Below, in pieces: positions 1-43,444 of a stretch of 43,444 bases of DNA; position 1 is the first letter of the stretch; each line of letters opens with the position of its first letter. The translations under genes were made by a program, and so were the position numbers. The notes below the pieces were generated by a model. The model made no database searches and was not told the DNA's origin. It saw only the letters and a program-made list of their open reading frames with translations. Origin of the DNA: Prochlorococcus sp. AG-402-K04 (lineage in GTDB: Bacteria > Cyanobacteriota > Cyanobacteriia > PCC-6307 > Cyanobiaceae); contig QCID01000009.1 in the NCBI GenBank assembly GCA_003216895.1, positions 1 through 43,444 on the forward strand. The letters run 5' to 3'.

Positions 1-1907
1 GTTACGCTATCTCCATCAAGACCAATGAATTTATGCCATCCAAAGCTCTCTGCGGCTTCAACTACTAGTCGTTTTCGGATGTTAGAGGGTAAAACTTCTT
101 CTTGATAACTTTCGCTTTGTTCTTCAAAAAGTTCAACGCATGGCATAGAAACTACACGCACTTTTTTTCCTTCTGAAGTTAGCTTTTTCGCTGCTTGCAC
201 ACATAAATCAAGTTCTGTTCCAGTTCCAATAAGTATTAGTTCAGGCGTGCCATCGCATTCTTCAAGTACATATCCACCCAAAGCAACTTTATCTACTGAT
301 GAATTTTGTTGATTTGCCATACCCTGCCTACTTAGGCATAAAGAACTTGGTCTCTTACGATTTCCTATCGCAACTTTATAAGCACCACTAGTTTCGTTTC
401 CATCACCTGGACGGAAAACCAGCATATTAGGCATTGCTCTAAGTGATGGAATGGTTTCTATTGGTTGATGTGTTGGTCCATCCTCACCAACACCTATGGA
501 ATCGTGAGTTAAAACATAAATAACACCTAGCTCGCTTAGCGCGGAAAGACGCATCGAACCTCGCATGTAGTCTGCGAAAACTAAAAAGGTTCCTCCATAT
601 GGGATTAGGCCACTATCGTGATATGCAATACCATTCAAAATGGCTGCCATAGCATGTTCTCTGACGCCGAAATGTAAATAACGTTTTTCAGGACTGTCAT
701 ATTGAAAAGATCCAGTCTCACCTTTGATATCTGTATAATTTGAATGGGTTAAATCCGCAGAACCACCTATTAATTCAGGAACATTAGGACCTAGAGCACC
801 TAAACATATTTGAGAATGTTTTCTTGTGGCAAGGCCTTTGTCATCAGCAGTATATGTAGGCAAATCTTTGTCCCACCCTTGGGGAAGCTCCCCTCTAAGC
901 ATCCGTTCAAATTCAGATGCTTCATTAGGATACTTTTCTCTGTAATCAGCAAGTTTTTGATTCCAATCGGCCTCAAGTTTGGATCCTCTTTCAATCGCTT
1001 GACGGTATTGGTCGTATACATCTTGAGGGATGTTAAAAGGTTCATACGACCAACCAAGTTCTTTCCTTGTAAGTTCGGCTTCCTCTTCTCCAAGAGCCGC
1101 TCCATGGATCCCAGCTGTATCACTTTTATTTGGAGAACCGAATCCGATGGTTGTCGTAATTTTTATAATTGATGGCTTATCGGTAACTGCTTTTGCCTTT
1201 TCTATCGCCTTAGCTATACCCTCAACATCTGTATTACCATCAGGTATTTCTTGAACATGCCAACCATAAGCTTCATATCTCTTTAATACATCTTCTGTAA
1301 AAGATACATCTGTTCTTCCATCAATTGTGATGCTGTTGTCGTCGTATAGAGCGATTAATTTTCCAAGCTTTAGATGACCAGCAAGTGAACAAGCTTCTGA
1401 AGCAATTCCTTCTTGATTGCATCCATCACCCATGATTACATAGGTGAAATGGTCTACAACGGTTGAATCAGGCTTATTAAATTTGGCTGATAAATGCGCT
1501 TCTGCTATCGCAAGTCCCACTGCATTAGAAATTCCAGCTCCCAATGGCCCAGCAGTGACTTCTACCCCCGGTGTCTCGAAGGTTTCTGGATGACCAGGTG
1601 TTTTTGCACCCCATTGTCGGAATTGTTTTATATCCTCCATCGTTACAGAGTCGTAGCCAGTTAAATGCAAAAGGGCATACAACAACATGCATCCATGTCC
1701 AGCAGAAAGAACGAATCTGTCTCGGTTGAACCATTTAGGATTTTTGGGATTATGACGAAGATGCTTGTCCCACAAGGCGTAACCCATCGGTGCGCATCCC
1801 ATGGGAAGTCCTGGGTGACCACTATTTGATTTATTAACTGCGTCAACTGCGAGCATTCTGATGCTATTGATGCATAGCGTGTCTAGAGAATTAGTCAGGG
1901 CAACCAT
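1..1907 (-). CDS. tktA: Transketolase (3' end cut off by window edge)
   Basis: This thiamine-diphosphate enzyme transfers two-carbon ketol units in the Calvin cycle and the pentose phosphate pathway in the cytoplasm. The reading frame is open from the ATG at 1907 to the window edge, about 635 residues. The family is usually about 665-670 residues, so only a short C-terminal piece is missing. The N-terminus reads [19 protein letters not shown] and is followed by the typical SGHPGLPMG segment. The ThDP/Mg-binding GDGCNQEG motif lies at about residues 160-167, and the pyrimidine-domain segments GVREHAM and [13 protein letters not shown] follow. It lies 49 bp downstream of fabF on the same strand and may be co-transcribed with acpP-fabF. 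The identification is very secure. Confidence 0.97.
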
Positions 1908-1956
1908 TTGTATTTAGTGGAAAAAATTTTTAAGTGGACAGTGAAGACGAAATTGA

Positions 1957-3204
1957 TTAGATCATTTGTCGAAAAGCTAGACAGACATTGTGACCGCCAA
2001 ACCCGAAAGAGTTAGATAGTACGACGCCTAATTTCTTTTCTCTTGCTTGATTGGGAACATAATCAAGATCACAATTTGGGTCGGGATTTGAATAGTTAAT
2101 TGTTGGCGGAATTATTTCATGTTTTATTGCCAAAACACAAGCAATGGCTTCTATTCCTCCTGACCCGCCCAACAAATGACCGGTCATTGATTTGGTTGAG
2201 CTAGTAGGAACTTGGAATGCATGATCCCCTAATGCAGTTTTAATTGCCGAGGTTTCATTACTGTCATTTGCTGGAGTACTTGTTCCATGAGCATTTATGT
2301 AATCGACTTGCTCGGGATTAATTTTCCCATCATTTAATGCAAGTTTCATTGCTTCTGCACCACCTATTCCACCTGGGGTTGGAGATGTAATGTGATGAGC
2401 ATCACATGTGGTTCCATAACCAATTATTTCTGCATGGATTTTCGCGTCTCGTTTTAATGCATGGTCAAGAGTTTCTAAGATTAAAACTCCTGCCCCTTCT
2501 CCAATTACAAATCCATCTCTTTGAGAATCAAAAGGTCTACTTGCTGTAGATGGATCGTCATTTCTAAAGGATAAGGCTTTCGCACTTGCAAAACCTGCTA
2601 CACCCAAAGGAGTGATACTTGCTTCTGCTCCCCCGCAAACCATTGCATCTGCTTTACCTAATTGCAAGAGTCTGAATGCATCACCAATAGCATTTGATCC
2701 TGCGGCACAAGCAGTTGAAACTGCTGAACTTGGACCTTTAGCGCCAAGTGCAATTGCCGCAAGACCAGTAGCCATGTTTGGAATCATCATGGGTACGGTA
2801 AACGGACTTACTCGACTAGCTCCTTTGTTGCTCAAAACATGTGCTTGAGTTTCCATTGTAAGCAATCCACCGACTCCAGATCCAATAATCACTCCAATTC
2901 TTGCAGAATTTGAATCGTCAATTATTAGACCTGAATGTTGCAGTGCTTCTTTTGCTGCAATGACTCCAAATTTTGAAAAACGATCCCATCTTTTGGATTC
3001 TTTCGGCTCTAATATGCCTGTTGGGTCAAAGTTTTTTACCTCTGCCGCAAATCTGCAGGCATGAGATGAGGCATCAAAGAGAGTTATTTGATCTACCCCA
3101 TTTTGACCAGATTGAAGCCCTTGGAGGTAGCTTTCAAGGTTGTTGCCAATTGGAGTAATGGCACCAAGACCTGTAATAACAACTCGATGGAGTTTCTCCA
3201 TCAT
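1957..3204 (-). CDS. fabF: 3-oxoacyl-[acyl-carrier-protein] synthase II (KAS II)
   Basis: This is the elongating condensing enzyme of type II fatty acid synthesis; it condenses malonyl-ACP with acyl-ACP. The catalytic triad is visible: Cys166 in STACAAGSN, His306 in NAHGTSTP and His343 in MTGHLLGG, with Lys338 nearby. The length of 415 residues is normal. The frame stays open upstream to 3261, but that would overlap acpP. I chose the ATG at 3204 because the protein then starts MMEKLHRVVITGLG, as in the family, and a TTGAGG ribosome-binding sequence precedes it. The second ATG at 3201 is equally possible. The gene starts only 7 bp after acpP, so the two are probably translated from one mRNA. 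Confidence 0.96.
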   Translation of the reverse strand: MMEKLHRVVITGLGAITPIGNNLESYLQGLQSGQNGVDQITLFDASSHACRFAAEVKNFDPTGILEPKESKRWDRFSKFGVIAAKEALQHSGLIIDDSNSARIGVIIGSGVGGLLTMETQAHVLSNKGASRVSPFTVPMMIPNMATGLAAIALGAKGPSSAVSTACAAGSNAIGDAFRLLQLGKADAMVCGGAEASITPLGVAGFASAKALSFRNDDPSTASRPFDSQRDGFVIGEGAGVLILETLDHALKRDAKIHAEIIGYGTTCDAHHITSPTPGGIGGAEAMKLALNDGKINPEQVDYINAHGTSTPANDSNETSAIKTALGDHAFQVPTSSTKSMTGHLLGGSGGIEAIACVLAIKHEIIPPTINYSNPDPNCDLDYVPNQAREKKLGVVLSNSFGFGGHNVCLAFRQMI

Positions 3205-3211
3205 TTGAACC

Positions 3212-3454
3212 TCAAGACTGTTTTTCTTCGATGTATTTGACTGCATCCCCGACAGTGGCAATGCCTTCTGCAGCCTCGTCGGGGATCTCTATGTCAAATG
3301 CCTCTTCAAGAGCCATAACTAACTCGACAGTGTCGAGAGAGTCAGCTCCAAGGTCGTTTTGGAAATTTGAATCCGGTTTTACTTCACCGGCTTCGACGCT
3401 CAGTTGTTCTGCGACAATAGAACGAACTTTTTCAAGGATTGCTTCCTGGGACAT
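3212..3454 (-). CDS. acpP: Acyl carrier protein
   Basis: This is the small acidic carrier of growing acyl chains in fatty acid synthesis. The 80-residue protein has the usual length and contains the 4'-phosphopantetheine attachment motif GADSLD, with the modified serine at residue 39. Helix II ([18 protein letters not shown]) is intact. The start ATG at 3454 is preceded by AAGAAGG as a ribosome-binding site. It is the first gene of the acpP-fabF(-tktA) cluster and is divergent from psaC, with about 136 bp between them. Confidence 0.98.
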
Positions 3455-3542
3455 AACCTTCTTAGACCTGACTTCTAATACTACGGGTTAAAGTGTCGAG
3501 TTAACAAAAGTGACGGCATTGCAACTATTTTTTTTTATGTAG

Positions 3543-3853
<311 letters not shown>

Positions 3854-3901
3854 ATCGAAGGTTTATTTTATATAAGTAATTTGTGATGTTGATTTAAATA
3901 T

Positions 3902-5806
3902 ATGTGTGGCATATTTGCTGTGATTGGATCAAGAGAAGTTTCTTCTTTACTAATTGATGGGTTAAGAAGACTGGAATATCGTGGTTATGATTCAGCAGGG
4001 ATAGCAACAATTCATGATTTAGATAATGATCAAACTGGACAATTAAATGTCATTAAATCACAAGGAAAGCTTATTAATTTATCGAATTTAATTAAAAAAA
4101 AGCCTCCAAAAGGTCATGTAGGTATTGCTCATACCAGATGGGCTACTCATGGGAAACCAAACGAAAGGAATGCTCATCCTCATATTGATGCATCAGGGCA
4201 AATTGCTGTTGTGCAAAATGGGATTATCGAAAATTACAGAGAGTTATCAAAAAACCTGAAACTTAAAGGGATTAACTTGACCTCTGAAACTGACACTGAG
4301 GTTATTCCACATTTAATCGGGTTAGAGATAGAAAAGTCTCTGGCAAATGGACTTTCCCCTAATGAACAAACATTATTAATATCTGTTCAAAAGGTTTTGA
4401 CATTATTAGAGGGAACTTATGCCATAGCAGTGATTTGGTCTAAGGCTCCAAATGCTCTCGTTGTTGCGAGGGGACAAGCGCCATTAGTTCTTGGCTTTGG
4501 TGAAGGTGAATTTTTTTGTGCAAGTGATACGCCAGCATTAGTGGGCTTTACCCGTACATTTTTACCTTTAAGGGATCATGAAATTGCACTTTTAACGCCA
4601 TTAGGGATTGAACTTTATGATGCTGCTGGCAATAGACAGCACAGAGCACCATCACTTTTAAAGGGCACTGAACTGTTTGCGGATAAAAGAAATTTTCGTC
4701 ATTTTATGCTTAAAGAAATTTACGAGCAGCCAGAGACAGCACAACTGTGGATAGATAGATTTTTACCTATGGATTTGCCTCCGGAAAAATCAGTGGCTTT
4801 CCCTATATCTAAATCGATCCTAGATAAAATAGAACAAATACAAATACTTGCCTGTGGTACAAGTAGACATGCCGGTATGGTTGGAGCATATTTGTTGGAA
4901 CAGTTTGCAGGAGTTCCTACAAAAGTATATTTTGCAAGTGAATTTAGATATGCTCCGCCTCCCCTTTCCCCCAATACTTTGACTATAGGAGTTAGTCAAT
5001 CGGGCGAAACAGCAGACACTCTGGCTGCGTTAAGGATGGAAAAGGAGAGACGAGATTCAATGAAAGATGCCAATTTTTCTTTTCATCAATTGGGAATTAC
5101 TAATAGAGTTGATAGTTCATTAGGTCGCGAACTAGATAATGTTATTGATATTGGATCAGGCATTGAAATAGGTGTTGCAGCAACGAAAACTTTTCTTGGT
5201 CAAATGTTGTCCTTTTATGGTTTGACACTGTTATTTGCTTCTAATAGGCAAAAAAGAACCCCTCAAGAAATATTAGATCTCTCTAATGATTTGAGATTAA
5301 TTCCTAAACAGTTAACAGCTCTAATAAGAAAACATGATTCTCTTTCTCAGGAAATAGCACATTTGTTTGTTGAAACAAAGGATGTAATTTTTTTAGGTAG
5401 AGGAATAAATTATCCAATTGCCCTTGAAGGGGCTCTTAAATTAAAGGAAATAAGCTACATCCACGCTCAAGGTTATCCAGCTGGGGAACTAAAACACGGA
5501 CCAATAGCACTCTTAGATCAACATGTTCCAGTAGTATCTCTAGCTGTTCCTGGAGTCGTTTATGAAAAAGTTCTTAGTAACTCACAAGAGGCTAAAGCTA
5601 GAGATGCCCGTTTGATTGGGGTATCAACATATGGACCGGAATCAGAAATGTTTGATGAATTATTTACTATTCCAAAAGTTAGTGAATGGGTTAGTCCCCT
5701 ATTGACAGTTGTCCCTTTACAGCTATTTAGTTATCACATAGCAGCTCATAAAGGTTTAGATGTCGATCAGCCTCGCAATTTAGCAAAAAGTGTAACAGTA
5801 GAATAA
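3902..5806 (+). CDS. glmS: Glutamine--fructose-6-phosphate aminotransferase (isomerizing)
   Basis: GlmS makes glucosamine-6-phosphate from fructose-6-phosphate and glutamine, the first committed step towards UDP-GlcNAc for peptidoglycan and lipid A. The protein is 634 residues, slightly longer than the usual ~610. The N-terminal Ntn glutaminase domain begins MCGIFAV, with Cys2 as nucleophile after Met removal, and contains RRLEYRGYDSAG and HTRWATHG. Two SIS sugar-isomerase domains follow, marked by ACGTSRHAG and GVSQSGETADTLAAL. The C-terminus DQPRNLAKSVTVE is the family end signature. No glmS ribozyme or strong ribosome-binding site is visible in the 65-bp leader. Confidence 0.97.
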   Translation: MCGIFAVIGSREVSSLLIDGLRRLEYRGYDSAGIATIHDLDNDQTGQLNVIKSQGKLINLSNLIKKKPPKGHVGIAHTRWATHGKPNERNAHPHIDASGQIAVVQNGIIENYRELSKNLKLKGINLTSETDTEVIPHLIGLEIEKSLANGLSPNEQTLLISVQKVLTLLEGTYAIAVIWSKAPNALVVARGQAPLVLGFGEGEFFCASDTPALVGFTRTFLPLRDHEIALLTPLGIELYDAAGNRQHRAPSLLKGTELFADKRNFRHFMLKEIYEQPETAQLWIDRFLPMDLPPEKSVAFPISKSILDKIEQIQILACGTSRHAGMVGAYLLEQFAGVPTKVYFASEFRYAPPPLSPNTLTIGVSQSGETADTLAALRMEKERRDSMKDANFSFHQLGITNRVDSSLGRELDNVIDIGSGIEIGVAATKTFLGQMLSFYGLTLLFASNRQKRTPQEILDLSNDLRLIPKQLTALIRKHDSLSQEIAHLFVETKDVIFLGRGINYPIALEGALKLKEISYIHAQGYPAGELKHGPIALLDQHVPVVSLAVPGVVYEKVLSNSQEAKARDARLIGVSTYGPESEMFDELFTIPKVSEWVSPLLTVVPLQLFSYHIAAHKGLDVDQPRNLAKSVTVE

Positions 5807-5877
5807 AACTTCATTAAATTTTTAGTGATTTTAGCTAATTAGTTTCAAACAGTTTTTAATAAAATGATAATTTTTTA

Positions 5878-7335
5878 TTAATTCAGATTTTTTATTCTGC
5901 CATAAGAATCTTCAAAGCGAATGATATCTTCTTCGTCTAAATATTCTCCACTTTGAACTTCAATAAGCTCAAGTTTCATTATTCCTGGATTGCTTAATCT
6001 ATGCTTGCAGCCTAATGGAATAAATGTACTTTCATTTTCCCCTAAAAGTTGTTTTTCTCCATTTTTTTCTATCAATGCTTTCCCGTTAACTACAATCCAA
6101 TGCTCGGCTCTGTGATGATGCATTTGTAATGAAAGAGAAGCATTTGGTTTAACTTCTATAAGCTTTACTAGCCATCCATTACCTTCAACTATTGTAGTGT
6201 AATTACCCCAAGGTCTATAGATTTTTCTATGCATTTTAACTTCTGGAAAGTCAGATGAATTGAGACTTTTTATTATATTTCCAATATTTTGAGATTGATC
6301 TCTATTGGCTACTAATATTGCATCATTTGTATCTATAACTATTAGATTTTCTATTCCTATTCCTACAATTAGACGTTGTTCACTTTGTAAATAACAATTT
6401 TTACTTTTTTCGGCTATTACTCTTCCATTTATATAGTTTCCATCATTATTTTTTTGACTAATATCCCACAAAGATTTCCAACTTCCTATGTCGTTCCATC
6501 CTGCTTTTAAAGGAAGAACGGTTCCTAATTTTGTTTTTTCCATCACAGCAACATCTAAAGATATTTTTGGACATTTCTTGAATGATGCAGCTTCTAATCG
6601 TAGGAAATCAAGATCTTCTACATCTTTTTCAATAGCAATTTTGCAATAATTTATTATTTCTGGATAGAATTTTTCTAATTCACTTATTATTGCACTTGCT
6701 TTAAAAAGAAACATACCGCTATTCCAAGTGTAGCGAGAATCTTTGATTAATTTCTCAGCTATATCTTTATTAGGTTTTTCTATAAATTTGTTTATTTCTA
6801 AACCATTTATTTGATCTTCTTCGTTAGCCAATTCTTTTGCTTCAATGTAACCGTAACCAGTTTCAGCGCACGTTGGAACGATACCAAAAGTTACTAACCT
6901 CCCTATATTTGCATATGTTTTTGCAGCTTGAATTACTTTTTGAAATTCAATGATATTTTCTATTACATGATCGGCCGCTAAAATCAAAAGTAAAGGATCT
7001 TTACCTAGAGAAATTGCTTGAAGAGCAGCGACTGCAATTGCTGGAGCAGTGTTACGTCCCACAGGCTCCAGAATAATTGCCTGAGGATCGATATTTATCT
7101 CTCTAAATTGCTCTGCAACTATAAATCTATGATCTTGATTACAGATCAATATGGGATTTTCAAGTCCCTGTAAACCTAAAAGTCTTTCATAGGTTTTCTG
7201 CAAAAGAGTTTTCTTAGTGCGTGAATCTAATGCGAGAAATTGTTTAGGATAGCTTTCTCTAGAAAGTGGCCAAAGTCTTGTTCCTGATCCACCACTAAGA
7301 ATTACAGGAATGATTGAATTATCAATTATTTCCAT
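5878..7335 (-). CDS. manC: Mannose-1-phosphate guanylyltransferase / mannose-6-phosphate isomerase (type II, bifunctional)
   Basis: This enzyme makes GDP-mannose from mannose-1-phosphate and GTP, and the fused domain may interconvert mannose-6-P and fructose-6-P. It supplies mannose or fucose-type sugars for surface polysaccharides. The N-terminal nucleotidyltransferase carries ILSGGSGTRLWPLSRESYPKQ, and FIEKPN lies further on. The C-terminal cupin domain (about residues 365-480) carries RPWGNY, QMHHHRAEHW and the terminal EVQSGEYLDEEDIIRFED block of the bifunctional class. The length of 485 residues is normal for that class. It is convergent with glmS and 52 bp downstream of rimM. Whether the isomerase half is active cannot be told from sequence. 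Confidence 0.92.
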   Translation of the reverse strand: MEIIDNSIIPVILSGGSGTRLWPLSRESYPKQFLALDSRTKKTLLQKTYERLLGLQGLENPILICNQDHRFIVAEQFREINIDPQAIILEPVGRNTAPAIAVAALQAISLGKDPLLLILAADHVIENIIEFQKVIQAAKTYANIGRLVTFGIVPTCAETGYGYIEAKELANEEDQINGLEINKFIEKPNKDIAEKLIKDSRYTWNSGMFLFKASAIISELEKFYPEIINYCKIAIEKDVEDLDFLRLEAASFKKCPKISLDVAVMEKTKLGTVLPLKAGWNDIGSWKSLWDISQKNNDGNYINGRVIAEKSKNCYLQSEQRLIVGIGIENLIVIDTNDAILVANRDQSQNIGNIIKSLNSSDFPEVKMHRKIYRPWGNYTTIVEGNGWLVKLIEVKPNASLSLQMHHHRAEHWIVVNGKALIEKNGEKQLLGENESTFIPLGCKHRLSNPGIMKLELIEVQSGEYLDEEDIIRFEDSYGRIKNLN

Positions 7336-7387
7336 AAAGAACTTTTTAATCCTTGTTTGAAGATTTGATTAAAAACCTGAGTGATTT

Positions 7388-7918
7388 TTAGAGCTCCAAC
7401 AAGCCAGGGGGTGGATTGATTAGCAACCATTTTTCTTTGAGTTCTATTTCGGGGACAATGGCTTCAACAAAAGGTACCAAAACTTTTTTACCTTCCACTA
7501 ACTCTATCTCTAGAAGGTCGTTACCTCCCTTGATTAAGTCAGTTACATAACCAATTAAAGTTTTTTTTGGACCTCTTCTTGCTTCTAAACCAATTAAATC
7601 AAAGTAATGGTATTCATCTTTACGCAAAATAGGTCTGCTATTAATTGGTACAACTAGTTTCCAACCAATAATTTCCTCTGCAGAACTCCTATTGGATACT
7701 CCCTCGATAGAGAGTACATAGATTGATTTTCCTGGAATAAGCGTTCCTTTGTTTAATTTGATTTCAGTGGGTAATTCATTAGTTTTTTGAATCCAACGTT
7801 TTCCTGGTTTTGTAAATCTTTCAGGAAATTCGCTGCTAGGTTTAATTCGAACATCTCCTCTTAAACCTTGCGGAGCCACAATCTCACCTATTGACATCCA
7901 TTCGTCTTTTTTGATCAT
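7388..7918 (-). CDS. rimM: 16S rRNA processing protein RimM
   Basis: RimM is a 30S assembly factor that binds S19 and helps mature the 3' domain of 16S rRNA. The 176-residue protein has the N-terminal RimM domain (SIGEIVAPQGLRGDVRIKP) and a C-terminal PRC-barrel. The barrel starts near YHYFDLIGLEAR and ends with VPFVEAIVPEIEL and a LLINPPPGLLEL tail. The ATG at 7918 gives MIKKDEWMSIGE, and an alternative ATG seven codons in would also preserve the domain. It is divergent from the ndhS-like gene, with 47 bp between the starts. Confidence 0.95.
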   Translation of the reverse strand: MIKKDEWMSIGEIVAPQGLRGDVRIKPSSEFPERFTKPGKRWIQKTNELPTEIKLNKGTLIPGKSIYVLSIEGVSNRSSAEEIIGWKLVVPINSRPILRKDEYHYFDLIGLEARRGPKKTLIGYVTDLIKGGNDLLEIELVEGKKVLVPFVEAIVPEIELKEKWLLINPPPGLLEL

Positions 7919-7965
7919 TTTTATGAGTAGAATTTTTGTAAGAGTTTATTTGAATATGTTTAATT

Positions 7966-8151
7966 ATGACTGATTCCAAAGATCCTATTCTTCCAGGGAC
8001 AACAGTAACTGTTATTAACCAAGATTCAATTTACAATGGTTATGAAGGGTTTGTTCAAAGAATAAGCGGTGATAAAGCTGCAGTGCTTTTTGAAGGAGGC
8101 AATTGGGATAAATTATTAACATTACCTTTGAAAGATCTTGTGAAAAATTAA
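7966..8151 (+). CDS. ndhS: NAD(P)H dehydrogenase-like subunit NdhS (DUF3252, SH3-like)
   Basis: This 61-residue protein resembles the small cyanobacterial DUF3252 family, which includes NdhS, the SH3-like subunit that forms part of the ferredoxin-docking site of the photosynthetic NDH-1 complex. The visible family core is [11 protein letters not shown], then [20 protein letters not shown] and [13 protein letters not shown]. No transmembrane segment is seen, in keeping with a peripheral subunit. The assignment rests on recollection of the family pattern (xxPGxxVxV...[33 protein letters not shown]) and has not been searched. It is monocistronic and divergent from rimM. Confidence 0.75.
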
Positions 8152-8175
8152 TTAATCATTTTCCAAAGAAACTAA

Positions 8176-8919
8176 TTAGTAATCAATTATATTATTTTCG
8201 TAATACTTCAATGCTTTTCTTGCGGCATCTTTTTCTGCTTGTTTCATTGACTTTCCAAAACCTTCCGCTATCGATTGACTTTTGATATAAACAGTACAAA
8301 AAAATCGTTTTGGATTGTCATGTTTTTTGTCAATCTCAATTGTTTTGTATATCGGAATTGATAAGCCTTTACTCTGAGTCAATTCCTGCAGTGCTGATTT
8401 GTAATTTTTTTTATGAGGATCAGCTAGAATTTCTTTACTTTTGGCTTCCCAGAATGGAATAAGCCAATCTTTTATTGGATCTAAAATAGTTAGACTTTCA
8501 TATAATGCTCCGATTAATGCTTCAGTTGCCTCTGCTTGAATGGTTGCCTTTGCTGATGAATCTCTAAGGGCTTTTTTCCCAATTACTAATACACGTTTGA
8601 TTTCTATTTTTTTACCAACTTCTTCTAGCCATTGATCACTTACAAGATGTGAACGCAGTTCAGATCTTTCTCCTACTTGCATGTAGGGATACTTATCTTT
8701 TATGAAATCTGAGGCAATGAGTCTTAAAACTGCATCGCCAAGAAATTCCAGTTTTTCATAATTGATTTCACTATTTGCAGAACTATGCGTGAGTGATTCA
8801 TCAATATGTAAAATATTTTTTATTTTTTCTTTAGTAAATTCAGTGTGATATTTTTGATCTAATTTTAGACTCTGAATAAAATTAATTATCTCTCTTACTC
8901 TTTGATTGGAGATTTTCAT
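8176..8919 (-). CDS. rnc: Ribonuclease III
   Basis: RNase III is a double-stranded RNA endonuclease used in rRNA and mRNA processing. The nuclease signature YEKLEFLGDAVL supplies Glu55, Glu58 and Asp62. A C-terminal double-stranded RNA-binding domain (about residues 172-243) starts NYKSALQELTQ and ends KQAEKDAARKALKYY. The length of 247 residues is normal. One oddity: the second metal-ligand motif, usually (A)DxxEALIGA, reads AEATEALIGA here, so the Asp is Glu130 while Glu133 is kept. The gene lies about 80 bp downstream of the RNase P RNA gene on the same strand. Confidence 0.94.
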   Translation of the reverse strand: MKISNQRVREIINFIQSLKLDQKYHTEFTKEKIKNILHIDESLTHSSANSEINYEKLEFLGDAVLRLIASDFIKDKYPYMQVGERSELRSHLVSDQWLEEVGKKIEIKRVLVIGKKALRDSSAKATIQAEATEALIGALYESLTILDPIKDWLIPFWEAKSKEILADPHKKNYKSALQELTQSKGLSIPIYKTIEIDKKHDNPKRFFCTVYIKSQSIAEGFGKSMKQAEKDAARKALKYYENNIIDY

Positions 8920-8997
8920 AATAGTTTAAAGCATATAATTTAAGTGATAAAAAGTAGGATTTTTATTTTAATTTCTTTGTATAAAATTAATAAAGTG

Positions 8998-9405
8998 AAA
9001 GCAGGTCATAAGCCGGGTTCTGTTCATTCTTTTTCTTTTAGAAAGCGAATGGGTAATCATCTATCTGGGACTAACGTTACCGATAGCCTCAAGCGGCTCT
9101 CCTCAGGGGCAAGGTCTATGGCCTCCAGTGCCCCTCGCCTTGCTCCTAGCCGGGGTTTACCTAGCCAGCACCTCTCGATGCTGCTGGTGCGCTCTTACCG
9201 CACCTTTGCACCCTTGCCGCGCTTGTTGGGATTTCCCCATTAAGCATTAGGCGGTGTGTTTCTGTGGCACTATCCTCACGGTCACCCGCACTGGGAATTA
9301 CCCAGCAAGCCTGGCCAAATAGGAGCCCGGACTTTCCTCAATAGAATTCTTCAGCTTTCGCTGAAGTTCAATTGCGATCACCTCCCCTGCTTTCAACTCC
9401 ATCAT
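8998..9405 (-). ncRNA. rnpB: RNase P RNA (catalytic subunit)
   Basis: The minus strand reads like a bacterial type A RNase P RNA. Its 5' conserved region reads GAGGAAAGTCCGGGCTCC (complement of about 9325-9343). The middle contains GTGCCACAGAAACACACCGCC, and the 3' end reads ACAGAACCCGGCTTATGACC (complement of about 9005-9024). These are the two halves of the P4 helix core. The exact ends are estimates: the 3' end is placed at the CTGC near 8998 and the 5' end near 9405. An open frame on the opposite strand across it is not a gene. tRNA-Arg lies next to it in the opposite orientation. Confidence 0.93.
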
Positions 9406-9429
9406 GCCTCAAGGCATAATTAATTTCAG

Positions 9430-9503
<74 letters not shown>

Positions 9504-9603
9504 TACGAAAAACGAATTAAACCTAAAAATATGTAGTCCTATATGTGGTGGGTGTGCAAAATCATTACTCTCTCGCTAGCGTTGGTGTAGTGAATCAGTC
9601 AAC

Positions 9604-9942
9604 ATGGCCCAGCTTCACGATCTTCGCTTACGCTTGCTTGTTCAACAAGAGAGTGAGCACATATCTAAATCTCAACCGAGTGATTTAGACTTATCAGTTG
9701 TTCAAGCTCGATGTTTATGTTGGTTAACACTTCTAGCAGAAGCACATGAAGATCAAGCTAATGATGCGGAAGGAAGAGGTGATACAGAACAAGCTATGGG
9801 TTGGTTCGCTGACTCAATGAGATTACGTGATGTTATTCAAGTTATCACCAGCATTGAAATACCTTTACCTGAAAGCTCAGATTTAGAGAACAATGACGGG
9901 CGAGGAGACTTATATAACGGTGAGCCTCCTATGACGGCCTAA
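9604..9942 (+). CDS. Conserved-looking cyanobacterial protein of unknown function, 112 aa
   Basis: I do not recognise a named family. The protein is acidic, with an N-terminal helical segment (MAQLHDLRLRLLVQQES), a central helix containing ARCLCWLTLLAEAHEDQANDAEGRGD and a disordered acidic C-terminus. The pattern of a helix pair around AEAHEDQANDAEGRGDTEQAMGWFADSMRL resembles a TPR-like hairpin. The start ATG follows a CAGTCAAC leader without a clear ribosome-binding site. It probably forms a two-gene unit with the 150-aa protein that starts 37 bp after it. Its size, frame and codon use fit the surrounding core genes, so I take it to be real. Confidence 0.75.
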   Translation: MAQLHDLRLRLLVQQESEHISKSQPSDLDLSVVQARCLCWLTLLAEAHEDQANDAEGRGDTEQAMGWFADSMRLRDVIQVITSIEIPLPESSDLENNDGRGDLYNGEPPMTA

Positions 9943-9979
9943 GAAATGCAATGATGGTTTCTAAGCTGCCACGAGGAAG

Positions 9980-10432
9980 GTGCCTGAAGAACCATGCCAA
10001 TGTGCAGATTGCCTTAGATTTTATAGGGAACATGATCGTTTAATAAGAGAGTTTCCCACTTTGCGTCAACAACAAGAGATTAATTGGGCTGCGCTTCAAT
10101 CTTTTAGAACTTTATGTGGGAGAGTCTTAGAAGATTTGCAAAAGAAAAATAATTCAAATTTATCAAATCAATCTGAGGATGATTGTCGATCTGGAACTAT
10201 TGAGAAAAAAGAAAAATCCATTACACAAGTAATATCTGATCTTGAAAATATTAATGCTTATTTATATTCTGTTGAGGCTTTAATGGAAAGAATTTTCGAT
10301 GTCAAAGTTCCTGATCAGTTTGAAGATAAATTTCGAGAAGTCGCTGGTGAACTTGCTCCAGATCCATTAAATATTGATCGTTTAAAGTTGAACAGATTAT
10401 TGCATCAAACTCCAGATATGCCTGATAAATAG
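9980..10432 (+). CDS. Protein of unknown function with N-terminal CxCxxC, 150 aa
   Basis: No family is recognised with certainty. The GTG start at 9980 gives MPEEPCQCADCLRFYREHD, placing Cys6, Cys8 and Cys11 in a CxCxxC cluster that could bind a metal. Two helical regions follow: one from about 22 to 60, and one from about 85 to 125 with ITQVISDLENINAYLYSVEALMERIFDVKVPDQF. A purine-rich GAGGAAG sequence lies immediately before the GTG. The gene follows the 112-aa gene by 37 bp and ends 4 bp from the converging glgP stop. The GTG could be wrong, since no ATG lies near the N-terminus. Confidence 0.7.
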   Translation: MPEEPCQCADCLRFYREHDRLIREFPTLRQQQEINWAALQSFRTLCGRVLEDLQKKNNSNLSNQSEDDCRSGTIEKKEKSITQVISDLENINAYLYSVEALMERIFDVKVPDQFEDKFREVAGELAPDPLNIDRLKLNRLLHQTPDMPDK

Positions 10433-10436
10433 CTAT

Positions 10437-12956
10437 TTATTGTTCACAACTTATCTCTACGGGTAATGGTTTAACTTTCCATATTGATTGACAATATTCT
10501 CTTATCGATCTGTCTGAAGAGAAAAACCCCGATCTTGCTGTATTTAATAGAGCCATGCGGTTCCATTTTTTACTTTTTTTCCAAGCTTTACTAACCTCAT
10601 CTTGTGCTCGAAGGTAATCATCAAAATCAGCCATAACAAAGAAAGGATCGTTCCCTGTCAAAATATTTATTATCGGTCTAAATAGCTCACTATCACCGTT
10701 ACTAAAATGACCAACTTCTATTAACTTAAGAGTCTCTTGTAGTTCACTTGATTCTGTAATAAAGCTATTTGGACTATACCCTTGATCTCTTAATTCCATG
10801 ATTTCTGATTCTGTCTTGCCAAATAAAAAGAAGTTTTCTGCGCCAACTCTTTCTCGGATTTCTACATTAGCTCCATCAAGTGTTCCAATTGTTAATGCAC
10901 CATTCATTGCAAATTTCATATTTCCAGTTCCCGAAGCTTCTTTGCCAGCGGTTGAAATTTGCTCAGAAAGATCCGTTGCTGGATAGACTTGCTCACCTAG
11001 TTTTACATTGTAGTCAGGAAGAAAAACCACCCTGAGTAATCCATCCATGTCAGGATCTGCATTAACTACATCTGCTATTCCATTGATAAATCTAATCATT
11101 AACTTTGCCATGAAATAACCTGGCGCAGCTTTTCCACCAAAAATGACGGTACGAGGTGCAATATTTTTTGTTATTCCATTTTTAATTCTTAGATATTGAG
11201 CTATGACTTGTAACGCATTTAAATGTTGTCTTTTATATTGGTGAATTCTTTTAACTTGAACATCAAATAAGCTTGAGGGATCTACCAGGACACCAGTTTG
11301 CCTATGTATGTAGCCAGCTAATTTTCTTTTACCAGATAGCTTAGCTGATGAAAAAAGATCTAAAAAATTAGAGTCATTTTCTTTTTTTTCTAACTCTAGT
11401 AATAGGTCCATATTGGTAATCCAATTGGGACCTATTTCTTTATCAAGAAGTTTAGAAAGCTCAGGATTCGCTAAAGCGACCCATCTACGTGGAGTAACTC
11501 CGTTGGTGACATTAGTGAATTTTTCAGGCCAGAGTTCTGCAAATTCAGGTAGTAATTGTCTCTTGATTAAATCAGAATGAAGCGCAGCTACTCCATTTAC
11601 ATGATGTGCTCCAATTGTCGCTAAATGTGCCATGCGAATAGCTTTTCCGCCTTCTTCATCAATAATTGAAAGCTTTCTCAAAATCGAGTCGTTTCCTGGA
11701 TACTTAAGTCTTACTTGTTGCAAGAATCTTCTATTTATTTCATAAATAAGTTCTAAATGTCTAGGTAATAAGTTTTTAAAAAGGCTAAGGTCCCATTTCT
11801 CAAGAGCTTCGGGTAATAAAGTGTGGTTTGTATATGCTACGGATCTGTTGGTGATTTCCCAGGCTTTATCCCAATCCAATCTATGTTGATCAATTAAGAG
11901 TCTCATTAACTCTGCAACTGCAATAGCTGGATGTGTATCGTTAAGTTGAACTGTCCAGTGATTAGGGAACTCTGCAACAGCTATTGAACGCTTTTCTAAA
12001 CTTCGAAGCATATCTTGTAAGGAACAACTTACAAAAAAGTGTTGTTGCTTTAAACGTAATCTTCTTCCTTCATCAGTTCCATCGTTGGGATAGAGAACTT
12101 TTGACAAAGTTTCTGATGCTACTTTCTCTTCAACAGCACCGTAGTAATCACCAATATTGAAAGCGTAGAAATCAAAACTTTCGGTTGCATCAGCTCTCCA
12201 TAATCTCAATCGATCACAGCTATTTACCCGATAACCAAGAACAGGCACATCATGTGGAACACCTATCGCATGTTCGCTTGGGATCCATCGAGAGCGATAG
12301 TTTCCATTGTCATCGGTATAGCTCTCAGTTTGACCTCCAAAACCGACTAAGCAAGCTTCATCGGGCTGAGGTAATTCCCATGGCCAACCACCTTTGAGCC
12401 ATTTATCAGTAACTTCTACTTGCCAACCATCTCTGATTAATTGGTTGAAAATACCAAATTCATACCTTATTCCGTATCCCACTGCAGGGACCTGAAGACT
12501 TGCAAGTGATTCCATATAGCAAGCTGCAAGTCTTCCTAATCCTCCATTTCCAAGCCCAGGCTCTTCCTCTACTTCCAAAATCTCATTTAGAGATTCAATT
12601 CCAAATCTTTTAAGAGCTTCTTCTGCCTCTTTTTTGATGCCTAGATTTAGTAAATTATTATTTAATTGAGGGCCTATTAAGAATTCAGCCGAAAGATATG
12701 CAACTGTTTTTTGAGGTCTTGCTCGGATTGTCTCTTGACTTGTTAAATATCTACTCATCAATCTGTCTCTAACAGCAAAGCTCAAAGCCATATAGAGATC
12801 TCTCAGACTTGCAGATGTGGCAAGTTTGCCAAGAGTAAAAAAGAGATGCTCAGTCATTCCATCGAAGACTGCATCCGCATCCATGCCAGCCCGAACAGGA
12901 TCCGCATAGCATCCAGGGGTCGGCAGACGCAGGTCTAGTGACTGGGAGCTGCTCAT
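10437..12956 (-). CDS. glgP: Glycogen/alpha-glucan phosphorylase
   Basis: GlgP releases glucose-1-phosphate from glycogen by phosphorolysis and is the main route for using stored carbon in the dark. The 839-residue protein matches family length. Visible motifs are EEEPGLGNGGLGRLAACYMESLA near residues 127-150, NDTHPAIAVAELMRLL in the middle, FTNVTNGVTPRRW, VKRIHQYKRQHLN and the pyridoxal-phosphate motif EASGTGNMKF. The PLP lysine is at about residue 681. The start at 12956 gives MSSSQSLDLRLPTPGCY. It is convergent with the upstream hypothetical pair and separated from the antiporter gene by about 165 bp. Confidence 0.97.
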   Translation of the reverse strand: MSSSQSLDLRLPTPGCYADPVRAGMDADAVFDGMTEHLFFTLGKLATSASLRDLYMALSFAVRDRLMSRYLTSQETIRARPQKTVAYLSAEFLIGPQLNNNLLNLGIKKEAEEALKRFGIESLNEILEVEEEPGLGNGGLGRLAACYMESLASLQVPAVGYGIRYEFGIFNQLIRDGWQVEVTDKWLKGGWPWELPQPDEACLVGFGGQTESYTDDNGNYRSRWIPSEHAIGVPHDVPVLGYRVNSCDRLRLWRADATESFDFYAFNIGDYYGAVEEKVASETLSKVLYPNDGTDEGRRLRLKQQHFFVSCSLQDMLRSLEKRSIAVAEFPNHWTVQLNDTHPAIAVAELMRLLIDQHRLDWDKAWEITNRSVAYTNHTLLPEALEKWDLSLFKNLLPRHLELIYEINRRFLQQVRLKYPGNDSILRKLSIIDEEGGKAIRMAHLATIGAHHVNGVAALHSDLIKRQLLPEFAELWPEKFTNVTNGVTPRRWVALANPELSKLLDKEIGPNWITNMDLLLELEKKENDSNFLDLFSSAKLSGKRKLAGYIHRQTGVLVDPSSLFDVQVKRIHQYKRQHLNALQVIAQYLRIKNGITKNIAPRTVIFGGKAAPGYFMAKLMIRFINGIADVVNADPDMDGLLRVVFLPDYNVKLGEQVYPATDLSEQISTAGKEASGTGNMKFAMNGALTIGTLDGANVEIRERVGAENFFLFGKTESEIMELRDQGYSPNSFITESSELQETLKLIEVGHFSNGDSELFRPIINILTGNDPFFVMADFDDYLRAQDEVSKAWKKSKKWNRMALLNTARSGFFSSDRSIREYCQSIWKVKPLPVEISCEQ

Positions 12957-13120
12957 AAAGGCATCAAATGTTTCTGGACGCTAGCCAATAAAGCTTTAGT
13001 AATCAGTTAGTAACTTCAGATCCACACCATATTGATTAAGTCTCCTTTGATACTTATGCCAAATATGCCCTGTGATTAGGTAATTTATGTCTAAAAGAAA
13101 AGGCCTCTCTAGAAACCCTG

Positions 13121-14494
13121 ATGGTATTAACTCCTTTAGTCTCAGTTCTAAATACGCATGATGTTGAGGTCGCGGAAACACTGATAGGGGTCATTAATTT
13201 CTTAATGATCTTTGTTGCTGCAAGGACTCTGGCTGAAATCTTAGTTAGACTAAGTTTGCCTACAATCGTCGGTGAACTTCTTGCGGGAGTTTTAATTGGT
13301 GCCTCAGGATTACATCTTCTATTACCGCCAAGTGCTCATGCTGAATTAAATCAAGGTTTTGTTTCTGTTATTAGCACACTTGCTTCAGTTCCTAAAGAAG
13401 CAGTCCCGGATATTTATTTTGAAACTTTCCCATCATTACAAGCTGTAGCAACTTTAGGGCTATATGCTTTGTTATTTCTAACCGGTCTAGAAAGTGAATT
13501 AGAGGAACTAGTTGCAGTTGGAGCACAAGCGTTCACTGTTGCAATGGCGGGAGTGATTTTGCCATTTGCTTTTGGAACTTTTGGATTAATGTTTATTTTT
13601 CAGGTGGATATCATTCCTGCGATATTTGCTGGTGCATCCATGACCGCTACAAGTATAGGTATTACTGCAAGCGTCTTTGGTGAACTTGGATATTTGAAAA
13701 CACGCGAGGGTCAAATTGTTATTGGCGCTGCAGTTCTAGATGACATACTTGGAATTGTAATTCTTGCAGTTGTAGTTGCCCTTGCTACTGGAGGATCATT
13801 GCAAATTGCTCCCATTGTCAAATTAGTATTAGCTGCAACTGTTTTTGTGATAGCTGCAATTGCTTTGAGTAGAACAGCAGCTCCAGCCTTTGATTGGTTG
13901 CTTGAAAGACTTAAAGCCCCTGGAGCTGTTGTTGTGGCTTCGTTCGTTATTTTAGTTCTAAGCTGTTTTGTCGCTACTGCTATTGGTTTAGAAGCTGCTT
14001 TGGGCGCTTTTGCAGCTGGATTGATACTAAGTAGTTCAAAAAATAATCATGCAATTCAACAATCTGTTTTGCCTTTGGTATCGTTATTCGCAACTATTTT
14101 CTTTGTCCTTGTTGGAGCGGGTATGGATCTGTCTGTAATCAATCCTCTTGATCCAGAGAGTCGATCTGCTCTAATTGTTGCTGGTTTCTTATTTATTGTG
14201 GCAATTGTTGGAAAGATTGCTGCAGGTTGGTCATTTGTCATTGATAAACCAACAAACAGATTAGTTGTTGGTTTGGGAATGATGCCTCGAGGTGAGGTTG
14301 GATTGATATTTCTAGGATTAGGAACAAGTGCTGGTTTGCTTACTCCTTCTCTCGAGGCCGCAATCTTGTTAATGGTAATTGGAACTACATTCTTAGCGCC
14401 TGTTTTACTAAGAGTCGTCTTAAAAGATAAACCCCCTTCCGGTGGTAATTCTATTCCTGATGAGATAGCAGCTGATCCAGTGGGATTAGTTTAG
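13121..14494 (+). CDS. CPA2-family Na+(K+)/H+ antiporter
   Basis: This is an integral membrane cation:proton antiporter of the CPA2 (NapA/KefB-like) family, important for sodium and pH homeostasis in seawater cyanobacteria. The sequence has about 12-13 hydrophobic segments. The core ion-binding motif is Asp207-Asp208 in IGAAVLDDILGIV, preceded by GASMTATSIGITASVFGELG, and GMMPRGEVGLIFLGLG lies near the C-terminus. The length of 457 residues fits antiporters without a regulatory RCK/TrkA domain. The ATG at 13121 gives MVLTPLVSVLNTHD. Ion specificity (Na+ or K+) cannot be told from sequence. It could correspond to NhaS3-type proteins, but I am not sure enough to give a symbol. Confidence 0.9.
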   Translation: MVLTPLVSVLNTHDVEVAETLIGVINFLMIFVAARTLAEILVRLSLPTIVGELLAGVLIGASGLHLLLPPSAHAELNQGFVSVISTLASVPKEAVPDIYFETFPSLQAVATLGLYALLFLTGLESELEELVAVGAQAFTVAMAGVILPFAFGTFGLMFIFQVDIIPAIFAGASMTATSIGITASVFGELGYLKTREGQIVIGAAVLDDILGIVILAVVVALATGGSLQIAPIVKLVLAATVFVIAAIALSRTAAPAFDWLLERLKAPGAVVVASFVILVLSCFVATAIGLEAALGAFAAGLILSSSKNNHAIQQSVLPLVSLFATIFFVLVGAGMDLSVINPLDPESRSALIVAGFLFIVAIVGKIAAGWSFVIDKPTNRLVVGLGMMPRGEVGLIFLGLGTSAGLLTPSLEAAILLMVIGTTFLAPVLLRVVLKDKPPSGGNSIPDEIAADPVGLV

Positions 14495-14603
14495 AAAAAT
14501 TTTTTTTTAAAAAGGTGAGGAAATTTCGAAAAAAATAAATAAAATCATTTTTCTTTTTCTATCGATGTTTTACTAATATCTATTAGAGCAAGTTTATTCT
14601 TAA

Positions 14604-15515
14604 ATGGTTTCCACAGTTGTAGAAAAAAATTCTTCTGATTGGAAATTTTTAGGTCACGCTGTTCACTGTTTGAGCGTTTTTCCTGAACATCATAAAGACA
14701 AGACTGATAAAGAAAAAGGACCAGCGATTCTTTTAATCCATGGCTTTGGTGCTTCTACAACACATTGGCGACATAACTTACCAGTACTTGGAAAGCAGTA
14801 TGAAGTTCACGCTCTAGATCTTCTTGGCTTTGGTAAAAGTTCTAAACCTGGTGATCTTGCTTATGGTGGTCCACTTTGGAAAGATCAGATAGTTTCATAC
14901 GTTAAAGAGAATATTGGGAGACCAACAATACTTGTTGGTAACTCTCTGGGAGGATATGCCGCCCTTGCCAGTGGAGCTGCTTTGGGTGCTGAGGCAGCAG
15001 GTGTCGTTTTGTTAAATGCCGCTGGTTATTTCAGTGAGGACAAGAAACCAACCACAGGCTTTTGGCCTACTGCTAGAAAAACTGTTGCTGGAATCTTTCT
15101 CAAAAATGCTTTATTACAAAGAATAATTTTTGAAAATCTTAGGCAGCCTTCAACAATCAAACGTACTTTAAATCAAGTTTATATTGATACATCAAACGTT
15201 GATGATGAACTAATAGAAGCAATACGAAAACCATCTTTGGATGATGGGGCTTTTAATGTCTTCAAAAGTGTTTTTGATCCCGCAGGACCTCAGGGACGAC
15301 CACTTGATGAGTTGTTTGCTCAGTTGAGGGCGCCATTGTTATTGCTCTGGGGCAATAGAGATCCTTGGATGAATGCACCTGGTAAAAGAGCAACTTATAA
15401 AAAGCACACTCCTGAAAATACAAAAGAAGTTATTTTGGATGCTGGCCATTGTCCACATGATGAAGTTCCTGATCAGGTTAATAGCGCTCTTCTAGAATGG
15501 ATTGACCAGCTTTAA
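14604..15515 (+). CDS. Alpha/beta-fold hydrolase
   Basis: This is a soluble hydrolase of the alpha/beta superfamily with unknown substrate. The oxyanion-hole motif LLIHGFGAST lies at residues 43-52. The nucleophile Ser114 is in GNSLGG, with acid Asp253 in GNRDPWM and base His282 in DAGHCPHDEVP, so the triad is complete. The length of 303 residues is typical. Related cyanobacterial proteins are often described as esterase or haloalkane-dehalogenase-like, but nothing here fixes the substrate. Its stop is followed 3 bp later by the start of the epimerase-like gene, so the two are almost certainly co-transcribed. Confidence 0.88.
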   Translation: MVSTVVEKNSSDWKFLGHAVHCLSVFPEHHKDKTDKEKGPAILLIHGFGASTTHWRHNLPVLGKQYEVHALDLLGFGKSSKPGDLAYGGPLWKDQIVSYVKENIGRPTILVGNSLGGYAALASGAALGAEAAGVVLLNAAGYFSEDKKPTTGFWPTARKTVAGIFLKNALLQRIIFENLRQPSTIKRTLNQVYIDTSNVDDELIEAIRKPSLDDGAFNVFKSVFDPAGPQGRPLDELFAQLRAPLLLLWGNRDPWMNAPGKRATYKKHTPENTKEVILDAGHCPHDEVPDQVNSALLEWIDQL

Positions 15516-15518
15516 TTA

Positions 15519-16376
15519 ATGACTGTCAATTTTGCAAAGAAGACAAATCCTTATCCTCACTGGGAATATTCTAATTCTAAATTAGATTCATTAATAAGAA
15601 TTGTCCCTGAAAGAGGAGGATTAATTACTGAATGGCGAAGTGAAGGGAAAGAACTTTTGTATTTTGATTTAGAGCGTTTTCTAGATAAAGATCAAAGTAT
15701 TAGAGGCGGAATACCTATTCTTTTCCCTATATGTGGTGATTTATCTAAAGGCTATTCAATAGGTGGTAAGAAGTACTTTTTAAAACAGCATGGTTTTGCA
15801 AGAGATTTACCTTGGTCAATTAGTTTGTTAAAAAATCAATCAGGAATAAGGCTAAAGCTTTCTGATTCAAGTGATTCACGTTCTTATTTTCCTTTCTTTT
15901 TTACCTTATTAATGGATGTTTGCTTGAAAGAAAAATGTCTTCAAATATCGATTAAAATACATAATCAGAGTCAAGATTATATGCCCTTTAGTTTTGGACT
16001 TCATCCGTATTTCAAGGTTTCAAACCTGCAAAATATAGAAATAAATGGTTTGCCTGAAAAATGTATTGATCAAACTAATATGAAAGTTACTAATGCATCT
16101 GACCAAATTAGAATTTTAGATAAAGGAGTTGACTTTCTTTCTTACCCTTCTTCTTCGGTTAAACTTTTCGATTGTTTGTCTAGGGATGTAATTGAATTAA
16201 TTCATCAAGAGCCAATGGATACGACTGTAATATGGACTGATCCTCCAAGGCAAATGGTTTGTATTGAACCTTGGACTAGCCCAAGAAATTCATTAGTGAC
16301 TGGTGATAGAAAACTTGAAATTAAACCACAAGAATATATAGAATTATTTACTACATTTAAATATAATTCTTTTTAG
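15519..16376 (+). CDS. Aldose 1-epimerase / galactose mutarotase-like protein
   Basis: This is a member of the galactose mutarotase-like superfamily (beta-sandwich sugar-binding fold). Related YeaD-type proteins act on hexose-6-phosphates. Recognisable segments are RGGIPILFPICGDLS near residues 64-78, KQHGFARDLPW with a conserved His-Gly-Phe-Ala-Arg, SFGLHPYFKVS with the second conserved His, and CIEPWTSPRNS with the catalytic-type Glu. The length of 285 residues is normal. The substrate is not fixed. It follows the hydrolase gene by 3 bp and is followed by a 146-bp gap. Confidence 0.85.
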   Translation: MTVNFAKKTNPYPHWEYSNSKLDSLIRIVPERGGLITEWRSEGKELLYFDLERFLDKDQSIRGGIPILFPICGDLSKGYSIGGKKYFLKQHGFARDLPWSISLLKNQSGIRLKLSDSSDSRSYFPFFFTLLMDVCLKEKCLQISIKIHNQSQDYMPFSFGLHPYFKVSNLQNIEINGLPEKCIDQTNMKVTNASDQIRILDKGVDFLSYPSSSVKLFDCLSRDVIELIHQEPMDTTVIWTDPPRQMVCIEPWTSPRNSLVTGDRKLEIKPQEYIELFTTFKYNSF

Positions 16377-16493
16377 TTATTTATGTTTTTAAGCAGTATA
16401 AGTTGTCACTAATTAAATTTAATTTATAATTTTTCGTATGACAAATATTTCAATATTTTGTTCGTTTTTGCATCTATGATCAATATATTATAG

Positions 16494-16521
16494 ATTCATC
16501 ATTCATGATTTTGTGATGAAT
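16494..16521 (+). promoter_or_regulatory. Perfect 8-bp dyad abutting the hydroxyacid dehydrogenase start codon
   Basis: ATTCATCA (16494-16501) and TGATGAAT (16514-16521) are perfect inverted repeats around a 12-base loop, and the ATG begins at 16523. The AT-rich stretch just upstream (TATATTATAG) could hold a -10 box. The dyad could be a protein operator or an mRNA hairpin covering the ribosome-landing region, where no Shine-Dalgarno sequence is seen. Function is inferred only from position and symmetry. Confidence 0.45.
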
Positions 16522-16522
16522 A

Positions 16523-17707
16523 ATGTTAGGAGCAGATGTTTCCTCTCCGGGCGTACTTAATATTGAGGACCTCAGGTCTAAAGCTAAAAATCGTTTACCG
16601 GCAATGGTTTTTAACTATATAGATAGTGGTGCAGATAGAGAACAAACACTTTCACAAAATTGCAACGCATATAATGAAATTTTATTTAGACCTAGATGTG
16701 CAGTTTCTGTTCCATCGTGTGATCTTGGAATATCTGTTTTAGACCAGAAATTTCAACTTCCTTTCATGTTGGGACCAGTAGGGAGTAGTAGAATGTTCTA
16801 TCCCCAAGGAGAAGTAGTTGCGGCTAGAGAGGCAGGAAAAGCTGGAACTGGATATACTTTATCGACTCTCTCTGGTTGTTTATTAGAAGATGTTAAAGCG
16901 GCTACAAACGGGCCAGCTTGGTATCAGCTTTATTTACTAGGTGGTAAAGAAGTAGCGTTAAAAACAATTGCTAGAGCTAAAGAAGCAGGCTTCTCGGCAA
17001 TAGTTGTAACTATTGATACACCCGTATCTGGTTTAAGGGAAAGAGATATGCGATCAGGAACCCAGCAGCTGTTATCGATGAATCCTTTTGAGATGCTTCC
17101 TTATATTCCTCAAATATTAGTTAAACCATGTTGGATGACTCAATGGTTAAGTGATGGAGGCTTGATGAGTTTTCCAAATGTTCAACTTGATGATGGCCCT
17201 ATGGGATACACGGCCATTGGTCCTGCTTTAGAACAATCAGTTGTTACTTGGGAGGATCTTCAATGGATACGCGAAGCTTGGGGTGGAAAAATTATTGTTA
17301 AGGGTATACATATTGGTGATGACGCAAAAAAAGCGGCAGAGCTAGGTGCTGATGCGATCGTTATTTCTAATCATGGAGCTAGACAACTTGATAGCGTTGC
17401 TCCCACGATCCGTGTTTTGCCCGAGATTTTAGCTGCAGTTAATGGGAAAGTAGATGTTTTGCTAGATGGAGGGATTCGCAGGGGTAGTGATGTCGTTAAA
17501 GCTTTATGTCTTGGCGCTAAAGGAGTTTTGATAGGTAGAGCCTATGCGTATGGACTCGCTGCTGCAGGAGGGAAAGGCGTTGCTAGAGCTATTGAAATTC
17601 TTCAAACAGATATAGTGAGAACTATGAAACTATTGGGATGTGGGTCTGTTGCCGATTTAAATAAATCTTATATTCAAGTTCCTGCAAGTTGGGAGAGCTT
17701 CGAATAA
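16523..17707 (+). CDS. FMN-dependent alpha-hydroxy-acid dehydrogenase/oxidase (lactate/glycolate family)
   Basis: This enzyme oxidises an L-2-hydroxy acid to the 2-oxo acid using FMN. Residues equivalent to the spinach glycolate oxidase active site are present: Tyr32 in VFNYIDSGAD, the Tyr in WYQLYLLGG, Thr/Asp in VTIDTP, Arg in GLRERD, Lys in IVKGI, and His284 and Arg287 in SNHGARQLD. The position of glycolate oxidase Trp108 is Leu (YTLSTLSGC). Together with the long loop containing MLPYIPQILVKPCWMTQWLS, this looks more like dehydrogenases of the lactate/mandelate branch than like glycolate oxidase. The length of 394 residues is normal. The DUF1537 kinase gene follows after 30 bp, so the true substrate may be a four-carbon hydroxy acid rather than lactate. 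Confidence 0.88.
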   Translation: MLGADVSSPGVLNIEDLRSKAKNRLPAMVFNYIDSGADREQTLSQNCNAYNEILFRPRCAVSVPSCDLGISVLDQKFQLPFMLGPVGSSRMFYPQGEVVAAREAGKAGTGYTLSTLSGCLLEDVKAATNGPAWYQLYLLGGKEVALKTIARAKEAGFSAIVVTIDTPVSGLRERDMRSGTQQLLSMNPFEMLPYIPQILVKPCWMTQWLSDGGLMSFPNVQLDDGPMGYTAIGPALEQSVVTWEDLQWIREAWGGKIIVKGIHIGDDAKKAAELGADAIVISNHGARQLDSVAPTIRVLPEILAAVNGKVDVLLDGGIRRGSDVVKALCLGAKGVLIGRAYAYGLAAAGGKGVARAIEILQTDIVRTMKLLGCGSVADLNKSYIQVPASWESFE

Positions 17708-17737
17708 ATCGTTGATTAAACAATAGATAAATCTTTT

Positions 17738-19090
17738 ATGAAAATAATTATTTTTGATGATGATCCAACTGGATCTCAAACTGTTTATGGATGCCCATTA
17801 TTATTAAATTGGGATGAAAAAACTCTAGAGAAAGCATTTACAAAATCTTCACCTTTAGTTTTTATCCTTGCGAACACAAGATCTTTATCTTCTGTTTTGG
17901 CTGTTAAGAAAACCAGAGAAATATGCTCATCTATTAAGAAGTTTTTTTTAAGAGAAGGATATTCCAAAGATGATTATTTTTATATTAGTAGGGGTGATTC
18001 AACATTACGAGGTCATGGTGTTTTGGAACCTGCAATTCTTGCGGAAGAATTAGGACCATTTCATGCAACATTTCACATTCCAGCTTTTTTGGAAGGAGGA
18101 AGAACAACTGAAAACGGTATTCATTATCTAAATGGGATACCTGTTCATACTACTGATTTTGGTCATGATAATATTTTTGGATTTTCTACTAGTGATTTAG
18201 CTCACTGGATTGAAGAAAAAAGTTTTGGAAAGATACAGGCGGAAAATATCTTGCATGTTGAAATTAAACATTTAGATATGGCTTTTAATAATGAAGATGG
18301 CTTTAAATCTCTTTTAAGCTTTTTGTCTAAATTAGAAAATAATATTTCAGTAATTGTTGATGCTAAATTACCTCATCATTTAGAAATATTAGCTAGGGCG
18401 ATTAAAGTAGTTTCTAAAGAAAAAAGATTTCTTTTTAGAACAGCAGCAAGCTTTATAAACGCTTTATCTGAATTACCATCTAACCCTCAAGATACGGCAG
18501 ATTTAGTATCTTTAAAATCGAAAAATAATCATTTTGAATATAAGCCAGGTTTGATAATCGTTGGCTCCCATATGAAATTAGCGACAGATCAATTAGAGGT
18601 TTTATTGAAAGATGATTTTTGTGAAGGTTTGGAAATTCCAGTCAGTAAATTAGCTGCTATTTTTACTTTAGAAGATTGTTACGAGGAAATCTTAGTGCTA
18701 GAGGAAATTTTATTATCAAAAATAGATGATATTTTGTCTGTAAAAAAAGTCCCTGTTTTATATACTACTCGAGAAGAAATGAAGTTTTCTTCTACCTCTC
18801 AAAGAATGAATTTCGGACTTGAACTTGCAGAGTTTATGGCTATTCTAGTTGGAAAAATAAATAATAAGTTTGGTTATATAATTAGTAAAGGAGGTATTAC
18901 AACACAACTCTTGCTTCAAAAGGGATTAAATTTTACTCAAGTAGATTTAAAAGGCCAAATATTACCAGGGTTGTCAATAGTAAAAAGTAATTCTAAGAAA
19001 TGTGATTTACCAGTAGTTACTTTTCCAGGTAATTTAGGCAATGAGAAAACACTTTTAGAATCATTTAGATTAATGGAGTCAAATTCTTAA
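17738..19090 (+). CDS. Four-carbon acid-sugar kinase family protein (DUF1537)
   Basis: This protein resembles the DUF1537 kinases, which phosphorylate four-carbon acid sugars such as 3-oxo-tetronate. The N-terminal substrate domain shows FDDDPTGSQTVYG (residues 6-18), SRGDSTLRGHG and IPAFLEGGRTTENG. The C-terminal nucleotide-binding domain shows ISKGGITTQLLL, GQILPGLSIV and VVTFPGNLGNEKTLLESF. The length of 450 residues is in the family range. It follows the hydroxyacid dehydrogenase gene by 30 bp on the same strand. No accompanying OtnI/OtnC isomerase, aldolase or decarboxylase is seen in the window. The exact substrate is unknown. Confidence 0.85.
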   Translation: MKIIIFDDDPTGSQTVYGCPLLLNWDEKTLEKAFTKSSPLVFILANTRSLSSVLAVKKTREICSSIKKFFLREGYSKDDYFYISRGDSTLRGHGVLEPAILAEELGPFHATFHIPAFLEGGRTTENGIHYLNGIPVHTTDFGHDNIFGFSTSDLAHWIEEKSFGKIQAENILHVEIKHLDMAFNNEDGFKSLLSFLSKLENNISVIVDAKLPHHLEILARAIKVVSKEKRFLFRTAASFINALSELPSNPQDTADLVSLKSKNNHFEYKPGLIIVGSHMKLATDQLEVLLKDDFCEGLEIPVSKLAAIFTLEDCYEEILVLEEILLSKIDDILSVKKVPVLYTTREEMKFSSTSQRMNFGLELAEFMAILVGKINNKFGYIISKGGITTQLLLQKGLNFTQVDLKGQILPGLSIVKSNSKKCDLPVVTFPGNLGNEKTLLESFRLMESNS

Positions 19091-19118
19091 TTTTTGAGAG
19101 ACTCTAAATAATATTGAA

Positions 19119-20543
19119 TTAAAATCTTTCAACAATTGATCTAGCAAAATCACTACAGCTAAGAGGCTCGACGCGTGGTTCCATTAATCGTGCCAGATCA
19201 TAAGTAACTTGTTTATCTGAAATAGATTGGCTTAATCCATTTGTAATTAATTTTGCTGCCTCATTCCAGCCTAAATATTCCAGCATCATTACTCCACTAA
19301 GTATGACTGAACCTGGATTGATTCTGTCCAAGCCTGCATGTTTTGGAGCTGTTCCATGAGTGGCTTCGAAAATAGCCGCCTTATCTCCAATGTTTGCTCC
19401 TGGTGCCATCCCCAGTCCACCAACAATTGCTGCGGCCGCATCTGATATGTAATCACCATTTAGATTGAGAGTTGCAAGTATGGAATACTCTTGAGGACGA
19501 GTTTGAATTTGTTGGAAAATACTATCTGCTATTCGGTCATCAACCATCACCATGTCCTTCCATTTTCCATTGCCATGACTAGTTCCAATGCTTTTAAGAA
19601 CTGAGCAAACTTCATCACAAATAGCTTTCTTTTTCTCTTCTGTTAAAGATGAATAACCTGGATCAATTAACTCAGCATTCTCCTCGTAGGTGATGCGAGG
19701 ATTTTTTTCTAAGTTACCTAAAATCCAACTTTCTCTCTCGGTTACACATTCATTTCTAAATTCTGTGGTTGCTAATTCGTATCCCCAATCTCTGAAAGCT
19801 CCCTCAGTAAATTTCATGATATTTCCCTTATGAACTAATGTCACATGTCTTTTGCTCCCTTTAAGGTTGAGAGCATGTTGAATCGCTCGTCTGATATGTC
19901 TTTGACTACCACTTTTGCTAACGGGTTTAATTCCGATTCCTGCTCCGTTAGGAATTTTCCTGTTTTTTAGTTTTTGGCTGGCTGGAATTATTTTATTATT
20001 GAGTTGATCAATCAATTTGATGCATTCGGGATCACCAGATTCCCATTCAATGCCCATATAAATATCTTCAGTATTTTCTCGATAAACAATTACATCTAAA
20101 TCTTGCGGTTTTTTATGAGGGCTTGGAGTTCCTTCATAGTATTTGCAAGGTCTAACACATGAATACAAATCAAAAATTTGTCTTAGAGATACGTTTAAAG
20201 ATCTAATCCCTCCGCCCACAGGCGTTGTTAAAGGTCCTTTGATTGCTATACCGTAAGTTCGTATCGCTTCAAGAGTGTCGTTTGGTAAATATTGATACGT
20301 TCCATATAAGTCGCAAGCTTCATCACCTGCATAGATTTTGAACCATTCTATGGATCTATTTCTTCCATAAGCTTTTTCAATAGCTTTATCGATTACTAAT
20401 TGTGTAGCAGGCCAAATATCTATTCCTGTTCCATCACCTCTGATAAATGGAATAATTGGATGGTCTGGGACTACTGGGTTTCCATCAATAAAAGTGATTT
20501 TTTGGCCTTCTGATGGAGCAATGAGCTTTTCGAAATTTGCCAT
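19119..20543 (-). CDS. icd: Isocitrate dehydrogenase (NADP+)
   Basis: Icd converts isocitrate to 2-oxoglutarate, the carbon skeleton for ammonium assimilation by GS-GOGAT. In these cyanobacteria this is the principal exit from the incomplete TCA cycle. The 474-residue protein has IPFIRGDGTGIDIW near residue 32, SLNVSLRQIFDLYSCVRP with the substrate-binding Ser and Arg residues, YRENTEDIYMGIEW, and FEATHGTAPKHAG at the nucleotide-binding end. The length matches the cyanobacterial form. It is convergent with the DUF1537 gene (28 bp) and divergent from ho1 (79 bp). Confidence 0.97.
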   Translation of the reverse strand: MANFEKLIAPSEGQKITFIDGNPVVPDHPIIPFIRGDGTGIDIWPATQLVIDKAIEKAYGRNRSIEWFKIYAGDEACDLYGTYQYLPNDTLEAIRTYGIAIKGPLTTPVGGGIRSLNVSLRQIFDLYSCVRPCKYYEGTPSPHKKPQDLDVIVYRENTEDIYMGIEWESGDPECIKLIDQLNNKIIPASQKLKNRKIPNGAGIGIKPVSKSGSQRHIRRAIQHALNLKGSKRHVTLVHKGNIMKFTEGAFRDWGYELATTEFRNECVTERESWILGNLEKNPRITYEENAELIDPGYSSLTEEKKKAICDEVCSVLKSIGTSHGNGKWKDMVMVDDRIADSIFQQIQTRPQEYSILATLNLNGDYISDAAAAIVGGLGMAPGANIGDKAAIFEATHGTAPKHAGLDRINPGSVILSGVMMLEYLGWNEAAKLITNGLSQSISDKQVTYDLARLMEPRVEPLSCSDFARSIVERF

Positions 20544-20622
20544 AATTTTTATTCAGCGATTATTAGATCTAATGTTGAGCTTATGTCTAAGTGGTAAGTT
20601 TTGATTAAATGATTTTGAACTC

Positions 20623-21330
20623 ATGGCAGTAGCCTTGGCTAGGCAACTTCGTGAAGGGACTAAAAAGTCTCATACGATGGCTGAAAATACCGGTTTTATA
20701 AGTTGTTTTCTCAAGGGAGTAGTTGATAAGTCCTCATACAGAAATTTATTAGCTGACTTATATTTTGTTTATTCTGCGATGGAGGAAGAGATAGAAAAAC
20801 TTTGTGAAAATTCTCATCCGATAATTTCTCCAATTGGATTTAGAGAGCTTTTTCGAAAGGAAAAATTAGAACAAGATCTTGCGTTCTACTTTGGCAGTAA
20901 GTGGCCTGAATTGGTAAAACCCTCGAAGCCAGCTGTTGAATATGAAGCAAGAATTAGAGAAATTGCTAAAGATAATCCTGAACTTTTGATTGGGCATCAT
21001 TACAGCAGATATATAGGTGACTTGTCTGGGGGACAGCTTTTGAAAACTATTACTCAAAAAGCCATGAATCTACCTAGTGAAGAGGGACTTAGCTTTTATA
21101 TTTTTGAGGGAATTAGAGATGAAAAAGAATTTAAAATCAAGTATCGAAATACCTTGGATAATCTTCCGATTGATCAAAAAATAGCAGATTCAATTATTGA
21201 AGAAGCTAATAGATCTTTTAAATACAATATGGATATTTTTAATGAATTGGAAGGAAATTTAATTGCTGCTATAGGAAAAGTTTTATTTAGGTTTTTTGCA
21301 AATAAAAAGCGAAAAGGGAGTACCGAGTAA
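20623..21330 (+). CDS. ho1: Heme oxygenase (ferredoxin-dependent)
   Basis: Heme oxygenase opens heme to biliverdin IX-alpha, with release of CO and iron, using reduced ferredoxin. The proximal heme ligand is His17 in KKSHTMAEN, and the distal helix glycines are in RYIGDLSGGQLLKTI. The length of 235 residues is typical of cyanobacterial HO1. It is the first gene of the ho1-pebA-pebB set and supplies the substrate of PebA. A 159-bp gap with its own candidate promoter separates it from pebA, so the two may be regulated separately. Confidence 0.96.
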   Translation: MAVALARQLREGTKKSHTMAENTGFISCFLKGVVDKSSYRNLLADLYFVYSAMEEEIEKLCENSHPIISPIGFRELFRKEKLEQDLAFYFGSKWPELVKPSKPAVEYEARIREIAKDNPELLIGHHYSRYIGDLSGGQLLKTITQKAMNLPSEEGLSFYIFEGIRDEKEFKIKYRNTLDNLPIDQKIADSIIEEANRSFKYNMDIFNELEGNLIAAIGKVLFRFFANKKRKGSTE

Positions 21331-21401
21331 TGAAATTAATATTTTCTCAAGACTATTCTTTTATTTATATTCAGTATTTATTAAGATATCTTTTAGAATA
21401 G

Positions 21402-21407
21402 TATAAT
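21402..21407 (+). promoter_or_regulatory. Candidate -10 element upstream of pebA
   Basis: A perfect TATAAT lies 82 bp before the pebA start in the ho1-pebA gap. No good -35 is seen; TTAAGA at 21381-21386 is the nearest resemblance, at 15-bp spacing. A TAAGGAG ribosome-binding sequence lies about 10 bases before the pebA ATG. Confidence 0.4.
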
Positions 21408-21489
21408 AGGTTTGTATTTATTCGTTTTAAATGATTCAATCACTTTAATGGAGAGAAAATTATTAAATCCTCTAAGGAGATGACTGTAT

Positions 21490-22191
21490 ATGTTTGAAGA
21501 TCTTTTAGGTGAGTTAACTAAAAATATTCTTGAACATGGTGGTAAGAAGTTGATTGTTCCGGATGAATTTTGTGAACGAGTTTCTATAAAAGGCAATTAT
21601 AAACTGAATAGTTGGTTATGGGATGTTCCTGGATTTCGAAGATGGAGAGTTACCAGATTGGACGCAGGAGATCGCCTTCAAGTATTAAATTCAGTTGCTT
21701 ATCCCCACTATCAAAATGATATGCCAATTATGGGTATTGATCTTTTATGGTTTGAGAAAAAAGAGAAGCTAGTTGCTATTCTTGATTTCCAGCCTCTTAT
21801 TCAAGATAAAGAATATTTTGATAGATACTTTGATGGCTTAAAAAGTCTGAAAAAATGTTTTAATGAGTTTAATTTTGATATGAAAAGTAATATATATGAT
21901 CCAAGCAAGTACTTCTCCCCATGGGCTCTATTTTGCAAAGGTGGTAATTTTGAAGCGGAAAATGTTTTACCAAAAGTTTTTAGCTCTTTTCTGCAAAAAT
22001 ATTGGGTAAATGTTGATTTATCTAAAGTTAATGAAAATTATATTAAATCGAAAGAGGTCAGATTATTGCATATAGATTATAATAAATATAGCGCAGAAAA
22101 AGATCCTGCTCATGGTTTATTTTCTGGCTTTTTCGGCAAAGAATGGTCAGAGAAATATATGAATGAGTTTTTATTTCCCTTAAGCCTATAA
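21490..22191 (+). CDS. pebA: 15,16-dihydrobiliverdin:ferredoxin oxidoreductase
   Basis: PebA reduces biliverdin IX-alpha at C15-C16 to 15,16-dihydrobiliverdin, the first half of phycoerythrobilin synthesis, with electrons from ferredoxin. The 233-residue protein shows ferredoxin-dependent bilin reductase features. These include LQVLNSVAYPHYQNDMPIMGIDLLWF near residue 68, LVAILDFQPL with a central conserved Asp region, and the C-terminal AEKDPAHGLFSGFFGKEWSE block shared with PebB. The start at ATG 21490 follows a TAAGGAG sequence. It is 18 bp upstream of pebB. Assignment to PebA over PcyA or PebB rests on gene order and resemblance. Confidence 0.93.
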   Translation: MFEDLLGELTKNILEHGGKKLIVPDEFCERVSIKGNYKLNSWLWDVPGFRRWRVTRLDAGDRLQVLNSVAYPHYQNDMPIMGIDLLWFEKKEKLVAILDFQPLIQDKEYFDRYFDGLKSLKKCFNEFNFDMKSNIYDPSKYFSPWALFCKGGNFEAENVLPKVFSSFLQKYWVNVDLSKVNENYIKSKEVRLLHIDYNKYSAEKDPAHGLFSGFFGKEWSEKYMNEFLFPLSL

Positions 22192-22209
22192 ACATTAATT
22201 CTTCATTTT

Positions 22210-22995
22210 ATGTTTAAAATGCAAAGTAACCGCAATAATAGTCTTGATCCTATTTCAATCAGTAATTGGCGTTGGGCTTATTTCTTAGATAAAACTATTA
22301 AGAAGCTTTCTATTTTCGAACCTAGTCCATATCCTATAAAGAATGATTTTCTTTTTAGAGAATCATTCTTTGGTTCAACTTCTAAGCCTAAAAAAGTTAT
22401 TTTGGAAACATGGGGTCTAAAGACGGAAAAGATAAGACAGGCTAGATGTGCTTGCCTGCAAGCTGGTGAAATCACTTCTGTTATGAATTTAGTAATCTCA
22501 CCTTTAAATAATTATGATTTACCTTTTTTTGGGGCTGATTTTGTCACACTTCCAAATGGGCATCTTATTGCTTTAGATCTTCAACCTGCATTAAAAGATG
22601 ATATAGTTCACACTCAATATTTTTTAGGAAAGTTAAAATCTATCCATGCGCATTGGCAATCTAAACTTCCTTCAGGAGGAGATATCCCCTTGGAGGCTAG
22701 ACAATATTTTTCTCCAGGTTTTCTTTGGTCTAGAATTCCACTTGGAACAGATGGTGATAAATTAATTAGTCAGATAATTAAACCGGCTTTTGATGATTAT
22801 TTGAATTTTTTCTTGGATTTAATTGAGAATGCAAAAAGGATGTCACTAGAAAGATCTTCAAAGGTTTTAAATGGTCAGAAAAAATATATGCGATATCGAG
22901 CTAAAAAAGATCCTGCACGAGGGATGTTACGAGGATTCTTTGGGAATGAGTGGACTGAAAGTTATATAAATAATATTCTTTTTGACTTACAATAA
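22210..22995 (+). CDS. pebB: Phycoerythrobilin:ferredoxin oxidoreductase
   Basis: PebB carries out the second two-electron reduction, from 15,16-dihydrobiliverdin to phycoerythrobilin, and is thought to receive the intermediate directly from PebA. The 261-residue protein has the bilin reductase blocks NLVISPLNNYDLPFFGADFVTL, HLIALDLQPAL, and KKDPARGMLRGFFGNEWTESYI near the C-terminus. The start could be ATG 22210 or ATG 22219 (MQSNRNNS). It lies 18 bp after pebA and 18 bp before the phosphatase gene. The product would serve residual phycoerythrin or a light-sensing role, since this lineage lacks phycobilisomes. Confidence 0.94.
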   Translation: MFKMQSNRNNSLDPISISNWRWAYFLDKTIKKLSIFEPSPYPIKNDFLFRESFFGSTSKPKKVILETWGLKTEKIRQARCACLQAGEITSVMNLVISPLNNYDLPFFGADFVTLPNGHLIALDLQPALKDDIVHTQYFLGKLKSIHAHWQSKLPSGGDIPLEARQYFSPGFLWSRIPLGTDGDKLISQIIKPAFDDYLNFFLDLIENAKRMSLERSSKVLNGQKKYMRYRAKKDPARGMLRGFFGNEWTESYINNILFDLQ

Positions 22996-23013
22996 AGTTG
23001 AGATTTGAAGACT

Positions 23014-23487
23014 ATGGTAAAAAAAATTCTTTTTGTTTGTTTAGGAAACATTTGCCGTTCCCCTGCAGCCGAAGGCGTCTTTAAGCAAAAACTTAAAGAA
23101 AGAGATTTAGAAAAACTTTTTGTGGTTGACTCTGCGGGAACTGGCGGTTGGCATGTTGGAAATCTTGCAGATCCACGTATGCGTGAAACAGCATTATCAA
23201 GAGGTATAGAACTGACGAGTAGATCGAGAAAAATCGACGAAAGTGATTTATATGAATTTGATCAAATCTTAGTTATGGATAATGATAATCTTGCAGCTGT
23301 TAAATCATTAATTAAAGATCATAAGAGTCCTGTAAATTCTAAAATCAAACTTATTTTAAGTTATTCAAAAAACTCTCATTTGGAGGAAGTACCTGATCCT
23401 TATTATGGAGGGCAAAATGGCTTCGATAAGGTTATAGATTTACTTGATGATGCTATAGATGGATTAATAGATAGTCTTATGGATTAG
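23014..23487 (+). CDS. Low-molecular-weight protein-tyrosine phosphatase family protein
   Basis: This is a cytoplasmic phosphatase of the LMW-PTP family. The P-loop CLGNICRSP (CX5R, Cys9 and Arg15) is at the N-terminus and the general-acid motif DPYYGG is near residue 129, so the active site is complete. The length of 157 residues is typical. The frame is open from TTG 23005, but I chose ATG 23014 because it gives MVKKILFVCLGNICRSP, the normal family start. It follows pebB by 18 bp. Its last 11 bases overlap the end of the converging panC-cmk gene. Confidence 0.92.
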   Translation: MVKKILFVCLGNICRSPAAEGVFKQKLKERDLEKLFVVDSAGTGGWHVGNLADPRMRETALSRGIELTSRSRKIDESDLYEFDQILVMDNDNLAAVKSLIKDHKSPVNSKIKLILSYSKNSHLEEVPDPYYGGQNGFDKVIDLLDDAIDGLIDSLMD

Positions 23488-25042
23488 GTGTGGGCCAGAC
23501 TTCTTCTGGAATCTTTGATCTGAAAATATAAATCAGTTCTTTTGATACATCTTCAATATTCATTCCATCTGTTACTAATTCTATTGCATCTTGAGCTTTT
23601 TTTAAAGGAGCTATTTTTCTTTCACTATCTTTTTTATCTCTTTCTTTAATTTCTTGTTCAAGATCTTCAATGCTGGAGAATTCATAACCTCTTTTCTTTA
23701 AGTCAAAAGCTCTTCTTGTTGCTCTTTCAGTGGGAGAGGCAGTAAGAAATATTTTTACATCTGCATCTGGAAAGACAGCTGTGCCAATATCTCTTCCTTC
23801 AGCAACTAAGCCTCCATCCGCTCCAATTAACTGTTGTTGTTTTGTGAGCAAATCTCTTACATATTGTTGTTTGGCAATTTCAGAAACCATTGATGTAACT
23901 TCTGGGGATCTTATCTTTTCTGTGACGTCAATATTATTTATAAATATTTTTTGCTCACTAAAGCTTGAGTTTTTAAAATCTAATTTTGAATCTTTTAAGA
24001 TTTTTTTGATTTCCGCTTGATTACTTGGATCAATCGAATTGCTTATTATTAACCAAGTCACCGCTCGATACATTGCGCCAGTATCTAAATAAATAAAACC
24101 AAGTTTTTTGGCAAATGCTTTAGTTACTGTGCTTTTTCCTGCACCAGCTGGACCATCAATCGCAATAATTGGTTTTCGTTGCATCAGAAAAGTGTGATCA
24201 ATGAGCCTCGTAGACCCACATTTTACTGCTGCTGCTAAAAGGCATAGTCTATTTTTATTTTCTGTTTCTTTTAATGAAAATGGATCTACTACTTTTAGAT
24301 ATTCAATTTTTAAATTGTTTTCTTTAAGTATGGAAGCTATTTTTGTGAGATTTATTATTTTCTCTTTCTCAAATTCTGTTTTTGCTACTTTGATTGCCTT
24401 ATGTAATGATTGAGCATTAACTTTTTCAGAATCGCTCAAATAAGTATTCCTTGAACTATAAGCAAATCCATTTTGATCTCTTTGTGTGGAATGGGATTCA
24501 ATTCTTATGGGTATGGATAGTTCTTGAAATAACTTTCTAATAATAATCAATTGTTGCCAGTCTTTTTCTCCTAGGATTAGTTTCTCTGGTCTGATAATCC
24601 TGATTAGACGAATAATAACTGTTGCAACTCCATCAAAATGGCCTGCCCTCTCTGCTCCACATAATTGATTATGTAATGTTTTAGGAACTTGAATTTTAAA
24701 ATGTGAATCTTCCCCTCCGGGAAAAATCTCATTATGATTCGGGGCCCAAATCACATCTGCTCCTGCACTAAAAGCTATTTCAGCGTCTCTTTCTATATCT
24801 CTGGGATATTTTTTGAAATCTTCATCCTTGCCGAATTGTAATGGATTTACAAAGATACTTACCACAATAATTTGTTTTGTTTTGATTGTGCTTTCTTTTG
24901 CTTTTTGAATTAAATATTGGTGACCAGGGTGAAGTCCTCCCATAGTAGGGATGAAAATTATTGATGAATTTTGTTCACTAAGCCAATTCGTTAATTCAGC
25001 ATTAGTTTGGAAGATTTTTTGCCCCACTATGTTGTTAAACAA
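23477..25042 (-). CDS. panC/cmk: Bifunctional pantoate--beta-alanine ligase / cytidylate kinase
   Basis: This is a natural fusion seen in cyanobacteria. The N-terminal PanC domain (about residues 1-280) joins pantoate and beta-alanine to make pantothenate for CoA. It shows FIPTMGGLHPGHQYLIQKAK, VSIFVNPLQF, LILGEKDWQQL and SSRNTYLS. The C-terminal Cmk domain (about 290-521) phosphorylates CMP/dCMP. It shows the P-loop DGPAGAGKST with Lys303, YLDTGAMYRAVTW, and the GLVAEGRDIGTAVFPDA motif. The total length of 521 residues fits the two domains. No internal stop or frameshift separates them. The gene is divergent from purM, with 108 bp between. Confidence 0.95.
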   Translation of the reverse strand: MFNNIVGQKIFQTNAELTNWLSEQNSSIIFIPTMGGLHPGHQYLIQKAKESTIKTKQIIVVSIFVNPLQFGKDEDFKKYPRDIERDAEIAFSAGADVIWAPNHNEIFPGGEDSHFKIQVPKTLHNQLCGAERAGHFDGVATVIIRLIRIIRPEKLILGEKDWQQLIIIRKLFQELSIPIRIESHSTQRDQNGFAYSSRNTYLSDSEKVNAQSLHKAIKVAKTEFEKEKIINLTKIASILKENNLKIEYLKVVDPFSLKETENKNRLCLLAAAVKCGSTRLIDHTFLMQRKPIIAIDGPAGAGKSTVTKAFAKKLGFIYLDTGAMYRAVTWLIISNSIDPSNQAEIKKILKDSKLDFKNSSFSEQKIFINNIDVTEKIRSPEVTSMVSEIAKQQYVRDLLTKQQQLIGADGGLVAEGRDIGTAVFPDADVKIFLTASPTERATRRAFDLKKRGYEFSSIEDLEQEIKERDKKDSERKIAPLKKAQDAIELVTDGMNIEDVSKELIYIFRSKIPEEVWPTPNP

Positions 25043-25150
25043 ATTAATTTCATCAACTTATGATTGAAATGAAATAGGTTGATTGCATACTTATCACATA
25101 TGGATTTCATATGAGGGTTCGTATTTTTTGAAAAAGAAAGCTTTTTACTG

Positions 25151-26191
25151 ATGGATTACAAAACTGCCGGAGTTGATGTTACTGCTGGAAGAGCCTTTGT
25201 GGAGAGAATTAAATCATGCGTTGAAAAAACTCATAAAAGTGAAGTGATTGGAGGTATTGGAGGCTTTGGAGGATGTATTAAAATACCAGAAGGCTATGAA
25301 AGCCCAGTATTGGTATCTGGTACGGATGGAGTTGGTACGAAATTAGAATTAGCTCAGAAATATGGTCGTCATTTTGGAGTTGGAATTGATCTGGTTGCAA
25401 TGTGCGTCAATGATGTAATAACTAATGGCGCGCGACCCTTATTTTTTCTTGATTACATTGCGAGCGGAATTTTGACTCCTGATTCTTTGGCTGAAGTTAT
25501 AGAGGGAATTGCTGAAGGCTGTTGTGAATCTGATTGTTCTCTTGTTGGAGGTGAAACTGCTGAAATGCCAGGTTTTTATCCCCAAGGAAGATATGATCTA
25601 GCAGGTTTTTGTGTTGGTATTGTTGAACATAATCACTTAATAGATGGCACTCAAATTAATTCTGAAGATCAGATTATTGGGATTAAAAGTAATGGTGTTC
25701 ATAGCAATGGTTTTAGTCTTGTGCGTAAAGTTCTTTCCATGGCAAATGTGGATGAAAATACTCTTTATGGGAAAGAAAAAAATAACTTGATTCAATCTTT
25801 GCTGGCACCAACAGCAATTTATGTTCAACTTGTTGAGAAATTGTTGAGAGAAAATTTACCAATTCATGGAATGACCCACATCACAGGTGGAGGTTTGCCA
25901 GAGAATCTCCCTAGAATTTTTCCTTATGGATTTTTACCACAAATAGATATAACTAGCTGGGAAACACCTGAAATATTTAATTGGTTACAAAATGCTGGAA
26001 ACATTCCTGAAATTGATCTTTGGAATACTTTTAATATGGGGATAGGTTTTTGTTTAATTGTTCCTTCAAATAAAGTGAATTCTGCTTTAGAAGTATGTAT
26101 GCAAAATGATTTTGAAGCTTGGAATATCGGTCAAGTTGTTGAAAGTCAGAATCATTCAAAGCATATCGATATTTTAGGAATACCTAGGTGA
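25151..26191 (+). CDS. purM: Phosphoribosylformylglycinamidine cyclo-ligase (AIR synthetase)
   Basis: PurM closes the imidazole ring in purine synthesis, converting FGAM to AIR with ATP. The 346-residue protein starts [21 protein letters not shown], the typical opening. It contains [52 protein letters not shown] and [16 protein letters not shown]. The length and motif order are complete. It appears monocistronic. The 163-bp gap after it holds a promoter-like sequence and a hairpin for the next gene. Confidence 0.97.
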
Positions 26192-26267
26192 TATCTTAAG
26201 CGCAATTGTATAAAATTCTGTAGTCCAGTTTTTTGAAAAAATTAAATGAAGGTTAAAAAAGATTTTC

Positions 26268-26332
26268 TATAATGGTAAAAAAACAGTAAGATGTAAAAAA
26301 AACGCAAGCCGGATATTAGTTCGGGTAATGCG
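26268..26332 (+). promoter_or_regulatory. Candidate -10 box and 5'-leader hairpin before the 210-aa gene
   Basis: A perfect TATAAT lies at 26268-26273. About 30 bases downstream, CGCA-AG-CCG (26303-26311) can pair with CGG-GTAA-TGCG (26321-26332 region) to form an interrupted, unusually GC-rich hairpin for this AT-rich context. The coding start is at 26355. A -35 box is not obvious. The function of the hairpin is unknown. Confidence 0.35.
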
Positions 26333-26354
26333 AAGTTAGATCTTAATTAGCTCT

Positions 26355-26987
26355 ATGCCTTTTGAAAATCAACAGCGTCTAACGCGTAGGAGAAGTTCTG
26401 CAGGTCCAACACCTCCTAAAAGGCCTTTAGGAGGTCAATCAGATTCGGGTATGCGACAAAATGGTGGGCCAAGACCAACTTTTTTAACCCTTAGAGATCA
26501 TGGCAAAGTCTATGTTGCTGATTTACCAAACTTGTCTGACGGTCAACTTTCTCATATTGGGAAAGAAGCTGATGAAGTGCTTACAAGCTTGGAGAGTAGG
26601 ATTAATGACCTAGAACAAGAAGCAACTCATGGGCCAAGAGATAACGATACATTGATCAAAGCGTCCACTAAGCATGAAGTCACATTAAGATTTATTCGAG
26701 CCATTCAGGACGAACAAGAGCATAGAAAAAACAATCCTGCATTAAAAGACGCGGCATCAGAGTCTTTACCACTTACATTTCTTGAGGTCGCTAGGCATAG
26801 ATTGCCAGGTGCAACCTTTGACTCGTTGTTGAGAGAAGCATTAGAAGCTTGTGCTAAAGATGAAAAAGAACCAGAAAAAGAAATAATTGAAAAAAGCGCA
26901 AATTCACAGCCCATTCCACCAGCAAAAGTGATTAGTCTGCCTAACTCCTCAGATTCAATGAAGGTTATTGTCAGCCCTGATTCTTGA
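26355..26987 (+). CDS. Protein of unknown function, 210 aa, with disordered ends and a helical core
   Basis: No named family is recognised. Residues 1-40 are basic and disordered (RRRSSAGPTPPKRPLGG), followed by FLTLRDHGKVYVADLPNLSD, which looks like an ordered beta/turn module. Residues 60-120 form charged helices (KEADEVLTSLESRINDLEQEA, then a helix containing EVTLRFIRAIQDEQEHRK). A conserved-looking FLEVARHRLPGATFDSLLREALEAC helix comes next, then an acidic/proline-rich tail. The middle looks like a helical interaction domain. The start ATG 26355 has no strong ribosome-binding site. Size, codon use and position between core genes suggest a picocyanobacterial core protein. It converges on the aldo/keto reductase gene with 7 bp between the ends. 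Confidence 0.75.
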   Translation: MPFENQQRLTRRRSSAGPTPPKRPLGGQSDSGMRQNGGPRPTFLTLRDHGKVYVADLPNLSDGQLSHIGKEADEVLTSLESRINDLEQEATHGPRDNDTLIKASTKHEVTLRFIRAIQDEQEHRKNNPALKDAASESLPLTFLEVARHRLPGATFDSLLREALEACAKDEKEPEKEIIEKSANSQPIPPAKVISLPNSSDSMKVIVSPDS

Positions 26988-26994
26988 GTTTTTA

Positions 26995-27966
26995 TTAGGG
27001 ACTCGTGAAAGGGTTTTGAGGCATATTTGCTAGACATTTATTCCTATAAAAATCCAGACTTTCTTTTTCACTTTTAGTTAAAGACCAATTTAGTGCAGAA
27101 CTAGCATCTCTAGCTTGAAATGGATTCCGAATCCCGACTATTGGTTTGGCTCCATGGGACCTTACCCAATTCAACGCAACTTGTGCTTGAGAGGCTGAAT
27201 ACTTTTTACCAATATTAGTTATTAATTCTCTCAATTCTATAGTTTTTGGAAGTATATTTTGGAATAATTTTTGTCGTAAGAATGTTTTGGGCTTGGGAGA
27301 TTTATTAGTTGGAACTGTTAGGATTCCCAGCCCTAATGGACTATAAGCTAAATATTCAATTTCATTTTTATCACATATATTTTTGATATTTTCATCTTGT
27401 AAAGATGGCTTTGTTAATAACGAAAGTTGCATTTGTATACTATCAATTTTAATTCCTCTTTTTTTCAGTTTTTGGAATAAAAAATTTAATCTTTTTGGAC
27501 CAATATTAGAGAGACCAATTTCTTTAATTAAACCTTTTTCGTATAAATCTCCTAGGCCATTTAGTAGTTGCTCTTCTTGCCAAGGTGCATATCGATAAGT
27601 ACTCCAATGAAGTTGTACTCTTGTCATATTACCTTTGAGACGCTGATTACTTTCTTGAAAAGCTTTATTTAGTCCATTCCGACCAACTCTCCATGGAAAG
27701 GGTGCGAGTTTTGTTGCGATAGTGATTTTTTTGAGCTTTCGCCTGGGTAACTCTTCTAGGAAATTGCCAATCAGCTTTTCACTTTGCCCAAATAAACGTC
27801 CTGTTCCATATGAATCTGCACTGTCAACAAGATCTAGTCCCCCATCTATTGCATCAAAAAAAGTTTTTTTAAGTAAAATATCATCTGTTTCAGCTTTGTA
27901 TCCCCAAACAAGCTTATTCCCCCACGCCCAAGTGCCAAAACCAATCCCAATTTTTTTCTTAGTCAT
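26995..27966 (-). CDS. Aldo/keto reductase family protein
   Basis: This is an NADPH-dependent carbonyl reductase of the (beta/alpha)8-barrel AKR superfamily. The catalytic tetrad elements are visible: Asp and Tyr in LVDSADSYGTGRLFGQSEKLIG (about residues 45-67), Lys in ITIATKL and His in VQLHWSTYR. The later motifs EIGLSNIGPKRL, LAYSPLGLGIL and SQAQVALNWVRSHGAKPIVGIRNP are also present. The length of 323 residues is typical. The substrate is unknown. It is divergent from the 59-aa Cys-rich gene, with 50 bp between. Confidence 0.92.
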   Translation of the reverse strand: MTKKKIGIGFGTWAWGNKLVWGYKAETDDILLKKTFFDAIDGGLDLVDSADSYGTGRLFGQSEKLIGNFLEELPRRKLKKITIATKLAPFPWRVGRNGLNKAFQESNQRLKGNMTRVQLHWSTYRYAPWQEEQLLNGLGDLYEKGLIKEIGLSNIGPKRLNFLFQKLKKRGIKIDSIQMQLSLLTKPSLQDENIKNICDKNEIEYLAYSPLGLGILTVPTNKSPKPKTFLRQKLFQNILPKTIELRELITNIGKKYSASQAQVALNWVRSHGAKPIVGIRNPFQARDASSALNWSLTKSEKESLDFYRNKCLANMPQNPFTSP

Positions 27967-28016
27967 GAGTTCATTGATGATATCTCAAATAAATAAAACT
28001 AATATCATTATCTTAC

Positions 28017-28196
28017 ATGAATAAATTAAATAGTTTCAAAGATTCTTCTTTTGAAAGCAGATATAGTAGTGAAGAAAATCACAAAGAGAATGAAAGTAAT
28101 GATCAACAAGAAAAAGTTCTATGTAATCATTGTGGAAGAACCTCTAGTAACGGAATAAGATGTTTAGGTATTTGTGTGGCAGATAATGATTATTGA
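28017..28196 (+). CDS. Small Cys-rich (zinc-ribbon-like) protein, 59 aa
   Basis: This small reading frame starts at ATG 28017 and ends at TGA 28194-28196. The N-terminal 33 residues are polar and charged with many Ser, Glu and Asn. The C-terminal part, VLCNHCGRTSSNGIRCLGICVADNDY, has CxxC at residues 36-39 and CxxxC at 49-53, a pattern able to bind one zinc ion. I believe similar short proteins ending in a NGIRCxGxCVADxDY-type tail occur in other picocyanobacteria, but this has not been checked. It is divergent from the aldo/keto reductase and convergent with the 143-aa gene. The function is unknown. Confidence 0.65.
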   Translation: MNKLNSFKDSSFESRYSSEENHKENESNDQQEKVLCNHCGRTSSNGIRCLGICVADNDY

Positions 28197-28269
28197 TTCA
28201 AAATTTATCTATTCAGATTCAAATCATTAAAATAGATTATTAATATGTAGTATTAATCTGTATTTAATA

Positions 28270-28701
28270 CTATTCAATTACATCAATAATCCCTTCCGTT
28301 ATATATCTTGCCATTTTCGTAATATGCTTTCTTATTTCACCTTCTCTTATATTCCACTTGTTTGACAATTCCTTTACTTTTTTATTTTCTTTAATGTACT
28401 CAATCATTTTATTTGCTAAATATACAGGTAATTCTTGTTGATTTTTCGAAGATAAAGTTTCCCATCTTTCTTTATCGATGAGTCCAATTTCTTGGAGATC
28501 TTTTGTATTTGTAAAATTAAATAATTCTGTAATACCTATATAGAGATAAAGAGAACCTAATTCATCAAGAAAACTTTTCGATTTATTGCCATTTTTGAAT
28601 TCATTAATTTTTTCATCGAGTAAAGATATTTGTTCAGATTCACCTTCCTTTATTGAATTTAATAATTTATAAAAAGAACTGAATTCAATTTGATCAGACA
28701 C
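28270..28701 (-). CDS. Protein of unknown function, 143 aa
   Basis: No family is recognised. The protein is mostly helical and rich in Lys, Glu, Asn and Ile, which fits the high AT content here. It reads as a helical N-terminal part (SSFYKLLNSIKEGE, SLLDEKINEFKNGN) and a C-terminal part, NKMIEYIKENKKVKELSNKWNI with REGEIRKHITKMARYI after it, that resembles a helix-turn-helix pair. The start is GTG at 28701, giving MSDQIEFSSF; no ATG is available nearby. It sits at the edge of the accessory region next to tRNA-Cys and may be cargo of an older insertion. DNA binding is only a guess. Confidence 0.6.
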   Translation of the reverse strand: MSDQIEFSSFYKLLNSIKEGESEQISLLDEKINEFKNGNKSKSFLDELGSLYLYIGITELFNFTNTKDLQEIGLIDKERWETLSSKNQQELPVYLANKMIEYIKENKKVKELSNKWNIREGEIRKHITKMARYITEGIIDVIE

Positions 28702-28750
28702 TGCTCTTATTGCTTAATATGATTAATAATAATTCATTAATAATATTTCT

Positions 28751-28855
28751 ATGATGATCCCTCTATTTAATTGTAATGAAAAAAAACCTTCACAACCTGG
28801 TCAAAAAATATTCAATCAAGTAGTGAAAATAAGATGTAAAAATTTGTCACCCTGA
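28751..28855 (+). CDS. Possible 34-aa peptide
   Basis: A short open frame starts with tandem ATGs at 28751 and 28754 and ends with TGA at 28853-28855. It encodes MMIPLFNCNEKKPSQPGQ followed by a basic tail ending NLSP. It could be a chance frame or the remains of a longer gene. No ribosome-binding site and no recognisable domain are seen. Confidence 0.2.
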   Translation: MMIPLFNCNEKKPSQPGQKIFNQVVKIRCKNLSP

Positions 28856-28965
28856 TTACTTACAAGCTTTTTGCTAGTGGTTCTTTTAGAGGCTAACTTT
28901 AGAATGGACATATGATCAATAAATTGATCTTGTCCTAAAATCAATTTGTTGATTTCTAAACCTTC
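28856..28965. other. Non-coding AT-rich stretch with two adjacent palindromes
   Basis: Two perfect 7-bp inverted repeats lie side by side: GATCAAT-AA-ATTGATC at 28914-28929 and AAATCAA-TTTG-TTGATTT at 28938-28955. They share the ATCAA/TTGAT core. They end 10 bp before the 102-bp repeat described below. No gene is seen here. Confidence 0.45.
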
Positions 28966-29067
28966 TTGAAACTTGCTACTCACTACACATGGAGCATTGT
29001 GCTAGAAGGTTTCCTCAGGAAAATCAAATAAATCATAATCAAGACTGTACCCAGATTCGAACTGGGG
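28966..29067 (+). repeat. Left copy of a 102-bp gapless direct repeat containing a tRNA-Cys T-arm
   Basis: This segment aligns without gaps to 29963-30064. The first 38 bases differ at four positions. The middle 45 bases are about half identical. The last 19 bases (29049-29067, ACCCAGATTCGAACTGGGG) are identical and correspond to the T-arm of tRNA-Cys read on the minus strand. Overall identity is about 75% by hand count. The acceptor stem sequence is not conserved in this copy, so it is a tRNA 3'-end relic and not a working tRNA. Confidence 0.85.
29049..29067 (-). pseudogene. tRNA-Cys 3'-fragment (T-arm only)
   Basis: The minus strand reads CCCCAGTTCGAATCTGGGT, identical to the T-arm of the intact tRNA-Cys at 30039-30109. 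Neither an acceptor stem nor an anticodon arm can be drawn around it. Such displaced T-arm copies are the usual distal footprint of integrative elements that use a tRNA 3' end as target. Confidence 0.75.
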
Positions 29068-29372
29068 CAAGGTTTCTTAGATTGTTTCTATCACTAGGGT
29101 CTGAGTAACTAAGTTGGTTTATTTTCCTACCGCTTTCCTACTAAATGATTTCCAATTCCGGTAGTATTTTTTTTATCCGAGTGATGGTGGGAGGAAAATA
29201 ATAGAAGATATAAGAATCCTGTAATCTATTATCTGACTGATTTTTTCTTGAGAGTGGAAAAGATAACTGACCCTCAAAAGATCGATGAACTTTATCGGTT
29301 TGCAAGGGGAAGGAAATTGCGTTTCAGGATTTTCTATTTTTATTTGAATTAACTTACTTTGTTTTTATACCT
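29068..29372. other. Gene-free stretch inside the tRNA-Cys element
   Basis: About 305 bp without a supportable gene. It contains the left 16-mer repeat at 29126-29141. Frames are short and interrupted on both strands. It probably represents decayed left-end DNA of the element. Confidence 0.5.
29126..29141 (+). repeat. Left copy of the 16-mer CCTACCGCTTTCCTAC
   Basis: Identical to 29935-29950 and in the same orientation. Counting the two bases before it, the site contains TTTCCTAC twice (29123-29130 and 29134-29141) with an 11-bp period, about one helical turn. This suits a protein-binding iteron such as a recombinase arm site. Function is inferred. Confidence 0.7.
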
Positions 29373-29812
29373 TTGTTTTGTGTGATTTTAGTATATTTAT
29401 TTTATAGATTAGTTGACGTATTAGTTGTGAGAAAAAAAGTTAAGGAATTTGAGAATTCTAGGGGTTATATATATAACTACTCTCTTATTAATGTTTTAAA
29501 ACTATTCATTTTAAAAGGAGATATATTAAAATTTATTAGATTTAAACCAGATAAGGATTAAGTGTTTGAAGGCGATATTGTCGTTTTTAAAAAACTCAAT
29601 GCTTTGGTAGTAAAAAAATATATAAAGTATTCGATGACGGATTATTTGTTCAAGGTAATCATCCCAAAGATGCATTTTATAGTAGAACTTATGGTCTTGT
29701 GAGACTTGAAGAAGTGAAATATCTTGTGAAAGACGTAATTGATGTCCGGCAAGGATTAGATGGTAGATATTCTTTCTTTAATAAAACCGCCGAATTTAAA
29801 GTGTACTCATAG
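29373..29812 (+). pseudogene. Broken S26 signal-peptidase-like gene (in-frame stop plus -1 frame change at an A7 run)
   Basis: The first frame (29373-29561) encodes MFCVILVYLFYRLVDVLV, a hydrophobic N-terminal segment, and ends KGDILKFIRFKPDKD before a TAA at 29559. The same frame continues as VFEGDIVVFKKLNALVVKK. At A7 (29612-29618) the coding sense moves to the -1 frame and reads KIYKVFDDGLFVQGNHPKD, then AFYSRTYGLVRLEEVKYLV, ending at TAG 29810. GDIVVF, VKK and GNHPxxxxxSRTYGLV resemble the beta-strand, catalytic-Lys region and G(D/N)NPxxSxDSRxFGxV box of S26 peptidases such as the NiSOD-maturation protease. The catalytic Ser-Met segment is not recognisable. It is most likely a pseudogene. 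Confidence 0.5.
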
Positions 29813-29934
29813 AACTTATGATTTTATACCAGAAAGTTTTTATTTAGAATCCTTTAGATTAAAGAGAGACTGAATTAGGTGACGTGAGCAGGAAAATTGC
29901 GATAATTTGACCAAGGTGAATTAAAACTGACTTA

Positions 29935-29950
29935 CCTACCGCTTTCCTAC
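29935..29950 (+). repeat. Right copy of the 16-mer CCTACCGCTTTCCTAC
   Basis: Identical to the left copy at 29126-29141, same orientation. It extends to CCTACCGCTTTCCTACCGC, again an 11-bp-spaced tandem. It lies 12 bp before the right copy of the 102-bp repeat. Confidence 0.7.
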
Positions 29951-29962
29951 CGCTAGAACTTT

Positions 29963-30064
29963 TTGAAACTTGCCACTCGCTACACATGGAGCATAGTACT
30001 GGGAAGGGTTCTCAAGAAATTAAAGCGTAAACTTGTAAAGGCGGCACCCAGATTCGAACTGGGG
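29963..30064 (+). repeat. Right copy of the 102-bp direct repeat, running into tRNA-Cys
   Basis: Gapless partner of 28966-29067. The last 26 bases lie inside the functional tRNA-Cys gene, including its T-arm (30046-30064). The first 38 bases match the left copy at 34 positions. Read from 29963, most of the differences fall at third codon positions, which hints that the block may once have been coding. Confidence 0.85.
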
Positions 30065-30109
30065 ATAAAGGATTTGCAATCCTCTGCCTTACCACTTGGC
30101 CATGCCGCC
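30039..30109 (-). tRNA. tRNA-Cys (anticodon GCA)
   Basis: The minus strand folds into a complete cloverleaf with acceptor GGCGGCA/TGCCGCC, anticodon loop containing TTGCAAA (anticodon GCA), T-arm CCCAG TTCGAAT CTGGG and the U73 discriminator typical of tRNA-Cys. The CCA end is not encoded. Its antisense strand stays open and reads APRFELGIKDLQSSALPLGHAA, a peptide that often appears in wrongly extended gene models. The gene is divergent from the following LpxB-like gene and is the apparent target of the neighbouring element. Confidence 0.96.
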
Positions 30110-30166
30110 GAAAATGACATTTTCATTTCCAATTCAAATCGTATCAGTCAAACCGAACAAAATCTT

Positions 30167-31387
30167 TTGTTTCTTTGTAATGGACATGGAGAAGACACGA
30201 TTGCTTGCAAGGTTATAGAAGCTCTTCATGAAATTAATCCAGCTATCTCCTTTGAAGTTCTCCCGATGGTTGGAAATGGGAAAGCATTTTCAACGCTTGT
30301 AAAAGATGGGTGGCTTGCCAAGATTGGTACCTCAACATTTTTGCCAAGCGGGGGCTTTAGTAATCAGAGTTTTAGTGGCTTGGTTTTAGATTTAAAAGCT
30401 GGATTATTGGTAAGTCTCTGGAGGCAATGGACTTTGATTCATAGATCAGCTAAGGCAGGAAGAAGTATCGTTGCAGTTGGAGATTTATTACCTCTTCTTT
30501 TTGCATGGGCTAGTGGGGCAAATTATTTTTTTATTGGCACTCCAAAAAGTGATTACACATGGGCGAGTGGCCCAAGATCCGCTTTGAGTGATTATTACCA
30601 TCGCTTGAAAGGAACTGAGTGGGATCCATGGGAATATTTGTTGATGCGATCTTTTCGTTGCAGGATGGTTGCTGTAAGAGACAAAATCACTGCTAGAGGT
30701 TTGAGGAACCATGGTGTAAAGGCACTATCGCCAGGAAATCCAATGATGGATGGAATTTCTAAGAGAGAATGTCCTAATGATTTTAAAAAATATAGACGTT
30801 TGATTTTGTTATGTGGAAGTCGTTTACCTGAGGCGTATCAGAATTTTAAAAAACTTCTAATTGCAATCGAGCTTATTCAAATTTCATCTTCTATAGCAGT
30901 GTTTGTGCCTTTAAGTTCTTCTTCAATGAGAAAAAACATAGAATTGATATTGATTGACTCAGGTTTTAAACCTACTGATGACTCAAAAGGGAACCAAGGG
31001 ATTTCGGAAGCATGGAGAAAAAACTCGTTACTTATCTTGATTGGCTTTAATCAATTTTCTTGTTGGGCTAAGTGGGGAGAAGTAGGAGTGGCTAATGCAG
31101 GTACAGCTACAGAACAGTTAGTAGGTTTAGGTATCCCATGCGTGTCCTTGCCAGGTAAGGGCCATCAATTTAATTTTAATTTTGCTAGGCGTCAAAGTCG
31201 TTTATTAGGTGGAGCGGTAGGTATCGCTAAGGGGTATGAAACTCTCGCAAAACAAGTGGGGTTTTTACTGAATTCTGATTTTGATCGAGAAATTATTGGC
31301 TTACGAGGGTCTAAAAGAATGGGTTCCGAGGGTGGAAGTCATTCTATAGCCCTTAGTATTTCGACTCACTTGTCCAAGGGTTTATAG
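30167..31387 (+). CDS. Lipid-A-disaccharide-synthase-related protein
   Basis: This protein resembles the cyanobacterial family related to LpxB (glycosyltransferase fold) whose own function is unsettled. It opens with LLFLCNGHGEDTIACKVIEAL, the family's N-terminal nucleotide-sugar-fold signature. VAVGDLLPLLFAWASG, VRDKITARGLRNHGVKALSPGNPMMDG, and a C-terminal GVANAGTATEQLVGLGIPCVSLPGKGHQFN block follow. The frame is open from 29963, but that would translate the antisense of tRNA-Cys and is rejected. No in-frame ATG precedes the GHGED motif. TTG 30167 is my tentative start (406 aa); ATT 30119 and ATC 30143 are other options. The N-terminus is therefore uncertain. Confidence 0.82.
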   Translation: MFLCNGHGEDTIACKVIEALHEINPAISFEVLPMVGNGKAFSTLVKDGWLAKIGTSTFLPSGGFSNQSFSGLVLDLKAGLLVSLWRQWTLIHRSAKAGRSIVAVGDLLPLLFAWASGANYFFIGTPKSDYTWASGPRSALSDYYHRLKGTEWDPWEYLLMRSFRCRMVAVRDKITARGLRNHGVKALSPGNPMMDGISKRECPNDFKKYRRLILLCGSRLPEAYQNFKKLLIAIELIQISSSIAVFVPLSSSSMRKNIELILIDSGFKPTDDSKGNQGISEAWRKNSLLILIGFNQFSCWAKWGEVGVANAGTATEQLVGLGIPCVSLPGKGHQFNFNFARRQSRLLGGAVGIAKGYETLAKQVGFLLNSDFDREIIGLRGSKRMGSEGGSHSIALSISTHLSKGL

Positions 31388-31445
31388 TAGCGGTGTAATC
31401 TAGTAGGAAATTTTTTATGAAGATTTTCTTTTCAAGCTTCTACAT

Positions 31446-31715
31446 ATGCCACTAATAGAAGATCATGATTATCTTAAAATTTGTGCTCAGTTAGCATCTT
31501 CTTTGAGTATTAGTATTTCAGCTGCTCGACGAAAAGTAGAGGTCGCGGCAGCAAAAGAAGGAAAAAAAGATTTGCAATCGAGAAAAGAAATTGCTCAAAA
31601 GATTTTTGAGAAAACTTTAAATGAGGAAAAAAAACAAAGTATATCGGCCTCTGCATCTTTTGATCAATTATTAAAGGCTCTAAAAGAAGAGGAGAATTTT
31701 ATGCTTGAAGATTAA
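31446..31715 (+). CDS. Small helical protein of unknown function, 89 aa
   Basis: The protein is alpha-helical and charged. It starts MPLIEDHDYLKICAQLASSL and continues SISISAARRKVEVAAAKEGKKD and KEIAQKIFEKTLNEEKK, with an acidic C-terminus (KALKEEENFMLED). The first 30 residues resemble a helix-turn-helix-like or lipid-associating amphipathic segment, but I cannot assign a family. It lies 58 bp after the LpxB-like gene on the same strand and 21 bp before the converging RNase D-like gene. Size and codon use suggest it is real. Confidence 0.65.
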   Translation: MPLIEDHDYLKICAQLASSLSISISAARRKVEVAAAKEGKKDLQSRKEIAQKIFEKTLNEEKKQSISASASFDQLLKALKEEENFMLED

Positions 31716-31736
31716 TAGATCTATAAGTTGAAAAAA

Positions 31737-32381
31737 TTAATGATCAAAAATATTTGTAAATCTTCTTCTATCAAGCTCGGACAAAATTGGTACACATTGG
31801 AAACATTTTTGTGCTAATTCCCATCTTTCCTCACGTTTCAACATTTCTTCAAGTTTGCGTTTTGCTCCTAGTAAATATCTAACATCATTAGCTGCATAGA
31901 TAAGTTGTTTTTGAGTTAAATCGCCAACTTTCCCCCAATCACTGCTTTGTGCTTGTTTATCTAATTCCACTCCAACAGTTTCCATAACTACTTCTTTCAA
32001 TCCATGCCTTGGACTGTATGTTCTACCTATTTTACTTGCGATTTTTGTACAAAAAATTGGATTAACATCAATATTTAGATTACTTGCTAAGGCGGCTACA
32101 TCAAATCTTGCAAAATGAAAGATTTTTTCAATTGTTTGTTTCTCAAGAATAGATTTTAAGTGTGGTGCTGAATGTTGATTTGGTTCTATACGAATACAAA
32201 TCACATTATCCAATTCATCACATATTTGTATTAAACATAGCCTGTCTCTACCATGAATTAATCCCATGGCTTCCGTATCAACTGCTAAAGCTATAGATGA
32301 GCTTAAAGCAATTTCAGTTTCATTATCTATGTCTTTATCAAAGATCTTGAAAGTCGAGGGTTCATCAAGTTTTTTTGGCAT
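31737..32381 (-). CDS. Ribonuclease D-like 3'-5' exonuclease
   Basis: This is a DEDD-family exonuclease domain acting on RNA 3' ends, probably in tRNA or small-RNA trimming. Motif I is LAVDTEAMGL (DxE, about residues 33-42), motif II is FHFARFDVAALASNL with the conserved Asp, and motif III is YAANDVRYLL with Tyr and Asp. The length of 214 residues covers only the exonuclease domain. The HRDC domains of E. coli RNase D are absent, as is common in short cyanobacterial homologues. The start at ATG 32381 gives MPKKLDEPSTF. Confidence 0.88.
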   Translation of the reverse strand: MPKKLDEPSTFKIFDKDIDNETEIALSSSIALAVDTEAMGLIHGRDRLCLIQICDELDNVICIRIEPNQHSAPHLKSILEKQTIEKIFHFARFDVAALASNLNIDVNPIFCTKIASKIGRTYSPRHGLKEVVMETVGVELDKQAQSSDWGKVGDLTQKQLIYAANDVRYLLGAKRKLEEMLKREERWELAQKCFQCVPILSELDRRRFTNIFDH

Positions 32382-32566
32382 AACAAATATAATGGGAATT
32401 CAATAGATCAGTAATTTCTGTATGGTCTAATTCTAATACCTCAAATGATGAAAAATATTTAGTCAATTCAACAATTATATCTTTTCAAATATCTTTTAAC
32501 TTTTTTAGCTCACTTTTGTAGCTATGTTTTCCAGAACAATTAAAATTAAATGGATCTGATTTTTAG

Positions 32567-33124
32567 ATGCATTCTGCATTCTCCTCAACTTTATTTCTGA
32601 CTATCCTATTGGCGATAGGGTTAGGGTTTTTTCTGCGAGCTGCAAGTAAGGACCGTACAACAGTTGTAGATGTTCAGTCTCCTTTGCCTCCTCTAGAAGT
32701 TTTGAAAGGAATTAGTTTTTGGTTGGAAGAGCGTGGTTGGAAAAAAAATGGAGGAAATGTTGAAGAAAAACTGTTGATCTTTAATGGGAATGTTGCTGCT
32801 AGTACTTTTTTAACGATCTTTTTATCTTGCCTCGGTGGAGTTGGTTCAGCCTGTTTAGGTCTGGTTTTGATTCAGCTTTACCCTGCTTTGGACTGGTGGC
32901 CTTTGCTAATGGCAGCAATTGGTGCCCCTTTGGCTGGAATTATTTATCGTATTAAATCTAATAGAGAGGAATTTTTGGAGGTCAAGTTATTAAGTTCGGA
33001 TTTATCTGAGATCAGTATTTTACGAATCAAAGCTCATCGTGATGAGCTGATAGCAATTCAGGTGGAATTGTCTGAAAGTCTTGAGCTTAGTAGTGAAAAC
33101 TCTTTACTTTCTTCTCCTATTTAA
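32567..33124 (+). CDS. Cofactor assembly of complex C subunit B (CCB1-like, DUF3529)
   Basis: This membrane protein resembles the cyanobacterial counterparts of CCB1, which help attach the covalent heme c(i) of cytochrome b6 in the b6f complex. The 185-residue protein has an N-terminal transmembrane helix (LFLTILLAIGLGFFLRAASKD) and the RAASKDRTTVVDVQS signature. A soluble loop comes next, followed by two closely spaced transmembrane helices at about residues 80-125 and a soluble C-terminal beta domain ending ILRIKAHRDELIAIQ. I recall the KDRTxxV and AHRDELIxxQ patterns from DUF3529 proteins, but have not searched. The next gene begins 12 bp downstream. Confidence 0.78.
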   Translation: MHSAFSSTLFLTILLAIGLGFFLRAASKDRTTVVDVQSPLPPLEVLKGISFWLEERGWKKNGGNVEEKLLIFNGNVAASTFLTIFLSCLGGVGSACLGLVLIQLYPALDWWPLLMAAIGAPLAGIIYRIKSNREEFLEVKLLSSDLSEISILRIKAHRDELIAIQVELSESLELSSENSLLSSPI

Positions 33125-33136
33125 CTAGTATTTGTT

Positions 33137-33889
33137 GTGGGAAATAAAGTATCAAATACTTTAAAATTAATAGTATTTTTTCTTATTTTCTATGCTTTTT
33201 CTCAACTTTACTACACGAGAAATTTTAACTTTATTGAAGATTTTGAACTAATTATTGGTGAAGCTTCAAATATTCCTGCAACTTGGGTTGGCAGTAAAGA
33301 TGTTGATAAAAATATCCCTATTTTAATATTAGCTGGCCATGCAGATTCTCAGGGTTTGGCTGGTGCTGGTACACCTGGCGAAGCTGTTGATAGGTTTGGT
33401 TTAAATCCAATGCATCCTGAAATTAGTGATGAACTTTTTTGGAATTTAAAATTACAAGAATCAATAGTTAAACTTGGCAAAAAGAAAGGTTTAAATATTA
33501 GATCTTATGACCCAGGGATAAGAAATATAGATGATCCCAATGATCCAAGGACGAATTGGTCAGTAGGGAGAAGATTCGCAAAACGTGGTGGGTATGCTAT
33601 TGAGATTCATTTTGATGCATATGGTAAGTATGGAATTGGTTCAGGTTTGATCCCTCCTTTCTCTGACCCCCCAAATAAAATAGACGAGTCAATCGCAAGA
33701 ACATTTGGACGGTTTCCTGTTTCATTTAGAGGAGGTTTAGGTGCTCCAAGAAGGCAAATAAGGATTCTTGAAATCGGGAAATTAGAAGGTTTGCTAGAAA
33801 AAAATCTCAGAAATCTAAAAACTAGGCAAAAAACTATAAACCTTCTTGCAAATGAAATAGTTCAGGCTTTTTTAAATGGAATAATCTAG
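33137..33889 (+). CDS. Amidase_3-like protein with N-terminal signal anchor
   Basis: The protein has an N-terminal hydrophobic segment (LKLIVFFLIFYAFSQLYYT, residues 9-27), suggesting a periplasmic location with a membrane anchor or signal peptide. The rest contains ILILAGHADSQGLAGAG, which resembles the first metal-binding His of N-acetylmuramoyl-L-alanine amidases. A segment GYAIEIHFDAYG resembles their later SIHxNA motif. Between them is a long insertion with DPGIRNIDDPNDPRTNW. A role in peptidoglycan hydrolysis is inferred and the middle metal ligand is not clear. The start is GTG 33137; no nearby ATG fits. It lies 12 bp after the CCB1-like gene. The length is 250 residues. Confidence 0.65.
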   Translation: MGNKVSNTLKLIVFFLIFYAFSQLYYTRNFNFIEDFELIIGEASNIPATWVGSKDVDKNIPILILAGHADSQGLAGAGTPGEAVDRFGLNPMHPEISDELFWNLKLQESIVKLGKKKGLNIRSYDPGIRNIDDPNDPRTNWSVGRRFAKRGGYAIEIHFDAYGKYGIGSGLIPPFSDPPNKIDESIARTFGRFPVSFRGGLGAPRRQIRILEIGKLEGLLEKNLRNLKTRQKTINLLANEIVQAFLNGII

Positions 33890-33900
33890 AAGTGCAGTAT

Positions 33901-34947
33901 CTAATCCAATGCTTGATGACTTAAACACCTCTCTTCGAGAGATTTATCTGTAAACCAATCTTGAGGCTTAGTAAATAAATCTGTTAATAGCGCCTCACGT
34001 GAATTTTCTTCTGGCTTATATCCATACTCCCATCTTGCTAAGGGTGGCAATGACATTAATATTGACTCCGTTCTTCCATTCGTTTGCAATCCAAAAATTG
34101 TGCCTCTATCCCATACTAAATTGAACTCAGCATATCTACCTCGCCTATAAAGTTGAAAGTCTCTTTCTTTTGTTGAGAAGTTTTGATTTTTTCGCTTTTT
34201 TATTATTGGCTCATAGGAGGGCAAAAATGCCTGCCCGCATGCTTTGGCAAGTGAAAAAAGATTTTCCCAATTCAAAGAATAGTTCCCTATCTCTTTGGAG
34301 ATTTTAGAGGCCTTCCCAGTTGCATTTTGTCCTTTATAAAGTAAGCCGGATCCATCTTGATAGTCATAAAAAATACCACCAACTCCTCTTGTCTCATTTC
34401 GATGTTTTAGAAAGAAATATTCGTCACACCAAGGCTTGAAAACTTTATGAAGATCTTTGTTAATTGTGTCACATGCGGCTTTATGGCATGAGTGAAAGTG
34501 TCGCGTGTCAGATAGATATGGATAGAAAGGGGTTAAATCAGCTCCTCCCCCAAACCACCAAACAGGACCTGCTTCGAAATATCTGTAATTAAGATGAACA
34601 GTCGGTATGTAGGGATTTTTTGGGTGAAGAACCATTGAGGTTCCTGTAGCAAACCAAGAGTGACCTTTTGCTTCTGGCCTTTGACTAATGATTGAGGGTG
34701 GAAGCTCATTGCCATGTACTTCAGAAAAATTCACCCCTCCTTGCTCAAAGATTTTTCCATCTTTCAAGACTCTTGAGCGTCCCCCGCCGCCCTCTGGTCT
34801 CTCCCAAGATTCTTCTAGGAATTTTCCTTCTCCATCAATAGTTTCTAAGCCAGCACAAATCTCATCTTGAAGCTCTAAAACAAGCTTTTTAGCTCGATCT
34901 CTTGAGTTTTTTGCCGGTAAATTGGCTGGATTTTGTGAGGAGGACAA
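33901..34947 (-). CDS. hemF: Coproporphyrinogen III oxidase (oxygen-dependent)
   Basis: HemF carries out the oxygen-dependent decarboxylation of coproporphyrinogen III to protoporphyrinogen IX, on the common path to heme and chlorophyll. The 348-residue protein shows the signature stretches [72 protein letters not shown] and [11 protein letters not shown], all typical. Length and motif order are complete. It is convergent with the amidase-like gene and divergent from mrp, with about 180 bp between. Confidence 0.97.
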
Positions 34948-35126
34948 AATTAATTGTATTTTTCTTTCTTTAAAAAAATACTTTCAAATGATGCAAATTT
35001 CACACCAATATTGGAAAAGTTTGTATTGCGAATATTTTTACTTATTACTAAAGGCAATATCATTGGAATTTGAGGTGGAATATCTGTCGATTTTTTTACT
35101 ATCATCAGATGTAATAGAAATTTAGA

Positions 35127-36212
35127 ATGAAAACCAACGAGAAGGTTTTAAAAGCGTTTAATTCAGTCAAAGATGTCGGAAGTGAACGATCTATTGTTGA
35201 ACTTGGATGGCTGGAAGTGATTTCGGTAAAGCCACCAAAAATTGTTGTAAGACTGACTCTTCCTGATTTTGCGATAGCTCAAAGAAGTCAAATAGCGAAT
35301 GATATTAGGGAAAGCATTAAGTCAATAGAAGGTATAGAGGAAGTTCAAATTGAGATAGGTGATTCATCTTCATCTAATCAGTCTCCTATTGGTCACGCAG
35401 GACATGGTGGCCAGTCTCAGGGATTAACTCCAATACCAAACGTGAAAAACGTTATCGCAATAAGTAGCGGAAAAGGGGGCGTCGGTAAAAGTACTGTTGC
35501 CGTGAATTTGGCTTGTGCACTGAGTCAAAAGGGTTTCAAGGTTGGTTTGCTTGATGCTGATATTTACGGGCCAAATACGCCATATATGCTCGGTGTTAGC
35601 GAAATAACTCCTGAAGTCAGTGGTTCGGGTGCAGAGCAAAAGATTATCCCCATTGAAACATGCGGAATCGGAATGGTTTCAATGGGATTGTTAATTGATC
35701 AAAATCAGCCAGTGATATGGCGTGGCCCAATGCTTAACGGAATTATTAGACAATTTTTATATCAAGCTTCTTGGGGTGAAAGGGATTTTTTAATAGTAGA
35801 TCTTCCTCCCGGGACCGGAGATGCTCAACTTTCTTTGGCTCAGGCAGTTCCTATGGCAGGTGTGATAATAGTTACAACTCCACAAAATGTATCTCTGCAA
35901 GATTCAAGAAGAGGTTTGGCAATGTTTAAACAAATGAATATACCTATACTGGGAGTCATCGAAAATATGACTTATTTCATCCCTCAAGATCAGCCACATA
36001 AATCATATGAGATTTTTGGTTCAGGAGGAGGTGATCAATTAGCCAAGGAAAATAATGTCCCTTTACTTGCACAGATACCCATAGAGTCAGATACTTATTC
36101 TGGTACTGGCAAAGATCTGCCAGTAGTTCACACATCTACCGAGTCAATAACAGCAAAAGTATTTTTAGAACTTGCTGGAACTTTATGTAATGCATTATCT
36201 GTTAAACAGTGA
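35127..36212 (+). CDS. mrp: Mrp/ApbC-family iron-sulfur cluster carrier ATPase
   Basis: This P-loop ATPase is a scaffold or carrier for [4Fe-4S] clusters. Residues 1-80 form a MIP18/DUF59 domain (SIVELGWLEVISVKPPKIVVRL). A short His-rich linker (GHAGHGG, 89-95) is followed by the ATPase domain with the deviant Walker A SSGKGGVGKST at 113-123, LLDADIYGPNTP, DLPPGTGD and the helical region VIENMTYF. The CxxC metal motif seen near the end of many ApbC proteins is not present in the usual MTYFxCP form; this protein has MTYFIPQDQP. The length of 361 residues is normal. rodA/ftsW follows 9 bp later. Confidence 0.93.
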   Translation: MKTNEKVLKAFNSVKDVGSERSIVELGWLEVISVKPPKIVVRLTLPDFAIAQRSQIANDIRESIKSIEGIEEVQIEIGDSSSSNQSPIGHAGHGGQSQGLTPIPNVKNVIAISSGKGGVGKSTVAVNLACALSQKGFKVGLLDADIYGPNTPYMLGVSEITPEVSGSGAEQKIIPIETCGIGMVSMGLLIDQNQPVIWRGPMLNGIIRQFLYQASWGERDFLIVDLPPGTGDAQLSLAQAVPMAGVIIVTTPQNVSLQDSRRGLAMFKQMNIPILGVIENMTYFIPQDQPHKSYEIFGSGGGDQLAKENNVPLLAQIPIESDTYSGTGKDLPVVHTSTESITAKVFLELAGTLCNALSVKQ

Positions 36213-36221
36213 TTTGAAATA

Positions 36222-37496
36222 ATGCTTGGCTTTGGTCGCAATAAAATATCTACTTTAAAAATAGTTAGAAACAAGAAGTTATGGAAAGATATAGATTTTA
36301 TAATTTGGATTGTACCTTTTATTTTAGTACATTTATCTTGTATATTAATTGCAAGTACTCAGAGAAATCTTGGAATTACAGATTGGTATCAACATGCAAT
36401 AGTTGCCTATATAGGGTCTTTAATTGTTTATTTTTTAGCGCAATTCCCTTTACAAAATTTACGGAAATTCATATTTCCAATATATCTTTTTACTATTCTA
36501 ATACTTCTGTATGTCAATTTTAGTGGTACTTCTGCTTTGGGAGCACAAAGATGGTTGAGCTTTGCTGGCTTGTATGTTCAACCATCAGAGTTTGCTAAAT
36601 TAATATTAATACTTGTATTGGCTTCTATTTTAGATCGAAAGAGGTTTTCTGGTTTATCTGATTTAATTAAACCTCTTTTAGTTTCTTTTTTACCTTGGAT
36701 TTTGGTTTTCATTCAGCCTGATCTTGGCACGTCTCTTGTTTTTGGAGCCATACTGCTTGGAATGTTGTATTGGGCAGGGATGCCATATGAGTGGGCATTT
36801 ATTATTATGGCTACTTTGGTTACTGGATTATTATCATACTTATATCAATTTGGACTTTTTATATGGATTCCAATAATTGGTTTTATGTCTTATAAGTCTT
36901 TGCCAAATCAAAAAAGATTACTAACAGTAGTTGTGATTTTTTTTCATTCATTAATAGCAAAAATGTCTCCCTGGTTTTGGGAAAATGTATTAAGAAATTA
37001 TCAAAGAGATAGGCTAATTCTTTTTCTTAATCCTAGCAAAGACCCTTTAGGTGGTGGCTACCATATGCTTCAAAGCAAAATCGGAATTGGATCAGGAGGA
37101 TTGTTTGGTTCAGGTCTGATGCAAGGTCAATTAACTAAATTAAAATTCATCCCAGAGCAACATACTGATTTCATATTTAGTGCTCTCGGAGAAGAGACAG
37201 GTTTTGTAGGAACTTTTCTAGTTTTATTTTTATTTTTTATTTTAATTTTTCGATTAATTAAAATAGCTATTGAGGCGCGTACTGATTTTGAATCTTTGAT
37301 TGTTATTGGAATAGCTTCAATGTTTATCTTTCAAATTATGGTCAATATATTTATGACTATTGGCCTTGGTCCAGTGACTGGGATCCCATTACCTTTTATG
37401 AGCTATGGAAGAACTGCGTTATTTGTTAATTTTATAAGTCTGGGATTTTGTTTATCTGTTTCTAGACGAGGCCAGTCAATAAGAAAGAATCTTTAA
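36222..37496 (+). CDS. rodA: FtsW/RodA/SpoVE family peptidoglycan glycosyltransferase
   Basis: This is a polytopic SEDS-family protein that polymerises lipid II glycan chains, most likely for cell elongation. It has about ten hydrophobic segments and the family motifs RWLSFAGLYVQPSEFAKL, FLPWILVFIQPDLGTS, LGGGYHMLQSKIGIGSGGLFGSGL, FIPEQHTDFIFSALGEE and GPVTGIPLPFMSYGRT. QPSEFAK, PEQHTDFIF and GIPLPFMSYG fit RodA better than FtsW. The length of 424 residues is normal. It begins 9 bp after mrp, so the two are probably co-transcribed. The symbol is given with moderate certainty. Confidence 0.88.
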   Translation: MLGFGRNKISTLKIVRNKKLWKDIDFIIWIVPFILVHLSCILIASTQRNLGITDWYQHAIVAYIGSLIVYFLAQFPLQNLRKFIFPIYLFTILILLYVNFSGTSALGAQRWLSFAGLYVQPSEFAKLILILVLASILDRKRFSGLSDLIKPLLVSFLPWILVFIQPDLGTSLVFGAILLGMLYWAGMPYEWAFIIMATLVTGLLSYLYQFGLFIWIPIIGFMSYKSLPNQKRLLTVVVIFFHSLIAKMSPWFWENVLRNYQRDRLILFLNPSKDPLGGGYHMLQSKIGIGSGGLFGSGLMQGQLTKLKFIPEQHTDFIFSALGEETGFVGTFLVLFLFFILIFRLIKIAIEARTDFESLIVIGIASMFIFQIMVNIFMTIGLGPVTGIPLPFMSYGRTALFVNFISLGFCLSVSRRGQSIRKNL

Positions 37497-37564
37497 TTAG
37501 ATACTTTGTATATCCGTCTTTGTTGATCGATTAATTGATTAAAAACCGAGATTTGAGTTAGATA

Positions 37565-37808
37565 AGGTAAAACTCTTAATACCATCTTGAGGTTAAGTTT
37601 TCATATCTATGTAAAGGAAGGAATCCTCACTTTCAGATTAAACAATAATTAAATTGAATTGGTTATTGTTGAGTTTCACTGAATTTATGGTGTTATTACT
37701 CCTTACTAATTCTGACACGTAGACGAATTAGTTCTAATGAACTTAATTTGTTTAAAGAGACTTTGTTAGTCCTTTAAATTGATTCATTGAGGAATCCTCA
37801 ATTTTTCT
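37565..37808 (+). ncRNA. Candidate small RNA or 5' leader with three hairpins and an intrinsic terminator
   Basis: Three inverted repeats follow each other. The first is AATTAGTTC-TAAT-GAAC(T)TAATT near 37727-37748, the second is TTTAAAG(A)GAC-TTTGTTA-GTCCTTTAAA at 37751-37778, and the third is ATTGAGG-AAT-CCTCAAT at 37786-37802. A T-rich tail (TTTTCT) ends the series. This is the layout of an independently terminated RNA. The 5' end is not known and is set here just after the promoter-like pair. CCTCA near 37625 could also pair with TGAGG of the terminator, an arrangement that would allow switching. I could not match it to 6S RNA or a known Yfr RNA. Confidence 0.4.
37786..37808 (+). terminator. 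Intrinsic terminator in the rodA-kinase gap
   Basis: A 7-bp stem, ATTGAGG/CCTCAAT, with a 3-base loop (AAT) is followed directly by TTTTCT. The stem has three G-C pairs. It would end a plus-strand transcript about 300 bp after rodA and 120 bp before the kinase gene. Confidence 0.55.
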
Positions 37809-37929
37809 ATCTGAAGATAGCTGGCTGAGTACCTTCGAGAGTCGCAACTCTACTTTTTATGCTTTTTTATCCTTTAAAATCTAATCATCCAAATAGATTT
37901 CAGGGACTGTATGAGGTTTGGAGGTCTTC

Positions 37930-39321
37930 GTGAGCACGCCTCTAGTAACAATTCAAGCTTTACAAAAGAGAATGGCTCTAGGAGTCCCTCAAGCTTCATG
38001 CAGCGAATCTGCTGTCAGGAGAATGTGGTGGGCAGCTTTAGATACTCTTCAGTCAGACATCTTGCTACCAATGAATCTTACAAGAGGTTTATGGTTGTCT
38101 TCTCCATTACCTGCATTATACGAACCTAAATTACTAAAAAAATTTCAAGGATGGGTTTGGGCCCCAAAAGATTTGTTAAACCTTACAAATCCTTCTATAG
38201 GGATGTTGCCTCCTAGTCAATCAGTTTCGATGGATTTCCACAATGATTCTTCAGGCTATGAGCGATTGACACTTCTGGAAGAAGATGGAAATGACCCATT
38301 GCTAATTGTTATTACTCCGGAAATACAAATTGCTTTAGCTCTAGAAGGTAAAAGTCAGGAGAGAAAATTATTAATGCGAAGTGATCCTGAGACTTTGAGT
38401 GATCTTTTGACATTACTAGATAATAGATTAAATAAAGAAAATGTTGAACAAGCAAATAATCTTAGAAACGCTCTTGGGGAGATGGGACAGCTGAAAACTA
38501 ATGATGATTTATCTGAGGTGTTTTGGCCTTTACTATCTCAACGTCTCGCAGACATTGCGCCAAGTTTAAATATTCAAACTTTGCCAGATAATTTAATTAA
38601 CGATAACAAATTAAGTTCAAAAAATAGTGAAATCTCCTTACTAGAGGCTTTAACTCATGAAATTAGAACTCCATTGGCGACAATTAGAACCTTAATAAGA
38701 TCTCTTTTAAGAAAGCAAGATTTATCAAAAATAGTTGAAAAACGTTTAAAGCAAATAGATATTGAATGTACAGAACAAATTGATCGTTTTGGATTGATCT
38801 TCAATGCAGTGGAGCTAGAGAGAAGCAAGCCAGAGCAAACAAATTTAGCTTTAACTGATCTAGGTAAAATGCTCACAATTCTGTCTCCTGTTTGGAACAA
38901 TCAACTAGAGCGAAAAGGTTTGAAACTTATTCTTGACATAACACCGGATTTGCCAAAAGTTTTAAGTGACTCAGAAGGACTTGAGTTAATGTTAACAGGT
39001 CTTATTGATAGGAATAGTCGTGAATTGCAAGCGGGTGGGGAATTAACTTTAAAATTAAGGCCAGCAGGGCAGAGACTAAAACTTCAAATACTCACTCAAC
39101 TTTCTAAAACTACTCACTCTGAAGTTTCAGAAAATGTTTCTAATGAAGAAATTGGACCAGTACTTAGCTGGAATCCAGCCACAGGTAATCTCCAGCTAAG
39201 TCAAGCCGCCACCCAAAGGCTTTTGAAAAGTCTTGGTGGCCGTTTGACTAATAGACGAGATAGTGGAATGACGATATTCTTTCCTATTTCTGAATTAAAA
39301 GAATTTGATTCGCGAGATTAA
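37930..39321 (+). CDS. Histidine kinase-like protein with degenerate ATP-binding domain
   Basis: The protein has a variable N-terminal region of about 220 residues and then a dimerisation/phosphoacceptor helix pair, EALTHEIRTPLATIRTL, with His243. The C-terminal part should be the HATPase_c domain, but the usual DxGxGI (G1) and GxGLGL (G2) boxes cannot be found. Instead it reads LKLQILTQLSKTTHSEV and ATGNLQLSQAATQRLLKSLGG, and only the terminal LGGRL and GMTIFFPI strands look normal. No transmembrane helix is evident. The start is GTG 37930, six bases after GGAGG (37919-37923); the frame is open to TTG 37918. The length is 463 residues. It could be an enzymatically weak or inactive kinase, or a phosphotransfer/sensor partner. 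Confidence 0.82.
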   Translation: MSTPLVTIQALQKRMALGVPQASCSESAVRRMWWAALDTLQSDILLPMNLTRGLWLSSPLPALYEPKLLKKFQGWVWAPKDLLNLTNPSIGMLPPSQSVSMDFHNDSSGYERLTLLEEDGNDPLLIVITPEIQIALALEGKSQERKLLMRSDPETLSDLLTLLDNRLNKENVEQANNLRNALGEMGQLKTNDDLSEVFWPLLSQRLADIAPSLNIQTLPDNLINDNKLSSKNSEISLLEALTHEIRTPLATIRTLIRSLLRKQDLSKIVEKRLKQIDIECTEQIDRFGLIFNAVELERSKPEQTNLALTDLGKMLTILSPVWNNQLERKGLKLILDITPDLPKVLSDSEGLELMLTGLIDRNSRELQAGGELTLKLRPAGQRLKLQILTQLSKTTHSEVSENVSNEEIGPVLSWNPATGNLQLSQAATQRLLKSLGGRLTNRRDSGMTIFFPISELKEFDSRD

Positions 39322-39417
39322 TGTTGACGCGTGTGAAGTTGAGGTGAAATGAGTCAAAAGGCACAAAATAAAGTGCTAATTTGAAAATATAAAGAATAAG
39401 TCGATTTAATTGAAAGC

Positions 39418-39843
39418 ATGACCGAAGTATTACCTGGAACACTTCCAAAGCACATTGGTAGCACTGGTGGATTATTAAACTCGGCTGAAACCGAAGAAAA
39501 ATATGCAATTACATGGACAAGTAAAACGTCTGAGGTCTTTGAACTTCCCACTGGAGGAGCTGCTGTAATGCATGAGGGTGATAATCTGATGTACTTTGCT
39601 AGAAAAGAACAGTGTTTTGCTTTGAATACTCAATTGAGAGGATTTAAACCAAGAATTGAAACAAGTAAAATATATAGAATCTTCCCTGGAGGGGATAGAG
39701 AATTACTTTTCCCTAAAGATGGGGTTTTCTCTGAGAAGCCTAATGAAGGGCGATTGAAAGAAGGATATAATAATAGACGAATAGGAGAAAATCCAAATCC
39801 AGCAAGTTTAAAATTTAGCGGAAAAAAAACATACGATTCATAA
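39418..39843 (+). CDS. psaD: Photosystem I subunit II PsaD
   Basis: PsaD is the extrinsic subunit of photosystem I that stabilises PsaC and forms the ferredoxin docking site. The 141-residue protein contains [37 protein letters not shown], the basic [19 protein letters not shown] region and [11 protein letters not shown]-like [20 protein letters not shown]. These are typical PsaD segments. The length matches the family. A TATAAA sequence lies about 29 bp before the ATG. It sits about 96 bp after the kinase gene and is followed by trpE. Confidence 0.97.
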
Positions 39844-39904
39844 GATATTCAATTTAAACTTTTGCCCCCTTTAAATCTATATATTGGGCTGCCATCATGA
39901 AGGC

Positions 39905-41422
39905 ATGCTTAGTTTAGATAAAGAAGAGTTTCTCTTATCAGCGTCCAGAGGGGCCAACTATATTCCCTTGGCAAAAAGTTGGCCTGCAGATTTAGAAACT
40001 CCTCTTACAACCTGGCTAAAAGTTGGGAATGATGCTCCTCCAGGAGTATTGCTTGAGTCAGTAGAAGGTGGAGAAACCATAGGTAGGTGGAGTGTGGTGG
40101 CATCAGACCCTCTTTGGAAGGTGATAGTAAGGGGTGATGAATTGACTAGATGCTGGAGAAATGGAAAACAAGAAAAGTTTTATGGAAATCCAGTTGAAAT
40201 ACTTAGGAAAATGCTTGAGCCTTATAAATCTGTTTCTTTGACTGGCTTGCCACAACTGGGACAACTGTTTGGAATGTGGGGGTATGAACTAATTCAATGG
40301 ATTGAGACTTCAGTACCTACATATGAATTATCTGATCAAGACTTACCTGATGGTATTTGGATGTTTATGGATAAAATTCTGATTTTTGATCAAGTTAAAC
40401 GTCTAATAACAGCTGTTGCATATGGAAATTTAAGTGATGGAGTTTCTTCAAAAAAAGCTTATCAAATTGCTTGTGAACAAATCAATCATCTTGAAGAGTT
40501 AATGGCCTCTCCTTTAAAGCCAATAAAGTCTTTAAAGTGGAATGAAAAAGGGAATAGATCCGTTGATATGATTATTAATACGTCAAAAAGTGAATTTGAA
40601 CATAGTGTGGAAGTAGCAAAAGAATTTATTAAACAAGGTGATGTTTTTCAGTTGGTTCTTAGTCAAAAATTAGAGTCAAATGTTATGCAAAAACCTTTTG
40701 AATTATATCGAAGCCTGAGGATGGTAAATCCTTCTCCATTTATGGCGTTTTTTGACTTTGGAGATTGGCAACTTATTGGTTCTAGTCCAGAGGTAATGGT
40801 CAAGGCCCAACAAACAGAAAAAGGTATTCAAACAAGTTTGAGACCAATTGCAGGTACACGTCCTCGAGGTAAAAATGATTTAGAAGATGAAGCCCTAGCA
40901 AAAGATCTTTTAAAAGATCCCAAAGAAAGAGCTGAGCATGTGATGTTAGTAGACCTAGGTCGAAATGATTTAGGTCGAGTTTGTACTCCAGGGAGTGTTT
41001 TTGTAAAAGAATTAATGGTTATTGAAAAATATTCGCATGTAATGCACATAGTTAGTGAGGTTGAAGGTATTCTAAAAAAAGATAATGATGTATGGGATTT
41101 ATTAATTGCTTCTTTCCCTGCGGGGACAGTTAGTGGGGCCCCAAAGATTAGGGCAATGCAATTAATCAATCACTTAGAAAAACAACGTAGAGGCCCTTAT
41201 TCAGGTGTTTATGGATCTATAGATTTAAACGGAGCATTGAATACAGCTATCACTATCAGAACAATGGTTGTTCGTAAGAAAAATAAAAATGATTTTACTG
41301 TTGAAGTACAAGCTGGGGCAGGTGTTGTTGCCGATTCTATTCCTTCTAACGAGTATCAAGAAACTTTAAATAAAGCGAAAGGAATGTTTACTGCTTTAGC
41401 TTGCTTAGAACCCCAGGATTGA
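39905..41422 (+). CDS. trpE: Anthranilate synthase component I
   Basis: TrpE converts chorismate to anthranilate with ammonia provided by the TrpG glutaminase, the first step of tryptophan synthesis. The chorismate-binding domain is complete: AKEFIKQGDVFQLVLSQ, SPSPFMAFF-like NPSPFMAFFDFG, RPIAGTRPRG, LVDLGRNDLGRV, YSHVMHIVSEVEG, FPAGTVSGAPK and GAGVVADSIPSNEYQE. The N-terminal Leu-rich regulatory region is also present. I chose ATG 39905 (MLSLDKEEFLLSASRG, 505 aa); an upstream in-frame TTG at 39884 would add seven residues. Its stop TGA overlaps the gshA start. TrpG is not in the window. Confidence 0.96.
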   Translation: MLSLDKEEFLLSASRGANYIPLAKSWPADLETPLTTWLKVGNDAPPGVLLESVEGGETIGRWSVVASDPLWKVIVRGDELTRCWRNGKQEKFYGNPVEILRKMLEPYKSVSLTGLPQLGQLFGMWGYELIQWIETSVPTYELSDQDLPDGIWMFMDKILIFDQVKRLITAVAYGNLSDGVSSKKAYQIACEQINHLEELMASPLKPIKSLKWNEKGNRSVDMIINTSKSEFEHSVEVAKEFIKQGDVFQLVLSQKLESNVMQKPFELYRSLRMVNPSPFMAFFDFGDWQLIGSSPEVMVKAQQTEKGIQTSLRPIAGTRPRGKNDLEDEALAKDLLKDPKERAEHVMLVDLGRNDLGRVCTPGSVFVKELMVIEKYSHVMHIVSEVEGILKKDNDVWDLLIASFPAGTVSGAPKIRAMQLINHLEKQRRGPYSGVYGSIDLNGALNTAITIRTMVVRKKNKNDFTVEVQAGAGVVADSIPSNEYQETLNKAKGMFTALACLEPQD

Positions 41423-42561
41423 TGAACAACTTTATGCTGCTAAAGGGTTTTGAAGTGGAGCTTTTTACTGGCACACATGCGGGTAAAAATGTAGGAGTTG
41501 CATCTGCTATTACTAAAGATCTATCAGATTTTGTTAAAGAACCTGATCAAAGAAACCTTGAGTACATAACTGTTCCAGATCAAAGATACGCTGTTTTAAA
41601 ACATGCACTGTTATTACCTAGGCAAAAACTTAGGAAATGGCTGGATTGCCAAAAACTTACGATTCTGCCAGGCAGCACACTTAGCCTTGGCAATACAAAA
41701 GTCTTTGAAAGGTCAGATTCAGAAAACTCTTATCACTCATTTATAGAAAAAAACTATGGAACGAATGTAGTAACAGCAAGCATTCACATCAATTTGGGTA
41801 TTGAAAATTTACCCTTACTTTTTTCGGCCCTTCGCTTGGTTAGATGTGAGGCATCAGTATTTCTTGCATTAAGTGCCAGTTCTCCTTTCTTGAACGGACA
41901 TGCAACGGGTGCACATTCTCAAAGATGGGTTCAATTCCCTAAGACGCCCTCGAATGTTCCAATGTTTGTTGATCATGCACACTATGTGACATGGGTTGAA
42001 GAGCAACTATGTCAGGGCAATATGCAAAATGAAAGACATTTGTGGACATCAGTAAGGCCAAATGGGCCAGAAAGGCCCCATATCTTAAATCGATTAGAGC
42101 TCAGGATATGTGACTTGGTAGCTGATGTTGATTTGCTTTTAGCTATTACTGCTTTACTTGAGCTCAGAATTATTAATCTTCAGAACAACCTGAAAAAATT
42201 TGATCCGATTGAAGCAAGCTCTAAAACACAAGAAGAATTGGCTCTTTTGGCAGATGAAAATGATTTGATTGCAGCTAAATCGAGTCTTGATGCAAACTTA
42301 TTTCATTGGAAGAATGGGAAACAAATCAATTGTCGTGATTGGATAAAGGAACTGATTTTAGATGTAACTCCTTTGGCTAAGGAACTTGATATGTTTGAGT
42401 TACTTCAACCTATTGAAGCTGTTTTAACAAACGGAAATCAATCAATGATATGGCTTGATTCTTTTTCCAAGGGAGAATCAATTAAGTCTTTGCTTCAGCA
42501 AGGTATTAGGAAAATGGAACAAGAGGAGACCAATTTTATTCAAATGAATTCAACCTATTAG
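41422..42561 (+). CDS. gshA: Glutamate--cysteine ligase, cyanobacterial type
   Basis: GshA makes gamma-glutamylcysteine, the first step of glutathione synthesis. The protein belongs to the cyanobacterial class and opens with [22 protein letters not shown]. Later segments are [64 protein letters not shown] and [12 protein letters not shown]. The length is 379 residues from ATG 41422, which overlaps the trpE stop as ATGA and is preceded by AGGA. The frame is open seven codons further upstream, but inside trpE. ppc follows closely. Confidence 0.93.
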
Positions 42562-42596
42562 TGACTAAGTCGGTAGCACTGCCTCATAATACGAAT

Positions 42597-43444
42597 ATGT
42601 TGAAAACCCCTCCTAACGAAAACATCTCTAATTACTCGACAGTATGTGTTGAGGAGCAAGATCCTGGATATTTATTGCAGCAGAGGCTGGAACTGGTTGA
42701 GGATCTATGGAAAACAGTTCTCAAAAGTGAATGTCCTCCTGATCAAACAGATAGATTGTTGCGTTTAAAACAATTAAGTGACCCTAGTAAATCAAATCAA
42801 GACAATTCTTCACACGCAATAGTCCAATTGATTACAGAAATGGATTTAGCTGAGGCAATATCTGCTGCTAGGGCTTTCTCTCTTTATTTCCAGTTGGTAA
42901 ATATTCTAGAGCAACGTATAGAAGAAGATAGTTATTTAGAAAGTATAGAAAAAGGAAAGTTGGACAATAGTAATTCTGAAATAGATCCCTTTGCTCCAGC
43001 TTTAGCCAGTCAGACTGCTCCAGCGACTTTTACACAATTATTTGAGCGATTACGTCGTTTGAATGTCCCTCCAGCTCAGCTTGATGCTTTGATGAGGGAA
43101 ATGGATATTCGTCTTGTTTTTACAGCTCATCCAACGGAAATAGTTAGACACACTGTTCGCCACAAGCAACGTAGGGTGGCCACTCTTTTGCAGCAGCTTC
43201 AATCTAATAACTTTATATCCGAATCGGAGAAGGAAATATTTAGGTTGCAATTAGAGGAGGAGATAAGACTTTGGTGGAGAACTGATGAGCTTCATCAATT
43301 TAAACCGACTGTTCTTGATGAGGTTGACTATGCGCTTCATTATTTTCAACAGGTTTTGTTTGATGCAATGCCTCAATTAAGAAGAAGACTGACTACTGCA
43401 CTCGCTTCAAGTTATCCAGACGTAGAGATTCCTAATGAAGCTTT
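42597..43444 (+). CDS. ppc: Phosphoenolpyruvate carboxylase (3' part beyond window)
   Basis: Ppc fixes bicarbonate onto phosphoenolpyruvate to give oxaloacetate, replenishing the TCA-related carbon skeletons. The first 282 residues are present. The conserved catalytic-His block is [20 protein letters not shown], with His178. [13 protein letters not shown] and [16 protein letters not shown] follow, both typical. The whole enzyme is about 950-1,000 residues, so about two thirds lie outside the window. I chose ATG 42597 (MLKTPPNEN). A GTG at 42561 in the same frame overlaps the gshA stop as TAGTG and would add 12 residues. Confidence 0.93.

What the first reader, a model, noticed from the sequence alone, without database searches (positions are those of the whole stretch)
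28966..30109. tRNA-Cys carries a 102-bp gapless direct repeat: footprint of a small integrative element
Positions 28966-29067 and 29963-30064 align over 102 bp without an indel. The final 19 bases (the tRNA-Cys T-arm) are identical, the first 38 match at 34, and the middle 45 are only about half conserved. The T-arm is kept exactly while the acceptor stem in the left copy is lost, as expected for an att-type relic. The homology also extends past the tRNA 3' end, which suggests that two related elements integrated one after another at the same tRNA. The block between is about 0.9 kb and has no integrase. This would be a very small non-autonomous tRNA-targeted element, or the ruin of one of the larger Prochlorococcus tRNA-island elements.
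Basis: partly seen in the sequence, partly recalled or inferred. Interest (0 to 1): 0.8.

Follow-up and report, generated by a model that had tools for sequence, protein, structure and literature searches.

The report
Tiny tRNA-Cys element without its integrase
A 1-kb piece of mobile DNA has inserted at the tRNA-Cys gene of a Prochlorococcus cell; it carries no recombinase of its own, and on insertion it rebuilt both the end of the tRNA and the start of a gene lying across it on the other strand, which shows how small cargo may hop at this site in ocean cyanobacteria.

Summary
The repeat is real and marks a precise 997-bp insertion at tRNA-Cys. Deleting 29068-30064 in silico rebuilds a 445-bp site that aligns end to end with 15 of 34 related genomes. 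The left copy is the displaced chromosomal end; the right copy came with the element. The homology past the tRNA is not a second element: it looks like the 5' coding part (TTG start, 29963) of a TIGR03492 gene that runs antisense through tRNA-Cys, and the element's attachment site carries a replacement for it as well as for the tRNA 3' end. Both ends carry tandem 11-bp repeats placed as in 7.1-12.8 kb elements of Prochlorococcus and Synechococcus that encode a divergent tyrosine recombinase beside a tRNA-Cys 3'-end copy. That recombinase fits the tRNA-Cys/tRNA-Phe integrase family of PMC10187409, which calls its integration mechanism unknown and sets it apart from tycheposon integrases. The window insert has no integrase, only a broken gene fragment. 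Inserts of 0.49 and 1.11 kb in two other genomes share its ends but not its interior, so a class of integrase-less mini-elements moved in trans is plausible, though decay of larger elements is not excluded.

The parts
28270..28701 (-). ORF143, conserved chromosomal neighbour that marks the undisturbed left side
   Evidence: found beside the site in 34 of 34 relatives fetched
28966..29042 (+). Left copy of the coding-like flank: displaced, dead 5' end of the host's TIGR03492 gene, with an in-frame TAA
   Evidence: the tRNA-adjacent flank of 17 of 34 relatives, among them 13 of the 15 end-to-end empty sites, is closer to this copy than to the right one
29043..29067 (.). Distal att core: remnant of the tRNA-Cys 3' end with 19 bases identical to the T-arm side
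   Evidence: corresponds to the distal core of larger elements
29068..29962 (.). Element body, 895 bp, no integrase
   Evidence: absent from the 15 of 34 relatives whose site matches the in-silico empty site
29123..29144 (+). Distal 11-bp tandem repeats, the second one decayed; candidate integrase arm sites, +80 from the distal core
   Evidence: in 6 of 7 Int-bearing elements with a distal core the pair is at +76 to +79
29373..29812 (+). Broken cargo: open stretches interrupted by a stop and a frame change; the later part weakly resembles an S26-type nickel-SOD maturation protease
   Evidence: TIGR02754 E = 0.0016, 18.9 bits, far below its cut-off of 63.25; no Pfam hit
29931..29952 (+). Proximal 11-bp tandem repeats, 10 of 11 identical, at -108 from the tRNA
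29963..30038 (+). Right copy of the coding-like flank: element-borne TTG start and N-terminal module of the TIGR03492 gene
   Evidence: open in frame in 35 of 35 genomes, pN/pS 0.37; 88-92% identical to the flanks of L082, L078 and G011, whose gene bodies are 51-55% identical in amino acids
30039..30109 (-). tRNA-Cys(GCA), the integration target; its 3' end comes from the element
29963..31387 (+). TIGR03492 lipid-A-disaccharide-synthase-related ORF, 474 aa, running antisense through tRNA-Cys
   Evidence: E = 1.7e-141 over residues 69-469

Best explanation
A ~1-kb integrase-less element inserted by site-specific recombination in the T-arm of tRNA-Cys. SHOWN by sequence: precise insertion boundaries, an empty site in relatives, a chromosomal left copy and a foreign right copy, and end repeats at fixed distances shared with larger elements. 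STRONGLY INDICATED: the element's attachment site carries about 100 bp that rebuild two overlapping genes at once, the tRNA-Cys 3' end (minus strand) and the start codon plus N-terminal codons of the antisense TIGR03492 gene (plus strand). INFERRED: a divergent tyrosine recombinase encoded by larger elements at the same site acts in trans, with the T-arm as core and the paired 11-bp repeats as arm sites, so that the circular form would have a lambda-like attP (repeats, about 109 bp, core, about 77-80 bp, repeats). The cargo of this copy is broken; the ends are still recognisable.
For: Removing 29068-30064 gives 445 bp aligning over 443-448 columns (1-16 gaps) at 82.0-88.3% with 15 of 34 relatives. 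Chromosomal sequence continues unbroken up to the left copy. 13 of those 15 empty sites are closer to the left copy; G036 and G023, which carry large elements, have tRNA-adjacent flanks 92% identical to the right copy. Second copies 0.49, 0.997, 1.11, 2.8, 10.2 and 12.8 kb away in G028, G000, G025, G016, G023, G036. Proximal tandem repeats of at least 9/11 in 17 of 56 scored sites, all at -107 to -112, against 58 of 10,500 random windows and 0 of 245 intergenic windows; distal pairs at +76 to +79 in 6 of 7 Int-bearing elements. Exact tRNA-Cys 3' end upstream of the recombinase in 8 of 12 loci; its model matches XerA, XerH, Cre and lambda Int. The window's distal end is related to those of G028 (41/55) and G025 (38/55); 300 shuffles reach at most 31.
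Against: No homologue of the G036 integrase was found in the window's own genome, which is only 74% complete. The arm-site role of the repeats rests on position and period only; they also lie just upstream of the TIGR03492 start and of the integrase gene and could be operators. G023's distal pair fell below the threshold, UW105 lacks a proximal pair near -109, and in Vulcanococcus (L108) the pair is about +108 from the core. G003 and G019 are empty sites, and G017 a near-empty one, whose flank is closer to the right copy. The window's distal pair is decayed. No attP, core or integrase was found in viral contigs, phages or plasmids.
Confidence: 0.87

Rival explanations
1. Decayed remnant of one large autonomous element: integrase and most cargo were deleted after integration, leaving the two ends and a gene fragment. 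No trans-mobilised mini-element class exists.
For: The cargo is broken and the left repeats are decayed; several sites have only 0.1-0.7 kb more than an empty site (for example G006, G008, G022, G029); G028 keeps an integrase fragment on another contig.
Against: G025 has a 1.11-kb insert with one open Mrr-type nuclease gene and related ends, and G095 of another genus a 926-bp one; G000, G025 and G028 share only their ends, and so do G016 and G095. Shrinkage to about 1 kb with both ends kept would have to recur.
Confidence: 0.4
2. Two related elements integrated one after another at the tRNA.
For: Repeat homology extends 77 bp past the tRNA 3' end; serial integration is suggested in G016 and G023.
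Against: In the window the 265-bp chromosomal segment runs straight into the left copy, and the same flank is present in empty sites.
Confidence: 0.04
3. Duplication of the 5' end of the TIGR03492 gene by homologous or illegitimate recombination, with no mobile element.
For: About 77 bp of flank homology is available for exchange; G017 looks like a hybrid site.
Against: A duplication would give two copies of one origin; here the two copies fall with different groups of relatives, tandem repeats sit at fixed places at the ends, and unrelated DNA lies between.
Confidence: 0.05
4. The flank is not translated; it is conserved as attachment-site DNA, and the protein starts at a TTG near codon 69.
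For: TIGR03492 begins at residue 69; a TTG at codon 69 is kept in 34 of 35 genomes. One minus-strand frame also has a low ratio (0.51), and the untranslated 78 bp upstream give 0.64 in frame 0 among 12 empty-site genomes.
Against: pN/pS 0.37 in frame against 1.40 and 1.17 in the other plus frames; 0 of 35 with stops in frame, while that minus frame has stops in 34 of 35; upstream DNA diverges 0.27 against 0.105 in the flank. TTG or GTG at the start in 35 of 35; in-frame constraint in the linker too (0.49 against 0.84 and 1.78); a different module in other genera begins with ATG or GTG (by eye).
Confidence: 0.15

Closest known systems
Picocyanobacterial mobile element defined by integrase cluster158946 (PMC10187409, passages read)
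   Same: Prochlorococcus and Synechococcus hosts, tRNA-Cys or tRNA-Phe, divergent tyrosine recombinase without PHROG hit; small serine recombinase in the large relatives
   Different: The window insert has neither recombinase; att sites, end repeats and gene-start replacement do not appear in the passages I read, which call the mechanism unknown. That our integrases are cluster158946 was not checked by sequence.
Tycheposons (Hackl et al. 2023, recalled; cited in PMC10872708, passages read)
   Same: tRNA-targeted cargo elements of Prochlorococcus
   Different: PMC10187409 reports the tRNA-Cys/Phe integrases as distinct from tycheposon integrases; the original paper is not held here
dusA-specific genomic islands (PMC4482086, passages read)
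   Same: The element supplies a new 5' end for the gene it enters, the original 5' end is displaced, and imperfect direct repeats mark the ends
   Different: Target there is one protein gene; here a tRNA 3' end and an antisense gene's 5' end are rebuilt together
CIMEs, cis-mobilizable elements (recalled, no source read)
   Same: att-flanked, no recombinase, moved in trans by related elements
   Different: Trans-mobilisation was not tested here; no transfer helper is known
Additive islands at tRNA-Lys in Methylophilaceae (PMC10872708, passages read)
   Same: Recurring copies of a tRNA 3' end precede segments from 330 bp upward
   Different: Other hosts, other tRNA, repeats of the last 20 bp only

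Membership tests
tRNA-Cys/Phe integrase element of PMC10187409 | cluster158946 integrase in the element | tested here: not met
   no integrase in the insert; no homologue of the G036 integrase in the 74% complete genome
tRNA-Cys/Phe integrase element of PMC10187409 | association with tRNA-Cys or tRNA-Phe | tested here: met
   of 12 Int loci 8 have a tRNA-Cys 3' end, 3 a tRNA-Phe-like T-arm, 1 neither in the stretch examined; only L115 was checked against an intact tRNA-Phe
tRNA-Cys/Phe integrase element of PMC10187409 | small serine recombinase nearby (frequent, not obligatory) | tested here: not met
   none seen in the window insert; a Resolvase-domain protein in G036, similar ORFs in G023 and AG-436-O11 by eye
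tRNA-Cys/Phe integrase element of PMC10187409 | the large relatives' integrase is cluster158946 | not testable with these tools
   reference sequence not available; tRNA choice, hosts, lack of PHROG hits and fold agree
Tycheposon | tycheposon-type tyrosine recombinase in the element | tested here: not met
   no recombinase in the insert; the relatives' integrases were not compared with tycheposon sequences
Tycheposon | hallmark genes listed by Hackl et al. | not testable with these tools
   paper not held
dusA-type 5'-end-replacing island | element supplies a new 5' end to the target protein gene | tested here: met
   right copy is foreign and coding-like; translation itself not shown
dusA-type 5'-end-replacing island | integration in dusA | tested here: not met
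   target is tRNA-Cys / TIGR03492
CIME-like non-autonomous element | bounded by att sites of a related autonomous element, no own recombinase | tested here: met
CIME-like non-autonomous element | mobilised in trans | not testable with these tools
   needs an experiment, or a population holding both elements

The most novel reading that the evidence does not exclude
Picocyanobacteria carry a class of roughly 1-kb, single-cargo, integrase-less cassettes that hop at tRNA-Cys by borrowing the integrase of larger elements; each brings a lambda-like attachment site and swaps the upstream region and N-terminal module of a conserved gene that runs antisense through the tRNA, so that mobile DNA repeatedly rewrites the start of that gene.
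Probability: 0.45. Interest if true: 0.72.

Novelty: new variant of a known kind. Interest (0 to 1): 0.56.

Why it matters
PMC10187409 proposed a tRNA-Cys/Phe mobile element in the most abundant photosynthetic cells of the ocean but stated that how it is mobilised or integrated is not known. The sites described here (core, paired 11-bp repeats at fixed distances, replaced gene start, empty sites) make that directly testable. They also point to a target where one insertion must keep two overlapping genes on opposite strands intact, and suggest how cargo of a single gene, such as the Mrr-type nuclease in G025, could spread in streamlined genomes.

Tried and rejected
A second element in the window: rejected. 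A dispersed repeat: rejected; in the own genome the left copy matches only itself and its partner, and the 40 matches of the right copy in 35 of 41 genus genomes map to this locus. A source in phages, plasmids or viral contigs: a flank pattern, the core and the integrase found nothing; one search is an exact-pattern scan and would miss variants. Relatives of the cargo: its 62-residue later part has none in the 40 other genus genomes searched; the 895-bp insert as DNA gave only pieces of 27-57 bp in 4 of 200 other family genomes, two of which (G181, G060) are element ends beside the same gene. Solved structures by sequence: only a match at E = 0.6. Pfam and PHROGs named neither integrase; NCBIfam gave one an unrelated match at E = 0.07, below cut-off. 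Rfam found RNase P and two tRNAs in the window.

Limits: 6 of 41 genus genomes gave no match (51-76% complete) and were not examined. L077-L096 are the best-scoring protein matches, not a random sample, and L098 and L100 were picked because they matched the element end; lower-scoring genera match the protein only from about residue 55-67, so the antisense overlap is not universal in the family. In one search L089 was dropped, and L081 and L085 could not be compared because the predicted tRNA ends shifted the frame. Int carriers come from a pattern scan and are a lower bound. Distal ends of some Int-bearing elements are also related to each other (G023 and AG-409-O23, 38/55), so end sharing is not peculiar to the small inserts.

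Corrected on re-check: the G025 insert is 1.11 kb; the core lies 166-292 bp upstream of the aligned integrase start.

Full report
OBSERVATION. tRNA-Cys lies on the minus strand at 30039-30109. Each copy starts at a TTG codon, and a 19-bp direct repeat lies inside each end.

INSERTION. Of 41 genus genomes searched, 35 (own one included) have the right-hand sequence, among them 17 of 17 that are at least 90% complete. I fetched the 34 relatives' loci and mapped neighbours: ORF143 and the TIGR03492 gene flank the site in 34 of 34. From ORF143 to the TTG is 264-266 bp in 14 of the 15 end-to-end empty sites (251 in G039) and 1,261 bp in the window. Removing 29068-30064 gives a site that aligns end to end with 15 of 34 relatives at 82.0-88.3%. 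Six of the 35 genomes carry two copies, 0.49 to 12.8 kb apart. Several more exceed the empty length by about 0.1-0.7 kb; not all of that was shown to be element DNA.

WHICH COPY IS WHICH. Of 34 relatives, 17 have a tRNA-adjacent flank closer to the window's left copy, 16 closer to the right copy, one (G034) is tied. Thirteen of the 15 empty sites are on the left side; G003 and G019 are exceptions, and G017 has a near-empty site with an element-like flank. G036 and G023, with large elements, are 92% identical to the right copy. Chromosomal sequence abuts the left copy directly. So the left copy is the host's displaced end and the right copy came with the element.

WHY THE HOMOLOGY PASSES THE tRNA. 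The 76 bp beyond the tRNA read as protein: open in 35 of 35 genomes, starting with TTG (34) or GTG (1), pN/pS 0.37 against 1.40 and 1.17 in the other plus frames. On the minus strand the ratios are 1.66, 0.51 and 1.17, the 0.51 frame having stops in 34 of 35. The frame runs on through the nearly invariant antisense of tRNA-Cys and a linker (0.49; other frames 0.84, 1.78) into the TIGR03492 body (0.26). In 20 of 20 loci taken from other genera (the best-scoring ones) tRNA-Cys also lies antisense in the 5' part of this ORF; lower-scoring genera match only from about residue 55-67. The module comes in different versions, one like LKLATRYTWSIVL, one like MAKRIRKRDLIIEFL, and others (by eye). It is 86-96% identical in DNA between genomes whose gene body is 50-60% identical in amino acids in 30 of the 497 pairs with flank identity of at least 75%; the window's is 92% identical to that of G011 (body 55%). 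This fits spread of the module with the elements. Displaced copies decay: 3 of 6 have stops in the module, the window's among them.

END REPEATS. Tandem 11-bp repeats (at least 9/11) occur at -107 to -112 from the tRNA in 17 of 56 scored sites (7 of 35 in the genus), against 58 of 10,500 random windows and 0 of 245 intergenic ones. Eleven is the favoured period in most but not all element ends. In 6 of 7 Int-bearing elements with a distal core, a pair sits at +76 to +79; in five of these the proximal pair is alike by eye. Exceptions: G023's distal pair is below threshold, UW105 has no proximal pair near -109, and in Vulcanococcus (L108) the distal pair is at about +108. In the window the pairs are at 29931-29952 and 29123-29144 (+80; the second unit decayed). 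An inverted single copy often lies further in, before the integrase (by eye). I read these as arm sites of the recombinase; that is inference.

RECOMBINASE. The elements in G036 and G023 carry a 454- and a 465-aa protein beside the distal core. Pfam and PHROGs do not name them. Conserved R, K, R-H and Y positions (motif knowledge recalled) and an AlphaFold model whose best matches are XerA, XerH, Cre and lambda Int (10 matches at E of at most 0.001, TM-scores by query 0.25-0.38) make it a tyrosine recombinase. A pattern scan of the genome collection gave 12 loci, in Prochlorococcus, Synechococcus sp. UW105 and Vulcanococcus limneticus among others: 8 have the exact tRNA-Cys 3' end 166-292 bp upstream of the aligned start, 3 a tRNA-Phe-like T-arm, 1 neither in the stretch examined. 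L115 is a complete tRNA-Phe element in which a hairpin next to the tRNA is repeated too.

LITERATURE. PMC10187409 (passages read) describes a novel integrase family in these hosts near tRNA-Phe or tRNA-Cys, often beside a small serine recombinase, distinct from tycheposon integrases, mechanism not yet known. PMC4482086 (passages) shows dusA islands that replace the 5' end of their target. PMC10872708 (passages) describes tRNA-bounded segments from 330 bp in Methylophilaceae. PMC11389934 (passages) lists tycheposons among proposed satellites. The tycheposon paper and the journal version of PMC10187409 (its DOI recalled) are not held. Searches whose listings I read showed no title or abstract start describing these att sites; this covers only the open library.

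MINI-ELEMENTS. G000 (997 bp), G025 (1.11 kb, one open Mrr-type nuclease gene), G028 (0.49 kb, longest open stretch 91 codons), G016 (2.8 kb, three larger ORFs) and, in another genus, G095 (926 bp) have no integrase between their cores. G000, G025 and G028 share their distal 65-67 bp (75%) or part of it, and G000 and G025 also the repeats at the proximal end, but no interior; G016 and G095, of different genera, share their proximal 77 bp (78%) but hardly any interior. The distal ends compare at 41/55 (G000-G028) and 38/55 (G000-G025), with at most 31 in 300 shuffles, though two Int-bearing elements are as alike. In a 300-genome family sample, 16 genomes have two copies of the core on one strand and one (G143) has one on each strand, allowing one mismatch (counted by eye); decayed copies such as the window's are missed. 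Whether the small inserts move in trans or are worn-down large elements is open; I lean slightly to the first.

VERDICT. A real, precisely bounded, integrase-less element. It is not filed as a member of the known element because the defining integrase is missing, but it is built on the same kind of attachment system. New variant of a known kind.

Noticed in passing
L115 (G022, AG-402-I21), 1-6876: Complete integrase-bearing element at tRNA-Phe; the repeated part next to the tRNA includes a hairpin that looks like its terminator.
   Followed up: partly
L052 (G016) and L033 (G023): The distal copy is itself preceded by 11-bp repeats, as if elements had integrated one after another at the same tRNA; less clear in L079 (G095).
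   Followed up: partly
L052 (G016) insert: The 2.8-kb insert holds two related ORFs of about 292-297 aa, a 0.9-kb duplication at 69% identity.
   Followed up: no
L035 (G025), 3918-6000: A further insert between ORF143 and the distal copy with a GtrA-like and a UDP-galactopyranose-mutase-like ORF (names from recall, no search run).
   Followed up: no
window 28018-28197: Small ORF (about 60 aa) with paired cysteines beside ORF143, found in many but not all relatives.
   Followed up: no
window 8993-9503: RNase P RNA and tRNA-Arg lie side by side on opposite strands.
   Followed up: no
L117 (AG-402-G22): The integrase match covers only residues 62-385, so the gene may be damaged; no distal core was found in the stretch examined.
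   Followed up: partly
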